Shown here one piece after another: positions 1-57,812 of a stretch of DNA of 57,812 bases. Positions within the stretch are counted from its first letter, which is position 1, and each line of letters opens with the position of its first letter. Source of the stretch: Sedimentitalea xiamensis (GTDB taxonomy: Bacteria > Pseudomonadota > Alphaproteobacteria > Rhodobacterales > Rhodobacteraceae); contig NZ_JASNJE010000029.1 of the NCBI RefSeq assembly GCF_030164465.1, positions 1 through 57,812 on the forward strand, given 5' to 3'. A model generated the notes under the pieces. The model did no database searches. It worked only from the letters and a program-made list of their open reading frames with translations, and was not told where the DNA came from. A program made the translations under genes and the position numbers.

Positions 1-120
1 AACATCCCCAAATTGCTCCCTCAATCCTTTGAGGAAGCTTCTGAAACGAAATATCAGGGGGGTCACTTTTGGACGCCGATTACCCCAATACAGGGGTCAA
101 ATTTGCATGCCGGTTCACAG
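1..120 (-). mobile_element. End of an IS21-like insertion sequence (outer part lies beyond the window)
   Basis: Bases 1-120 are a perfect reverse complement of 57693-57812. Read outward, the element would begin with TG at 119 and carries two related blocks of the form GGGGTCA-N2-TTT, the kind of repeated terminal site IS21 elements use. An AGGGAG ribosome-binding site and an ATG at 5..3 (minus) sit exactly where an istA gene would start, but the gene itself is outside the window. The family call is inference from end structure; the repeat itself is certain. Confidence 0.6.
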
Positions 121-224
121 GAGAACGAGACTTCGGCCTCTAAAGCAGCGCGCCACCACGGCGCCACCACCACATTTGGAAATATGACGCACACACGCCA
201 AACTGTCTAAGCCCTTGTTTTCAG

Positions 225-300
225 TGGTGAGCCGTGCAGGATTCGAACCTGCGACCCACTGATTAAAAGTCAGTTGCTCTACCAACTGAGCTAACGGCCC
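225..300 (-). tRNA. tRNA-Lys (anticodon UUU)
   Basis: A complete 76-nt cloverleaf on the minus strand. The acceptor stem GGGCCGT pairs with ACGGCTC (one G-U pair), the anticodon arm CTGAC/GTCAG holds the loop TTTTAAT with anticodon TTT, the T-arm contains GGTTCGAATCC, and the 3' CCA is encoded. Its 3' end points at the insertion-sequence end about 105 bp away; that short gap shows no gene. Confidence 0.97.
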
Positions 301-520
301 ACACTTTCCAGGAACGATCACCCGATCCTGTGCCGCTCTCTAAGCCAATTGTTCCAGTGGGATCAACCGCCTAAATCGCGCAAAATCGCCCGGAACAAGA
401 TTTTCCTGCTCTGGAGCATAGGCGCCTAGGTAGAAAACCCCGGCTGCCGGGTCAAGCCCTCAAAACAGGATTCGCTGCGGCATACTGGATTCATTGAGAT
501 CGCGGGGATATATGCCGGGC

Positions 521-1354
521 ATGAACGATGGTTTGGACAGCGGCATAGCCTTCATGAAGATGCACGGGCTTGGCAACGACTTTGTCGTTCTGGATTCGCG
601 TGTGCGCCCCGTCGAGATGACCGAAGAGTTGGCGCGCGCCATTGCGCATCGCCATTTTGGCGTCGGTTTCGATCAGCTCGCCGTGATCTCGAACGGGCGC
701 GGCGATGCGCATCTAACGTTCTTCAATGCCGACGGCACGACATCCGCAGCCTGCGGCAACGCGACCCGCTGCATCGCCCGTTTCCTGATGGAGGAAACGG
801 GAAAATCGTCCCTGCATCTGACGACCGACAGGGGCGACCTGGCCGCGGTGGACGCCGGCGGCGGCCTGACCTCGGTGAACATGGGACCGCCACAGCTTGA
901 CTGGGCCGACATTCCCCTGGCCGAACCGATGGATACGCTGGAACTTCCGATCGAAGGCGCTCCGACGGCGACCGGAATGGGCAATCCGCATTGCACCTTC
1001 TTCGTCCCCGACGCCGATGCGATCCCTCTGACCGAATTCGGCGCGCGCTATGAACATCATCCGCTCTATCCCGAGCGCACCAATGTGCAGGTGGCGCAGA
1101 TCGTCGGCCCCGATCACATCCGGATGCGGGTCTGGGAACGCGGGGTCGGGATCACGCTGGCCTCCGGAACCTCTTCCTGCGCCACGGCCGTCGCTGCCGC
1201 CCGGCGCGGATTGACCGGGCGCAAGGTGCGCATCGATCTGGACGGCGGCACGCTGGAAATCGACTGGCGCGACGACGGCGTCTGGATCACCGGTCGGACG
1301 ATGCACGTGTTTTCCGGCAGGCTGACGCCGGACTTCCTGGACGGTCTGGCATGA
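521..1354 (+). CDS. dapF: Diaminopimelate epimerase
   Basis: Interconverts LL- and meso-diaminopimelate, the last shared step before lysine and peptidoglycan precursors. The family N-terminal block MKMHGLGNDF is present. The two catalytic cysteines are visible, in AACGNATR (about residue 78) and GTSSCATA (about residue 220). The Glu usual in the ERGxGET motif is replaced (ERGVGIT), as I recall for alphaproteobacterial members. Length is about 277 aa, normal for the family. The start is uncertain: ATGs at 512, 521 and 554 are all in frame, and relatives usually carry a short extension before MKMHG, so 521 is preferred. The stop overlaps the mtaB start by 4 bp, indicating translational coupling. 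Confidence 0.95.
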   Translation: MNDGLDSGIAFMKMHGLGNDFVVLDSRVRPVEMTEELARAIAHRHFGVGFDQLAVISNGRGDAHLTFFNADGTTSAACGNATRCIARFLMEETGKSSLHLTTDRGDLAAVDAGGGLTSVNMGPPQLDWADIPLAEPMDTLELPIEGAPTATGMGNPHCTFFVPDADAIPLTEFGARYEHHPLYPERTNVQVAQIVGPDHIRMRVWERGVGITLASGTSSCATAVAAARRGLTGRKVRIDLDGGTLEIDWRDDGVWITGRTMHVFSGRLTPDFLDGLA

Positions 1355-2601
1355 GCGCGCCGAAATTCGCCACGCTGGGCTGCCGGCTCAACGCCTATGA
1401 AACCGAGGCGATGAAGGACCTGACCGCCCGGGCCGGGCTGGAGAATGCCGTCATCGTGAACACCTGCGCCGTCACAGCCGAGGCGGTGCGCAAGGCGCGC
1501 CAGGAAATCCGCAAGCTGCGGCGCGAGAATCCTGCGGCGCGGATCATCGTCACCGGCTGCGCCGCCCAGACCGAACCGGACAGCTTTGCCGCCATGGAGG
1601 AGGTCGATGTCGTTATCGGAAACTCCGAGAAGATGCGGGCCACAACCTGGGCAGGTCTTGCGGGGGATTTCGGCACCGAACCGGTGCAGGTCGATGACAT
1701 CATGTCCGTTACCGAAACCGCCGGCCACCTGATCGACGGGTTCGGCACCCGCAGCCGGGCCTATGTGCAGGTCCAGAACGGCTGCGACCACCGCTGCACC
1801 TTCTGCATCATTCCCTATGGCCGGGGCAATTCGCGTTCGGTTCCCGCCGGCGTGGTGGTCGACCAGATCAAAAGGCTCGTGGACCGGGGTTACAACGAAG
1901 TGGTGCTGACCGGGGTGGACCTGACAAGCTGGGGCGCCGATCTGCCGTCGCAACCGCGCCTGGGCGACCTGGTGATGCGGATCCTGCGGCTGGTCCCCGA
2001 CCTGCCCCGCCTGCGCATCAGCAGCATCGACAGCATCGAGGTGGACGACAACCTGATGGCCGCGATCGCGACCGAGTCGCGCCTGATGCCGCATCTGCAC
2101 CTGTCGCTGCAACACGGGGACGACCTGATCCTGAAGCGCATGAAGCGCCGACACCTGCGCGACGACGCCATCCGGTTCGCCGAGACCGCCCGCGCCCTGC
2201 GGCCGGACATGACGTTCGGAGCGGACATCATTGCCGGGTTCCCGACCGAAACGGACGCGCATTTCGAGAATTCGTTGAAACTGGTGCGGGAATGCGACCT
2301 GACATGGCTGCACGTCTTCCCCTATTCGCGGCGCGACGGAACCCCGGCGGCGCGCATCCCCAACCAGGTGAACGGCAAGACCATCAAGTCCCGCGCCGCC
2401 CGGCTGCGCGCTGCAGGCGATGCGCAGGTGGCCCGCCATCTGGCCGACCAGATCGGACGGACGCATAGCGTCCTGATGGAAAGCCCCCGCATGGGCCGCA
2501 CCGAGCAGTTCACCGAAGTTCGGTTCGACGCTCCCCGGCCCGAGGGCGAGATCGTCACGGCGCGGATCACCGGCCAGACCGCGACGGCCCTGACGGCCTG
2601 A
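1351..2601 (+). CDS. mtaB: tRNA t6A37 methylthiotransferase MtaB
   Basis: Radical-SAM enzyme that adds a methylthio group to N6-threonylcarbamoyladenosine at position 37 of ANN-decoding tRNAs. The N-terminal MTTase domain has cluster cysteines in TLGCRLN, NTCAVT and TGCAAQ. The radical-SAM triad CDHRCTFC lies at about residues 145-152, and a TRAM-like region ends the 416-aa protein. The IIPYGRGNSRS stretch fits MtaB rather than MiaB or RimO. It starts on an ATG overlapping the dapF stop, so the two form one operon. It ends 11 bp from the convergent cyclase gene. Confidence 0.93.
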   Translation: MSAPKFATLGCRLNAYETEAMKDLTARAGLENAVIVNTCAVTAEAVRKARQEIRKLRRENPAARIIVTGCAAQTEPDSFAAMEEVDVVIGNSEKMRATTWAGLAGDFGTEPVQVDDIMSVTETAGHLIDGFGTRSRAYVQVQNGCDHRCTFCIIPYGRGNSRSVPAGVVVDQIKRLVDRGYNEVVLTGVDLTSWGADLPSQPRLGDLVMRILRLVPDLPRLRISSIDSIEVDDNLMAAIATESRLMPHLHLSLQHGDDLILKRMKRRHLRDDAIRFAETARALRPDMTFGADIIAGFPTETDAHFENSLKLVRECDLTWLHVFPYSRRDGTPAARIPNQVNGKTIKSRAARLRAAGDAQVARHLADQIGRTHSVLMESPRMGRTEQFTEVRFDAPRPEGEIVTARITGQTATALTA

Positions 2602-2612
2602 CCGGCCGCGCA

Positions 2613-4295
2613 TCAACCGGGCGCCATGCCCGCTTTCGCCAAGCCTTCGAAATACCGGCGCGTGCCCGGTGTATCCAGATAGCCCGACCGGGTCCGGATC
2701 TGGGCGATGGTTTCATCCGGCGACAGTTTCGAGACCGCTTCCAGCGCCGCTGCCGCTTCCTCCGTCCGGCCCAGGTAGCCACAGGCGGCGGCCTTGTGCC
2801 GCCATGCGGCGCTGTAGTCCGGATTCTGCCGCAGCGCCTCGTCGAGATACGGCAACGCCTGTTCGAACTGGCCCATCTGCAGAAACGCGAACCCGATCCC
2901 GCCCCGCGCCGCGTTGGCCAGGGCTTCGCCGCCGAAGCCGACATTGATGCGCGGCAGGTATTCGAGCGCCGTCTCCGGATCGCCCATGTAGAGAAACAGC
3001 CAGCCGCTCCAGAACAGCGTATGCGGATCGAACGGAAGATTCCGGATCAGCGCCCGGATATCGGCCCGCACGGCCTTGCGGTCTCCGGTGCGGATCAACC
3101 GTCCAAGCGCGAGCATGACCCTTGCCGGGGATTGCTCCGGTTCCAGACGGTCGACCTGTGCGGCCCAATGATCCATCTTGTCCAGATGCGCCTGGACGAA
3201 GTGGGACTGACCCATGGAAACCGCGCTCATCAGGATGACGAGCGCATAGGCATAGGCATATCCAAAACCGGGCTTCAGGCGGATCGCTTCGGCGAAACAG
3301 TCCAGGGTTTTGCGATGGGCTTCCCCGGATTGTCCGGCGAAGGCGAAACCATAGACCATCCACTGTTCGGCGGTGCGCAGCGAATCCGGCAGGGTTTCGA
3401 TCTTGCGGATCTCGGCGCCGATGACGCCCTGCATGATCCGGTTCGACAGGTCCGCCCCCGTCCTGTCCTGCCAGTCGAAGGCGTCCGCCAGATTTCCGCC
3501 GATCTTGAAAACCTCCAGCAGCCGCCCGTCCGGCCCCCATAAACGCGCTTCCAACCGCAAGACATCGGATCGCGCGCGCAGCACCGGCGCCACGATGTAT
3601 CGGTCGGGGTCATTGTCCTGGGAAATGGTCGCGTCCAGCCAGCGCGTCGAGTCCAGGTAGAACAGCAGGTCGCCGGTCAAGGCCGATGCCAGTTCCGTGA
3701 GTTCGGCCCGTGTATCCGCAGTTCTGACAGGCTGGATGATCAGCCGGGGAAAGCCCGGAATTGCCAGGGCCGCGTAAGCGCCTGCCACGTCGCCGCCGCG
3801 CGACCACAGCCTGACAGGTTTGGCGATGTTCTTGAGAACCCGCTCGCCCGCGTCGTCGAAGGACGGGCGCAGGGTTCCGTCTAGCAATCCGAAAACCGCG
3901 TCCGAGACCACCACCGCTCCGGGTTCGGCGATCTCCTGCAGGCGGTCGGCAATGTTCACGCCTTCGCCGAACACGTCCCCTTCCGTTTCGGCGACGTCGC
4001 CAAGATGCACACCGATCCGGATCTTCAGCCCGTCGTCGTTCTTCAGCCGGTCTTGAAGCTGCATCGCACATTGAACCGCATCGGAAACCGTGCGGAAGGT
4101 CACGATCCAGCCGTCGCCCATGTTCTTGACAACACGCCCTCTCCGGGCGGCAATGACGGGGTCCATGATTTCGCCGCGCAATCGCCGCAGCGTTCGCAGC
4201 GTCCCTTCCGCGTCTTCGTTCATCAAGCGGGTATACCCGGCGACATCCGCGGCCAGAACGGCGGTCAGACTCAGATTCACGGACAAATCGGGCAT
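2613..4295 (-). CDS. Class III adenylate/guanylate cyclase with TPR region
   Basis: 560-aa cytosolic protein. Residues about 10-175 form a class III nucleotide cyclase catalytic domain. Metal-binding aspartates are visible in AADVAGYT (D17) and NMGDGW (D61), and the substrate/transition-state segment GEGVNIADRLQ is intact, so it is probably active. The rest is an alpha-helical region with TPR-like repeats near the end (ALANAARGGIGFAFLQMGQ, then the PDYSAAWRHKAAA repeat). This cyclase-TPR architecture is common in rhizobia and Roseobacters, usually with unknown input. It lies downstream of petABC on the same strand but behind the petC terminator, so it is probably a separate unit. Adenylate rather than guanylate specificity is inferred. 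Confidence 0.85.
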   Translation of the reverse strand: MPDLSVNLSLTAVLAADVAGYTRLMNEDAEGTLRTLRRLRGEIMDPVIAARRGRVVKNMGDGWIVTFRTVSDAVQCAMQLQDRLKNDDGLKIRIGVHLGDVAETEGDVFGEGVNIADRLQEIAEPGAVVVSDAVFGLLDGTLRPSFDDAGERVLKNIAKPVRLWSRGGDVAGAYAALAIPGFPRLIIQPVRTADTRAELTELASALTGDLLFYLDSTRWLDATISQDNDPDRYIVAPVLRARSDVLRLEARLWGPDGRLLEVFKIGGNLADAFDWQDRTGADLSNRIMQGVIGAEIRKIETLPDSLRTAEQWMVYGFAFAGQSGEAHRKTLDCFAEAIRLKPGFGYAYAYALVILMSAVSMGQSHFVQAHLDKMDHWAAQVDRLEPEQSPARVMLALGRLIRTGDRKAVRADIRALIRNLPFDPHTLFWSGWLFLYMGDPETALEYLPRINVGFGGEALANAARGGIGFAFLQMGQFEQALPYLDEALRQNPDYSAAWRHKAAACGYLGRTEEAAAALEAVSKLSPDETIAQIRTRSGYLDTPGTRRYFEGLAKAGMAPG

Positions 4296-4478
4296 CAGAA
4301 AAACCGGTCTTCGAATACCGGTTCAGCCTAGCGATTGTCACGCCCGTTCGACAAGCCCGCCAGAAGGGCAAACGCCACCTCCAACCTCTTTGGACAAGGA
4401 TAGTTTCTGACCCCGGCAACCCTGTCGGGAAAATCGCCCGACGCCACATCTTAATCGTGTGGACCGGACCGCTGAACT

Positions 4479-4506
4479 GAAAACCCCCGCGCCATGGGCA
4501 CGGGGG
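4479..4506 (-). terminator. Rho-independent terminator of petABC
   Basis: On the minus strand a 10-bp stem CCCCCGTGCC / GGCGCGGGGG (one G-U pair) with loop CAT is followed by TTTTC, 25 bp after the petC stop. Confidence 0.8.
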
Positions 4507-4530
4507 CAAGATCACTTGTTGCGGAACGGA

Positions 4531-5325
4531 TCAGTCGGTCTTCTTGCCCTTGATCGGCGCCCAGATCCGCTTGTTCGTCAGGTAGAGCAGCACCGACAGG
4601 AAGGTCAGGAACAGAACCCCGACAAAACCGGCCTGCTTGCGCGCCATCAATTTCGGCTCGGCAGCCCACATGAGAAACGCCGACACGTCCTGCGCCATGT
4701 GGTGCACCGTGTTGGAATGACCGTCCGCGAACTCGACCTGCTCGTCGGACAGCGGCGGCCCCATCGACAGCCAGCCGCCGGGGAAGGCGGTGTTCTCATA
4801 GAGAATAACGCCCGCCTCTTCCTTTTCCTCGCCGGTGTAGCCCGTCAGGATCGACGCGATGTATTCGGCTCCGCCCATCCCCCTGAACATCTGGTTCAGA
4901 CCCAGGCCATAGGGTCCGTGGAACCCGGCGCGTGCCTTGGCCATCAGGCTCAGGTCCGGCGCGCCGAGCGAGTCGTTGGCCGGAAAGTGATCGACCGGCG
5001 TGGCGGGACGAAAATCGTCCAGTTCCGGGTCGAAAACCTCGAAATTATCCGCGGCATAGACACGGATCTGATCCTCCGGCATTTGCGGCCCGCCTTCGTC
5101 CGACAGGGTGCGGATCGGCACCTGTTTCAGGCCATGACAGGCGGCGCAGACTTCGGTGTATATCTGCAAGCCACGCTGCAACTGGTTCCGGTCAAAGGTG
5201 CCGAAGGGACCTTCGAACGAGAACGCAAAGTCCTCGATGTGCTGGTCGCCACCCCCCGCTGCCATGGCCCCGATCGGGGCCATGGCCAAGGCGAAGGCGG
5301 CACTGATTGCGAGTTTCTTCATCAT
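4531..5325 (-). CDS. petC: Cytochrome c1 of the bc1 complex
   Basis: Periplasm-facing, membrane-anchored c-type cytochrome that passes electrons from the Rieske protein to soluble or membrane cytochrome c. A Sec signal peptide covers about residues 1-22, the haem attachment site CAACH is at residues 60-64, and a single C-terminal membrane helix ([15 protein letters not shown]) precedes a basic tail. At 264 aa it is slightly shorter than some family members but looks complete. It is the last gene of petABC, 17 bp after petB, followed by a strong terminator. Confidence 0.96.
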
Positions 5326-5342
5326 CCGTCCCGATCCTTCTC

Positions 5343-6689
5343 TTACTCGGCGGGTGCCGTGGCGGCGTCAGAACCGGCCCCGGACTTCTTGCCATAATGC
5401 GCCTCGAAATCTTCCTCGATGGTCGCGGGCTGCGCAGTAGGCTTCTCGATGACGCCCAGAATGGGCAGAATCACCAGGAAATACCCGAACCAGTAGGCCG
5501 ATCCGATCAGGGCGAAGCTGGCATAGGGTTCTTCGGCGGGCATCGCGCCCAGCCACATCAGCGCGAAGAAATCGATCACCAGCAGCCAGAACCACCATTT
5601 GAACATCGGGCGATACCGACCGGACCGCACACTGGACGTATCCAGCCACGGCACGATCGCCATCACCGCGATCGAACCGAACATGGCCAGCACGCCGAAG
5701 AACTTGGCATCGACGATGCCGCCGGTCACGAAGCTGGCGAACTGGACAACCCAGACCTCGGAGGTGAAGGCGCGCAGGATCGCGTAGAACGGCAGGAAGT
5801 ACCATTCCGGAACGATATGCGCCGGCGTCACCAGCGGGTTGGCTTCGATATAGTTGTCCGGGTGCCCCAGGTAGTTCGGCATGAAGCCGACGACGGCCCA
5901 GAACACGGCCATGATGACCGCCAGTGCGAACAGGTCCTTGATCACGAAATAGGGCCAGAACGGAACCGTGTCCTTTTCCGCCTCAGCCTTGGACCCACGG
6001 CGCACTTCGACGCCCGTCGGGTTGTTGTTGCCGGTGGTATGGAAGGCCCAGATATGCACCGCAACCAGCCCGACGATGATGAAGGGCAGCAGGTAGTGCA
6101 GGCTGAAAAAGCGGTTCAGCGTGGGGTTGTCCACCGCCGGTCCGCCCAGCAGCCAGGTCTGGATCGGTTCGCCGATGAACGGGATCGCGCCAAAGAGACC
6201 GGTGATCACCGTCGCGCCCCAGAACGACATCTGCCCCCAGGGCAGAACGTAGCCCATGAAGCCGGTGCCCATCATCGCCAGGAAGATCAGCATCCCGATG
6301 ATCCAGGTGATCTCGCGCGGGGCCTTGTAGGAACCGTAATAGAGACCGCGGAAGATATGCGCGTAAACCGCGATAAAGAACAGCGACGCGCCGTTCGCAT
6401 GCAGGTAGCGCAGCATGTGACCGCCGTTGACGTTTCGCATGATGTGTTCGACCGACGCAAAGGCCATGTCCACATGCGGAGTATAGTGCATCACAAGAAC
6501 GATGCCGGTGACGATCTGCAACACCAGGCAGAAGGTCAGGACGATCCCCCAGATCCACATCCAGTTCAGGTTCTTGGGCGTGGGGATCATGATGGTGTCA
6601 TACATCAGACCGACGACGGGCAGGCGCTTGTGCAGCCACTTCTCGCCACCGGTCTTGGGTTCGTAATGATCGTGCGGAATACCGGACAT
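5343..6689 (-). CDS. petB: Cytochrome b of the bc1 complex
   Basis: Core quinol-oxidising membrane subunit, 448 aa with eight predicted helices. Haem-ligating histidines are in the helix containing [14 protein letters not shown] and its partner helix. The Qo-site PEWY motif is present ([18 protein letters not shown]), followed by the usual C-terminal helices. The start is an ATG at 6689, 11 bp after petA, in the standard petA-petB-petC order. A long open frame on the opposite strand is a composition artefact. Confidence 0.97.
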
Positions 6690-6700
6690 ATGCTGCTTCC

Positions 6701-7261
6701 TTATCCCAGTTGGATCGTTGTTTCGTCGATGAACTGCGCCACCGGGACCGGCAGGTTCTCGGGCGCCGGCCCTTTGCGGATCCGGCCTGCGGTATCATAG
6801 TGAGACCCGTGGCAGGGGCAGAACCAGCCATGGAAATCTCCGGCGCCGTCGCCAAGCGGCACACAGCCCAGATGCGTGCAGACGCCCATCATGACCAGCC
6901 ATTCGCCGGCTTCGTCCATCGTGCGGTTCTCGTCCGATGCATCGAGGCCCGGCTTGTTCGCATTGCGATCCTGCGGATCGGGCAGGTCTGCCACGTCGAC
7001 CGAGCGCGCCATCTCGATTTCTTCCTCGGTCCGGCGCCGGATGAACACCGGCTTGCCCAGGAATTTCACGCTGATCTGGGTGCCGACCTCAACGCCGCTG
7101 ACATCGACGCGGATCGACGACAGCGCCTGAACATCCGCGGAGGGGTTCATCTGATTGATTAACGGCCAGACGGCGGCCCCTGTAAGTACGGCTCCGGCGC
7201 CAGCGGTGGCGTAATAGAGGAAATCTCTCCGGCTGCCTTCGTGATCTTCTGCGTGCGACAC
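6701..7261 (-). CDS. petA: Rieske iron-sulfur subunit of the bc1 complex
   Basis: Carries the 2Fe-2S cluster that accepts the first quinol electron. The cluster motifs CTHLGC and CPCHGS are intact, and the flexible hinge follows the membrane helix. The N-terminus has a Tat-type anchor ([14 protein letters not shown]). An ATG at 7300 would add 13 residues unlike the family, so a GTG at 7261 is chosen: it has GGAG 10 bp upstream and gives the usual VSHAEDH start and 186 aa. The 221 bp upstream (7262-7482) contain no gene and must hold the pet promoter. Confidence 0.95.
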
Positions 7262-7482
7262 GAGGTTTCTCCAATCTCTTCGCCCCGGCGGGGCAGTCAT
7301 GCATCGAAGCCGTCACCTGTCACGACTTCTGTATGCGGGTCTTTATCGTCGCGCACTTAATTCGTCCACAGGTCATAGTCGCGCAGGTTGTCACATCTGC
7401 GCCCATCTGTCGCAAATGCGCCGCTTAAAACCAAGCTGCCGCACAACCAGATAAAAGGAAAATGCGATCTGTGACTTTCAGG

Positions 7483-8094
7483 TCATCCGGCGGGCGGCAG
7501 GGTGGCCATCATGCTGGGGCGCGATTCGAATTCCGAGAACCATGCGGCAAGCGTGTCGTTGCCCTGCCGCCAGTTGCGCAGCCCATGCCGGAAATCGATA
7601 TATGCCAAGGCGCAGGCGACCGATATCTGGCCCATGTCCAGAGGTCCGGTCAGGTGGCTGATCCAGCGGGCGTTCAGCACCGAAATCGCGCGGGCGATCT
7701 TGGCCCATTGCGCTTCGATCCATTCCGGCGACTGCTGTTCCGGGGGGCGCAACCGGGTCTCATAGGTCATCGACACCCCGCAATCCATGATTCCGTCCCC
7801 GGTCGCTTCCAGCGTCAAGACTTCCCAGCGCCGCGATCCCTGCGGATAAAGCGATCCCTGGAACAGTTCGTTCAGATAGGCGCAGATCACCCGGCTGTCG
7901 TAAAGCGTCGTGCCGTCGTCGCGCACCAGCGCCGGAATCTTGCCGAGCGGATTGCTCGCTACCAGCGTTTCGGACGGTTGAAAAGCGGTGGTGGCCACGG
8001 GTTCCAGCGCAACCTCGTCGGTTCTGCCCAATTCGTGCAGCAGAACATTGACCTTGCGCACGAAGGGAGAGGCCGGAGAAAAAAACAGTTTCAT
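7483..8094 (-). CDS. Glutathione S-transferase family protein
   Basis: 203-aa cytosolic protein with an N-terminal thioredoxin fold (MKLFFSPASPFVRKV; Ser rather than Cys at the usual active position), the cis-Pro loop NPLGKIPAL and a helical C-terminal domain. It resembles the bacterial YibF-like GSTs. The substrate is unknown. The start is an ATG at 8094 with AGGA upstream. It stands alone between petABC and the PaiB-like gene, all on the minus strand. Confidence 0.88.
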   Translation of the reverse strand: MKLFFSPASPFVRKVNVLLHELGRTDEVALEPVATTAFQPSETLVASNPLGKIPALVRDDGTTLYDSRVICAYLNELFQGSLYPQGSRRWEVLTLEATGDGIMDCGVSMTYETRLRPPEQQSPEWIEAQWAKIARAISVLNARWISHLTGPLDMGQISVACALAYIDFRHGLRNWRQGNDTLAAWFSEFESRPSMMATLPPAG

Positions 8095-8136
8095 GGCAAT
8101 ATCCTGAATTGAAATGACCCTATCTTATCAGGACAT

Positions 8137-8763
8137 TCACCCCTGTCCATCGGCCCCGCGCATCAATGCCGCCAACAGGCGCGTTTCCGCGCCGATCCCG
8201 TAGGCGTCCATGTAGTCCGCAGCCCGCAGCCTGACCGCGGCCGGTTTGTTCTGGTTCAGCTTCCAGGTTCCATCCACCGCCGTCACCGTCAGCCGGCAGG
8301 GCACGATCGTCCGCATCAACCGGTCAAGGACATCGGCGTCCATCTTTTTCGCGGTCCAGGGCGTTTTCGGCAGCAGGCGATCTTCGAAATACGCCGACTG
8401 CCGGTCCAGCAGCCCACGCAATTCGGTCTGTGGCCGCAGTTCCAGCACGCCGGTCAGATGCACCGCCACGTAATTCCAGGTCGGGACCTGGTCCGGCACC
8501 TCGTACCAGTCCGGCGAGACATAGCCGTCGGGTCCGGATACGGCGATCCGCGCCGCAAGCGGCGTTTTCAGCGCCCGGACAATCGGGTTGGACCGCACGA
8601 GGTGCAGGTTCGCCTGGCCGCCTTCTTCGTTCAGCAGGAACGGAACATGCGACAGCATCGGCGCGCCATCGCCCTGAACCGCGAGCACCCCAAAGGCCCG
8701 TTCCCGCGCAAAGGCCAGATTTTCCTGCGCCTGCGCCGTGTGAAAAACCGGGTTGGGGTGCAT
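8137..8763 (-). CDS. FMN-binding negative regulator, PaiB-like
   Basis: 208-aa protein of the PaiB family (flavin-reductase-like split barrel). Typical segments are the N-terminal MHPNPVFH, the central PTWNYVAVH motif and the C-terminal MxxIVPCRL block. Bacillus PaiB affects sporulation and protease genes, but the biochemical role of proteobacterial homologues is unclear. The start at 8763 has GGAGAG just upstream. A longer reading frame would run into the end of thiQ and is rejected. It begins 66 bp after thiQ, so it may share readthrough transcription. Confidence 0.85.
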   Translation of the reverse strand: MHPNPVFHTAQAQENLAFARERAFGVLAVQGDGAPMLSHVPFLLNEEGGQANLHLVRSNPIVRALKTPLAARIAVSGPDGYVSPDWYEVPDQVPTWNYVAVHLTGVLELRPQTELRGLLDRQSAYFEDRLLPKTPWTAKKMDADVLDRLMRTIVPCRLTVTAVDGTWKLNQNKPAAVRLRAADYMDAYGIGAETRLLAALMRGADGQG

Positions 8764-8828
8764 GGCGTCTCTCCTGTGGCTCCGGGAGCATTTGCAGAAC
8801 CCCGCCGGTAATTCAAGGGACCGCCAGG

Positions 8829-9521
8829 TCAGCCGAGATAGTCGCGCAACGCCGGCGGCGGATCGTCCAGAAGCGCCGCCGTGTCCCGCGGCGGACAAGC
8901 CACGCCCTCCGTCACCAGAACGACCTGATCGGCGATCCTGCGGGCATCGCCGGGATCATGGCTCACCATCAGCAAGGTCGCGCCGGTCTCGCGGACCAGA
9001 TCCTCCACCAGCCCCAGCATCTCGACCTTCAGCGCCGGGCCCAGCGCCGCAAAGGGTTCATCCAGCAGCAGCAGCGGCCGCCCCTGCACAAGCACCCGCG
9101 CCAGCGCTGCGCGGCTCTGCTGCCCGCCCGACAGGGCGGCGGGCTTGCGGGTCTCCATCCCGGCAAGCCCCACACGGGCGATCGCGGACGCGACCCGGTC
9201 CCGTTCCGCTTGGTTCAACCGAAGGTCGGGATGCAGCCCCAGGCCGACATTCTGGGCCACGGTGAGATGCGGAAACAGGTTGCCGTCCTGAAACAGCATC
9301 GCGACCGGCCGCTTTCCCGGATCCGCATGGCCGATGTCCTGCCCGTGCCACACGATCCGCCCCGCCCGGACCGGCAGAAAACCGGCGATGCCGCCGATCA
9401 GGGTCGACTTGCCTGCGCCCGACGGTCCGATCACGGCGACCTTCGCGCCCGTCGGCACGTCGAAATCCGCCTTCAGGTCGAAACCGCCGTTGTCGATCAC
9501 CACCGCCTCAAGCTTCAGCAT
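8829..9521 (-). CDS. thiQ: Thiamine ABC transporter ATP-binding protein
   Basis: 230-aa ATPase that powers thiamine/TPP uptake. It has Walker A GPSGAGKST, the signature LSGGQQSRAALARVL, and Walker B LLLLDEPFAAL followed by the H-loop SHDPGDA. It overlaps the end of thiP by 14 bp and is the third gene of a thiB-thiP-thiQ operon under a TPP riboswitch; that context fixes the substrate better than the ATPase sequence does. Confidence 0.93.
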   Translation of the reverse strand: MLKLEAVVIDNGGFDLKADFDVPTGAKVAVIGPSGAGKSTLIGGIAGFLPVRAGRIVWHGQDIGHADPGKRPVAMLFQDGNLFPHLTVAQNVGLGLHPDLRLNQAERDRVASAIARVGLAGMETRKPAALSGGQQSRAALARVLVQGRPLLLLDEPFAALGPALKVEMLGLVEDLVRETGATLLMVSHDPGDARRIADQVVLVTEGVACPPRDTAALLDDPPPALRDYLG

Positions 9522-11064
9522 GCCAGCGCCCTCCCCGATCCAGCAGCCAGAACGCCGCGACGGACAGCACCAGCAGCAGCAGGGCCGCCCCCGCCGCAGC
9601 CTGCATCTGGTAAGCTCCCATGAGACGATAGACCTGCAACGGCAATGTCGCGCGCTCCGGGTCCGCGAACAGCGCGATCACCCCGAGGTCGCCCATCGAC
9701 AGCGCCGCCGCGAGCCCCGCTGCAAACCCGATCTGCGCCCGCATCCGCGGCAAGACCACCAAGCGCAGGAACGGCGCCCCCGCCATGTCCAGCGACAATG
9801 CCAGCGGGCCATGGCGGTCCACCACCTGCCGCGCCCGCGGCACGAGTATGCGCAGCGCAAAGGGCAGCGACATCACCGCATTGACCAGCGCCGTTACCGG
9901 AAGCGCCAGCGCGAAAGGGTCCGCAACCGCATGAACCGCCACGAACAACCCGGTCCCGATCACCAGCGGCGACACGGCCAGCCCCAACAGACCGGCCAGT
10001 TCGACGCTGCGGCTCCAGCCCGTCGCCACGGCCAGCGCCATCGGAACCGCCAGCAGGACAAGAACCACGGTGCTGACCGACGCAACCAGCACGGAATTCG
10101 CCGCCGCCGCGAAGACGGACGCGGGCAAGAGAGCCAGTCCCGGCAATCCCGCCAGGACGATCGCCGACAGCGGCAACACCAGGAACAGCGCCGCCAGCGC
10201 AATGACGCCGACATCCACCGTCCGCGCCAGGCCCGCCCTAGCATCCCACCTTTGCACAACCCGGTCCAGCCCGGCGCCGAACTCGTCGCCACGCGCCGTC
10301 CGAAGCGCGATTAGCGCCGCCGCCCCGGTCAGGAAGATCTGAACGCAGGACAGCAGGGCGGCGCGTTCGAGATCGAAATCGAAACGGAACGCCTGGTAGA
10401 TCGCCAGTTCGATCGTCGTCGCCCCCGGTCCGCCGCCCAGTGTCAGGGCGACCGCGAAACTGGTCAGGCAGATCGCGAAAACGACGGCCAGCACGCCGGG
10501 CACGATCCGCTCCAGCATCGGCCGCTCCAGCAGACGCCACATGTCTGCCGACGTCGCCCCCAGATGCGCCGCGAGGCGGAACTGTTCGGCCGGGATCTCC
10601 TGCCACCCCTGAAGGATCAGCCGCGTGGCCAGCGGCAGGTTGAAGAAGACATGCGCCAGCACCACGCCATGCAGACCGTAGATTTGCAAGGGCTCCAAGC
10701 CGAACCACCCCAGGGCGATGCTGATCCAGCCGCTGCGCCCGAAGACGTCCAGCAGGCCGAGCACGGCAACGATCACCGGCAGGATGAACGGCGCGCCCAG
10801 CAATGCGATCAGCAGCCGCCGGCCGGCGAACCGCCGCCGGGCCAGCGCCCGCGCCAGCGGCACCGCCAGCCCGACGCTGAAAACCGCGGACAACACGGCC
10901 TGCCAGAGCGTGAACCGCACCGCCGCCCAATCCGACGGCCCCAGTCCACGGCCAACCTCGGCGCGCAGGGCGACCGCCAGCAGCGATCCCAGGATCAGCA
11001 CCGCGACCAATGCCGCAGCGCCGACTCCGGTCCGATGGCCTACCGGCTGAGCGCGCCCAGCCAT
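9508..11064 (-). CDS. thiP: Thiamine ABC transporter permease
   Basis: 518-aa inner-membrane permease made of two fused six-helix halves, as in Fe3+/thiamine-type importers. Each half carries an EAA-like loop (around LAAHLGATSADMWRLL and LALSLDMAGAPFLRL). It overlaps the 3' end of thiB by 25 bp and the 5' end of thiQ by 14 bp, so translation is coupled. The start at 11064 is the only plausible ATG near the first helix. Confidence 0.92.
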   Translation of the reverse strand: MAGRAQPVGHRTGVGAAALVAVLILGSLLAVALRAEVGRGLGPSDWAAVRFTLWQAVLSAVFSVGLAVPLARALARRRFAGRRLLIALLGAPFILPVIVAVLGLLDVFGRSGWISIALGWFGLEPLQIYGLHGVVLAHVFFNLPLATRLILQGWQEIPAEQFRLAAHLGATSADMWRLLERPMLERIVPGVLAVVFAICLTSFAVALTLGGGPGATTIELAIYQAFRFDFDLERAALLSCVQIFLTGAAALIALRTARGDEFGAGLDRVVQRWDARAGLARTVDVGVIALAALFLVLPLSAIVLAGLPGLALLPASVFAAAANSVLVASVSTVVLVLLAVPMALAVATGWSRSVELAGLLGLAVSPLVIGTGLFVAVHAVADPFALALPVTALVNAVMSLPFALRILVPRARQVVDRHGPLALSLDMAGAPFLRLVVLPRMRAQIGFAAGLAAALSMGDLGVIALFADPERATLPLQVYRLMGAYQMQAAAGAALLLLVLSVAAFWLLDRGGRWHAEA

Positions 11065-12017
11065 TCAGCCAGCGCTTCATCGCGCACCATCGCGGCCTCC
11101 TCGGAGGGCACGAGCAACGCCTTGTCCGGCGCGATCAGCGTCTCGAACCCCGCCGGAAGCCCGCTCTCCGGCACCACCGCCGGATACATCCAGTTGGTGG
11201 TCGGGATGACCGACTGGAACGCGTCCGACACCATGAACTCCAGGAACCGGTCCGCCAGGTCCGGCTGGTCCGATGCGGCCAGTTTTCCGGCCAGCTCGAT
11301 CTGAAGGTAATGGCCTTCGGCGAACGGCGCCGCCGCCTTGCTGGCGTCCTCTTCGGCGATCAGGTGGTAGGCCGGTGAGGTGGTGTAGGACAGCACCATG
11401 TCGGCTTCGCCCTCCAGGAACAGCCCGTAGGCTTCGCTCCAGCCCTTGGTCACGGTGACGATATTGTCCGCCAGCCCGGCCCAGATCTCGCCGGCTTCCG
11501 CGCCATAGGCCGCCTTGACCCACATCAGCAATCCCAGTCCGGGGGTCGAGGAACGCGGATCCTGAATGATGATCTTGCGGTCGCTCTCGCCCAATGCCCG
11601 GAAATCGCCGGGCACGTCCTCGCCGACCTCGTGCACGAAGGCGAAGTAACCCCAGTCGTAGGGCACGAACAGATCGTCCGACCAGACCAGCGGCAGATCG
11701 TACCCGGCCTCCACCCCGTGCGGCGCGAACAGGCCGCTGTCGCGCGCCGCCTGCGTCAGGTTGGTATCCAGCCCCAGCACGACATCGGCCGCGCTGCGCG
11801 CGCCTTCCAGCTTCACGCGGGCCAGCAGCGCCGCGCCGTCGCCGACGCCGACGAACTTCAGATCGCAGCCGCAGATCTCTTCGAATGCCGTCTCGACCGC
11901 CGGGCCGGGGCCCCAGTCCGAGACGAAACTGTCATAAGTGTAGACGGTCAGTTCCGGCACGTCGGCAATCGCCCCCGTGGCGCAGAACACTCCCGCAGCA
12001 ATCGCAAGATACTTCAT
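11040..12017 (-). CDS. thiB: Thiamine-binding periplasmic protein
   Basis: 325-aa solute-binding protein. A signal peptide spans about residues 1-18 (ending GAIADVPE). The mature domain starts ELTVYTYDSFVSDWGPG, very close to known ThiB/TbpA proteins, and the conserved PYDWGYFAFVH segment is present. It is the first gene of thiBPQ. AGGAGG lies 5 bp before the ATG, and the leader contains a TPP riboswitch 48 bp further upstream. Confidence 0.94.
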   Translation of the reverse strand: MKYLAIAAGVFCATGAIADVPELTVYTYDSFVSDWGPGPAVETAFEEICGCDLKFVGVGDGAALLARVKLEGARSAADVVLGLDTNLTQAARDSGLFAPHGVEAGYDLPLVWSDDLFVPYDWGYFAFVHEVGEDVPGDFRALGESDRKIIIQDPRSSTPGLGLLMWVKAAYGAEAGEIWAGLADNIVTVTKGWSEAYGLFLEGEADMVLSYTTSPAYHLIAEEDASKAAAPFAEGHYLQIELAGKLAASDQPDLADRFLEFMVSDAFQSVIPTTNWMYPAVVPESGLPAGFETLIAPDKALLVPSEEAAMVRDEALAEWLGALSR

Positions 12018-12064
12018 GGCATCCTCCTGTTGCGGCGACAGGGCAAAGGCGGATTGCGTCCTGA

Positions 12065-12143
12065 CCTTCCCTCCGCCGGTATGAGCCGGTTCAGGTTCAA
12101 CGGGTCCGCATTCCGCGTCTCAGCCCCACACAGGACTCCCCGA
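12065..12143 (-). promoter_or_regulatory. TPP riboswitch (THI element)
   Basis: Reading toward thiB, the conserved pieces occur in order: GGGGAG, GGGCTGAGA, ACCCGTTGAACCTGA, CCGGCTCATACCGGCG and AGGGAAGG. These match the TPP aptamer core. Since the element ends close to the AGGAGG of thiB and no terminator with a T-run is seen, control of translation initiation is more likely than premature termination (inference). Confidence 0.95.
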
Positions 12144-12190
12144 GGTGCCCGACACCCTAGTTCCGGCCCCGGCGCTTGGCAAGCGCCCGC

Positions 12191-12253
12191 CCTTCATCTT
12201 TGCCGAAATACTCCGGGGGAGTCCGCCAAAGGCGGACGGGGGCAGCGCCCCCG
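12191..12253. repeat. Dispersed intergenic repeat, copy 1
   Basis: The unit is a conserved head TTTGCCGAAATACTCCGGGG, then a small hairpin GTCCGCC-aaa-GGCGGAC, then a second palindrome GGGGGCAGCGCCCCC. It is near-identical to the copy at 46198-46260. It lies between the divergent thiB leader and aroC. The same architecture occurs at 28361 and 31315. Confidence 0.85.
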
Positions 12254-12318
12254 CCCCGACAAACGCTTGCGACACTCCCGCCGCGCCGCTAAGCACGACC
12301 CAAACGGAGATTGCCACC

Positions 12319-13419
12319 ATGTCGATCAACAGCTTCGGCCACCTGTTCCGCGTCACGACCTGGGGCGAAAGCCACGGCCCCGCCATCGGCGCGACGGTCG
12401 ACGGCTGCCCGCCCGGCGTGCCCATCAGCGAAACCATGCTCCAGCACTGGCTGGACAAGCGCAAACCGGGACAGAACAAGTTCACGACCCAGCGCCGCGA
12501 AGCCGACGCGGTGCGCATCCTGTCGGGCACCTTCGAAGGGCAGACCACCGGCACCCCGGTTCAGCTCCTGATCGAGAACACCGATCAGCGGTCCAAGGAC
12601 TACAGCGACATCATGGACAAGTTCCGCCCCGGCCACGCGGACATCACCTATTTCCAGAAATACGGCATCCGCGACTACCGGGGCGGCGGACGGTCCTCCG
12701 CCCGCGAAACCGCATCGAGGGTGGCCGCCGGCGGCCTCGCGCGCGAAGCGATCAAGGCCATCGCGCCCGGTGTCCGGATCACCGGATACATGGTGCAGAT
12801 GGGGCCGCACAGGATCGACCGCGACCGGTTCGACTGGGACCAGATCGACGCCAACCCGTTCTGGGTGCCCGACGCAAACGCGGCGATCAAATGGGCCGAC
12901 TACCTGGACAGCCTGCGCAAGTCCGGCAGTTCCGTCGGCGCGATCGTGGAAGTCACCGCACGCGGCGTGCCGGCGGGTCTGGGCGCGCCGATCTACGGCA
13001 AGCTCGACACCGACCTCGCCGCCGCGATGATGAGCATCAACGCCGTCAAGGGGGTGGAAATCGGCGAGGGCATGTCCGCCGCCATGCTGACCGGCGAAGC
13101 CAATGCCGACGAAATCCGCATGGGTCCGGACGGACCCGAATATTCGTCAAACCACGCCGGCGGCATCCTCGGCGGCATCAGCACCGGGCAGGACATCGTG
13201 GTACGGTTCGCCGTGAAACCCACCAGTTCGATCCTGACCACGCGCAAGACCGTCACGAAATCCGGAGAAGACACCGAGATCATGACCAAGGGCCGCCATG
13301 ACCCCTGCGTCGGCATCCGCGCGGTGCCCGTAGGCGAAGCGATGATGGCCTGCGTGATCCTCGACCACCTGCTCCTGCATCGCGGTCAGATCGGGGAAAA
13401 TCGGGGGGTGATCGGCTGA
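12319..13419 (+). CDS. aroC: Chorismate synthase
   Basis: Final shikimate-pathway enzyme, converting EPSP to chorismate with reduced FMN. The first signature [18 protein letters not shown] is near the N-terminus; [18 protein letters not shown] and [16 protein letters not shown] follow. Length 366 aa is typical. The ATG at 12319 gives the standard [20 protein letters not shown] start; upstream in-frame codons lie in the intergenic repeat and are rejected. Divergent from thiB. Confidence 0.97.
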
Positions 13420-13428
13420 TCCGCCATT

Positions 13429-13449
13429 GCGGGGCGCTGACGGCCCCGC
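13429..13449. terminator. Possible bidirectional terminator hairpin
   Basis: A 7-bp perfect stem GCGGGGC / GCCCCGC lies in the 34-bp gap between the convergent aroC and the small membrane protein gene. There is no clear T-run on either side, so the call is weak. Confidence 0.35.
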
Positions 13450-13453
13450 CGCG

Positions 13454-13633
13454 TCAGTCCATCAACAGCTTGGAATTGTGACCATTGGGCATATCGGCCA
13501 GCAACTCCTGCACCCGCATGTCGTCGCGCGGCCGCAACTCGGACATCTGCCGCTGCATGCGATAGGCGGCAATGGCGCCCACGCCGACCAATGTGGTGGC
13601 GGACAGCGTCGCAACGATCTCGAACGGTGTCAT
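13454..13633 (-). CDS. Small single-pass membrane protein, unknown function
   Basis: 59-aa open frame starting at an ATG preceded by AAAGGAGCCTGAC, an excellent ribosome-binding site. The N-terminus MTPFEIVATLSATTLVGVGA forms one membrane helix, followed by a charged tail (RMQRQMSELRPRDDMRVQEL). I do not recognise a family. The strong RBS, helix-plus-charged-tail layout and tight fit between neighbours support a real gene. It stands 98 bp after the next minus-strand gene and might be co-transcribed with it. Confidence 0.65.
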   Translation of the reverse strand: MTPFEIVATLSATTLVGVGAIAAYRMQRQMSELRPRDDMRVQELLADMPNGHNSKLLMD

Positions 13634-13731
13634 GTCAGGCTCCTTTCACGCGGTCAGATACACGCTCGGGCTTAATATAGTGTGTCCGAAGGCAAATTAC
13701 CACGGTCTTCATCGCCAGGACCATTTCCGCC

Positions 13732-14214
13732 TCATGCCCGCACCAGTTCCGCCACCGCCTCGATCGACTTGATGTCGGCTTCAGTCTGCTCGACGCGATA
13801 GCCCCAGACCAGGCGCAAGATCAACAGCCCCGCCGCGGCAACGAAGGACAGGACCCCGATATAGGTCGCCGATACCGGCCCCAGGGCCGAGGTGTTGAAA
13901 AAGATCAGCGCGCTGACGGAGGCGCTCAGCGCGACAGTGGGCAGGGTGATCGTGAAAGCGTCGAAATTCGCCTTCGTCAGCAGAATCGTCCGCCGCCGCC
14001 GCAGCGCCGACCCCAGCAGAACGCCGCGCAGCACCTTGCGGTCGCCCTCCGATACGATGCGGGGCGCCATGAGCGATGCCGCATGGCAGGCGCGCGGCCC
14101 GTCGATCAGGGAGGTGATCAGGACATCCGCGTCGCGCAGATCCGCAGGCTGCCCACCGACTTCGTGATGAGACATCTCCAGAAGCTTCGTCAAGATATCG
14201 CTCTCGGCCGCCAT
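13732..14214 (-). CDS. Membrane protein of unknown function
   Basis: 160-aa protein. The first ~85 residues are soluble (ADLRDADVLITSLIDGPRAC). Two membrane helices follow (FTITLPTVALSASVSALIFF and a second near VLSFVAAAGLLILRLVWG), then a short acidic tail. No family recognised. The start at 14214 is chosen over one 60 bp upstream because GGAG lies 8 bp before it. It may form a two-gene unit with the small membrane protein downstream. Confidence 0.7.
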   Translation of the reverse strand: MAAESDILTKLLEMSHHEVGGQPADLRDADVLITSLIDGPRACHAASLMAPRIVSEGDRKVLRGVLLGSALRRRRTILLTKANFDAFTITLPTVALSASVSALIFFNTSALGPVSATYIGVLSFVAAAGLLILRLVWGYRVEQTEADIKSIEAVAELVRA

Positions 14215-14373
14215 TCCGACTCCGTCACCCCGCTGCATCCCGGTCAGAATGAAGAAACCGGCCAGCGGAAACAAGCCGGCAGCGGATGCGGCACCGATCC
14301 CGGCGCAAAATCACGCCGGATCGGAACCGGCCGCATCTTGCGCTTTGGCGAGGTTGGGCGCAGACCTGTCGCC

Positions 14374-15309
14374 ATGAACAAGAACTTAACATCGCATCGA
14401 CCCGGACTGGCGGTAATCCTCAAGATCAGCGCGATTTTCCTGTTCACGATCATGTCCGCCATCATCAAGGCCACCTCCGATGCCGTGCCGCCCGGCGAAG
14501 CGGTGTTCTTCCGCTCTTTCTTTGCCATACCGGTCATACTGGTCTGGCTGGCCCTGCGCGGGCAATTGCGCAACGGGCTGCTGACCCGGAACCCGGCCGG
14601 GCATTTCTGGCGCGGTATCCTCGGCACGACCGGGATGGGATTGACTTTCGCGGGGCTTGGGCTTCTGCCGCTGCCCGAAGTCACCGCGATTGGCTATGCC
14701 ACACCGATCTTCACCGTGATTCTCGCGGCCCTGCTTCTCGGGGAGCGTATCCGCATGATCCGCATCACCGCTGTGCTTCTGGGCCTGATCGGGGTGCTCA
14801 TCATGCTCTGGCCGAGGCTCGGTTCCGGCGCCGTGCAGGACGGAGCCACGCTGGGCGCCATGCTGGTTCTGGGCGCGACCGTGACGCGGGCCTTCGTGCA
14901 GATCCATATCCGCAAGATGGTGCAAACCGAAAACACCGCTGCGATCGTGTTCTACTTCTCGGCCACCGCGTCGCTGATTTCCCTGATGACGATGCCGTTC
15001 GGCTGGACGTTTCCCGCGCCCGACGTCGCCATCCTCCTGATATTGGCCGGGCTCATCGGCGGCGTCGCACAGATCCTCGTCACCTCGTCCTACCGGTTCG
15101 GACCGGCGTCGATGCTGGCCCCCTATGACTATTCCTCGATGATCTTCGCCATCCTCGTCGGTTACGTCTGGTTCAGCGAACTTCCCACCGTCATCATGCT
15201 GACCGGGGCGGCGCTGGTCATCGCCGGCAACATTCTCGTCATCTGGCGCGAACACCAACTGGGCCTGAAACGCGGCAAGGCGCGCTCCGTCACCGACCCG
15301 AAAAGCTGA
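14374..15309 (+). CDS. EamA/DMT-family transporter
   Basis: 311-aa inner-membrane protein with ten predicted helices in two EamA repeats (first half from ISAIFLFTIMSAIIKAT, second from LGAMLVLGATVTRAFVQ). Members export metabolites or amino acids; the substrate cannot be told from sequence. The start at 14374 places the first helix near the N-terminus. The gene stands alone, divergent from the small membrane-protein genes. Confidence 0.85.
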   Translation: MNKNLTSHRPGLAVILKISAIFLFTIMSAIIKATSDAVPPGEAVFFRSFFAIPVILVWLALRGQLRNGLLTRNPAGHFWRGILGTTGMGLTFAGLGLLPLPEVTAIGYATPIFTVILAALLLGERIRMIRITAVLLGLIGVLIMLWPRLGSGAVQDGATLGAMLVLGATVTRAFVQIHIRKMVQTENTAAIVFYFSATASLISLMTMPFGWTFPAPDVAILLILAGLIGGVAQILVTSSYRFGPASMLAPYDYSSMIFAILVGYVWFSELPTVIMLTGAALVIAGNILVIWREHQLGLKRGKARSVTDPKS

Positions 15310-15563
15310 CCGTTCGATCCAGGACCGGGCGGCGGATGGCAGTGCATTGCACCGGGCACGAATTCCCCGCGCAGCAATTGCCCCAAGCGCGCCGGTCAGG
15401 TGCGGTTTCATCCCGTCCGACCGGCGACAGTGTTGATTTTTCACGCCCGATCGCATTCAAATCATACATCCAAAAGTAGAATCCGGACCATGCCGCAATG
15501 GGTTGGTTCGCCGAATTCAACACACGGCCTCCTGAGCCGCCCGACAGGTGAAAAGGACATACA

Positions 15564-17480
15564 ATGACCAAACGCTTTGTTTCGCTGCTGCTTTCGACGA
15601 CCCTGCTTGCTTCGCCGCTGCCGGCCCAGGTCACGACCGACGCCGGCACCATCGACCCGGCCGGCATCGAGCGATTCTTCAACCAGCCGGGCTATTCGCC
15701 CTATGCCGGGCGCAGCTTTCCCTCGCGCCCGCTCTGGGGCGAACAGCACCTGCACACCTCCTGGTCGCCCGATGCGTTCGGCGGCGGCACACGGGTCGGT
15801 CCGGACGATGCCCTGAAATATGCCAAGGGGGCCGAGATCACCTCGAACACGGGTCAGCAGGTCAGGCTCTCGCGGCCCTATGACTGGATCGTGGTCGCCG
15901 ATCACTCCGACGCGCTCGGCGTCGTCGCCAGCATCTACGAGGGCGATCCCGCCTTCATGTCCGACCCGACCCTGAAGCGCTGGCACGACGAGATGAGAAA
16001 GGGCGGCGAGGCCGCGACCGCCGTGGTCATGGAGATGATCACCCTGCAGGGGGAGGGCAGGATCCCGCCCGCAATGACCGACACCACCACACAGATGGAC
16101 ATGTGGCGCGAAATGACGCGGATCGTCGAGAGCCACAACCAGCCCGGCATCTTTTCTGCCATCATCGGTTACGAATGGACATCGAACTACGGCGGCGGCA
16201 ACAACCTGCACCGCAACGTGATCTACCGGGACGGCAAGGACAAGGCCGACATGGTCCGCCCCCTGACCACATTCGACACCGAGCTTCCGCGCGAACTCTG
16301 GAACTGGATGGCGGCCTACGAGGAGGAGACCGGCGGGCGGTTGCTGGCGATCCCGCATAACGGCAACCTGTCCAACGGCCTGATGTTCGCCACCGAAACC
16401 CCCGACGGCGAACCCATCGACGCCGAATGGGCGATGAACCGCGCGCGGTGGGAACCGCTCTACGAAGTCACGCAAGGAAAAGGGACATCCGAACAGCATC
16501 CCAGCCTCGCCCCCGCCGATGAATTCGCCGATTTCGAGATCTGGGATGCGGGCAACCTCAACGTGGTGCCCAAGGAACCGGGGATGCTCGACTACGAATA
16601 TGCCCGCGAGGCGCTGAAACGCGGCCTGGCGCTCGAAAGCGAGTTCGGCACCAACCCGTTCAAGTTCGGCCTGGTCGGATCGACCGATGCGCATACGGGC
16701 ATTTCCTCGACCGAGGAGAACAACTTCTTCGGCAAGTTCCCGGCCAGCGAACCCGGACCGGAACGCTCGACCGGCAACGCCTTCGATTTCGACGGGCGCA
16801 CGGTCAAGGACTGGAAACTCGGCGCCTCGGGCCTCACCGCCGTCTGGGCAAAGGAAAACACCCGCGCGGCGATCTGGGACGCGATGAAGCGCAAGGAGGT
16901 CTACGGCACTACCGGCACGCGGCCCTTCGTCCGCTTCTTCGGCGGCTGGGACTTCACCGCCGAAGACGCGCAGCGCCGCGACCCCGCGACGGTCGGCTAT
17001 GGCAAAGGCGTCCCGATGGGCGGCGATCTGCCCCCGGCGCCCGAAGGCGCCGCCCCCAGCTTTCTCGTCGCCGCCCTGAAGGATCCGATCTCGGGCAATC
17101 TCGACCGCATCCAGATCGTCAAGGGCTGGCTCGATGCCGGGGGCGGGATGCGGGAACGGATCTACGACGTAGTCTGGTCCGGCGACCGGCAGCCCGACGC
17201 CGAGGGCAAGCTGCCCCCGGTGGGCAACACGGTCGATGTCGGGAACGCAACCTGGACCAACACCATCGGCGCGCCCGAACTGATCGCGGTCTGGCAGGAC
17301 CCGGAATTCGATCCGGCGCAGAAAGCCTTTTACTACGCCCGCGTGATCGAAATTCCGACACCGCGCTGGACGGCCTATGACGCCGCCTACTTCAAGGATG
17401 CGAACTTTTCGGAAGATGTTCCAATGACCGTGACGGAGCGTGCCTATACCTCGCCGATCTGGTATGTTCAAAACGATTGA
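15564..17480 (+). CDS. DUF3604 protein (predicted periplasmic PHP-like metal hydrolase)
   Basis: 638 aa with a Sec signal peptide (about residues 1-22, cut near LPAQV). Histidine motifs typical of PHP-fold hydrolases are present: GEQHLHTSWSPDAF near residue 60 and WIVVADHSDALG near residue 110, plus GSTDAHTG in the second half, so metal-dependent hydrolysis is likely but the substrate is unknown. First gene of a compact cluster with a parvulin-type isomerase and a HupE/UreJ-like protein. AAAAGGA lies upstream of the ATG. Confidence 0.88.
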   Translation: MTKRFVSLLLSTTLLASPLPAQVTTDAGTIDPAGIERFFNQPGYSPYAGRSFPSRPLWGEQHLHTSWSPDAFGGGTRVGPDDALKYAKGAEITSNTGQQVRLSRPYDWIVVADHSDALGVVASIYEGDPAFMSDPTLKRWHDEMRKGGEAATAVVMEMITLQGEGRIPPAMTDTTTQMDMWREMTRIVESHNQPGIFSAIIGYEWTSNYGGGNNLHRNVIYRDGKDKADMVRPLTTFDTELPRELWNWMAAYEEETGGRLLAIPHNGNLSNGLMFATETPDGEPIDAEWAMNRARWEPLYEVTQGKGTSEQHPSLAPADEFADFEIWDAGNLNVVPKEPGMLDYEYAREALKRGLALESEFGTNPFKFGLVGSTDAHTGISSTEENNFFGKFPASEPGPERSTGNAFDFDGRTVKDWKLGASGLTAVWAKENTRAAIWDAMKRKEVYGTTGTRPFVRFFGGWDFTAEDAQRRDPATVGYGKGVPMGGDLPPAPEGAAPSFLVAALKDPISGNLDRIQIVKGWLDAGGGMRERIYDVVWSGDRQPDAEGKLPPVGNTVDVGNATWTNTIGAPELIAVWQDPEFDPAQKAFYYARVIEIPTPRWTAYDAAYFKDANFSEDVPMTVTERAYTSPIWYVQND

Positions 17481-17608
17481 TCCATGGGGAACGCGGCAAC
17501 GGCGGTGACGGTCGGGCACGCTCCGGGCGCCGCGACGCCTCCATCCATCGCATGGCCGGCGCGGGCGGCTTTTCCGGGACGCCGCGCGGCGCAAGAAACG
17601 AAAAGACC

Positions 17609-18451
17609 ATGACGATCAAGTCCATCATCCGCTCGCCGCTCCTGCATTTCTTCATTCTGGGCGGCCTGGTCTTCGGTCTCTACGCCCTTATGAACCCTCC
17701 CGGTGCGCAGCCCCCCCGCGACGATGTTCTGCGGTTTTCGGAAACCGAGGCGGATCGGCTTGCCGACGCGTTCACCGCCGCCTGGGGACGTCCGCCGACC
17801 GAAGCCGAAGCCCGCGGGCTGGTGCGCGACTGGGCGGTCGAAGAGGCTATGGTGCGCGAGGCCCTGACCCTCGGGCTCGACCAGGGCGACGCGATCATCC
17901 GCAACCGGCTGCGCACGAAGATGGAATTCCTCGCCGAGGCGCCCGCCGCCGCGATGACACCGGACGACGAGACGCTGCGCGCCTTTTACGACGACAACAG
18001 GGACCGCTACGCCCGCCCTGCCATGCTCGGCTTCGCGCAGGTCCTGTTGCCCGAGGATGCCGATGCGGAAGAAATCGACGCGCTGCGGGCGGCACTGGCG
18101 CAGGGGGCCGATCCCTCCGGCGTCGGACAGGCGACGATGCTGCCGCCATCCATGGACGGCATGCCCGTTCCGGCCATCGAGCGGGTCTTTGGCGGCGGAT
18201 TCGGCGCGGCGGTTGCGGCCCTTCCGCCACAACTCTGGTCGGGGCCAGTGACAAGCGGATATGGCCGTCACCTGGTCATGGTCCAGACCGTGCAGGAGAC
18301 CGCAGCGCCCGCGCTGGACACGGTGCGCGACCGGGTCCTCGCCGACTGGCGTTCCGAGCAGGCGCGCAAGATGCGCGCGGCCTACACAGACGGGCTTCTG
18401 CGCCGCTACACGCTGGACCTGCCGGGGGAAGACGGGGAAGAGCGGCCATGA
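17609..18451 (+). CDS. Membrane-anchored parvulin-like peptidyl-prolyl isomerase
   Basis: 280 aa: a short basic N-terminus, one membrane helix (LLHFFILGGLVFGLYALM), a SurA/PpiD-like helical region, and a divergent PpiC domain ending in the recognisable LWSGPVTSGYGRHLVMV strand. Probably anchored in the inner membrane facing the periplasm. The ATG at 17609 is chosen; a TTG at 17477 overlapping the previous stop would add 44 residues unlike the family. It overlaps the following HupE-like gene by 4 bp. Confidence 0.82.
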   Translation: MTIKSIIRSPLLHFFILGGLVFGLYALMNPPGAQPPRDDVLRFSETEADRLADAFTAAWGRPPTEAEARGLVRDWAVEEAMVREALTLGLDQGDAIIRNRLRTKMEFLAEAPAAAMTPDDETLRAFYDDNRDRYARPAMLGFAQVLLPEDADAEEIDALRAALAQGADPSGVGQATMLPPSMDGMPVPAIERVFGGGFGAAVAALPPQLWSGPVTSGYGRHLVMVQTVQETAAPALDTVRDRVLADWRSEQARKMRAAYTDGLLRRYTLDLPGEDGEERP

Positions 18452-19446
18452 GGCGGCTCGCGGCCCTCGCCCTGCTGCTGCTCGCAACCCTGCAACCGTC
18501 GGCGCCGACAGCGCACGCGCTCGATCCCGGATACCTCGAACTCTCCGCGATAGACGCGGCACAGTGGCGGGTCTACTGGCGGATGCCCGACGTGAACGGC
18601 CGCCCGATGCCGATCGCGCCGCGGCTTTCGAACGCTTGCGAACAGACCCCGTCCCCCGCGCCGGCGTTTGACGGGCGGGCCTGGGTCGCGTCCTTCATGG
18701 CCACATGCCCCGACGGGCTCGCCGGGGTCACGATCCGCATCGAGGGGCTGGAACGCACCCGCACCGATGTGCTGGTCCGCTACGAACTGGCGCCGGGACA
18801 GGCCCGGACCCAGCGCCTGACCGCAAGCGCGCCAGACTTCACCGTGCCCTCCGACCCCGGCCGTGGCGCGGTCTTCGCCAGTTACGTCTCGCTGGGCGTC
18901 ACGCATATCCTCGAAGGCCTCGATCACCTGCTCTTCGTCTTCGCGCTGCTCCTGCTCGTAGGGCAGCCGCGCCGCCTGATCTGGGCGATCACCGCCTTCA
19001 CTCTGGCGCACAGCCTGACGCTGGCGGCGGCGACGCTCGGCTGGCTGCGGCTGCCATCCGCCCCGGTCGAGGTGGTCGTCGCGCTGTCGATCGTTTTCCT
19101 CGCCTATGAACTGGCCTTGCCGCCAGAACGCCGCGATCCGGCGGCAGAGCGTTTCCCGGCGCTCGTCGCCTTCGGGTTCGGCCTGATCCATGGGCTGGGC
19201 TTTGCCGGGGCGCTGCGCGAGATCGGCCTGCCGCAAGACGACATTCCATTGGCGCTTTTGTCCTTCAACATAGGGGTCGAACTGGGGCAGCTCCTGTTCA
19301 TCGCACTGATCCTGACCGTGGGCCATCTGGCGCGCCGGGTGGTGCCGGTCATGGCGCGCAACGGACCGCGGCTCACCCGTGTCAGCAGCTACGTCATCGG
19401 CAGCACCGCCGCTTTCTGGGTCATCGAACGGATCGCCGCCTTCTGA
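18448..19446 (+). CDS. HupE/UreJ-family membrane protein
   Basis: 332 aa. A signal peptide (about 1-25) precedes a periplasmic domain of roughly 120 residues, then six to seven membrane helices carrying metal-transport-like histidine motifs: HILEGLDHLLF, FTLAHSLTL and FGLIHGLGFAG. HupE/UreJ proteins are secondary nickel (or cobalt) permeases in hydrogenase and urease clusters, but no such enzymes are in this window. The extra N-terminal domain marks the HupE/UreJ_2 subgroup of uncertain function. Confidence 0.85.
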   Translation: MRRLAALALLLLATLQPSAPTAHALDPGYLELSAIDAAQWRVYWRMPDVNGRPMPIAPRLSNACEQTPSPAPAFDGRAWVASFMATCPDGLAGVTIRIEGLERTRTDVLVRYELAPGQARTQRLTASAPDFTVPSDPGRGAVFASYVSLGVTHILEGLDHLLFVFALLLLVGQPRRLIWAITAFTLAHSLTLAAATLGWLRLPSAPVEVVVALSIVFLAYELALPPERRDPAAERFPALVAFGFGLIHGLGFAGALREIGLPQDDIPLALLSFNIGVELGQLLFIALILTVGHLARRVVPVMARNGPRLTRVSSYVIGSTAAFWVIERIAAF

Positions 19447-19549
19447 TCCCACCCGGCCCCGCCCGGCGGGCGGGGGCACGGGGCGGGCCTCCATGAAGCA
19501 ACCCCGACGAAATCTTGCCGCCGGGGTCCGGGCAGGTTCCGGAACCGCC

Positions 19550-20416
19550 TTACTGGCGCACGAGCTTTTCGTAGCTCTGCGCGATCTCGCGGGTCAGCGC
19601 GCCGACTTCGAAATTGTAGTCGCCGATCTGCCCGACCGGAGTGACCTCGGCCGCGGTGCCGGTCAGCCAGCACTGTTCGAACCCTTCCAGTTCCTCGGGC
19701 ATGATATGGCGTTCATGCACCTTGACCTGACGATCCTTCAGCATCCCGATGACCGTCTGGCGCGTGAGGCCGTTCAGGAAGCAGTCCGGATCGGGCGTGT
19801 GCACTTCGCCGTCCTTGACGAAGAAGATGTTTGCGCCGGTCGCTTCGGCGACATAGCCGCGGTAGTCGAACATCATCGCGTCCGAACAGCCCTTGGCCTC
19901 TGCCGCGTGCTTGGACATGGTGCAGATCATGTAAAGGCCCGCGGCCTTGGCATGGGACGGAATCGTTTCCGGGCTTGGACGCTTCCATTTGGAAATATCC
20001 AGCTTCGCGCCCTTCATCTTGGCGTCGCCGTAATAGGCGCCCCATTCCCAGGCCGCGATCGCCAGGCGCACCGGATTGCGGGCCGATGCGACACCCATGT
20101 CTTCGCCCGCGCCACGCCAGGCGATGGCCCGCACATAGGCGTCTTTCAGGCCGCTGGCTTCCAGAACCTGGATCTTGGCCGCCTCGATTTCATCCACGGT
20201 ATAGGGGATCTCGAAATCGATCATGTTGGCGGACCGGCGCAGACGCTCGGAATGTTCGCGGGATTTGAAGATCTTGCCGTTATAGGCCCTTTCACCTTCG
20301 AACACGGAACTGGCATAGTGCAGCGCATGGGTCAGGATATGCACATTCGCATCCCGCCAGTCGATCATTTGGCCGTCCATCCATATCTGGCCGTCGCGGT
20401 CGTCATATCCTGACAT
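19550..20416 (-). CDS. ilvE: Branched-chain amino acid aminotransferase
   Basis: 288-aa PLP enzyme of fold type IV, making Val, Leu and Ile from their keto acids. The Schiff-base lysine is K157 in SHAKAAGLYM. VFEGERAYNG near the N-terminus and GYVAEATGANIFFV / LTRQTVIGML in the second half are diagnostic. The start has GGAGG 8 bp upstream. Transcribed divergently from petP; the 154 bp between them hold both promoters. Confidence 0.94.
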   Translation of the reverse strand: MSGYDDRDGQIWMDGQMIDWRDANVHILTHALHYASSVFEGERAYNGKIFKSREHSERLRRSANMIDFEIPYTVDEIEAAKIQVLEASGLKDAYVRAIAWRGAGEDMGVASARNPVRLAIAAWEWGAYYGDAKMKGAKLDISKWKRPSPETIPSHAKAAGLYMICTMSKHAAEAKGCSDAMMFDYRGYVAEATGANIFFVKDGEVHTPDPDCFLNGLTRQTVIGMLKDRQVKVHERHIMPEELEGFEQCWLTGTAAEVTPVGQIGDYNFEVGALTREIAQSYEKLVRQ

Positions 20417-20570
20417 TGTTCATCCTCCGGAACCTGTGTTTTTCATTTATTGCGCAGTTATGTCCACATCGGTCATAAAATTGCGTCAAATCTGCGATTC
20501 GATACCGCTTCGCTCTTGGAATGTCAACAAGGCTGACGTATGCTGCGTGAAATCAGGGAAGAGGCTCATC

Positions 20571-21080
20571 ATGTCAGACGGGCGTTCGGCACAGGTCTAT
20601 GGCGGCGAAAGCCTGCTGTTCCTGACCGATGAACAATTGCGGCAGGGCATCGAGGCCATGTTCTTTGCCTATCGCGGCTTCACCGCCGACCCGGACAGGA
20701 TTCTCGGCGAGATGGCCTATGGCCGCGCCCACCACCGGGCGGTTCACTTCATCAACCGCGCTCCGGGCACGACGGTGAACAACCTGCTCGCGATCCTGGG
20801 CGTCACCAAGCAATCGCTGAACCGCGTGCTGCGGACGCTGATCGCCGATGGGCTGGTGGAAAGCCGCGTCGGCACCAGCGACAAGCGCGAACGCCACCTG
20901 TTCCTGACCGACCCGGGCCGGGCGCTCGAAGGCCAGCTGAGCGACGCGCAACGCGCGCGCATGCGCGCCGCCTTCCGCGAGGCCGGCCCCGAGGCGGTCG
21001 CCGGGTTCAAACAGGTTCTGGAAGCGATGATGGATTCCGACATGCGCCGCGCCTACACGAAATTGCGGGACGGCGCCTGA
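20571..21080 (+). CDS. petP: MarR-family regulator, PetP-like
   Basis: 169-aa winged-helix protein (recognition region VTKQSLNRVLRTLIADGLVE). It is translationally coupled (TGATG) to an OmpR-type response regulator. In Rhodobacter capsulatus a MarR-like protein, PetP, precedes the response regulator PetR next to petABC and both affect cytochrome bc1 production; order, size and sequence here match that pair. The start at 20571 has GGAAGAGG upstream; a longer frame from 20436 lacks support. The symbol rests on similarity and gene order. Confidence 0.8.
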   Translation: MSDGRSAQVYGGESLLFLTDEQLRQGIEAMFFAYRGFTADPDRILGEMAYGRAHHRAVHFINRAPGTTVNNLLAILGVTKQSLNRVLRTLIADGLVESRVGTSDKRERHLFLTDPGRALEGQLSDAQRARMRAAFREAGPEAVAGFKQVLEAMMDSDMRRAYTKLRDGA

Positions 21081-21781
21081 TGACCGACCTCGACGCCCAT
21101 CTGCTGATCGTCGATGACGACGAACGAATCCGCGACCTGCTCAAGAAGTTTCTGCTGCGTCACGGGTTCCTGGTGACGGCCGCGCGGGACGCGGCGCATG
21201 CGCGGCGGGTGCTGTCCGGGCTGGACTTCGACCTGATCGTGATGGACGTGATGATGCCGGGCGAAGACGGCGTCAGCCTGACCCGGTCCCTGCGCGAAAC
21301 GCATAGTACGCCGATCCTGCTGCTGACCGCGCGGGGCGAAACCGAACACCGGATCGCCGGACTGGAAGCCGGGGCCGACGATTACCTCGCCAAGCCGTTC
21401 GAACCCAAGGAGCTTCTGCTGCGGATCAACGCGATCCTGCGGCGGATGCCGGAAACGCCGGTCGAAGAAACGGTCCCGAAGATCCTGCAACTGGGGCCGA
21501 TCCGGTACAACATCGAGCGCGGAGAACTGTGGCAGGGCGAGGACCTGATCCGGCTGACCGCCACCGAGAGCCAGCTGATGAAGATCTTCTCGGCCTGTCC
21601 GGGCGAACCGGTCAGCCGCACCAAGCTGGTCGAGGATCTGGGACGGGACCGCGGACAGGCGCAGGAACGCGCCGTGGATGTGCAGATCACCCGGCTGCGC
21701 CGCAAAATCGAAACCGACCCGAAACAGCCGCGCTACCTTCAGACGGTGCGCGGTGCCGGCTACATGCTGGCACCCGATTGA
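21080..21781 (+). CDS. petR: OmpR-type response regulator, PetR-like
   Basis: 233 aa. The receiver domain has the acidic pocket VDDDE and phospho-acceptor D56 in VMDVMMPGEDG, with the conserved Lys in DDYLAKPFEPKE. The C-terminal winged-helix DNA-binding domain ends in VDVQITRLRRKIE and QTVRGAGYML. It overlaps petP by one base. No histidine kinase is adjacent, as in the R. capsulatus petPR arrangement. Confidence 0.85.
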   Translation: MTDLDAHLLIVDDDERIRDLLKKFLLRHGFLVTAARDAAHARRVLSGLDFDLIVMDVMMPGEDGVSLTRSLRETHSTPILLLTARGETEHRIAGLEAGADDYLAKPFEPKELLLRINAILRRMPETPVEETVPKILQLGPIRYNIERGELWQGEDLIRLTATESQLMKIFSACPGEPVSRTKLVEDLGRDRGQAQERAVDVQITRLRRKIETDPKQPRYLQTVRGAGYMLAPD

Positions 21782-21851
21782 AACGCGGCGCCGCGCGCGG
21801 CATGACCCAACGTCGCGCGCACCGGCCTCGCAAGAAAGGATTGACGGAACA

Positions 21852-22781
21852 GTGACGAAAACCGCCCTGATCACCCATGCGGACTGCCTGAACCACGTGA
21901 CGCCGGACGGGCATCCGGAACGGGTGGCGCGGCTGGAGCACCTTTTGCACGCGCTGGAACCGTTGGACCTGAACCGTGTGACCGCGCCGATGGCGGCGGA
22001 TGACGACATCCTGCGCATCCATCCCGCCGCCTATCTGGCGGATCTGCGCCGCGCCCTGCCGGCAACGGGCGAACGCGCCATCGACGCGGACACATGGATG
22101 TCGCCCGGATCGCTCGATGCCGCCTTCCGGGGCGCCGGCGCGGCGGTGCGGGCCGTGGACATGGTGCTGGGCGGCGAGGCCCCGAACGCCTTCGCCGCGG
22201 TGCGCCCGCCCGGACATCACGCCGAGAAGGAAACGGCGATGGGCTTCTGCTTTTTCGGCAACGCGGCGCTGGCGGCCAGGCACGCCCTGGACCACCACGG
22301 GTTGAACCGCGTCGCCGTGGTGGATTTCGACGTGCACCACGGCAACGGAACCCAGGACCTGCTCTGGAACGAACCCAGGACCCTGCTGATCAGCAGCCAG
22401 CAGATTCCGCTGTTTCCCGGCACCGGCAACGCGAATGAAACCGGGGCCTTCGACAACATCCTGAACATTCCGCTGCCGCCCGGATCCGGCGGTCGCGAGA
22501 TGCGGGAGGCCTATAAATCCCTCGCCTTTCCCCGCCTACGGGCCTTCGAACCGGAGCTGATCGTGATTTCCGCCGGCTTTGATGCCCACCGCGACGACCC
22601 GCTGGCCAACCTGAACTGGGAGGTCGAGGATTTCGCCTGGATCACCGCCGAGCTTTGCCGGCTGGCCGATGAATTGTGCCAGGGCCGGGTGGTCTCGACT
22701 CTGGAAGGCGGCTATGATCTGAACGCCCTGTCCGCGTCGGCGCGGGCGCATGTGCAAGAATTGATGAAGGCCGCGACATGA
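21852..22781 (+). CDS. Histone-deacetylase-family amidohydrolase
   Basis: 309-aa zinc amidohydrolase of the HDAC / acetylpolyamine amidohydrolase family. Catalytic His pair in RPPGHHAEK, zinc ligands in VDFDVHHGNGTQ and ISAGFDAHRDDPL. The bacterial substrate is unknown (acetylated polyamines or proteins). The likely start is a GTG at 21852 giving VTKTALITHADC, with AAGGA 11 bp upstream. The stop overlaps xseB by 4 bp, so it leads the xseB-ispA-dxs operon. Confidence 0.88.
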   Translation: MTKTALITHADCLNHVTPDGHPERVARLEHLLHALEPLDLNRVTAPMAADDDILRIHPAAYLADLRRALPATGERAIDADTWMSPGSLDAAFRGAGAAVRAVDMVLGGEAPNAFAAVRPPGHHAEKETAMGFCFFGNAALAARHALDHHGLNRVAVVDFDVHHGNGTQDLLWNEPRTLLISSQQIPLFPGTGNANETGAFDNILNIPLPPGSGGREMREAYKSLAFPRLRAFEPELIVISAGFDAHRDDPLANLNWEVEDFAWITAELCRLADELCQGRVVSTLEGGYDLNALSASARAHVQELMKAAT

Positions 22782-23020
22782 CTGCTACCCCCGTTTCCGA
22801 TCTGAGTTTCGAACAGGCCATGAAGGAACTGGAATCCGTCGTCGACAAGCTGGAACGCGGGGATGTCGAACTGGATGCGTCCATCGCCCTCTACGAACGT
22901 GGCGCCGCGCTGAAGAAACGCTGCGAGGACGAACTCAAGCGCGCCGAGGAAAAGGTCGCCGCGATCACGCTGGACGGCAGCGGCAACCCGACAGGAACCA
23001 CGCCCGTCGAAGGAAAGTAG
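22778..23020 (+). CDS. xseB: Exodeoxyribonuclease VII small subunit
   Basis: 80-aa helical protein that joins XseA to form the ssDNA-degrading exonuclease VII. The family core LSFEQAMKELESVVDKLERG and LDASIALYERGAALKKRCE is intact. Overlaps the preceding gene by 4 bp and abuts ispA with no gap. xseA is not in the window. Confidence 0.95.
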   Translation: MTATPVSDLSFEQAMKELESVVDKLERGDVELDASIALYERGAALKKRCEDELKRAEEKVAAITLDGSGNPTGTTPVEGK

Positions 23021-23887
23021 ATGTTCCACGACCGCCTGGCGGACGCCGCCCATCGGATTCAGTCCGGGTTCGACAGCGTCCTTGGCGGCTTCGACCCGGT
23101 GCCCGTCGTCGAGGGCATGCGATACGCGCTCAAGGGCGGGAAAGGCCTGCGCGGCTTCCTGGTGCTGGAATCGGCCCGGCTGCACGGGATCGGGCCGGAA
23201 CAGGCCATCTGGCCCGCCACCGCCATCGAAGCCCTGCACGCCTATTCCCTCGTGCACGACGACCTGCCCTGCATGGATGACGACGACCTGCGCCGCGGGC
23301 GGCCCACGGTCCATGTCACATGGGGCGAAGGCGCGGCGGTCCTGGTCGGGGACGCTCTGCAAAGCCTCGCCTTCGAACTGGTGAGCCACCCCGATTGCGG
23401 ACCGGCGGAGGTCCGCGCGGAGCTGGCGCTGACGCTGGCGCGGGCCGCTGGCGCGCGTGGCATGGTGCTGGGGCAGGCCCTGGACATGGCGGCGGAAACC
23501 GCCGAACGTCCGCTGACGCTCGCCGAGATTACCGCCTTGCAGGCGGGCAAGACCGGGGCGCTGATCGAATGGTCGGCCTGCGCCGGCGCGCGCCTCGCAC
23601 AGGCGGACATCACGCCGCTGCGGGACTATTCACGGGCGCTTGGCCTTGCTTTCCAGATCGCCGATGACATTCTGGACGTGGAAGGAGATGCCGAGAAGGC
23701 CGGAAAGCGGCTGCAAAAGGACGCGGAGGCCGGCAAGGCCACCTTCGTGTCCCTTCTGGGCATCGACGCCGCCCGCGCCCGCGCGACCGATCTCATCGCC
23801 GAAGCCTGCGCGGCGCTGGCCCCCTACGGAACAAAGGCGGAAACCTTGCGCGAGGCCGCCCGGTTCGTTATCTCGCGCGAAAACTGA
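23021..23887 (+). CDS. ispA: Polyprenyl (farnesyl) diphosphate synthase
   Basis: 288-aa trans-prenyltransferase condensing IPP with DMAPP/GPP to farnesyl (possibly geranylgeranyl) diphosphate. First aspartate-rich motif in [16 protein letters not shown], second in [12 protein letters not shown], and the GGKGLRG and [10 protein letters not shown] segments are in place. Sits immediately after xseB and 22 bp before dxs, tying precursor supply to chain elongation. Confidence 0.94.
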
Positions 23888-23909
23888 CTTGCCCCGCATG
23901 GAGGCGCAG

Positions 23910-25838
23910 ATGCCCGACAGACCGCAAACGCCCCTGCTCGATCAGATACACCGGCCGGCGGACCTGAAACGACTGAACGACCGGCAACTGGTCCAGCTGG
24001 CGGGCGAACTGCGCTCTGAAACCATCTCGGCCGTCTCCGTGACCGGCGGCCACCTGGGGGCCGGGCTTGGCGTCGTGGAACTGACCGTGGCCCTGCACGC
24101 GGTGTTCGACGCGCCGCGCGACAAGCTGGTCTGGGATGTCGGGCACCAGTGCTATCCGCACAAGATCCTGACCGAACGGCGCGACCGGATCCGCACCCTG
24201 CGGATGAAGGACGGGCTGAGCGGTTTCACCAAGCGCAGCGAATCCCCCTATGACCCGTTCGGCGCGGCCCATTCCAGCACCTCGATCAGCGCCGCGCTCG
24301 GCTTTGCCGTGGCCCGCGATCTCGGCGGCGTGACACCGGAAGGGATCGGCGACGCCATCGCGGTGATCGGCGACGGCTCGATGAGCGCCGGCATGGCCTT
24401 CGAGGCGATGAACAACGCGGGCCATCTCAAGAAACGCCTGTTCGTGATCCTCAACGACAACGAGATGAGCATCGCCCCCCCGGTTGGCGCCATGTCGTCC
24501 TACCTGTCGCGCCTCTATGCCGAGGAACCGTTCCAGGACCTGAAAGCCGCCGCGAAAGGCGCGGTGTCCCTGTTGCCCGGACCCTTCCGCGAAGGCGCGA
24601 AACGGGCCAAGGACATGCTGAAAGGCATGGCGATCGGCGGAACGCTGTTCGAACAACTGGGATTTTCCTATGTCGGACCCATCGACGGCCACGACATGAC
24701 CCAGCTTCTGCCGGTCCTGCGCACCGTCAGGGCGCGGGCCACCGGGCCGATCCTGATCCATGTGCTAACCAAGAAGGGCAAGGGCTACGGCCCCGCGGAA
24801 GAAGCCCGCGACAAGGGCCACGCCACCGCGAAATTCAACGTGCTGACCGGCGAACAGAAAAAGACCGCGAGCAACGCGCCCAGCTACACCAGCGTCTTCG
24901 GCAAGACCCTGACGAAACTCGCGGCTGCCGACGACAAGATCGTCGCCGTCACCGCCGCCATGCCAGACGGCACCGGGCTGAACCTTTTCGCCGAACGCTT
25001 CCCGAGCCGCTGTTTCGACGTCGGCATCGCCGAACAGCACGGGGTGACCTTCTCGGCGGCGCTGGCCGCCGGCGGGATGAAACCGTTCTGCACCATGTAT
25101 TCGACCTTTCTGCAGCGCGGTTACGACCAGGTGGTGCATGATGTGGCGATCCAGCGGCTCCCGGTGCGCTTTGCCATCGACCGCGCCGGGCTGGTCGGGG
25201 CCGACGGCGCGACCCACGCGGGCAGCTACGACATCGCCTACCTGGCGAACCTGCCGGGCTTCACCGTAATGGCGGCGGCGGACGAAGCGGAACTGGTGCA
25301 CATGGTCGCCACCGCCGCGGCCCATGACGACGGCCCCATCGCCTTCCGTTATCCGCGCGGCGAAGGGGTCGGCGTGGAACTGCCCGAGACCCCCGAGATC
25401 CTGCCGATCGGCAAGGGCCGGATCATCCGGGACGGCAAGCGCGTGGCGATCCTGTCCTTCGGCACCCGGCTCGCCGAGGTGCAGAAAGCAGCCGAGGCGC
25501 TGGCCGCCAAAGGCATCGCCCCGACGGTCGCCGACGCCCGCTTTGCCAAGCCGCTGGACCAGGAGATGATCCTCGGCCTCGCCGCGCGGCACGAGGCGCT
25601 GCTCACCATCGAGGAAGGCGCCGTCGGCGGGTTCGGCAGCCACGTGGCGCAGCTGCTGGCGGAAGAAGGCGTGTTCGACACCGGCCTCAAGTTCCGCTCG
25701 ATGGTCTTGCCCGACATCTTCATCGACCAGGCCAGCCCGGAAGACATGTACGCGGTCGCCGGCATGAACGCCGAACAGATCGAAACCAGGGTGCTGGCCA
25801 TGCTCGGTATTGCCTCGATCGGGGAAAAACGCGCCTGA
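23910..25838 (+). CDS. dxs: 1-deoxy-D-xylulose-5-phosphate synthase
   Basis: 642-aa thiamine-diphosphate enzyme that starts the MEP isoprenoid pathway. TPP-binding motif [18 protein letters not shown], the N-terminal [18 protein letters not shown] and [11 protein letters not shown], and the transketolase-type pyrimidine and C-terminal domains are all present. Start: the ATG at 23910 has GGAGG 5 bp upstream; an ATG 12 bp earlier is less well placed. Its cofactor is supplied by the thiamine importer elsewhere in the window. Stop overlaps the following gene by one base. Confidence 0.96.
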
Positions 25839-26761
25839 TGCCGGTTCCCGATTATCAGACACTGATGTTGCCGGTTTTGAAGCTCATCAATCAAGGGCAT
25901 GCCACGGTACGGGATTGTATCGCACCCATCGCCGAAGACTTTGAACTCTCCCAAGAGGATTTGAATGAGATGCTGCCCAGCGGCAAACAAACGCTGATCT
26001 CAAACCGGATTCATTGGGCGCGACACTATATGGCGCAAGCCGGTCTCGTGGAGGCAGCCAAACGGGGTCATTTTCAAACGACAGGCTTGGGAAAGAAGGT
26101 CTTGTCCGCTCCGCCAACGCGGATCGACAACAAATTCCTAGGAGAGTTTTCCGGCTTCAAAGCATTTCTGGATCGTTCGAAGCCAAAGAACCATTCCGAG
26201 ACAAGTAATGCGCCTCTCGAACAGCAGATTAACCTTAAAACACCCGAACAGGAGATCGACAGCGCGGCGATCCAAATCGAAGACGCGTTGGCCAAGGAAC
26301 TTCTCCAGGCGGTTGCCGGCTTGTCTCCCAGTCGCTTCGAAAGACTGGTTGTCGATCTGCTTCTGGCGATGGGCTACGGCGGCGGGGATCTGGAACGGGG
26401 CCTGCAGACAAGCCTGTCAGGCGACGGCGGCATCGACGGAATCATCAACGAAGATGAGCTGGGCCTTGACGCAGTCTATGTTCAGGCCAAACGCTACGCG
26501 ACAGACAACAAGGTCGGTCGTCCTGCGCTCAACGCGTTCGTCGGCTCTCTGACCGGCGAAGGCGCGACCAAGGGCGTCTTCGTCACCACATCCGATTTCT
26601 CGCGGGACGCGATGGACTATGTCGCGCGCGTCCAGCAGCGGATCGTGCTGATCAACGGCGATCGGCTGGCGCGCCTGATGATCAAGCACGAGGTCGGTGT
26701 CAGACCGCGCAGGACCTACGTGCTTCGCTCGGTGGACGAAGATTATTTCTCCGACACCTGA
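25838..26761 (+). CDS. Mrr-type restriction endonuclease
   Basis: 307 aa. An N-terminal winged-helix (Mrr_N) region covers about residues 1-90, then a polar linker, then a PD-(D/E)xK nuclease domain (FERLVVDLLLAMGYGGG; catalytic Asp in GDGGIDGII and Lys in VYVQAKRYA; FVTTSDFS). Mrr enzymes cut modified DNA; no methyltransferase partner is nearby. It starts at an ATG overlapping the dxs stop (TGATG). The first half is visibly less GC-rich than neighbours (about 25850-26300), a sign of acquisition. Its 3' end overlaps the convergent SDR gene by 19 bp. Confidence 0.85.
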   Translation: MPVPDYQTLMLPVLKLINQGHATVRDCIAPIAEDFELSQEDLNEMLPSGKQTLISNRIHWARHYMAQAGLVEAAKRGHFQTTGLGKKVLSAPPTRIDNKFLGEFSGFKAFLDRSKPKNHSETSNAPLEQQINLKTPEQEIDSAAIQIEDALAKELLQAVAGLSPSRFERLVVDLLLAMGYGGGDLERGLQTSLSGDGGIDGIINEDELGLDAVYVQAKRYATDNKVGRPALNAFVGSLTGEGATKGVFVTTSDFSRDAMDYVARVQQRIVLINGDRLARLMIKHEVGVRPRRTYVLRSVDEDYFSDT

Positions 26762-27624
26762 TCCGGCGTTTCCAGCATCGCCGCCAGCCCCTCGCGATAG
26801 GTTGGATAGATCAGGGCGACCCCCAGTTCGTCCTTGATCCGGTCGTTCCGGACCCGCTTGCTCTCCGCGTAGAAACTGCGCGCCATCGGGGTCATCTCGG
26901 CCTCATCGAACGGAATCGCCGGCGGCACCGGCAAGCCGAGCAGTTCCGCCGCATGGGCGATCACATCCTGCGGCGGCGCCGGATCGTCGTCGCACAGGTT
27001 GTAGACCGCCCCCGGACGGGGCCGAGCGATCGAGGCGGCCAGAACCTGCGCAATGTCATCCACGTGGATCCGCGAAAACACCTGCCCGTCCTTGACGATC
27101 CGCCGGGCGCTGCCCGCGCGCACCTTGGCGAACGGTCCGCGTCCGGGACCGTAGATTCCCGCGAGCCGGAACAGATGCAGCGGCAATCCATCGATCGCGC
27201 GCCAGGCCTCCTCTGCCTCCTGCCGCAGCTTTCCACGCGCGGTGGACGGCGCCAGTTCCGATGTCTCGTCCACCCAGCCGCCACGCCTGTCGCCGTAAAC
27301 GCCGGTGGTCGACAGGTATCCGGCCCAGGCCAGCTTCGGCGCGACGGCGGCGATCCGGTCGCGCAACACCGCCAATACCGGGTCGCCATCCCTGCCCGGC
27401 CCCGCCGAAACCAGCAGATGCGTCGCGGCGTCCAACGCGGCCTCGACCGCCTCAAGCCCGTCGCCGGAAGGAAAAACCAGCGGCCGCACGCTGGTTTCTC
27501 CAAGCGCCGCGGCCTTGTCCGGGTCCCGCGTCGTGCCGATCACCGTCCAGCCTTGCGGGATCAGCAGATGGGTCAGGGCCTGTGCGGAATACCCATGGCC
27601 GAAGGAAAGCAGAGTCCGTGTCAT
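26743..27624 (-). CDS. NAD(P)-dependent sugar-epimerase-like SDR protein
   Basis: 293 aa of the extended/atypical SDR group. The nucleotide-binding loop reads SFGHGYSAQAL, and a TTGVYGDRRGGWVDE segment contains the YG of the active site without a full YxxxK. The C-terminal half ends VALIYPTYREGLAAML. Resembles YeeZ-like proteins; substrate unknown. The start at 27624 is the first Met before the Rossmann strand. Confidence 0.8.
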   Translation of the reverse strand: MTRTLLSFGHGYSAQALTHLLIPQGWTVIGTTRDPDKAAALGETSVRPLVFPSGDGLEAVEAALDAATHLLVSAGPGRDGDPVLAVLRDRIAAVAPKLAWAGYLSTTGVYGDRRGGWVDETSELAPSTARGKLRQEAEEAWRAIDGLPLHLFRLAGIYGPGRGPFAKVRAGSARRIVKDGQVFSRIHVDDIAQVLAASIARPRPGAVYNLCDDDPAPPQDVIAHAAELLGLPVPPAIPFDEAEMTPMARSFYAESKRVRNDRIKDELGVALIYPTYREGLAAMLETPDQVSEK

Positions 27625-27711
27625 GCCCCTAGATCGACCGCCCCGCCGGGAAATACAAGCACCGGCAACAAGCCTGTTGATCGAATCTCCCGTTAAGCCT
27701 TTGATGATCCC

Positions 27712-28344
27712 ATGACCCGGACAAGACCAGATCTGGACTCCGCCTATGCGCTGCGGACCCCGGAAGACTCCGAACGGCTCTACGAGGAATGGGCCGAAGA
27801 CTACGATTCGTCCTTCGCCACGCGCGAGGATTACCGCCTTCACATTCAAACGGCCCGGGCCTTCGTCGCGGCCAGGGGACAGGGTCCGGTTCTGGACGTC
27901 GGCGCGGGAACCGGGCTTTGCGGCGCTGTCCTGGCGGATCTGGGCGTCGGCCCGCTGGACGCCACCGACATCAGTTCCCGGATGCTGGATCAGGCGATGC
28001 GCAAGGACATCTACCGCGACGCGATTGCCGCCGATGTGAACAAGGGCATTCCGGTCCCCGCCGAAAGCTACTCCGGCGTGGTTTCCTCTGGCACGTTCAC
28101 CACCGGCCACGTCGGCCCCTCGGCCCTGAGCGAACTGCTGCGCGTGGCCCGCCGCGGCGCTCAATTCGCGCTTTCCGTCAACGCGAAACACTATGACTCA
28201 GCCGGGTTCGCCGGCGCCTTTGACTCCCTGTCCGAAAACCGCATCCGGAACCTGACCCTCCAGGACACGCCGATCTACGGGCCGCGGGCGACAGGCGCGC
28301 ACAGGGACGACAGGGCCTTCATCGCGCTTTTCGAGAAAGCCTGA
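27712..28344 (+). CDS. Class I SAM-dependent methyltransferase
   Basis: 210 aa. SAM-binding motif I is VLDVGAGTGLCGAVL; motif II/III follow at LDATDISSRMLDQA. The N-terminal segment LYEEWAEDYDSSF is typical of small-molecule methyltransferases. The substrate cannot be assigned. Divergent from the SDR gene with 87 bp between starts. Confidence 0.82.
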   Translation: MTRTRPDLDSAYALRTPEDSERLYEEWAEDYDSSFATREDYRLHIQTARAFVAARGQGPVLDVGAGTGLCGAVLADLGVGPLDATDISSRMLDQAMRKDIYRDAIAADVNKGIPVPAESYSGVVSSGTFTTGHVGPSALSELLRVARRGAQFALSVNAKHYDSAGFAGAFDSLSENRIRNLTLQDTPIYGPRATGAHRDDRAFIALFEKA

Positions 28345-28360
28345 CCGCCCAACCGAGGCT

Positions 28361-28418
28361 TTCCTCTTGCGGAAATACTCCGGGGGAGGCCGCCGCAGGC
28401 GGACGGGGGCAGCGCCCC
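28361..28418. repeat. Dispersed intergenic repeat, copy 2
   Basis: Shares GGAAATACTCCGGGGGAG, the CCGCC-gca-GGCGG hairpin and the GGGGGCAGCGCCCC palindrome with copies 1 and 4. It lies in the 92-bp gap between the convergent methyltransferase and enoyl-CoA hydratase genes, where it could act as a shared transcription barrier (inference). Confidence 0.85.
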
Positions 28419-28436
28419 ATTACGCGCCGGGAACGT

Positions 28437-29216
28437 TCAGCGCCCTTTCCAGACCGGATCGCGTTTTTCCGCGAAGGCGCGCGCGCCTTCAAGCTGATCC
28501 TCGGAGGAATAGAGCACATCGACGCTGTTCAGCTGGCGGCGCGTGATCCGGTTCATCGCATCCTGGAACTTGGCGTCTTCCGCGTCACGCACGATCTCCT
28601 TGATCGCCGCATAGACCAGAGGCGGTCCGCTCGCCAGCAGCCGCGCCAGCTCCCGCGCCCGTTCCATCAGCCGGTCGCGCGGCAGGATCTCGTTGACCAG
28701 CCCCCAGCGGTGCGCCTCCGCGGCGTCGAACCAGCGCCCCGTCAACAACAGCTCCATCGCGATGTGATAGGGGATGCGCTTGGGCAGCTTGACGCTGGCC
28801 GCATCCGCCACCGTGCCGGACCGGATCTCGGGCAGGGCGAAACTCGCATGCTCCGCCGCCAGGATAATGTCGGCGCTCAGCGCCAGTTCCAGCCCGCCGC
28901 CGCAGGCGATGCCGTTCACGGCGGCGATCACCGGCTTGTTCATGCCGCGCAACTCCTGCAACCCGCCAAAGCCGCCGACTCCGTAGTCCCCGTCGACCGC
29001 GTCGCCCTCCGCCGCCGCCTTCAGGTCCCACCCCGGGCAAAAGAACTTTTCCCCGCCGCCGGTCAGGATCGCCGCCCGCAACGCCGGATCATCGCGGAAA
29101 TCCCGGAACACCTCGCCCATGATCCGGCTGGTTTCCAGGTCGATGGCGTTGGCCTTGGGACGGTCCAGGGTCACAAGCAGGATCGCACCATCGCGTTCGG
29201 TCTTCACTGGGGACAT
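28437..29216 (-). CDS. Enoyl-CoA hydratase/isomerase (CaiD-like)
   Basis: 259-aa crotonase-fold protein. Oxyanion-hole motifs VNGIACGGGLELALSADI and ALPEIRSGTVADAASVKLP are recognisable; the carnitinyl-CoA dehydratase subgroup is the closest resemblance. Last gene of a cluster with a CoA ligase and an acyl-CoA dehydrogenase; it overlaps the ligase by 13 bp. AAAGG precedes the ATG. Confidence 0.85.
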   Translation of the reverse strand: MSPVKTERDGAILLVTLDRPKANAIDLETSRIMGEVFRDFRDDPALRAAILTGGGEKFFCPGWDLKAAAEGDAVDGDYGVGGFGGLQELRGMNKPVIAAVNGIACGGGLELALSADIILAAEHASFALPEIRSGTVADAASVKLPKRIPYHIAMELLLTGRWFDAAEAHRWGLVNEILPRDRLMERARELARLLASGPPLVYAAIKEIVRDAEDAKFQDAMNRITRRQLNSVDVLYSSEDQLEGARAFAEKRDPVWKGR

Positions 29217-31234
29217 GTCTTGGCCTTTCTGATGAGCGCATCCACGGCAATCGCCCGGTCGGGCACGCAGATCAACGGGTTCACCTCAACTTCCGAAACT
29301 GTATCGGCATTTGCAATCACATAGGACTGGATCGCGTTCACGGCCTGCAGGATCGCGCCGGTATCCGCCGCCGGACGGCCGCGATAGCCGGACAGCAGCC
29401 GGGCGCATTTCAGCCGGCTCAGCGCCGCCGCGACCTGCGCATCGGAACTCGGGACCAGCAGCGACACCGTATCCTGCAACAGTTCCGCGAGAACCCCGCC
29501 CGCGCCGAGCGTCAGGACGAACCCATGCGCCGGGTCGCGGGTCACGCCGACGATCAACTCGACCACGCCATCCCCGATCATCTCTTCGACGAGAAAGCTT
29601 CCGGTGCCGATCTCCGCGGCGATGGCCGCGACATCCTGCGCCGCCACGCCCAGGCGGACCGCGCCATGTTCGGATTTGTGCGCAAGACCGAGCCCTTTCA
29701 CCGCGAAGGGCGGGCAGAGACGATCCGCCGCGCGCCGCAGCTCATCCGGGTCGGATGCGATGCAGGATCGCGGAACGCGCAACCCGTGTTCCGCCAGCGC
29801 CGCCTTCGCCTCGGCCTCGGTCAGCACGGTATCCGGTTCCGCAACCCCCGGCAGCAGGATCGGCGCCGTCTCCGGGCGATACGGGCGCGCCGCCGCCGCG
29901 ACGGCGGCCAGCGCATCGTCAAGCCCCGCCATCGGCACGACCCCCTCCGCCATGAGACGCCGCGCCACATCCGGCGGCATCAGTTCCGGCAGGCTGGCCA
30001 CCACAGCAAAGGGCCTGCCGCTGCGCGCGCGCGCGGCGATCGCGGCCTCGGTCGCGCAGTCCCAGTCCCGCGCATCGGTATGCGGATAGTCCACGATGCT
30101 CATGGTCAGCGCGACCTCATCCCCGGCCATCGCCGTCCAGACCCCGGCCATCGCCTCTGCGTTCCGCCAGACATAAGTGTGGTAGTCCAGCGGGTTCGCC
30201 AGCGCCACCATCGGCCCAAGCACCCGCGCCAGCTCCTGGCTCTGCGCCGCCTGCAAGGGCGGAAATTCCAGGTTCCGGGCCATCGCAAGGTCCGCGATCA
30301 GGCTAGCCTCGCCACCGGAACAGCTGATCGATGCGATCCGGTTGGACGGCAGCCGCCCCACGCAATGCAAAAGCTTCAGGGTCTCCAGGAAGTCGGACAA
30401 GCCGCGCACCCGGACGATCCCCAGCCGGTCCAGAACCGCCTGCGCCCCGGCATCGCTGCCGGCAAGAGACGCGGTATGGGACACGGTCGCCTTCCGCGCC
30501 TGCTCGGACGCGCCGACCTTCACCGCGACTAGCGGCACCTCCCGCGCCCGCGCCTTGTGCGCCAGCGCTTCCCAGCCGCGCAGATCGCCAAAGCCCTCGA
30601 TATGCAGACCGATGGCGGTGACCCTGGGATCGTCCAGAAGCGCCATCGCCGCCTCCGCCTGGCTGGTCTGCGCCATATTCCCGCAGGTCACCATATATGC
30701 GATCGGCAGGCCGCGCGTCTGCATCGTCAGGTTGATCGCGATGTTGGACGACTGGGTGAGGATCGCCACGCCCCGGTCGACGGGTTCCATCCCGTGCTGA
30801 TCCGGCCAGACCGCCACCCGGTCCAGCGCATTGATGAAACCATAGCAGTTCGGGCCCAGCACCGGCATCCCGCCCGCCGCCGCAACCAGCGCCGCCTGCA
30901 GCCCCGACGCATCCGCATCCTCAGCCGTCGACTCTGAAAACCCCGACGCGAAACAGACCGCGCCGCCGGCGGACAGGCGGGACAATTCGGACACCACCCC
31001 GATCGCCGCATGCCGGTTGACGCCGACAAAGGCGGCATCGATGGGGCCGGGCCAATCCGCCAGCCGGCGCAGGGCGCGGATGCCCGCGATGTCCTTGCCC
31101 TCCGGATGAACCGGAAAAATCTCCCCGTCATAACCGATGCGCCGGGCCGCCCCGACAATCGCCGCGCACCAGGCGCCGCCCCCGACGACCGCAATGCTGC
31201 GCGGATTGAACAGCCGACCCAGATCGCGCGTCAC
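29204..31234 (-). CDS. Acetate--CoA ligase family protein (NDP-forming type)
   Basis: 676 aa with the fused domain order of ADP-forming acyl-CoA synthetases: CoA-binding Rossmann domain (FNPRSIAVVGGG, residues 10-130), two ligase-CoA flavodoxin-like domains (ending near 450), then an ATP-grasp domain (from LTEAEAKAALAEHGL to EVNPLI). The acyl substrate is not evident. Starts with a GTG at 31234 with GGCAGG just upstream. It is followed by the overlapping hydratase. Confidence 0.87.
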   Translation of the reverse strand: MTRDLGRLFNPRSIAVVGGGAWCAAIVGAARRIGYDGEIFPVHPEGKDIAGIRALRRLADWPGPIDAAFVGVNRHAAIGVVSELSRLSAGGAVCFASGFSESTAEDADASGLQAALVAAAGGMPVLGPNCYGFINALDRVAVWPDQHGMEPVDRGVAILTQSSNIAINLTMQTRGLPIAYMVTCGNMAQTSQAEAAMALLDDPRVTAIGLHIEGFGDLRGWEALAHKARAREVPLVAVKVGASEQARKATVSHTASLAGSDAGAQAVLDRLGIVRVRGLSDFLETLKLLHCVGRLPSNRIASISCSGGEASLIADLAMARNLEFPPLQAAQSQELARVLGPMVALANPLDYHTYVWRNAEAMAGVWTAMAGDEVALTMSIVDYPHTDARDWDCATEAAIAARARSGRPFAVVASLPELMPPDVARRLMAEGVVPMAGLDDALAAVAAAARPYRPETAPILLPGVAEPDTVLTEAEAKAALAEHGLRVPRSCIASDPDELRRAADRLCPPFAVKGLGLAHKSEHGAVRLGVAAQDVAAIAAEIGTGSFLVEEMIGDGVVELIVGVTRDPAHGFVLTLGAGGVLAELLQDTVSLLVPSSDAQVAAALSRLKCARLLSGYRGRPAADTGAILQAVNAIQSYVIANADTVSEVEVNPLICVPDRAIAVDALIRKAKTCPQ

Positions 31235-31314
31235 GACCTGCCCCGCGCGATGGCACGCTCACGACCCCGGGTGGGCGCGCCGGCCCAAGGGAACCGTCCC
31301 GGCCTGCAACCGTC

Positions 31315-31393
31315 CTTCCTTCCTCTTGCCGGAAATACTCCGGGGAGCGCGAGGGGCTGGCCCCTCGCATCGGTCGGATGGGCGCAGCCCATT
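31315..31393. repeat. Dispersed intergenic repeat, copy 3 (divergent)
   Basis: Begins with the same CCGGAAATACTCCGGGG head, but the following hairpins differ: GCGAGGGGC-tgg-CCCCTCGC, then ATGGGCGCAGCCCAT. The head is conserved while the palindromes vary in sequence but not in layout. It occupies the gap between the dehydrogenase and the CoA ligase genes. Confidence 0.75.
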
Positions 31394-31403
31394 CGAAACC
31401 GCC

Positions 31404-32564
31404 TCATGCGCCCAGCGCGCGCAACAGGTCGCGGCTGATGATGTGGCGCTGGATCTCGCTGGTTCCGTCCCAGATGCGCTCCACCCGCGCATCGCGCCAG
31501 AACCGCTCCAGCGGATAATCGTCCATCAGTCCCATCCCGCCGTGAACCTGGATCGCGGCATCCGTCACCCGCGCCAGCATCTCGCTGGCGAAAAGCTTGG
31601 CGGACGCGATCTCGCGATTGGCGGGCAACCCCTGGTCCAGCCGGTCCGCCGCGGCCAGCGTCAGCAGGTCGGCGGCGTCGATCTCGGTGATCATGTCGGC
31701 AATCTGGAAGCTCACGCCCTGGAACCGGCCGATCTTCTGGCCGAACTGCTCCCGCTCCGCGGCATAGTTCAGCGCATAATCGAAGACCCGCCGCGCGCGG
31801 CCGACGCTCATCGTGGCGACGGTGATCCGCGTTGCATAAAGCCAGGTGTTCATCACCGCGAAACCGCCGTCGACCTCGCCCAGGACCTGCGCGTCCGGCA
31901 ACCGGCAATCGTCGAACTCGAGTATCATGTTCTTGTAACCCCGGTGGCTGACCGATCTGTAGCCGTCCCGGATCGTGAACCCCGGCGTGCCGCGATCCAC
32001 CAGGAACGCCGTGATGCGCTTTTTCGGCCCCTTCGGCGTCTGATCCTCGCCGGTGGCGATGAAGACGATGACGAAATCCGCGTGATCCGCGCCCGAGATG
32101 AAATGCTTGGTGCCATTCACCACCCAGTCGCCGCCCTGCCGCACCGCCGCGCATTTCATCCCGCGCACGTCCGATCCCGCGCCGGGCTCGGTCATCGCCA
32201 GCGCATCCATCTTCTCGCCGCGCACGGCGGGCATCAGATAGCGTTCCGCCTGTTCCCCTTCACAGGCCATCAGGATGTTCTGCGGCCGACCGAAGAAATG
32301 GTTCAGCGCCATCGACCCGCGCCCCAGTTCGCGCTCGACCAGCGCGAATTCCAGGTGGCTCAGCCCCGCGCAACCGACGCTTTGCGGAAAATTGCAGGCA
32401 TAGAACCCCAGTTCGAGGGTCTTGCGCCTGATCTCCTGCGCGATCTCGCGCGGCACCTCGCCGGTCCGTTCCACCAGGTCTTCGTGCGGATAGATTTCCT
32501 TTTCCACGAAGCTGCGGACGGTGGAGACGATCATCTCCTGTTCGTCGCTCAATCCGTATTGCAT
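31404..32564 (-). CDS. Acyl-CoA dehydrogenase
   Basis: 386-aa FAD flavoenzyme. Signatures: AMTEPGAGSDVRGM for FAD binding, VNGTKHFISGADHADF, and the C-terminal QVHGGMGLMDDYPLERFWRDAR with the RIWDGTSEIQR end. The unusual strength of similarity to crotonobetainyl-CoA-reductase-like members is impression, not proof. It starts 26 bp after the class II aldolase and so belongs to the same minus-strand cluster. Confidence 0.9.
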   Translation of the reverse strand: MQYGLSDEQEMIVSTVRSFVEKEIYPHEDLVERTGEVPREIAQEIRRKTLELGFYACNFPQSVGCAGLSHLEFALVERELGRGSMALNHFFGRPQNILMACEGEQAERYLMPAVRGEKMDALAMTEPGAGSDVRGMKCAAVRQGGDWVVNGTKHFISGADHADFVIVFIATGEDQTPKGPKKRITAFLVDRGTPGFTIRDGYRSVSHRGYKNMILEFDDCRLPDAQVLGEVDGGFAVMNTWLYATRITVATMSVGRARRVFDYALNYAAEREQFGQKIGRFQGVSFQIADMITEIDAADLLTLAAADRLDQGLPANREIASAKLFASEMLARVTDAAIQVHGGMGLMDDYPLERFWRDARVERIWDGTSEIQRHIISRDLLRALGA

Positions 32565-32589
32565 GTCCGGTCTGTCCCTTGTGCCGCGA

Positions 32590-33345
32590 TCAGCGCGCGT
32601 AATCCGACCCTTCGTGATCGAGGATCGCCTTCAGTTCCGACAGGTGGCGGTCCGCCTGCTCCGGATAGTCTTCCAACTCGCGGGCGGTCTTCTCGGCGAT
32701 CTCGTCCGGCAGCACCCGCAGCGGCCGGCCGGTCTGCAAGGCGCGGATATAGGTCTCCGCCGCGCGTTCGAAGAAATAGAGCCGGTTGAACGTGTCCGCC
32801 ACCGTGTCGCCGATCACCATGACACCGTGATTGCCCATGATCATGACCTTCTTCTTCGGATCGGTCAGCAGCGCGGCGCAGCGTTCGCCTTCATCCTCGA
32901 AGGCCAGCCCGCCATAACTCTCGTCGATCACGTAGCGGTTGAAGAACGTGGCGCAGTTCTGGTCGATCGGCGGCAGGCGGCTGTCGGCCAGCGACGCCAG
33001 CACGGTGGCATGGATCGAATGCACATGCATGGCGCAGCGCGCATGCGGGCAATGGCGGTGAATGCCGCCGTGCAGCCCCCAGGCTGTCGGGTCCGGCGCG
33101 TCGGGGCCGGACAGCGCATCCGGGTCGTTGGCGTCGACCACCAGCAGATCGCTGGCCTTGATCCGGCTGAAATGCACCTGGTTGCGGTTCATCAGGAACT
33201 TCGTTCCATCGTCGTTTATGGCGAGCGAAAAATGGTTGGACACGCCTTCATGCATATTCAGCCGGGCGGTCCAGCGGAAGGCGGCGGCAAGATCCACGCG
33301 CTCCTGCCAGTTGCCCATGTTCGGGCGCAGATCTGTGACGGTCAT
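32590..33345 (-). CDS. Class II aldolase/adducin family protein
   Basis: 251 aa. Zinc-binding histidines in CAMHVHSIHATV and the downstream GNHGVMVIGD fit the adducin/aldolase fold; N-terminal NMHEGVSNHFSLA is typical. Reaction unknown; many relatives decarboxylate or cleave small hydroxyacids. The ATG at 33345 has AGGAGG 5 bp upstream. A very long open frame continuing upstream to 36519 is opposite LysR and ade and is not real. First gene of the acyl-CoA cluster, divergent from the LysR regulator. Confidence 0.85.
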   Translation of the reverse strand: MTVTDLRPNMGNWQERVDLAAAFRWTARLNMHEGVSNHFSLAINDDGTKFLMNRNQVHFSRIKASDLLVVDANDPDALSGPDAPDPTAWGLHGGIHRHCPHARCAMHVHSIHATVLASLADSRLPPIDQNCATFFNRYVIDESYGGLAFEDEGERCAALLTDPKKKVMIMGNHGVMVIGDTVADTFNRLYFFERAAETYIRALQTGRPLRVLPDEIAEKTARELEDYPEQADRHLSELKAILDHEGSDYAR

Positions 33346-33420
33346 CGGGTCCTCCTGGGGTCGCCGCCGACTCTGCCTGTCCGCCCGCCGCATTGCGAAC
33401 GAAAAAAACGCCGCTTTCCC

Positions 33421-33435
33421 ATTAGCATTACTTAT
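33421..33435. promoter_or_regulatory. Possible LysR-type operator
   Basis: ATTAG-N5-CTTAT is an imperfect dyad containing CTAAT on the minus strand, the half-site bound by GcvA-like regulators. It lies 10 bp before the start of a GcvA-like LysR gene and in the 99-bp gap shared with the aldolase gene. Single-site pattern match only. Confidence 0.3.
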
Positions 33436-33444
33436 GGCAGAGTG

Positions 33445-34344
33445 ATGGACATGCACGCCCCCCTGCCTCCCCTCGGCTGGCTGCGCACCTTCGAAGCCGC
33501 CGCGCGCCACCTGTCCTTCACCGGTGCCGCGCGCGATCTCAACATGACCCAGAGCGCGGTCAGCCAGCAGGTCAAGTCGCTGGAATCCTTCCTCGGGCGG
33601 CCGCTGTTCCACCGCCGGCCCCGCGCCCTGGAACTGACCGAAACCGGCCTCACCTACCTGCCGGTGGTGCGCGACGCCTTCCGCACCCTGGCGCGCGGCA
33701 CCCGCGCCGTGACCGGCACTGATCAGGACGTGGTGCAGGTGCAGTCCAACCTCAGCTTCGCGGTCTACTGGCTGGCCCCGCGCCTGCCCCGGTTCCGCGC
33801 CAGCCACCCCGAGGTGCAGCTCAACATCTCGACCGAACTCTGGGAACCGCGCGACATGGCCGAAGGGATCGATGTCGAGATCCGCTTTTCCCTGCGTCCC
33901 GCCGATACCGTCCGCACGGAACTGCTGCGGAACGATCACTATTACCCGGTCTGCGCGCCGGATTACCCCGTCACGCTCGAAGACCTGGCCATGCATCCGC
34001 TCTATGACTGCTCCAACCTGCTGTGCAACTGGACCGCCTGGGCCGAGGACCTGTCGCTGCCATGGTCCGACCCGCCGGTGACATACGCCACCACCTTCAC
34101 CGTGTCGCTGGCGGTGGCGCAGGCCGGCGGCGGACTGGCGCTGGCCCATGACACCATCGCCCGCCGCCTGATCGACACGGGCCGGCTGGTCGCGCCCTTC
34201 GCCCACCGCGCCCGGATGCAGGAAGCCTATTACCTGATCCTGTCGCCCCAGGCGGAATACTCGCCCGGCACGGTCGCCTTCGCCGCCTGGCTGCGCAGCG
34301 AACTGGCCGCGGATCAGAGCGGCCGGCTCGGCACCCAGGCGTAG
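33445..34344 (+). CDS. LysR-family transcriptional regulator (GcvA-like)
   Basis: 299 aa. N-terminal helix-turn-helix (LSFTGAARDLNMTQSAVSQQVKSLE) and a substrate-binding co-inducer domain (LNISTELWEPRDMAEGIDVEIRF...). It is transcribed divergently from the aldolase/acyl-CoA cluster and is the likely local regulator (inference from arrangement). The 3' end overlaps the convergent VOC gene by 31 bp. Confidence 0.9.
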   Translation: MDMHAPLPPLGWLRTFEAAARHLSFTGAARDLNMTQSAVSQQVKSLESFLGRPLFHRRPRALELTETGLTYLPVVRDAFRTLARGTRAVTGTDQDVVQVQSNLSFAVYWLAPRLPRFRASHPEVQLNISTELWEPRDMAEGIDVEIRFSLRPADTVRTELLRNDHYYPVCAPDYPVTLEDLAMHPLYDCSNLLCNWTAWAEDLSLPWSDPPVTYATTFTVSLAVAQAGGGLALAHDTIARRLIDTGRLVAPFAHRARMQEAYYLILSPQAEYSPGTVAFAAWLRSELAADQSGRLGTQA

Positions 34345-34733
34345 CCGTTGTCGCAAAGAATATAGCATTCGCGCAGACCGTGCGGCTTGTCGCCCGGCGC
34401 CTGCAATATCACCGCGCCGGCGTTTTCCGCCCGCGCCGCCGCCGCGTCCGGGTCGGTGTCGTAAAGCCTGATCTCTATCCCCGCGCCGCGCGGCGGGGTC
34501 TCCGGCAGCAGCCCCAGCAGCGGGTTGGAATGATAGGTGCGGTCGGCATGGATCTGAAACGCCTGCGCGCCATAGGTCACGATGGCGAAATCCGCCGACA
34601 CCTGGTGCGCCCGCATCCCGAAGACCGCGTTCAGAAAAGCGCATTCCGCCGGCACGTCGCGCACCAGCAGATTGAGCCCGACACCGCGCAGGCTGCGGCC
34701 GAAGGCATCGGCCTTGATCGTGTCGTAATCCAT
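34314..34733 (-). CDS. VOC/glyoxalase superfamily protein
   Basis: 139 aa with one vicinal-oxygen-chelate fold pattern: GVGLNLLVRDVPAECAFLNAVFGM, then IEIRLYDTDPDAAAARAENAGA and a C-terminal ECYILCDNGYAWVPSRPL. Metal ligands are not clear enough to predict a reaction. The start at 34733 is preferred; in-frame ATGs at 34805 and 34823 would run up to the divergent ade start. Confidence 0.75.
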   Translation of the reverse strand: MDYDTIKADAFGRSLRGVGLNLLVRDVPAECAFLNAVFGMRAHQVSADFAIVTYGAQAFQIHADRTYHSNPLLGLLPETPPRGAGIEIRLYDTDPDAAAARAENAGAVILQAPGDKPHGLRECYILCDNGYAWVPSRPL

Positions 34734-34821
34734 CGCCGCAGCTTCCGGCAAAACCGCCGCCCTGACAAGGCCGCCGCGCGGCAGGGGTTGCGCCCGCACC
34801 GGCATTCGGGACAATTGCCCC

Positions 34822-36618
34822 ATGACACATGCTCCGTTCCAAAGCTGGGCCGAATCCGCCCCCCGCCTGATCGCCGTCGCCGCCGGACGCGCCCCCGCAG
34901 ACACGGTCATCCGTGGCGGCCAATGGGTCAACGTGCACAGCCGCGAGGTCCTGCCCGGTCACGATGTGGCCATCGCCGCCGGACGCATCGCCTGCGTCGT
35001 GCCGGATGCCGCCTATTGCACCGGGCCGGACACGCAGGTGATCGAGGCGGGCGGGCGCTACATGATCCCCGGTCTGTGCGACGGGCACATGCATATCGAA
35101 AGCGGCATGCTGACCCCGGCGGAATTCGCCCGCGCCGTGATCCCGCACGGCACCACCAGCATGTTCACCGACCCGCACGAGATCGCCAATGTCCTCGGTC
35201 TGCCCGGCGTGCGGATGATGCATGACGAAGCGTTGATGCAGCCGGTCAACATCTTCACCCAGATGCCCTCCTGCGCGCCCAGCGCGCCGGGGCTGGAAAC
35301 CACCGGCTATGAAATCAGCCCCGAGGACGTGGCCGAGGCGATGACCTGGCCCGGCATCGTCGGCCTCGGCGAAATGATGAACTTTCCCGGCGTCGCCAAT
35401 GCCGACCCCGCGATGCTCGCCGAAATCGCCGCGACGCAGACCGCCGGCAAGACCGTGGGCGGCCATTACGCCAGCCCCGATCTCGGACCGGCCTTCGCCG
35501 CCTATGTGGCCGGCGGCCCGGCAGACGATCACGAAGGCACCTGCGAGGCCGACGCCATCGCCCGCGTCCGCCAGGGCATGCGCGCGATGATGCGGCTGGG
35601 CAGCGCCTGGTATGACGTCGCGACCCAGATCACCGCGATCACGGAAAAAGGGCTGGACCCGCGCAATTTCATCCTCTGCACCGACGATTGCCATTCCGGC
35701 ACGCTGGTCAATGACGGCCATATGAACCGGGTGGTGCGCCACGCCATCGCCTGCGGCTGCGACCCGCTGGTGGCGCTCCAGATGGCGACGATCAACACCG
35801 CCACCCATTTCGGACTGGAACGCGAGATCGGCTCGATCACGCCGGGGCGGCGGGCCGACGTGATCCTGACCTCCGACCTCGTGACCCTGCCGATCGAAAC
35901 CGTGATCGCGCGCGGCCGCATCGTCGCACGGGACGGCAAGGGACTGGTGGACTGCCCGCATTTGCACTGGCCCGACGCCGCACGCAACACCGTCCACCTG
36001 GGCCATGCGCTGACGGCGGCAGATTTCGACATCAAGGCCCCCGAAGGCGCCAACACCGCCCGGGCCAACGTCATCGGCGTGGTCGAGAACCAGGCGCCGA
36101 CCCGGGCGCTCAAGGCCGATCTGCCGGTGCGCGACGGGCTGGTGGAAGGCACGGGCGATGTCTGCCAGATCGCGCTGGTGGAACGCCACCGTGCCACTGG
36201 CGGCGTGACCAATGCCTTCGTGTCGGGCTTTGGCTACACGGGTGCGATGGCGATGGCCTCCACCGTGGCCCATGACAGCCACCACATGATCGTCGTCGGC
36301 ACCGACCGCGCCCAGATGGCGCTGGCCGCGAACCGCCTTGCGGAAGTCGGCGGCGGCATCACGATCTTCCGCGACGGCGCGGAACTGGCGCTGGTCGAAC
36401 TGCCGATCGCAGGGCTGATGTCGGACGCGCCCGCCGCCGAGGTCGCCCGCGCCGCCGACCGCATGATGGCCGCGATGCGCGATTGTGGCTGCACGCTGAA
36501 CAACGCCTATATGCAGCATTCCCTGCTGGCCCTGGTGGTGATCCCCGAACTGCGGATTTCGGACCTGGGTCTGGTGGATGTGCGCACATTCGAAAAGATC
36601 CCGGTGCTGGAAACGTGA
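34822..36618 (+). CDS. ade: Adenine deaminase
   Basis: 598-aa amidohydrolase converting adenine to hypoxanthine and ammonia. Metal-binding motif GLCDGHMHIESGM, the segment TDPHEIANVLG, and the family-specific C-terminal domain (VSGFGYTGAMAMASTVAHDSHH is split across the active-site region) are present. The stop overlaps the amn GTG start by 4 bp, coupling adenine production and use. Confidence 0.93.
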   Translation: MTHAPFQSWAESAPRLIAVAAGRAPADTVIRGGQWVNVHSREVLPGHDVAIAAGRIACVVPDAAYCTGPDTQVIEAGGRYMIPGLCDGHMHIESGMLTPAEFARAVIPHGTTSMFTDPHEIANVLGLPGVRMMHDEALMQPVNIFTQMPSCAPSAPGLETTGYEISPEDVAEAMTWPGIVGLGEMMNFPGVANADPAMLAEIAATQTAGKTVGGHYASPDLGPAFAAYVAGGPADDHEGTCEADAIARVRQGMRAMMRLGSAWYDVATQITAITEKGLDPRNFILCTDDCHSGTLVNDGHMNRVVRHAIACGCDPLVALQMATINTATHFGLEREIGSITPGRRADVILTSDLVTLPIETVIARGRIVARDGKGLVDCPHLHWPDAARNTVHLGHALTAADFDIKAPEGANTARANVIGVVENQAPTRALKADLPVRDGLVEGTGDVCQIALVERHRATGGVTNAFVSGFGYTGAMAMASTVAHDSHHMIVVGTDRAQMALAANRLAEVGGGITIFRDGAELALVELPIAGLMSDAPAAEVARAADRMMAAMRDCGCTLNNAYMQHSLLALVVIPELRISDLGLVDVRTFEKIPVLET

Positions 36619-38084
36619 CCGCGCTGGACATCCTCACCCCGGATCCAACCCCGCCGGAACAGTTCACCGACGCGGCCGAGGCCGTCGCCCACCTGCAACG
36701 GCTCTACTGCCAGGCCACGTCGTTTCTCTGCGACCGGTTCATCGCGGCCATGCGCGACGGCGCGCCCGCGCACCGCATCCGCGCCTTCTATCCCGAGATC
36801 CGGGTGACCACATCGAGCTATGCGCATGTGGACACGCGGCTCAGCTTCGGCCACCTCGCGTCGCCGGGCACCTATGCGACGACGGTGACGCGCCCCGACC
36901 TGTTCCGCGCCTACCTGACCCAGCAGATCGGCCTCCTGATCCGCAACCACGGGATTTCCGTGACCATCGGGGCCTCCGATACGCCGATCCCGGTGCATTT
37001 CGCCGTCGCGCTGGACCCGACCCTGACGGTGCCGCAGGAAGGCGCCGCCGATTTCATCCTGCGCGACGTGTTCGACGTGCCCGATCTCGCCACCACAAAT
37101 GACGATATCGTCAACGGCACCTATACTGCGCCGAGCGGCACCGGCGCCCTGTCTCTGTTCACCGCGCAGCGGGTCGATTATTCGCTGGCGCGGCTGTCGC
37201 ATTACACCGCCACGGACCCCGAGCATTTCCAGAACCACGTCCTGTTCACCAACTACCAGATCTACGTGTCCGAATTCGAAAGCTACGCCCGCGCGCAGCT
37301 GGCCGACCCGGACAGCGGCTATTCCAGCTTCGTCGGCACCGGCAATGTCGAGATCACCGACGCCGAGGCGTCTTTCGACCTGCCGCTGAAACTGCCGCAG
37401 ATGCCGACCTATCACCTGAAACGCCCCGACGGGTCCGGAATCACGCTGGTCAACATCGGCGTCGGCCCGTCCAACGCCAAGACCGCCACCGACCATATCG
37501 CGGTGCTGCGGCCCCATGCCTGGCTGATGGTCGGCCACTGCGCCGGGCTGCGCAACACCCAGGCGCTCGGCGATTTCGTTCTGGCCCATGCCTATCTGCG
37601 CGAAGATCACGTGCTCGACGACGACCTGCCGGTCTGGACCCCGATCCCGGCGCTGGCGGAAATCCAGATCGCTCTGGAACAGGCGGTGGCAGAGGTTTCG
37701 CAGCTTCAGGGCTACGACCTGAAACGGATCATGCGCACCGGCACCGTCGCCACCATCGACAACCGCAACTGGGAACTGCGCGACCAGTCCGGCCCGGTGC
37801 AGCGCCTGTCCCAGTCACGCGCCATCGCACTGGACATGGAAAGCGCCACCATCGCCGCCAACGGCTACCGGTTCCGGGTGCCATACGGCACATTGCTCTG
37901 CGTTTCGGACAAGCCGCTGCATGGCGAACTGAAGCTGCCCGGCATGGCGTCGGACTTCTACAACACCCAGGTCGCGCGCCATCTGAGCATCGGAATCCGC
38001 GCCATGGAATCCCTGCGCGACATGCCGCTGGAGCGGTTGCACAGTCGGAAATTGCGGTCTTTTGACGAAACCGCCTTCCTCTGA
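36615..38084 (+). CDS. amn: AMP nucleosidase
   Basis: 489 aa; hydrolyses AMP to adenine and ribose 5-phosphate. Recognisable by the N-terminal domain (FIAAMRDGAPAHRIRAFYPE) and the phosphorylase-fold C-terminal domain (GVGPSNAKTATDHIAVLRPH, ALDMESATIAANGYRFRVP, LLCVSDKPLHGELKLPG). The start is a GTG at 36615 overlapping the ade stop. With Ade it forms a two-step AMP-to-hypoxanthine route. Confidence 0.92.
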   Translation: MTALDILTPDPTPPEQFTDAAEAVAHLQRLYCQATSFLCDRFIAAMRDGAPAHRIRAFYPEIRVTTSSYAHVDTRLSFGHLASPGTYATTVTRPDLFRAYLTQQIGLLIRNHGISVTIGASDTPIPVHFAVALDPTLTVPQEGAADFILRDVFDVPDLATTNDDIVNGTYTAPSGTGALSLFTAQRVDYSLARLSHYTATDPEHFQNHVLFTNYQIYVSEFESYARAQLADPDSGYSSFVGTGNVEITDAEASFDLPLKLPQMPTYHLKRPDGSGITLVNIGVGPSNAKTATDHIAVLRPHAWLMVGHCAGLRNTQALGDFVLAHAYLREDHVLDDDLPVWTPIPALAEIQIALEQAVAEVSQLQGYDLKRIMRTGTVATIDNRNWELRDQSGPVQRLSQSRAIALDMESATIAANGYRFRVPYGTLLCVSDKPLHGELKLPGMASDFYNTQVARHLSIGIRAMESLRDMPLERLHSRKLRSFDETAFL

Positions 38085-38226
38085 CCCGTAAAAACAGTGA
38101 AAAACAGCGAAAAACAACAGATTTGGGCTTGCCAGAGACCGCTATTCATTGTGTTCCTACACCACATCACGTTAAATATGCGGATTGAGGCCCAAGAAAT
38201 CGGGCGGACGAAGGAGACAAAGAACA

Positions 38227-38514
38227 ATGTCAAAGCCTATGACCAAAACCCAACTCGTCGCCGCGCTGGCCGAGAAAATGGACACCGACAAGAAATCCGC
38301 CGGCGAAGCGCTGGACGCGATCACCGACCTGATCACCAGCGAAGTGTCGAGCGGCGGCGCCGTGACCCTTCCGGGCGTCGGCAAGATCTACTGCCGTGAA
38401 CGCCCCGAGCGCATGGTGCGCAACCCCGCCACCGGCGAGCAGTTCAAGAAGGAAGCCGACAAGGTGGTGAAGATGACCATCGCGAAAGCGCTGAAAGACA
38501 GCGTCAACGGCTGA
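38227..38514 (+). CDS. HU-family DNA-binding protein
   Basis: 95-aa nucleoid protein of the HU/IHF fold. N-terminal helices MTKTQLVAALAEKMDTDKK and the DNA-arm region RPERMVRNPATGEQFK are typical; the basic, Pro-containing arm fits HU rather than IHF. AAGGAGACAAAGAAC precedes the ATG. A terminator follows 27 bp after the stop. The preceding ~140 bp are AT-rich and probably hold a strong promoter. Confidence 0.92.
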   Translation: MSKPMTKTQLVAALAEKMDTDKKSAGEALDAITDLITSEVSSGGAVTLPGVGKIYCRERPERMVRNPATGEQFKKEADKVVKMTIAKALKDSVNG

Positions 38515-38541
38515 CGCGGATCCGCAAGGAACGACGAAGGG

Positions 38542-38567
38542 GAGGTCGCCGCAAGGCGGCCTCTTTG
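38542..38567 (+). terminator. Rho-independent terminator of the HU gene
   Basis: A 9-bp stem GAGGTCGCC / GGCGGCCTC (one G-U pair) with loop GCAA is followed by TTTGTGT. The rest of the gap to 38858 shows no gene and is somewhat AT-richer than average. Confidence 0.8.
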
Positions 38568-38858
38568 TGTACAGGGGCCCGGAAACGCCACTACCCGCCG
38601 AATCATTCACCGGTCCGATCCTCAACAGCCTGAAAAGGTTAACGAATTTCAATCTCCGGCTGCGCTGAAAAAGTCCGGTTCAATCTGGGCGATTTGAAGG
38701 GTCAGCCAATGTTGCGCCTGCCACGGTGCCGGATGCAAAAGAATCGGTAAATCTACGGTTACAAGCCTGAAATCAACGTTTTGGTAAGGACTGCACGTTG
38801 ACGCAGCCGCACCTGCCGCGTCATCATCTGAACAGTTTCATTAGTTTGGATGGTTTCG

Positions 38859-39533
38859 ATGAAAAGTATTTTCACCTCATTCTTTGCTGTCATGCTCGCG
38901 CATCCACTTCATGCGCTGACCGTCACCGATCAATTTACGAGCGGAGTTCCTCTTGTCTGGAGCTCCCAGTATGGCTGTCAGCCGGTTTGCTCGGAACAAT
39001 CTCCTTCCATCGTCTACAGTCACCGGTTCGACAATGACATGCCACGGTCTTGGGTTCCGGCTTACAGCCCCGACATGGGCAGGTTGGAACGCGTTTCCTT
39101 CGCCATGGATTACAGTTTTCGGGCCGATGACGTCGACTTTGTCACAGTTGGAGCAACCCCGACATTCTGGGGAGAAGGCTATGGTAGCTGGACCGGACCT
39201 GACGCCGGGTTTTCGGGACGTCATGGAAGCACCGAGACCGCCTCGTATCGCTGGGATCTTGACGCCGACAACCTGTCCGGATTCGCCTCGGGTGCGATCT
39301 ATGCGCTAACCTTGGTGTTTGATGCCAGCGGATTTTCCGAGCACTACTCCAGTCCGCATCACGGAGGTGGGGATATCGGATATGATCTGACCGTAACCTA
39401 CCATATTTCTCCTGTCCCTCTGCCGGCCTCCTTCCCTCTCCTGGCGGTCGTGGTGCTTGGTCTGGGGGCGCTCGGGATTGCTGCCGGTCGCCGCCGGAAC
39501 GGATTGGAGCTTTCGGCGTCGGGCTGCGCGTAG
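38859..39533 (+). CDS. VPLPA-CTERM sorting-signal surface protein
   Basis: 224 aa. An N-terminal signal peptide (MKSIFTSFFAVMLAHPLHA) is followed by a beta-rich domain with no recognised family, and the C-terminus has the tripartite sorting signal: the motif VPLPASFPLL, a membrane helix and an RRR basic tail. Such proteins are processed by exosortase-type systems; no exosortase is in this window. The start is 38859 or 38850. The gene is less GC-rich than its neighbours. Confidence 0.8.
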   Translation: MKSIFTSFFAVMLAHPLHALTVTDQFTSGVPLVWSSQYGCQPVCSEQSPSIVYSHRFDNDMPRSWVPAYSPDMGRLERVSFAMDYSFRADDVDFVTVGATPTFWGEGYGSWTGPDAGFSGRHGSTETASYRWDLDADNLSGFASGAIYALTLVFDASGFSEHYSSPHHGGGDIGYDLTVTYHISPVPLPASFPLLAVVVLGLGALGIAAGRRRNGLELSASGCA

Positions 39534-40042
39534 AACCGCGACTCACGGCCGGGCCGCAACAACAACCCACTGACAAGGGGTCACGCAGTTCGGCCAGTGC
39601 CCGGCGTTGAACCTGCCTCCGGGGGATATCCGGAGCGGCCACTGAAGCGATTACACCGGGCCGTTCTGTTCGCATCGGTCCAGTGACACCTCGAACATTC
39701 TTTCGAGAGGCCATCAGGTCACAAGAGCGTTTCTTGCAGTTTCCTGAAGCCCTTAATGGCATGCTTTGCAGCAATTACTGCAAATGGCTGGCCGGTGGCG
39801 GGCGCCCCTTTCCCGAAGGGTAGCGGCTATAGGTCCAACCGGGGCGGCCGGGATGCCCGGACTGCGGGGCGGGGGGCTCAAAGGCGGTGTGCTTGAAGTG
39901 CAGGCACTGCCGGGACCCGATGCGCGAAACCGGGGCCGGACATCTTGCTCCTTCCCGGCGGTGCAGGTAACCCCGCGGCATGCCGGGCCGCGCTGACTGA
40001 TTTTGCGCCGTCATTGCCTCTGTCATAGAAGGAAAGCAGCGA
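39534..40042. other. Gene-free 509-bp interval
   Basis: No open frame with coding character is seen on either strand. The first half is mixed composition (an AT-rich patch around 39740-39790), the second is GC-rich. It includes the promoter and GAAGGAAAGCAGC ribosome-binding site of the following transporter. No hairpin with a T-run was found. Confidence 0.5.
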
Positions 40043-40921
40043 ATGGACACGCGCGCAATTCTCATGGGCCTGGCCTTCGCGCTGATGTGGTCGTCCGCCT
40101 TCACCTCGGCGCGGATCATCGTCGCCGACGCCTCGCCGCTTTTCTCCCTCGCGCTCCGTTTCCTGGTGTCAGGCCTGCTCGGCGTCGCGATCGCGCGGCT
40201 CATGGGACAGACATGGCGGCTGACGCGCAGGCAATGGTATGCCACCTTCCTGTTCGGCCTCTGTCAGAACGCGCTCTATCTCGGCCTGAACTTCGTGGCG
40301 ATGCAGACGGTGCAGGCCAGCGTCGCCGCCATCGTCGCCGCGACCATGCCCCTGCTGGTCGCCATCGCAAGCTGGCTGCTGCTGGGCGAACGGCTGAAAC
40401 CGCTCGGCATCGCCGGCCTTGTCGCCGGGATCGCCGGCGTCACGATCATCATGAGTTCGCGCATCGGCGCCGGGGTCGATCTCTACGGTCTCGCCCTCTG
40501 CGGGATCGGCGTTCTGGCGCTGACCTTCGCCACGCTGGCGGTGCGCGGCGCGACCTCGGGCGGGAATTTCATGATGATCGTCGGGCTCCAGATGCTGATC
40601 GGGGCGGCGATCCTGTTTTGCGCCGTGCCGCTGCTGGAAACGGTCTACATCAACCCGACCCTGCCGCTCGCCCTGGCCTTCGCCTATACGACGCTGGTGC
40701 CCGGACTGATCGCGACCCTGGTCTGGTTCATGCTGCTGGACCGCATCGGACCGGTCCGGGCGGCGACCTTCCACTTTCTCAATCCGGTGTTCGGCGTCGC
40801 CATCGCCGCCGTGCTGCTCGGCGAAACGCTCGGGCTCTGGGATCTGGTCGGCGTCGTCATCGTGACGCTGAGCATCCTCGCGGTGCAGATCTCGCGCCAG
40901 CCCGCGCCGCCGGGGCGCTAG
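40043..40921 (+). CDS. EamA/DMT-family transporter
   Basis: 292-aa inner-membrane protein with two five-helix EamA repeats (MGLAFALMWSSAFTSARII first; LCGIGVLALTFATLAVRG second). Substrate unknown. It is a different subfamily from the EamA protein at 14.4 kb. Clear RBS AAGGAAAG upstream. It overlaps the convergent glutathione peroxidase gene by 4 bp. Confidence 0.87.
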   Translation: MDTRAILMGLAFALMWSSAFTSARIIVADASPLFSLALRFLVSGLLGVAIARLMGQTWRLTRRQWYATFLFGLCQNALYLGLNFVAMQTVQASVAAIVAATMPLLVAIASWLLLGERLKPLGIAGLVAGIAGVTIIMSSRIGAGVDLYGLALCGIGVLALTFATLAVRGATSGGNFMMIVGLQMLIGAAILFCAVPLLETVYINPTLPLALAFAYTTLVPGLIATLVWFMLLDRIGPVRAATFHFLNPVFGVAIAAVLLGETLGLWDLVGVVIVTLSILAVQISRQPAPPGR

Positions 40922-41439
40922 TTCAGAAGGCTTTCGATCCCGCGCAGCACGACATCCGACTCCGGCCGCACCGCCGATCCCCAGGTCGCCACGACGCGGC
41001 CCTCCGGCGACAGCAGGATCTTGTTGAAGTTCCAGCCCGGTTCGAACCCGGTTTCGGCCTTCACCGCCTTGAAGAACGGATGCGCCCGCGTCCCCTTCAC
41101 ATGGGTGATGTCGGTCATCGGCATGTCGAGTCCGAAGTTCAGCTCGCAGAATTCCTTGACCTCCGCCGCGCTCGACAGTTCCTGGTTGAAATCGTCCGAC
41201 GGCACCGCCAGCACCACGAGTCCCCGCGCCCGGTAGCGGTCATAGATCTTCTGCAGCCCGGCGTATTGCCCGGTAAACCCGCATTGCGACGCCGTGTTCA
41301 CCACCAGCACCGGCTGTCCGCGCCAGTCCTCGATGGCCAGCGTGCCGCCGTCGATCGACGCAAAGACGCCGTTCAGGCCGGCAGCAAGACCCGTCTGCGC
41401 GAAGACCACGACCATCGCCGCCAAGACAAACCGTTTCAT
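40918..41439 (-). CDS. Periplasmic glutathione peroxidase (Cys type)
   Basis: 173 aa with a signal peptide (about 1-21). The catalytic motif is NTASQCGFTGQY with Cys in place of selenocysteine; the remaining tetrad residues appear as LAVPSDDFNQE (Gln) and PGWNFNKIL (Trp, Asn). Reduces hydroperoxides, probably with thioredoxin-like donors in the periplasm. GGAGATCGGG precedes the ATG. Divergent from msrB. Confidence 0.9.
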   Translation of the reverse strand: MKRFVLAAMVVVFAQTGLAAGLNGVFASIDGGTLAIEDWRGQPVLVVNTASQCGFTGQYAGLQKIYDRYRARGLVVLAVPSDDFNQELSSAAEVKEFCELNFGLDMPMTDITHVKGTRAHPFFKAVKAETGFEPGWNFNKILLSPEGRVVATWGSAVRPESDVVLRGIESLLN

Positions 41440-41582
41440 CCCGATCTCCTGTTGTTTATGGTGATACGGCAGGGCGCCCCGTCCGGATCACCCGCACTTC
41501 CGCGCGACCATGGTGACATATTACTGTGTTTCCGGACGTCCCGCCCCATTTAAATGTCTTGCAGCCTTTGCGGAGGACAACG

Positions 41583-42032
41583 ATGACCAGATACAGCAAG
41601 GATCCCGAACGGATCAAAGCCCTCGGCCCGGAAGAATTCCGTGTCACCCAGCGAAACGGAACCGAACGCCCCGGCACCGGCGCGCATCTGAACAACAAGC
41701 AGCCGGGCATCTACGTCGACATCGTGTCGGGCGAACCGCTGTTCGCATCCGCGGACAAGTATGAAAGCGGCTGCGGCTGGCCCAGCTTCACCCGCCCGAT
41801 CGAACCCGCCCATGTGACCGAACTGCGCGACACGACCCTTGGCATGATCCGCACCGAAGTGCGCAGCACCCATGGCGACAGCCATCTGGGCCATGTGTTT
41901 CCGGACGGGCCGCGCGACCGGGGGGGATTGCGCTATTGCATCAACTCGGCCTCCCTGCGTTTCGTCCATCGCGACGACATGGAGGCCGAAGGCTACGGCG
42001 ACTATATCGACCAGGTGGAGGACGTGGCATGA
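41583..42032 (+). CDS. msrB: Peptide-methionine (R)-S-oxide reductase
   Basis: 149-aa enzyme reducing the R epimer of methionine sulfoxide. Core motifs [22 protein letters not shown] and [13 protein letters not shown] (catalytic Cys) are intact. The two CxxC pairs of zinc-binding MsrB forms are absent. It starts at 41583 with GGACAACG upstream. Stop overlaps msrA by 4 bp. Confidence 0.94.
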
Positions 42033-42538
42033 GCACCGAACGCGCGGTTCTGGCAGGGGGCTGCTTCTGGGGCATGCAGGACCTGATCCGCAGGAAACCC
42101 GGCGTGCTGAAAACCCGCGTCGGCTATACCGGCGGCGACGTGCCCGACGCCACCTACCGCAACCACGGCACCCATGCCGAGGGGATCGAGATCCTGTTCG
42201 ACCCGGACCGCGTCAGCTACCGCGAGCTGCTGGAACTGTTCTTCCAGATCCACGACCCGACCACACTGAACCGGCAGGGCAACGATATCGGCCTCAGCTA
42301 CCGCTCCGCGATCTACTACGTGGACGAGGGCCAGAAGGCGACGGCGCTGGACACCATCGCCGACGTGGACGCCTCGGGCCTCTGGCCCGGCAAGGTCGTG
42401 ACCGAGGTGGAACCGGCGGGCGATTTCTGGGAGGCCGAGCCCGAGCATCAGGATTACCTCGAACGGATTCCCAACGGCTACACCTGCCACTTCGCCCGGC
42501 CCGGCTGGGTGCTGCCCCGGCGCAGCGCGGCGGAATAA
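42029..42538 (+). CDS. msrA: Peptide-methionine (S)-S-oxide reductase
   Basis: 169-aa enzyme reducing the S epimer of methionine sulfoxide. Catalytic Cys in [10 protein letters not shown]; further hallmarks [20 protein letters not shown] and [16 protein letters not shown]. Shorter than E. coli MsrA but complete for this subgroup; no resolving cysteine pair is seen at the C-terminus. Translationally coupled to msrB, and ended by a strong terminator. Confidence 0.95.
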
Positions 42539-42548
42539 TAAGATAAGT

Positions 42549-42576
42549 AACCGGCGGCACTTGATGCCGCCGGTTT
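42549..42576 (+). terminator. Rho-independent terminator of msrBA
   Basis: An 11-bp perfect stem AACCGGCGGCA / TGCCGCCGGTT with loop CTTGA is followed by TGTCC, ten bases after the msrA stop. The T-run is short but the stem is very stable. Confidence 0.75.
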
Positions 42577-42841
42577 GTCCTATTGTTCGTAGATCGGAGC
42601 TTGGCTCGATGCACGGACAAGATTTATGCCATGAATGGCATCCGACTTGTTCCAATAGCTCTCGGCGGAATCAGCTATTGTCTGGTGATTTGCTGCCTTC
42701 AGTGTCCAGCGCCATTGCAGCGATACATCTTTGTACAATTTGAAGTACATCTTCAGGTCCTAATTTGAGCGACAATCTATCGCTCCGTTTTGATCATTGC
42801 TGCTGACCGCTTGACCCCAAGCCAGAACCCTGCGATTCTAC

Positions 42842-42915
42842 GCTTGTGTTTGACGACACGGCCGTTGCTCAGCAGCGGCTAAGCGCTCAAGGGAATCCTT
42901 GGGCGCTTTTATTTT
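42842..42915 (+). ncRNA. Candidate small RNA with its own terminator
   Basis: A 7-bp hairpin GCCGTTG-ctcag-CAGCGGC at 42861-42879 is followed directly by a canonical terminator. Since msrBA already terminates at 42576, this second terminator implies another transcript in the gap. A weak promoter-like TTGACC (42812) with ATTCTA 18 bp later sits upstream. No matching RNA family is recognised and the 5' end is a guess; the interval 42577-42841 has no convincing open frame. Confidence 0.3.
42881..42915 (+). terminator. Strong Rho-independent terminator without an assigned gene
   Basis: A 12-bp stem AAGCGCTCAAGG / CCTTGGGCGCTT (one G-U pair) with loop GAAT is followed by TTATTTTA. It is one of the clearest terminators in the window. 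Confidence 0.85.
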
Positions 42916-42979
42916 ACCTGTTGGTCATGCCGGAGTCGAATCTTTTCCTATGTATCAACGCCATAGGTTGTATCCGCAT

Positions 42980-43005
42980 TAAAATAGCGCCCAAATGTGG
43001 TGGGC
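42980..43005 (-). terminator. Terminator of the hydantoinase gene
   Basis: Directly after the stop, on the minus strand, a 5-bp stem GCCCA / TGGGC with a 7-base loop is followed by GCTATTTTA. Short stem, but placed exactly at the gene end. Confidence 0.5.
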
Positions 43006-45012
43006 TCAAAGGTTGGCCACCCGTGGCCGGCCCCTGGCCTCGACGGTCAGCATCGCCTCCACGAACACCTCCCGCGCTTCGGCGCGGGCGGTGCGGATGT
43101 CGCGTTCGACGCTGAACTGCAAACCCTGCGCGCCGGACGCCAGCGCCGCCGCCCCGGCTTCCGCGCGCAGGGCCTCTTCCAGCCGCGCCAAGGCCGCCCC
43201 GGCTTCGGCGAAATCCTCCGGCCCGCTGTTCAGATGGACCCGGAACCGGCCCTCGCTGGGCGAGGTCACGGTGCCGCTGCGCCGCATCGTCACCCGCCCG
43301 ACCACCGCACCGATGGCATTGGCGACGCCCGCATGGGGCGGCAGGATCATCCGGCAATGCAGGCGTTCCGCAACCGCCGGGTAATAGGTCGGGGCCGACG
43401 CCCCCAGCCCCACGACATCCACGTTCAGGGCCGTATCCAGGGCGACAAGGCCGCGATGCCCGGCCAGACCGCCCTGCGTCAGCACATGCCGCGCCAGCAC
43501 CTCGGCAGGCAGGCCAAACCCCGGATCTTCCTCCGCAAAGGCCGTTTCCAGCAGCGTCAGGGCGGTCTGTTCCGTCACCTGACCGACGATCATCCGCGCC
43601 AGCGTCTCGGCCGAAACCGCCAGCGGATCGCCGGACGCGGTGCGCCGGCGCGCGAACAGGGTCAGGGCCTTGGCCGCCGCCTCCGCGTCCCAGTCCGCGA
43701 GCAGCCCCAGCACATGGCTCGCATCCGACGGCGTCACCCCCGCGACCTGCACCAGGCCGCGGTCCACCAGCCGCGCCAGCGCGCCATGATCCATCCGGTT
43801 GCGCAGCACGTCGCCGAGCGGATGCACTTCCTCGCCGATCCGCGCCAGCAGCGCTTCCTCGCGCGCGCCGATACCGGCGTCGGGCAGGCCCGGCACCGCG
43901 CGCACGAACCGCCCGTCCATTTCTCCGGTCGTGGCGCCGCGCAACTGCGCCTCCAGCGCCGCATGCACCGCCTCGGGCGCCTCGGCGGCGATCAGGGACA
44001 CCGGCACCACCCGGCGCGGACCCAGAAAGACACCGCCCGTCAGTCCCTCGTTCCGCACATGCACCTGGCTGTCGCCGCCCAGCCCGCTGGTGTGCATGGC
44101 GACCGCCTCGACCATGGTGCGGAACCCGCCGACCCGCGCGCCCTGCGGGTCGATCGCCGGCCTGCCGCCGCGCAGCAGCGCCACATCGGTCGTGGTGCCG
44201 CCGATGTCGGACACCAGCGCCCGCTCCGCCCCGGTCAGCCAGCGCGCGCCCACGATCGACGCCGCCGGGCCGCTCAGGATGGTTTCGATCGGCCGCTCCC
44301 GCGCCTGTTCCGCCGACATCAGCGCCCCGTCGCCGCGCACCACCATCATCGGCGCCGCGATCCCCAGATCGGCCAGCGTGTCCTGCGCCCGCCCGATCAG
44401 CCGGTCGATCATCCCGATCAGCCGTGCGTTCAGCACCGCGGTGACCGCCCGTTTCGGGCCGTTCAGCTTCGCCGAAAGCGCGTGCGAACAGGTCACCGGC
44501 GCGCCGGTCGTCTCGGCGATGATCCGGGCCGCCGCCTGTTCATGCGCCGGGTTGCGGGTGGCGAACTGCGCCGCCACCGCATAGCCCGACACCGTTCCGC
44601 CCTCTGCCGCGAGAAATGCGCGAAGCCCGGCCACATCCAGCGGCGCGACCTCGCTTCCCGCATGGCTGTGCCCGCCGGCCAGCACGACCGCCGGATCGCC
44701 CTTCAGCGCCTCCCGCAGCCCGTGCTTGTCAAGATCCCCGGCGCGGAACCCGATGAACACCAGCGCCACCCGTCCGCCCTGGCCTTCGACCAGCGCATTT
44801 GTGGCCAGGGTGGTGGAGAGGGAGGCGAGCGCGATATCCTCGGGCCGGGTGCCGCTCTGCGCCAGCACCGCCCGGATCGCCGCGCCGATGCCCAGCGACA
44901 GGTCCGCCCGCGTCGTCAGCGCCTTGGCGCTGGCGATCACCTCGGCCTCGTCCCGCATCAGCACCGCGTCGGTATAGGTCCCGCCGGTATCCACGCCCAG
45001 AAGCACTGCCAT
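43006..45012 (-). CDS. Hydantoinase/oxoprolinase family protein, A-type
   Basis: 668-aa ATP-dependent amidohydrolase-like protein. N-terminal ASKHA phosphate motif GVDTGGTYTDAVLM, the STTLATNALVEG segment and the second ATPase motif DIGGTTTDVALL are present. Members open hydantoin, 5-oxoproline or related rings, or carboxylate ketones, usually with a B subunit; none is encoded next to it. AGGGGGATGG lies upstream of the ATG. Followed by a short terminator; preceded on the same strand by queG. Confidence 0.87.
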   Translation of the reverse strand: MAVLLGVDTGGTYTDAVLMRDEAEVIASAKALTTRADLSLGIGAAIRAVLAQSGTRPEDIALASLSTTLATNALVEGQGGRVALVFIGFRAGDLDKHGLREALKGDPAVVLAGGHSHAGSEVAPLDVAGLRAFLAAEGGTVSGYAVAAQFATRNPAHEQAAARIIAETTGAPVTCSHALSAKLNGPKRAVTAVLNARLIGMIDRLIGRAQDTLADLGIAAPMMVVRGDGALMSAEQARERPIETILSGPAASIVGARWLTGAERALVSDIGGTTTDVALLRGGRPAIDPQGARVGGFRTMVEAVAMHTSGLGGDSQVHVRNEGLTGGVFLGPRRVVPVSLIAAEAPEAVHAALEAQLRGATTGEMDGRFVRAVPGLPDAGIGAREEALLARIGEEVHPLGDVLRNRMDHGALARLVDRGLVQVAGVTPSDASHVLGLLADWDAEAAAKALTLFARRRTASGDPLAVSAETLARMIVGQVTEQTALTLLETAFAEEDPGFGLPAEVLARHVLTQGGLAGHRGLVALDTALNVDVVGLGASAPTYYPAVAERLHCRMILPPHAGVANAIGAVVGRVTMRRSGTVTSPSEGRFRVHLNSGPEDFAEAGAALARLEEALRAEAGAAALASGAQGLQFSVERDIRTARAEAREVFVEAMLTVEARGRPRVANL

Positions 45013-45080
45013 CCGCCCGCCATCCCCCTTGGTTCAAAGCGGGTGTAGCCGTCCCACGCCGGGCGTCCAGTCTGTTTGCG

Positions 45081-46205
45081 TCATTCCGCCAGCCTTTTCG
45101 CCGCCCAGCGCGCCGCATCCGCGACCGCCGGGTCCCCGTCCCCGGCCAGCCCCTGCGCCACCGCCCGCAATTCCGGCCGCCCGGAATTGCCGATGGCGTA
45201 AAGCACGTTGCGCACGAACCGGTCCCGGCCGATCCGCTTGACCGGAGAGCCGGAAAACAGCGCCCGGAACCCGGCGTCGTCCAGCCCCGCCAGCTCCGCC
45301 AGCTTCGGGGCGACCAGGTCCGGTCGCGCCGCATAGCGCATGTCGCTCGCCGCCACCGCGAACTTGTTCCACGGACAGGCCGCCAGGCAGTCGTCGCAGC
45401 CGTAGATGCGGTTGCCCAGCTTCCCGCGCAGCGATTCCGCCACCGGCCCCTTGTGCTCGATGGTCAGGTAGGAAATGCAGCGCCGCGCATCCAGCCGGTA
45501 GGGGGCCGGGAAGGCATCGGTCGGGCAGACATCCAGGCAGGCCCGGCAGGATCCGCAATGATCCCGCTCCGGGGCATCGGCGGGCAGTTCCAGCGTGGTG
45601 AAAACCGACCCGATGAAGGCCCAGTTTCCCCAGTCCCGGCTGACCAGGTTGGTGTGCTTGCCCTGCCAGCCCAGCCCGGCCGCCTGCCCCAGCGCCTTTT
45701 CCGGCACCGGTGCCGTATCCACGAACACTTTCACGCCTACGGGCGTGAAAGTGTTCGCGTGCGCGTCAGTCGATTGCCCCGCAATCGACGAGAGCGGCAC
45801 CCGATTCCCGTCTCGCGCATCCCGCTCACCCTCAGCAACCAGCCACCGCGCCAGCCGCTTCAGCCGTTTCTTGACCAGGTCGTGATAGTCCCGGTTCTGC
45901 GCATAGACCGACACCGCCCCCCGGTCCGGCCGCGCCAGCACCGCCACCGGGTCGTGTTCGGGCGCATAGCTCTCCGCCAGCATGATGACCGACCGCGCCT
46001 CGGGCCACAGCGCCGCCGGGTTTCCCCGCCAGGCCGTGCGCTCGGCCATCCACCCCATCTGCCCGTGATACCCGGCGTCGAGATAGGCCGCCAGCCGCGC
46101 CGGCACCTCCGGCACATCCCAGGGCCGGCACACCCGGCAGGCGGCAAAGCCCAGCGCCCCGGCCTCCCGCACCATCCGCGCCTTGAGATCCGCCGCGCCC
46201 TTCAT
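45081..46205 (-). CDS. queG: Epoxyqueuosine reductase with an in-frame insertion
   Basis: 374-aa cobalamin-dependent Fe-S enzyme making queuosine in tRNA. Two 4Fe-4S motifs are intact: [16 protein letters not shown] and [14 protein letters not shown]-terminal [12 protein letters not shown] and [19 protein letters not shown] are diagnostic. Between LVAE and [10 protein letters not shown], about 30 residues (GERDARDG ... ANTFTPVG) have no counterpart in the family as I know it; their DNA is strongly palindromic. The frame is kept, so the protein may still work. The ATG at 46205 lies inside a dispersed repeat, with GGAG 13 bp upstream also repeat-derived; an ATG at residue 11 is the alternative. 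Confidence 0.9.
45722..45830. repeat. Palindromic in-frame insertion inside queG
   Basis: Two perfect hairpins stand in a row: a 16-bp stem CGAACACTTTCACGCC / GGCGTGAAAGTGTTCG with loop TACG (45722-45757), and a 9-bp stem GTCGATTGC / GCAATCGAC with loop CCC (45769-45789). A weaker GAGCGG / CCGCTC pair (45792-45827) follows. The outer arm of the first hairpin is the native VKVFV coding sequence, so the inner arm is its inverted copy. The block corresponds to the ~30 extra residues of QueG. Confidence 0.8.
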
Positions 46206-46260
46206 CTTTGCCGAAATACTCCGGGGGAGTCCGCCACAGGCGGACGGGGGCGGCGCCCCC
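46198..46260. repeat. Dispersed intergenic repeat, copy 4
   Basis: Nearly identical to copy 1 for about 60 bp: CCTTCATCTTTGCCGAAATA head, GTCCGCC-aca-GGCGGAC hairpin, GGGGGCGGCGCCCCC palindrome. It fills the gap between the GST gene and queG, and its first bases contain the queG start codon (CAT at 46203-46205). Confidence 0.88.
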
Positions 46261-46274
46261 GACCCGGTCCGGGT

Positions 46275-46940
46275 TCAGAAATCGAGATCGGCATAATGCG
46301 GCGGCGGACGGAATCCCGGGATCTGGTCGGCCAGGATCGACCGGAAGGCCGGGCGCGACTTGATCTTCGCATACCAGTCCTTCACGACGCTGGACCGGTT
46401 CCAGTCCACGTCGGAAATATAGTCTAGGGCCGACAGATGCGCGGCGGCGGCGAAATCGGCCAGCGTCATCGAATCCCCGGCCAGCCAGCGCCGGTGATCG
46501 AGCAGCCAGGCCATGTAGTCCAGATGATACTTGATCGCCCGCGCCCCGTCCTTGACGTTGCGGCTGTCCGGGTATCCGGCACCGGTGACCTTCTTGTTGA
46601 CCCGCTCATAAAGCAGTTTCGACGTCACCTCGTGATGGAACTTGTCGTCGAACCAGCCCACCAGGCGGCGCACCTCGAACCGGCCATCCGCGTCTTTCGG
46701 CATCAGCGGCGGCTCCGGCCGGGTTTCCTCGATATACTCGCAGATCGCGGCGCTTTCCGCCAGCATCTTGCCGTCCAGCTTCAAGACCGGCACCTTGGCC
46801 GCCGGGTTGCGGCGGAGAAAATCCGGATCCGCCTCCCAATAGCGTTCCTCGACCAGTTCCACCTCGATCTTCTTCTCGGCGAGGGACAGCCGCACCTTGC
46901 GGCAGAACGGAGACAGGGGAACGTGAAACAGGCGGGCCAT
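46275..46940 (-). CDS. Glutathione S-transferase family protein
   Basis: 221 aa. Thioredoxin-fold N-terminus with a Ser-Pro-Phe-Cys active-site region (LSPFCRKVRLSLAEK), cis-Pro loop NPAAKVPVL and the ESAAICEYIEE glutathione-binding motif, then a helical domain (LADFAAAAHLSALDYI). Distinct from the GST at 7.5 kb. Two ATGs lie 6 bp apart; the second gives the usual MARLFHVPLSPF start. Upstream of queG on the same strand, separated only by repeat copy 4. Confidence 0.88.
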   Translation of the reverse strand: MARLFHVPLSPFCRKVRLSLAEKKIEVELVEERYWEADPDFLRRNPAAKVPVLKLDGKMLAESAAICEYIEETRPEPPLMPKDADGRFEVRRLVGWFDDKFHHEVTSKLLYERVNKKVTGAGYPDSRNVKDGARAIKYHLDYMAWLLDHRRWLAGDSMTLADFAAAAHLSALDYISDVDWNRSSVVKDWYAKIKSRPAFRSILADQIPGFRPPPHYADLDF

Positions 46941-46997
46941 GGTCATCCAGGTGCAGTATTGGGATCAGCCCCTCAATGCCCCGCCGGGACGGGATTT

Positions 46998-47774
46998 TCA
47001 ATCCTCGAAACAGGCGGCGCGCCCATCTGCGCGGATGGTGGCCGCACCGTCGGCGATTCCGGCGGCCCGCTTGCGCAGCGCCGCCGAAGGCTTGGCCGCC
47101 GACCGGGTCCGGGGCGACGGCAGAACCGCCGCGATCAGCGCCGCCTGCCGCGCGCTCAGCTTGTCCGCGGTCACGCCGAAAGACTGCTGCGCCGCCGCGC
47201 CGACGCCGAAGACGCCTTCGCTCATCTCCGCCACGTTGAGATAGACCTCGAGGATCCGGCGCTTGCTCCAGACCAGTTCCACCAGCGGCGTGATCGCCGC
47301 CTCCAGCGCCTTGCGGAACCAGCTCCGGCCCTGCCAGAGGAACACGTTCTTCACCACCTGCTGGGAAATCGTCGATCCGCCCCGCGTGCCGCCCTCGGCG
47401 ATCACGGCGCGGATCGCGGCCACGTCGAACCCCCAGTGCAGGCAGAAATTCGCGTCTTCCGCCGCCACCGCCGACCGCGCCATCACCGGCGCGATCCGCT
47501 CCATCGGCACCCAGTCCCGGTGCAGGCTGCGATCCAGCCGCCAGCTTTCGGACATCATGGTGAAGGTCACCGGCGGGTTCACCACCGAAAACAGCAGGAC
47601 CAGGACGACGACCAGCGCGCCCAGAATCAGCGCGCCGCGCAGGAAAACCGCGCGGATCCAGCCGACCAGGCTGGCCGGGCGATCCAGAAAAACCGCCTTC
47701 AGACGCGCCGCAAGCCCGCCCGCCGCCTTGCCGGAACGGGTTCCGGATTTCGATTTTCGCGCCGATCTGGTCAT
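46998..47774 (-). CDS. mtgA: Monofunctional peptidoglycan glycosyltransferase
   Basis: 258 aa: a basic cytosolic N-terminus, one membrane helix (GALILGALVVVLVLLFSVV), then a GT51 domain. The catalytic Glu is in AVAAEDANFCLHWGFD and the second motif is RGGSTISQQVVKNVFLW; KRRILEVYLNVAE completes the set. Polymerises lipid II on the periplasmic side. The ATG at 47774 is chosen; 13 extra upstream codons have no support. Confidence 0.93.
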   Translation of the reverse strand: MTRSARKSKSGTRSGKAAGGLAARLKAVFLDRPASLVGWIRAVFLRGALILGALVVVLVLLFSVVNPPVTFTMMSESWRLDRSLHRDWVPMERIAPVMARSAVAAEDANFCLHWGFDVAAIRAVIAEGGTRGGSTISQQVVKNVFLWQGRSWFRKALEAAITPLVELVWSKRRILEVYLNVAEMSEGVFGVGAAAQQSFGVTADKLSARQAALIAAVLPSPRTRSAAKPSAALRKRAAGIADGAATIRADGRAACFED

Positions 47775-47877
47775 TGCGCCCGTATACGAAGGCCCGGCGC
47801 CGCAGGAAAGCACCTAAATGCCAATGGGGCGGGCCACATCGGCCCGCCCGCTGCTCTGTCCCGCTGCGAACCCGCCG

Positions 47878-50800
47878 CTATTCCGCCGGAACCGCCTCTT
47901 GCTCAAGGCTCAGCGGTGCTGTCAGATGCACCAGCATCTCCTTCGGGCAGACCTGCAGGAAGTTGGTCTTCTCCACTTCCCAGTGCTGAAGGATATCCGC
48001 GGCCTTGCGGCTGCCGGTCTCCGCCGCGTGGCGTTCGATCAGCTCTTCCAGCTGAATTTCCCAATGCGGCACCGTCACCGGGCAAGTGACCAGCGTTTCC
48101 AGGTTCATCATGGTTTCCGCCGTGCCCTCCGGGTCATAGAGATAGGCCATGCCCCCGGTCATCCCGGCGCCGAAATTCGCGCCGATCTCGCCGAGGATCA
48201 CCGCCACCCCGCCGGTCATGTATTCGCAGCCGTTGGACCCGCAGCCCTCGATCACCACCTTCGCGCCCGAGTTCCTTACCGCGAAACGTTCGCCCGCGCG
48301 GCCCGCCGCGAACAGGAAACCGTCGGTCGCGCCGTAGAGCACCGTGTTGCCGATGATCGTGTTGCGGTCCGCCCGCAACGGGCTGACCTGCGGCGGGCGC
48401 ACCACGATGGTGCCACCCGACAGGCCCTTGCCGACATAATCGTTGGCGTCGCCCGACACTTCCAGCTTCAGCCCCGGCGCCGCGAAAGCGCCCAGCGACT
48501 GCCCGGCGCTGCCCTGCAGCTTGACCGTCAGGTGGTCGGGCTGGAAGGCATTGCGCATGCCGAAGTTGCGCACGATATGGCTGGACGTGCGGGTGCCCAC
48601 GGTGCGATGCGTGTTCTGCACCGCGTAGGACAGCTGCATCTTCTCGCCATCCTTCAGGAACCGCGCCGCGTCGCGCACGATCTCCGCATCCAGCGTGTCG
48701 GGCACGACGTTGCGCTCCTTGTCGCGGTCATAGACGATCTCGGATGCGCCATCGACGGTGATCAGCAGCGGGTTCAGGTCGAGATCGTCCAGATGCGCCG
48801 AACCCCGGCTGACCTGCGTCAGAAGGTCGGCGCGGCCGATGATCTCGTCCATCGACCGGGCGCCGATGCCGGCCAGCAGTTCCCGCACCTCCTGCGCATA
48901 GAAGGTGATGAGGTTCACGACCTTGTCGGCGGTGCCGGTGAACTTGGCGCGCAGCGCCTCGTCCTGGGTGCAGACCCCCACCGGGCAGGTGTTGGACTGG
49001 CACTGGCGCACCATGATGCAGCCCATCGCGATCAGGGCGGCGGTGCCGATGCCGTATTCCTCGGCCCCCATCATCGCCGCCATCACGATGTCGCGCCCGG
49101 TGCGCAAGCCGCCATCGGTGCGCAGCGTCACCCGGTCGCGCAGCTTGTTCATCGCCAGCACCTGATGCGCTTCGGTCAGCCCCATCTCCCAGGGCAGGCC
49201 GGCATATTTGATGCTGGTCGCCGGGCTGGCCCCGGTGCCGCCATTGTGGCCGGAAATCAGGATGATATCCGCCTTGGCCTTGGCCACCCCGGCGGCGATG
49301 GTGCCGACGCCGGAACTCGCCACCAGCTTCACCGTCACCTTGGCGCGCGGGTTGATCTGCTTCAGGTCATAGATCAGCTGCGCCAGATCCTCGATGGAAT
49401 AGATGTCATGATGCGGCGGCGGCGAAATCAGCGTGACACCCTTGGTCGAGTGGCGCAACCGCGCGATCAGATCGGTGACTTTCATCCCCGGCAGTTGCCC
49501 GCCCTCGCCGGGCTTCGCACCCTGCGCCACCTTGATCTCCAGTTCCTCGCACTGGTTCAGGTATTCCGCCGTCACGCCGAACCGGCCCGACGCCACCTGC
49601 TTGATCTTGGCGGACGGGTTGTCGCCATTGGGTTCGGGCACGAAATGCGCCGGATCCTCGCCGCCCTCGCCGGAATCCGACTTGGCGCCGATCCGGTTCA
49701 TCGCCACGTTCAGGGTCTTGTGCGCTTCCGGGGACAGCGCGCCCAGCGACATGCCCGGCGTCACGAAGCGCTTGCGGATCGAGGTGATGCTCTCCACCTC
49801 CTCGATCGGCACCGGCTTGCCCAGCGGCTTGATGTCGAGAAGATCGCGCAGGTGGATCGGCGGGTTGCTCTGCATCTTGGCCGAATACTGCTTCCACAAT
49901 TCGAACGACGCCTTGTTGCAGGCCATTTGCAGCATATGCATGCTGGTCGCTTCCCAGGCGTGGCTCTCGCCCGACTTGCGCGCCTTGTAGAAGCCGCCGA
50001 TCGGCAGCACGTCCTGTCCCGAGGTCCAGCCGCGCGCATGCACCGCTTCGGCCTTGTGCTGGATGCCCGAGACGCCGATGCCCGAGATCCGGCTGGTCAT
50101 GCCGGGGAAATACTCGGCGCACATGGCGCGGCTCAGCCCCACCGCCTCGAAGTTCAGCCCGCCGCGATAGGAAGAGATCACCGAGATCCCCATCTTGGCC
50201 ATGATCTTCAACAGCCCCTGGTCGACCGCCTCGCGATAGCGCGCCATCGCCTCGGCCAGGCTGCCGTCGAGCAAGCCGCGGGAAATGCGGTCGCCGATGC
50301 TGTCCTGCGCCAGATAGGGGTTCACCGTGGTCGCGCCGCAGCCGATCAGCACCGCGAAGTAATGCGGATCGATGCATTCGGCGCTGCGCAGATTCAGCGA
50401 ACAGAAGGTGCGCAGCCCGTTGCGCGTCAGGTGGCTGTGCACCGCGCTGGTCGCCAGGATCATCGGCATCGCCACCCTGCCCGGTCCCGAATGCTGGTCG
50501 GTCAGCACCAGATGCCCCGCGCCCGAGCGCACCGCGTCCTCGGCTTCCCGGCGGATCCGCTCCAGCCCGGCGCTGAGCGCGCCCGTGCCCGCCTCGAAGG
50601 TGCAGTCGATCTCGGTGACCATGGCGTTGAAATGGTTTTGCAGTTCGTCGAATTCGGCATTGGCCAGGAACGGGCTGTCCAGCACCAGGATCTCGGTCTG
50701 GCTGCCATCCTCGGCCAGCACGTTCTTCAGGTTGCCGAACCGGGTCTTCAGGCTCATCACCCGGTGTTCGCGCAGACTGTCGATCGGCGGGTTGGTCACC

Positions 50801-52410
50801 TGGCTGAAACTCTGCCGGAAATAATGGCTCAGCGGGCGGTATTGCCGCGACAGCACCGCGCTCGGCGTGTCATCGCCCATGCTGGCGATGCTTTCCTTGC
50901 CGTCCTCGGCCATCGGCGCCAGGATCTGCTCCAGTTCCTCCAGCGTATAGCCCGCCGCCACCTGCCGCTTGCGCAGCTCGGCGCCGGTGTGCATCGGCTC
51001 CTCGGGCAGCGCGGTCAGGGTGGTGTCCAGCTCCTTGATCTTCCCCACCCACTCGCCGAACGGGCGCGCCGCGGCGAGCCGGTCCTTGATCTCGGTATCG
51101 TGGTAGAGCTTGCCCTCCTCCATGTCGACGGCCAGCAACTGCCCCGGCCCGAGCGCGCCCTTTTCCACCACGCGGGCTTCGTCCACCGGCACCATCCCGG
51201 CCTCTGACCCGGCGATCACCAGCCCGTCGCCCGTCACCACGTAACGCATCGGCCGCAGCCCGTTGCGGTCGAGCCCGGCGCAGACCCAGCGCCCGTCGGT
51301 CATCGCCAGCGCGGCGGGGCCGTCCCAGGGCTCCATCACCGAGTTGCAGTAGGAATACATGTCCCGCCAGGCTTCCGGCAGTTCCACCGCCTGCTTGGAC
51401 CAGCTTTCCGGCACCAGCATGGTCTTGGCCATCGGCGCGCTGCGCCCGGCCCGCACCAGCACCTCGAACACCGAATCCAGCGCCGCGCTGTCGCTGGACC
51501 CGCTCGCGATGATCGGCTTGATGTCCTCGGCCATGTCGCCGAAGGTCGCGCTCGCCATCCGGATCTCGTGTGACTTCATCCAGTTGATGTTGCCCTTCAG
51601 CGTGTTGATCTCGCCGTTATGCGCCAGCATCCGGAACGGCTGCGCCAGCCACCACTGCGGGAAGGTGTTGGTCGAATAGCGCTGGTGATAGATCGCAAAG
51701 GCGCTTTCGAACCGTTCGTCCATCAGGTCCGGGTAGAACACCGCCACCTGCTCGGCCAGCATCATCCCCTTGTAGATGATGCTGCGGCAGGACAGGGAGG
51801 CGATGTAAAGCCCGTTGATCCCGGCGACCGCCGCGGCCTTCTCGATGCGGCGGCGGATCACGTAAAGCTCGCGCTCGAAGGTTTCCTCGTCCACGCCCTT
51901 GGAATTGGACAGGATGATCTGCTCGATCTCCGGCCGGGTCGCGTTGGCCTTTTCCCCCAGGCAGGTCACGTCGACCGGCACGTGCCGCCAGCCATAGATA
52001 TAATATCCCATGCGCAGGATCTCGGTTTCCACGATGGTCCGGCATTTTTCCTGCGCCCCGAAATCGGTGCGCGGCAGGAACACCTGCCCGACCGCCATCA
52101 GCTGATCCGTGCGCGGCGCATGGCCGGTGCGTTCGATCTGGTCATAGAAGAACGGCACCGGGATCTGCACGTGAATGCCCGCGCCGTCGCCGGTCTTGCC
52201 GTCCGCATCCACCGCGCCCCGGTGCCAGATCGCCTTCAGCGCGTCGATCCCGGCCTTGACCACCTTACGGCTCTTCTTGCCGTCCACCGACACGACAAGC
52301 CCGACCCCGCAGGACGAATGTTCCTCGGTCTCGGAATACAGGCCGTTCTCGGCCATCCACTTGCGCTTGGCTTCTTCTTCGCGGGCCCAATCGGCGTCAT
52401 ACTTGGTCAA
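47878..52410 (-). CDS. gltB: Glutamate synthase (NADPH) large subunit
   Basis: 1510-aa amidotransferase of GOGAT. A propeptide precedes the N-terminal catalytic cysteine (EEHSSCGVGLVVS, about residue 34). The FMN domain and the 3Fe-4S segment CIMVRQCQSNTCPVGVCTQ follow, and the C-terminal GXGXG beta-helix domain is present. Start is a TTG at 52410 with AAGGA 8 bp upstream; the next upstream codon set hits a stop, so no ATG alternative exists. Downstream of gltD and a GFA gene on the same strand. Confidence 0.97.
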   Translation of the reverse strand: MTKYDADWAREEEAKRKWMAENGLYSETEEHSSCGVGLVVSVDGKKSRKVVKAGIDALKAIWHRGAVDADGKTGDGAGIHVQIPVPFFYDQIERTGHAPRTDQLMAVGQVFLPRTDFGAQEKCRTIVETEILRMGYYIYGWRHVPVDVTCLGEKANATRPEIEQIILSNSKGVDEETFERELYVIRRRIEKAAAVAGINGLYIASLSCRSIIYKGMMLAEQVAVFYPDLMDERFESAFAIYHQRYSTNTFPQWWLAQPFRMLAHNGEINTLKGNINWMKSHEIRMASATFGDMAEDIKPIIASGSSDSAALDSVFEVLVRAGRSAPMAKTMLVPESWSKQAVELPEAWRDMYSYCNSVMEPWDGPAALAMTDGRWVCAGLDRNGLRPMRYVVTGDGLVIAGSEAGMVPVDEARVVEKGALGPGQLLAVDMEEGKLYHDTEIKDRLAAARPFGEWVGKIKELDTTLTALPEEPMHTGAELRKRQVAAGYTLEELEQILAPMAEDGKESIASMGDDTPSAVLSRQYRPLSHYFRQSFSQVTNPPIDSLREHRVMSLKTRFGNLKNVLAEDGSQTEILVLDSPFLANAEFDELQNHFNAMVTEIDCTFEAGTGALSAGLERIRREAEDAVRSGAGHLVLTDQHSGPGRVAMPMILATSAVHSHLTRNGLRTFCSLNLRSAECIDPHYFAVLIGCGATTVNPYLAQDSIGDRISRGLLDGSLAEAMARYREAVDQGLLKIMAKMGISVISSYRGGLNFEAVGLSRAMCAEYFPGMTSRISGIGVSGIQHKAEAVHARGWTSGQDVLPIGGFYKARKSGESHAWEATSMHMLQMACNKASFELWKQYSAKMQSNPPIHLRDLLDIKPLGKPVPIEEVESITSIRKRFVTPGMSLGALSPEAHKTLNVAMNRIGAKSDSGEGGEDPAHFVPEPNGDNPSAKIKQVASGRFGVTAEYLNQCEELEIKVAQGAKPGEGGQLPGMKVTDLIARLRHSTKGVTLISPPPHHDIYSIEDLAQLIYDLKQINPRAKVTVKLVASSGVGTIAAGVAKAKADIILISGHNGGTGASPATSIKYAGLPWEMGLTEAHQVLAMNKLRDRVTLRTDGGLRTGRDIVMAAMMGAEEYGIGTAALIAMGCIMVRQCQSNTCPVGVCTQDEALRAKFTGTADKVVNLITFYAQEVRELLAGIGARSMDEIIGRADLLTQVSRGSAHLDDLDLNPLLITVDGASEIVYDRDKERNVVPDTLDAEIVRDAARFLKDGEKMQLSYAVQNTHRTVGTRTSSHIVRNFGMRNAFQPDHLTVKLQGSAGQSLGAFAAPGLKLEVSGDANDYVGKGLSGGTIVVRPPQVSPLRADRNTIIGNTVLYGATDGFLFAAGRAGERFAVRNSGAKVVIEGCGSNGCEYMTGGVAVILGEIGANFGAGMTGGMAYLYDPEGTAETMMNLETLVTCPVTVPHWEIQLEELIERHAAETGSRKAADILQHWEVEKTNFLQVCPKEMLVHLTAPLSLEQEAVPAE

Positions 52411-52452
52411 GGCGTGTTTCCTTCTTCAAAAGAGGCGTCTGCGGGCGGGCGC

Positions 52453-52893
52453 TCATGCGCCGCCCTCGACATGGCGGTGCCGGGCCTCGTATTCGGCGCG
52501 CGTCGCGCGGGCATGCTCGCCCTTCAGCCGCACCGAGGCCATGGCGGTGTCGGTGTAGATCTCAGATCTGAGCGGCCAGTCGCGGGCCGCGTCGAACAGC
52601 CCCGGCATCAGCTCGTAGGGGCTTTCGCTTTCGAGGTCGCGCATCCACAGGTTCGAACCGCAGACGCCGCAAAAGGCGCGCTCGGAAAAGCCGCTCGACC
52701 GGTAGCGCGTGACCGGCCCATCGGCGCTCACCGCGTCGGCGGCCGCCTCGAAGCACAGGAACAGCCCGCCGGACCAGCGCTGGCACATCCGGCAGTGGCA
52801 GGCGCCGGGGCGGGGATCGTGCGCGCCGGCGACGCGGATCGTCACCGCGCCGCACAGGCAGCGTCCGCTCAGCTGCGTCCTCGCTTCATCCAT
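52453..52893 (-). CDS. GFA/CENP-V-type zinc protein
   Basis: 146 aa with the cysteine pattern of the glutathione-dependent formaldehyde-activating fold: GRCLCGAVT, CHCRMCQRW and FCGVCGSNLW. The true substrate in most bacteria is unknown; formaldehyde activation is not demonstrated for this subgroup. The ATG at 52893 is chosen because GGAG lies 9 bp upstream. It sits between gltD and gltB on the same strand, 42 bp before gltB. Confidence 0.85.
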   Translation of the reverse strand: MDEARTQLSGRCLCGAVTIRVAGAHDPRPGACHCRMCQRWSGGLFLCFEAAADAVSADGPVTRYRSSGFSERAFCGVCGSNLWMRDLESESPYELMPGLFDAARDWPLRSEIYTDTAMASVRLKGEHARATRAEYEARHRHVEGGA

Positions 52894-52952
52894 TCTCAAC
52901 ACTCCGGGTCAGCATTGCTGACCGTTTCAGGCCGCGAAGCCATATCCGCGTC

Positions 52953-52990
52953 TGCACAACGTATGCACGCGGTATGCACGGGCCGTGCAC
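52953..52990. repeat. Four TGCAC motifs at 11-bp spacing
   Basis: TGCAC begins at 52953, 52964, 52975 and 52986, each exactly 11 bp after the last, so all fall on about the same face of the helix. The block is in the 102-bp gap downstream of gltD and upstream of the GFA gene. Could be an operator array or a small tandem duplication with drift. Confidence 0.7.
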
Positions 52991-52995
52991 ACCGC

Positions 52996-54432
52996 CTACT
53001 CCGCCGCCAGCGCCGCGCCGCTGCCGAACCGGTCGAGGATCGCCTCGGCGCAGTCCCGCCCGTCCCGGATCGCCCAGACCACGAGGCTCGCGCCGCGCAC
53101 GATGTCGCCCACCGCGTAGACTCCGGGCATCTGCGTCGCGCCGGTGGTGAAATCCGCCTTCACCGTCCCCCAGCGGGTGACGGCCAGGTCCGGCTGATCC
53201 CACAGCGCCGGCAGCGCCTCCGGCTCAAAGCCCAGCGCCTTGATCACCAGGTCCGCGTCTTCCACGTAATCCGCGCCCTCGATGACTTCGGGCGCCTGCC
53301 GCCCGGTCGTGTCCGGCGCGCCCAGCCGCATCTTCTGCACCTTCACCCCGGTGACATGCTGCTGGCCAAGAAACGCCCTGGGCGCGCTCAGCCATTCGAA
53401 CACGACGCCTTCCTCCTCGGCGTTGTTCACCTCGCGCTGGCTGCCCGGCATGTTGGCCCGGTCGCGGCGATAGAGACATTTCACCGATGTCGCGCCCTGG
53501 CGGATGCTGGTGCGCACGCAGTCCATCGCGGTGTCGCCGCCGCCGATGACGACGACCCGTTTCCCCTTGGCGTTCAACCGGCCGGAGTCGAACTCCGGCA
53601 CGTCGTCGCCAAAGTTTTCCCGGTTGCTGGCGGTCAGAAAGTCGATCGCCTTCTCAATGCCCTCCAGCCCCGATCCCGGCGCCTCCATGTCGCGCGACTT
53701 GTAGACCCCGGTGGCGATGATGACCGCGTCATGGGCGGAACGGATGTCGTCGAAAGAGATGTCCTCGCCCACGTCGCAGTTCAGCCGGAAGGTCACGCCG
53801 CCCTGTTCCAGCTGGGCGTTGCGGCGCATCACCACGTCCTTTTCCAGCTTGAAGCCGGGGATGCCATAGGTCAGCAGCCCGCCCGCCCGGTCATAGCGGT
53901 CATAGACCGTGACCTGCACGCCGGCCCGGCGCAGCACGTCCGCCGCGGCCAGCCCGCCGGGGCCGGCGCCGATGATGCCGACGCTTTCGCCGCGTTCACG
54001 CGACGGCGCGATCGGTTCGACCCAGCCTTCCTCCCAGGCCGTGTCCGTGATGTATTTTTCCACCGCGCCGATGGTGACGGTGCCGTGCCCGGACTGTTCG
54101 ATCACGCAGTTGCCTTCGCACAGCCGGTCCTGCGGGCAGATGCGGCCGCAGATTTCCGGAAAGGTGTTGGTCGCCTGGCTGAGTTCATAGGCTTCGCGCA
54201 GGCGTCCCTCGGCGGTCAGCCGCAGCCAGTCGGGGATGTTGTTGTGCAGCGGGCAATGAGTCTGGCAATAGGGCACGCCGCACTGGCTGCACCGGCTCGC
54301 CTGTTCCCGCGCCTTCGCATCGGCGAATTCGGCATAGATCTCGTGGAAATCGTCCCGCCGGTCTGCCGCTTCACGTTTTGTCGGCATATCCCGATTAACC
54401 TGAACGAATTTCAGCATAGGTTGCTTGGCCAC
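52996..54432 (-). CDS. gltD: Glutamate synthase (NADPH) small subunit
   Basis: 478-aa FAD/NADPH-oxidoreductase feeding electrons to GltB. N-terminal 4Fe-4S cysteines occur in CSQCGVPYCQTHCPLH and CGRICPQDRLCEGNC. The FAD loop is VGIIGAGPGGLAAADVLRR and the NADPH loop VVVIGGGDTAMDC. The start is a GTG at 54432 with GGGAGAG upstream; no ATG precedes the family N-terminus. First gene of the gltD-GFA-gltB group; the 230 bp separating it from the divergent uppP are AT-rich and hold the promoters. Confidence 0.95.
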   Translation of the reverse strand: MAKQPMLKFVQVNRDMPTKREAADRRDDFHEIYAEFADAKAREQASRCSQCGVPYCQTHCPLHNNIPDWLRLTAEGRLREAYELSQATNTFPEICGRICPQDRLCEGNCVIEQSGHGTVTIGAVEKYITDTAWEEGWVEPIAPSRERGESVGIIGAGPGGLAAADVLRRAGVQVTVYDRYDRAGGLLTYGIPGFKLEKDVVMRRNAQLEQGGVTFRLNCDVGEDISFDDIRSAHDAVIIATGVYKSRDMEAPGSGLEGIEKAIDFLTASNRENFGDDVPEFDSGRLNAKGKRVVVIGGGDTAMDCVRTSIRQGATSVKCLYRRDRANMPGSQREVNNAEEEGVVFEWLSAPRAFLGQQHVTGVKVQKMRLGAPDTTGRQAPEVIEGADYVEDADLVIKALGFEPEALPALWDQPDLAVTRWGTVKADFTTGATQMPGVYAVGDIVRGASLVVWAIRDGRDCAEAILDRFGSGAALAAE

Positions 54433-54662
54433 GGCGCGGACTCTCCCGAATTTTCTGATTGCGCGTGTCTAAGACAATTCCGGAGGGATTAAAAGTCAGT
54501 TTTACTGACCTAATATGATAATATTTTCTCTGCGCTGCCGCATTTGGGTAAATTTTTCTCGATTTTAGGTATTGATCCGGACCTAAATGACGCCTTTTCA
54601 TTTGAATCAAAGCACTTATACCTGATGGCGATTTCCGCCCCGTCAGCCGAGCTTCGCGCCAC

Positions 54663-55490
54663 ATGCCCCTGTTTCAACTTTTCCTTGTGGCCGTCATCCA
54701 GGGCCTGACCGAATTTCTGCCGGTCTCCTCCTCCGGTCACCTGATTCTCCTGCCCGGCCTGACCGGGCTGCAGGATCAGGGGCAACTGATCGACGTCGCA
54801 GTGCATGTCGGCACGCTGGGCGCGGTGATTCTGTATTTCTGGACCGACGTAAGGGCCGGTCTCGTCGGCCTTTTGCAACTGCTGCTCGGCCGGACCGACA
54901 CGCCCGGCGCAAGGCTGGCGCTCGGCCTGATCGTCGCCACGATCCCGGTGATCCTCTGCGGGGCGATGCTGCATTTCACCGGCCTCAGCGACGCGATGCG
55001 CTCGGTCACCGTGATCGGCTGGACCATGCTGATCTTCGGCATCGTTCTCTACTGGGCCGACCAGACCGGCGGCGACAGCAAGACAGCCAAGCACTGGACG
55101 GTCCGGGACGCGCTCGCCATGGGCCTGTGGCAGGCCGTGTCGCTGATCCCCGGCACCTCGCGCTCCGGCATCACGATCACCGGCGCGCGCCGGCTGGGCT
55201 ACGGGCGCGGCGATGCCGCGCGCCTGTCCATGCTGATGTCGATCCCGACGATCATGGCCTCCGGCATCCTGCTCGGCGCCGAAGTCGCGCTGGACGCGAA
55301 CACTTCCGCCATGCGGGACGGCGCCATCGCCGCGGCGCTCGCCTTCGTCTCGGCGCTGCTGGCCCTGACCCTGATGATGCGGCTGCTGCGCAGCATCAGT
55401 TTCACGCCCTACGTGATCTACCGGATCGTGCTGGGTATCGCGCTGCTGGTCTACGCCTACGGCGGATCAGCTCCGCAGGTTGCGGGCTGA
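54663..55490 (+). CDS. uppP: Undecaprenyl-diphosphatase
   Basis: 275-aa integral membrane enzyme of the BacA/UppP family that recycles undecaprenyl pyrophosphate for cell-wall synthesis. The two signature loops EFLPVSSSGHL (N-terminal) and PGTSRSGITITGARRLG are intact, with about eight helices. ATG at 54663 directly at the first helix. Its 3' end overlaps the convergent epimerase by 24 bp. Confidence 0.95.
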   Translation: MPLFQLFLVAVIQGLTEFLPVSSSGHLILLPGLTGLQDQGQLIDVAVHVGTLGAVILYFWTDVRAGLVGLLQLLLGRTDTPGARLALGLIVATIPVILCGAMLHFTGLSDAMRSVTVIGWTMLIFGIVLYWADQTGGDSKTAKHWTVRDALAMGLWQAVSLIPGTSRSGITITGARRLGYGRGDAARLSMLMSIPTIMASGILLGAEVALDANTSAMRDGAIAAALAFVSALLALTLMMRLLRSISFTPYVIYRIVLGIALLVYAYGGSAPQVAG

Positions 55491-56450
55491 GGCGGTCATC
55501 TCGTCATACTGGCCCGACGGACGGAAGCGCCACAGGTATTCCGGCAGCACCGCCCCGATCATCGTCGGCACGATCCCGAGTTCGGCAAAGCCCCTGGAAC
55601 CCTCGGCCACCACGTTGTCCCGCGCCAGATTGCGCAGCTGGTCGCGCGTCAGAACCCCGTTGGCGATCAGCCCGAAGCTGACCACCTGCACCATGTCAAA
55701 ACCGAAGGCCATGATCCGCGCGATCCAGAACGGCAGGTTGATCACGATGCGGCGGCGGTGAATCACCGCCAGCATCTGCTCCACCAGCGCCCGGAGCGTC
55801 TTGACCTCCGGCCCGCCCAGTTCATAGACGCCCAAAGCGGCCTGGCCGGTGACGGCCTTTTCCGCCGCGGCGGCGACATCGTCCACATAGACCGGCTGGA
55901 ACCGGCTTCCGCCGCCCGCGATCATCAGCAGCGGGCCGAACCGGGTCATCCCCGCGAACCGGTTGAAGAAATCGTCCTCCGGTCCGAAAATCACCGACGG
56001 CCGCAGGATCACGGCATCCGGCATGTACCTCAGCACACCCGCCTCGCCCAGCGCCTTCGTGCGGGCATAGTCGCTGTCGGAATCCGCATCCGCCCCGATC
56101 GCCGAGATCTGCACCATCCGCGCCACGCCTGCCGCAGCGGCCAGCCGGGCGACCCGTTCCGCGCCTTCGTCCTGGATCGCGTCGAACCGGTTCTTGCCGG
56201 TCTCGTTCAGAATGCCGACGCAGTTCACAACCGCATCCGCGCCCTGCATCGCCGCCGCAACAGAGGCGTCGTCCCGGATGTTGCACAAGACGGGTTCGAC
56301 CTGCCCGACGACCCCGTAGGGCCTGACGAAAAGCGCTTCGTTCGGACGCCGCACCGCCACGCGCACCCGCCATCCCTGTTTCGCCATGCGGCGCGCGATG
56401 TAACGCCCGACAAAACCGGATCCGCCGTAGATTGTGACCAACTTGGACAT
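55467..56450 (-). CDS. Complex I NDUFA9-like NAD(P)-binding epimerase
   Basis: 327-aa atypical SDR. NAD(P) loop is VTIYGGSGFVGRYIARRM; VVNCVGIL and LRPSVIFGPEDDFFNRF are typical of the NDUFA9 branch, an accessory subunit of mitochondrial complex I that is also found free-standing in alphaproteobacteria. No full YxxxK catalytic pair is seen, consistent with a structural or nucleotide-sensing role. The gene overlaps uppP tail-to-tail. Confidence 0.85.
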   Translation of the reverse strand: MSKLVTIYGGSGFVGRYIARRMAKQGWRVRVAVRRPNEALFVRPYGVVGQVEPVLCNIRDDASVAAAMQGADAVVNCVGILNETGKNRFDAIQDEGAERVARLAAAAGVARMVQISAIGADADSDSDYARTKALGEAGVLRYMPDAVILRPSVIFGPEDDFFNRFAGMTRFGPLLMIAGGGSRFQPVYVDDVAAAAEKAVTGQAALGVYELGGPEVKTLRALVEQMLAVIHRRRIVINLPFWIARIMAFGFDMVQVVSFGLIANGVLTRDQLRNLARDNVVAEGSRGFAELGIVPTMIGAVLPEYLWRFRPSGQYDEMTASARNLRS

Positions 56451-56657
56451 GTCGAGGCTCCCTGAAACATGGGTTTATGTCGATCTACCGCCCAGCCCCC
56501 CGGCGAACAAGGCGCAAAAACGCCGCGCACCTGAATATGGCCGCAAATCACCGCCATATGAGCCGCGGATTCCGATTGCGAGAAGAAGTCGGGGAAACCA
56601 CGAGAATCCATTTGACACCCCTCGCCACTGAGTCTAGAGGAACGGCTCACGACACCT

Positions 56658-56744
56658 GCCCAGGTGGCGGAATTGGTAGACGCGCTAGCTTCAGGTGCTA
56701 GTATTGGCAACGATGTGGAGGTTCGAGTCCTCTCCTGGGCACCA
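56658..56744 (+). tRNA. tRNA-Leu (anticodon CAG)
   Basis: An 87-nt class II tRNA. Acceptor stem GCCCAGG / CCTGGGC, D-arm with GGTAGACGC, anticodon stem CTAGC / GCTAG around loop TTCAGGT (anticodon CAG), a variable arm TATTGGCAACGATG, T-arm GGTTCGAGTCC, and encoded CCA. Adjacent to an integrase gene on the same strand, as expected for an integration site at a tRNA 3' end. Confidence 0.96.
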
Positions 56745-56838
56745 CCAACAAGTGTTGATCACCCATAAAACGTTAGCTATCAGGGGTTTGCGCCTGTGTT
56801 CCGAGACACATTCTGGGACACAAACAGGACAAATCGAA

Positions 56839-57692
56839 ATGGTAGTGGTGGTCAGCTTGAAGCACATCGACGAACTTTCAGGGGGTCGCAAGCGATTCCG
56901 CAGGCGCTGGCCCAAGGACGTTGGCAAGGCTCTGGGTGAGGCGTTCATGCAGCGCCCCATGGTGGCCCGTGAAGGTGCCGCCTTGGTTGCAGAGAGGGAG
57001 ACCTTGCTGCGGGAATTTGACGCCACAGTGGCGAAGCACAGACGCTCTCAGGAGGAACGCGACAGGCTGACCCCAAGGCAGCTTTGGGGGGAGATGCAGG
57101 AGGAAGCCGAGCGACTCACCTCAGGGGTTGTTGGCGATGTAGAAGGAGCCTTGGACGCCTTGGCCGAGGAAGCCCAGCGCAATGAAGACCCATTGCTCTA
57201 TCGAGCGATCAAGACGCCGGAGATAGCGAAGAAGCCTGCACCCACCTTGGCGGATGCCTTCGACCTCTACGCACGTTTGAAGATTGACGACAGCCAAGGG
57301 CGCAACCCACGGAACCGTCTGGACCGCCTCAGAAGGCGCACAGAGACGGCATTGGGGAGGCTCAACGAGTTGCCCCTGGACGACCTCAGGCGGGAACATG
57401 GGCGGGCTGTGTTGGATGTGATGAAGGAGGCGTCCACCTCGACCGGGAAGCCACTGTCCTCCGAGACCATCAAGCGTGAACTGAACATGCTGGCCGCTAT
57501 CACGGAACTTGGCCTTATTGAGTTCGACCTTGCAGGGGTCAGAGCCAACCCATTCCGAAGGCTTGAGACCAAGCGTCCCGGTGAAGCCCCTGTGTCTGCC
57601 ACCGATGCCCGCCTACCGTTGCCCCCTGAGGTCATTGCCGAGGTGCGCCACAGGCTGGCCACCAAGACGAAGACGCCCGACCTGTCCCTGAT
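56839..57692 (+). pseudogene. Tyrosine-type site-specific integrase, 3' truncated by an insertion sequence
   Basis: About 284 codons remain. The N-terminal region (KHIDELSGGRKRFRRRWPKD), a central helical linker and the core-binding domain (PTLADAFDLYARLK ... LSSETIKRELNMLAAI) resemble large integrases of Rhodobacteraceae islands. The Arg-His-Arg-Tyr catalytic domain is missing because the insertion sequence starts at 57693; the frame runs into the element and stops at 57750. Start chosen at 56839. It lies 94 bp after tRNA-Leu(CAG), with a less GC-rich composition than the core genes, marking the edge of a former genomic island. Confidence 0.75.
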
Positions 57693-57812
57693 CTGTGAAC
57701 CGGCATGCAAATTTGACCCCTGTATTGGGGTAATCGGCGTCCAAAAGTGACCCCCCTGATATTTCGTTTCAGAAGCTTCCTCAAAGGATTGAGGGAGCAA
57801 TTTGGGGATGTT
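57693..57812 (+). mobile_element. End of an IS21-like insertion sequence (rest lies beyond the window)
   Basis: Perfect inverted copy of bases 1-120. It begins CTGTGAACC directly after codons of the interrupted integrase, carries AAATTTGACCCC and AAAAGTGACCCC blocks, and ends with AGGGAGCAATTTGGGG before an ATG at 57808, a likely istA start. Only this 120-bp terminus is visible. Confidence 0.6.

Follow-up and report, generated by a model that had tools for sequence, protein, structure and literature searches.

An in-frame insert in the queG gene of Sedimentitalea xiamensis contains a structured repeat that is dispersed in Rhodobacteraceae

The queG gene of Sedimentitalea xiamensis, which codes for an epoxyqueuosine reductase, contains an insert that holds one copy of a short structured repeat dispersed in the Rhodobacteraceae. 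The gene lies in the window, by which we mean the whole stretch of 57,812 nucleotides that was analysed (contig NZ_JASNJE010000029.1); coordinates refer to this stretch and, apart from the gene itself, features are given on the plus strand. The explanation that we favour, at a probability of roughly 80 %, combines three parts: the dispersed repeat inserted antisense into a loop of QueG, fold-back copying of host DNA added a hairpin, and the in-frame result was selected.

queG occupies positions 45081-46205 on the minus strand and encodes 374 amino acids in a frame that stays open across the insert. Both the QueG_DUF1730 and the double 4Fe-4S domains were matched in the product, in agreement with the sequence-only reading, which had described the reading frame and the Fe-S part as intact. 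The same reading had reported a perfect 16-bp hairpin with a 4-base loop followed by a perfect 9-bp hairpin, and both were confirmed at the positions given: the arms of the first (45722-45737 and 45742-45757) are 16 nt long with 100 % identity and a 4-nt spacer, those of the second (45769-45777 and 45781-45789) are 9 nt long with 100 % identity and a 3-nt spacer. Read along the plus strand, a native arm (45722-45737) is followed by a TACG loop, the inverted copy of this arm (45742-45757), the element (45758-45803) and a stretch resembling the native loop. In simulations using a first-order Markov model, not one of 20 windows reached a hairpin of 14 bp, against one in the real window, so the 16-bp hairpin is not a chance product. 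For hairpins of at least 9 bp, the window has 11 compared to a simulation mean of 5.4 in 20 runs; it is thus generally richer in short hairpins, and the 9-bp hairpin alone is unremarkable. Folding z-scores at the queG hairpins were -5.1 for the RNA of the coding strand and -6.7 for the DNA of the plus strand. The outer arm of the first hairpin is antisense to the queG codons for (G)VKVFV. As KVFVD does not vary among 39 aligned QueG proteins, the inner arm is the copy. This bears out the earlier proposal of a native outer arm with an inverted copy as its partner. A further perfect hairpin (10-bp arms, 4-nt loop) is present at 45167-45190 in the C-terminal region of queG and is probably due to chance in conserved codons.

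The loop between RW-x-x and the KVFVD strand (RW-L-V and VKVFVD in the window's QueG) comprises 34 residues here; in 68 of 80 QueG loci of a public collection it is no longer than 8 residues. Four relatives of the same genus have loops of 23, 20, 11 and 6 residues, the one of the nearest relative (G001) being just 11 residues shorter than the window's. Among 28 further loci, 27 of them measurable, nine have a loop of at least 20 residues, seven of these without the element. Because long loops occur also without the element, this loop, probably a surface loop, is tolerant to length, and length alone proves nothing. About 30 residues had been called unexpected for the family; the loop is indeed long, yet its length varies, and the insert best accounts for about 22 of the 34 residues. 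Judged from the loops of the relatives, the limits of the element and the coordinates, the insert is probably an in-frame addition of 66 bp or 22 codons (45738-45803, R135-V156) made up of the TACG loop, the inverted copy and the 46-bp element; its limits are inferred, since an empty queG site in the same species was not seen. The adjoining 27 bp (45804-45830) code for GERDARDGN, comparable to AEGER of G001, and by this comparison are probably a native part of the variable loop. The span originally claimed (45722-45830) therefore holds the insert, but its last 27 bp probably do not belong to it.

An AlphaFold model of the window's QueG (mean pLDDT 87.7, residues 139-153 below 50) places the insert as an unstructured loop between a helix (107-131) and a strand (158-162), and alignment with QueG of B. 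subtilis (5d08) leaves 3 residues at this position. According to PMC4646009, the active-site residues of QueG from S. thermophilus include a DYH motif and an Asp. We take residues 106-108 and 163 as their equivalents, which flank the loop and are intact. As the active-site residues on either side of the loop are intact, the enzyme is predicted to keep its function: judging from the model, the 22 extra residues would form a disordered loop in a working enzyme.

Evidence for dispersal of the element came from searches with and without a model. A BLAST search with the insert DNA, in which no model was used, matched 7 other genomes among 295 genomes of the family. The matches in G183, G162 and G174 belong to a group of copies described below as subfamily A and show differing hairpin sequences joined by the same short segments (the stretch in G162 is degenerate), G248 contributed a copy of a second group, subfamily B, and in G291 a GGCAG-hairpin-CGAGAG unit lies beside the match. 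The two remaining matches (G268, G295) look like chance. The pattern GCGCGGCAG-N12-42-GAGAGCGGCACC was found in 4 of 295 genomes and its reversed control in none; pattern matches on 7 viral contigs were taken as chance, because they gave no stacked hairpins when folded.

A covariance model (R1), built from four copies including the window's, found matches at E<=0.05 in 79 of 394 family genomes, and a second model built from 57 matches (R2) matched 35 of 36 genomes in a set mostly picked because R1 had matched there. The window's copy at 45758-45803, antisense to queG, was recognised with E-values of 5.4e-11 (R1) and 3.3e-10 (R2), the window being among the training rows. The host genome (G000) has at least 7 R2 matches at E<=0.05, of which 5 were inspected, and the other four inspected copies lie within or next to ORFs that resemble transposase genes (weakly so for L228; L229 and L230 are nearly the same sequence). 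Two species of the same genus carry at least 13 and at least 17 copies, a third at least one and a fourth none. At the level of the class, a model scan matched 8 of 385 genomes (E<=0.001), 5 of the 8 outside the family. Per genome, 15 candidates were scored in the large scans and 150 in the chosen set, so that copy numbers are lower bounds, and the E-values of the models are rough. The background of R2 is low, as the 564 kb surrounding 84 QueG genes gave no match even at E<=1. A 10-mer overlap rule reduced 111 model matches to 76 distinct flanking contexts, a biased sample drawn from fetched loci that are mostly model matches; 75 other distinct contexts thus group with the element of the window, and one queG copy (L107, in G176) stands outside the 76. 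At one locus beside a tRNA-Val gene (L184, G183:C285:42314-42525), three copies of the element are arranged in tandem about 87 bp apart.

The 16-bp arm and the second hairpin had themselves been suggested as repeats to look for in the host genome, and in this literal form they are not repeated. The arm was found nowhere else in the host with up to 1 mismatch and at 5 other places with 2 mismatches (reversed control: 1), and the 21-bp second hairpin nowhere else with up to 3 mismatches. Of nine weak matches in the host genome, six were inspected, and folds and a motif scan revealed no element in them. A search of 8 loci against Rfam at E<=1 gave one match, far below the gathering score and on L136 outside the element core, and the sequence words of the element occurred in the open-access literature only in unrelated contexts. 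No description of the element was found in Rfam or among the open-access papers listed by the searches, and an earlier description elsewhere is possible; the GGCA/GAGA repeat, named after its internal loop, appears to be an undescribed family.

These matches bear directly on a purely local origin, by which two independent template switches in queG would have made both hairpins without any mobile element. Both queG hairpins are perfect, the 16-bp arm inversely copies adjacent native DNA, and template switching is known to produce perfect hairpins (PMC8794818). Nevertheless, the stretch 45758-45803 is matched by R1 (with the window as one of its four training rows), other copies are located at unrelated loci in other genera, and the segments between the hairpins, besides the hairpins themselves, are common to other genomes. 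A local origin is largely contradicted by these shared unpaired segments and we regard it as very improbable.

The element measures about 40-50 bp and is composed of an outer stem, a nearly constant 4x4 internal loop (GGCA/GAGA) and an apical hairpin whose sequence varies while its pairing is maintained. In the main form, the outer stem reads GTGCGC / GC-G-GCAC and the apical stem has about 9 bp. The window's copy starts with the 5' side of the outer stem P1 (GTGCGC, 45759-45764; pairs counted in the alignment), followed by the 5' side of the internal loop (45765-45768), which is GTCA here and GGCA in most copies, the apical stem P2 of 9 bp with a CCC loop (45769-45789), which is the second hairpin, the GAGA of the internal loop (45790-45793) and the 3' side of P1 consisting of GC, a bulged G and GCAC (45794-45800). 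GGCA and GAGA are each present in 43 of the 51 copies of alignment A3, and GGCA in 35 of the 37 copies of alignment A4. For 51 distinct copies, 96.5 % of 715 cells are paired (74.2 % after shuffling), changes on both sides were seen at 12 of 15 pairs (7.2 after shuffling) and the covariation score is 0.52, compared to 0.14 for shuffled and 0.02-0.09 for slid versions, all in an alignment that was fitted to the model and so leans toward it.

A motif rule splits the 76 contexts into subfamily A (39) and subfamily B (37), and the two differ in a companion hairpin. A strict hairpin immediately 5' of the element was detected in 17 of 38 A copies (L156 was excluded due to its short flank; shuffled: 0 of 190) and in none of the 37 B copies (shuffled: 0 of 185). 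The other 21 A copies fail the strict test, with RNAfold giving imperfect hairpins for some of them. Many A copies thus directly abut a hairpin in which host DNA forms the outer arm and an inverted copy of that arm the inner one, and the queG copy is one of these. The outer arms of A copies are made of the last codons and the stop of rplP, lepA, tuf or an ABC-F gene (based on Pfam for representatives) and, in L184, of the 3' end of a tRNA. By manual count, 22 of the 39 A contexts follow the stop of one of these four genes, including one at a duplicated ABC-F end, 8 have a tRNA gene not more than about 200 bp away, 2 are in queG and 7 elsewhere. At rplP, the arms derive from the coding end in L162, L167 and L173 and from past the stop in L159, L169, L178 and L199; as the companion hairpin differs between species at one and the same gene, it turns over. 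A 77-base A query matched no plasmid record. Two arrangements were observed besides: in L158, L160, L161 and L171 a second, diverged ABC-F 3' end seems by eye to be present downstream of the element, as at attachment sites of integrated islands, and in L165/L189, L176, L227 and L232-L234 a tRNA-Ile and a tRNA-Ala are flanked by elements. The usual place of this tRNA pair is the ribosomal RNA spacer.

The positions of the A copies raise the question of a functional RNA, for example a 3' UTR structure of translation genes, that is not mobile and reached queG by chance spread or for regulation. The preference for ends of rplP, lepA, tuf and ABC-F genes and for the neighbourhood of tRNAs is in line with this idea, as are the conservation of structure despite the turnover of the stems and the order at all 7 of 7 rplP loci, where the element is preceded by the region of the stop codon and followed by a GC-rich inverted repeat. 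It is at odds with the queG copies, which are antisense and internal in all three cases, with the L165 copy, which is antisense beside tRNA-Ile and tRNA-Ala, and with subfamily B, which is found in or beside transposase genes and has empty sites at three of them. We therefore consider an immobile functional RNA unlikely. Function as RNA and mobility can both be true in an exapted mobile element, and the clustering of the sampled A copies at the ends of translation genes and at tRNAs suggests domestication.

Subfamily B has the form ATTGCCCGGCAG...GAGAGGGG and no companion hairpin; in 15 of 37 contexts its left flank reads CCA[T/C]TGC[C/T]CGGCAG. Manual reading revealed a transposase, IstB or integrase ORF over the element or not more than 80 bp away in 22 of the 37 contexts, counting L197:890 by its plasmid annotation and L228 by a match below the Pfam cut-off. 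Two more contexts are within about 320 bp of such ORFs, 2 are next to tRNAs, and the remaining 11 gave no match of this kind. For 35 of the 37 contexts (all but the pair at tRNAs), the Pfam search covered 98 ORFs; 60 ORFs were searched singly and three more besides. Comparison with empty sites in named plasmid records, for an IS21 istB and two IS3 genes, showed clean insertions of 43, 40 and 42 bp. With regard to MITEs, which combine terminal inverted repeats with a target-site duplication, such a duplication was not evident at these three insertion sequence sites, where the ends are uncertain by 1-2 bp. A 55-base B query matched 69 plasmid records, 25 of them over at least 80 % of the query, including records from Leisingera, Phaeobacter and Dinoroseobacter shibae. 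A GTGCG following a hairpin is also a cue for group II introns, an idea that was dropped because subfamily B lacks GTGCG.

Clean insertions of this size invite comparison with REP-like elements moved by a Y1/RAYT transposase. Size, palindromy, the lack of a visible target duplication and the partly fixed left flank of subfamily B would fit such a mover. Y1_Tnp (PF01797) was found in 7 of 55 genomes searched, the host among the 7; all 7 bear the element, and the domain was absent from all 19 genomes searched in which the models had no match. On the other hand, there is no Y1_Tnp match in 28 of 35 R2-matched genomes, so that Y1 is no general resident mover, nor in G176, and the element has no GTAG foot. 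The link is weakly supported and a Y1/RAYT transposase as the mover is, in our view, quite improbable. The host genome itself has 8 Y1_Tnp matches, several of them fragmentary (contigs C4, C26, C27, C57, C60 and C65), and its four relatives of the same genus have 0, 0, 0 and 1.

A common family feature would be expected in most QueG proteins of the Rhodobacteraceae, and the sequence-only reading had named such a finding as evidence against an insertion. In the model scan, the element was absent from the QueG of 84 loci (80 of the public collection and four of the same genus, G001-G004) and present in 2 of 28 further loci, G122 and G176, in the same loop, antisense and in frame (L038 and L109 are the same DNA, so that the 112 loci scanned are 111 at most). 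The outer arm in G122 is the same 16 bp as in the window, with a different apical stem; in G176 both the first hairpin and the stems differ from those of the window. Two further observations concern this loop: within queG of G122 (L192), a 22-bp piece around the apical stem is repeated exactly with the frame kept, and the variable loop in G015 (L108) has two other perfect palindromes with 8- and 9-bp arms that lack the GGCA/GAGA core. The latter case indicates that the loop may collect palindromes.

Whether the copies in G000 and G122 go back to a single event, inherited from a common ancestor or passed on by gene transfer, with stems later rewritten by compensated changes, is evenly balanced. 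Both have the same site and an identical 16-bp outer arm, both have TFTPVG ahead of VKVFVD, a position at which PE or GGE is seen in many relatives, and a tree joining them was not rejected (p-AU 0.104). The free gene tree, in contrast, places G122 outside the window's group (support 84/89, a weak fork), and the element was not found in QueG of the window's genus (G001-G004). The alternative to a single insertion whose stems were rewritten is that the tolerant loop received separate insertions.

Returning to the favoured explanation, the 46-bp element would have landed antisense to queG in the length-tolerant surface loop, and the adjacent 16 bp would have been copied by fold-back together with this insertion or after it. 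In such an event, the nascent 3' end may snap back over a 4-nt loop, copy itself and continue, and selection would have retained just an outcome of 66 bp that is free of stops and in frame. Template switching creates and maintains perfect hairpins, as described in PMC8794818, and its fold-back form is our best inference for the source of the host-derived 16-bp arm, although covariation under selection could yield the same pattern. An inverted duplication by template switching, one of the two origins first suggested for the insert, hence stands for the arm but cannot by itself explain the 46-bp element. A bolder and rather doubtful extension is a new kind of mobile hairpin that integrates by fold-back synthesis templated by its target, perhaps mediated by RNA or a reverse transcriptase at the ends of abundant transcripts. 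If true, each A copy would gain a private hairpin complementary to its target (rplP, tuf, lepA, ABC-F, tRNA or queG), which would then be kept for its structure.

Among known systems, the palindromic elements of Rickettsia (RPE) were the other origin first suggested. According to PMC2229807, RPE are palindromic repeats of 105-146 bp with terminal inverted repeats that insert in frame in conserved protein genes and occur also in RNA genes. The likeness holds in kind, since the queG copy is a dispersed element inserted in frame in a conserved protein gene. The element differs from that description by its 46 bp (66 bp for the inferred insert), its fixed 4x4 loop and its host-derived hairpin; moreover, the second hairpin turned out to be the apical stem of the 46-bp repeat and the first a host-derived companion confined to one subfamily. 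CGTC-tagged REP are short palindromes found mainly in Alphaproteobacteria, with intragenic copies and without an associated transposase; PMC3733652 gives them a CGTC tag, 8-9 bp stems that almost always open with A-T, loops of 4-5 nt and, in most cases, a CCA tail, and this set of tag, stem and tail was not seen by eye in alignment A3. With GTAG REP and their RAYT, the element shares the form of short hairpins scattered over genomes and differs by the lack of a GTAG foot (alignment A3, by eye) and of Y1 matches in most model-matched genomes.

An integron attC is a folded single-strand site with an outer stem, a bulge, an unpaired middle and a variable end, bordered by R boxes (GTTRRRY / RYYYAAC). 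The general layout of the element is alike, but direct reading showed that the R boxes are not in the window's copy. Quasipalindromes made by template switching resemble it in their perfect hairpins, which arise by reverse-complement copying (PMC8794818; see above); such switching would cover the host-derived arm and the turnover of the stems, not the shared element. Two questions become accessible to tests through the fixed loop, the compensated stems and the companion hairpin: by what means REP-like repeats that lack their own transposase are moved, and whether bacterial hairpins are made and renewed by template switching. Taken together, the element lacks those defining features of RPE (size), CGTC REP and GTAG REP (tags, stems, transposase) that were tested, but it works like an RPE or REP and adds an apparently undescribed family to the intragenic palindromic repeats, a class best known from Rickettsia.
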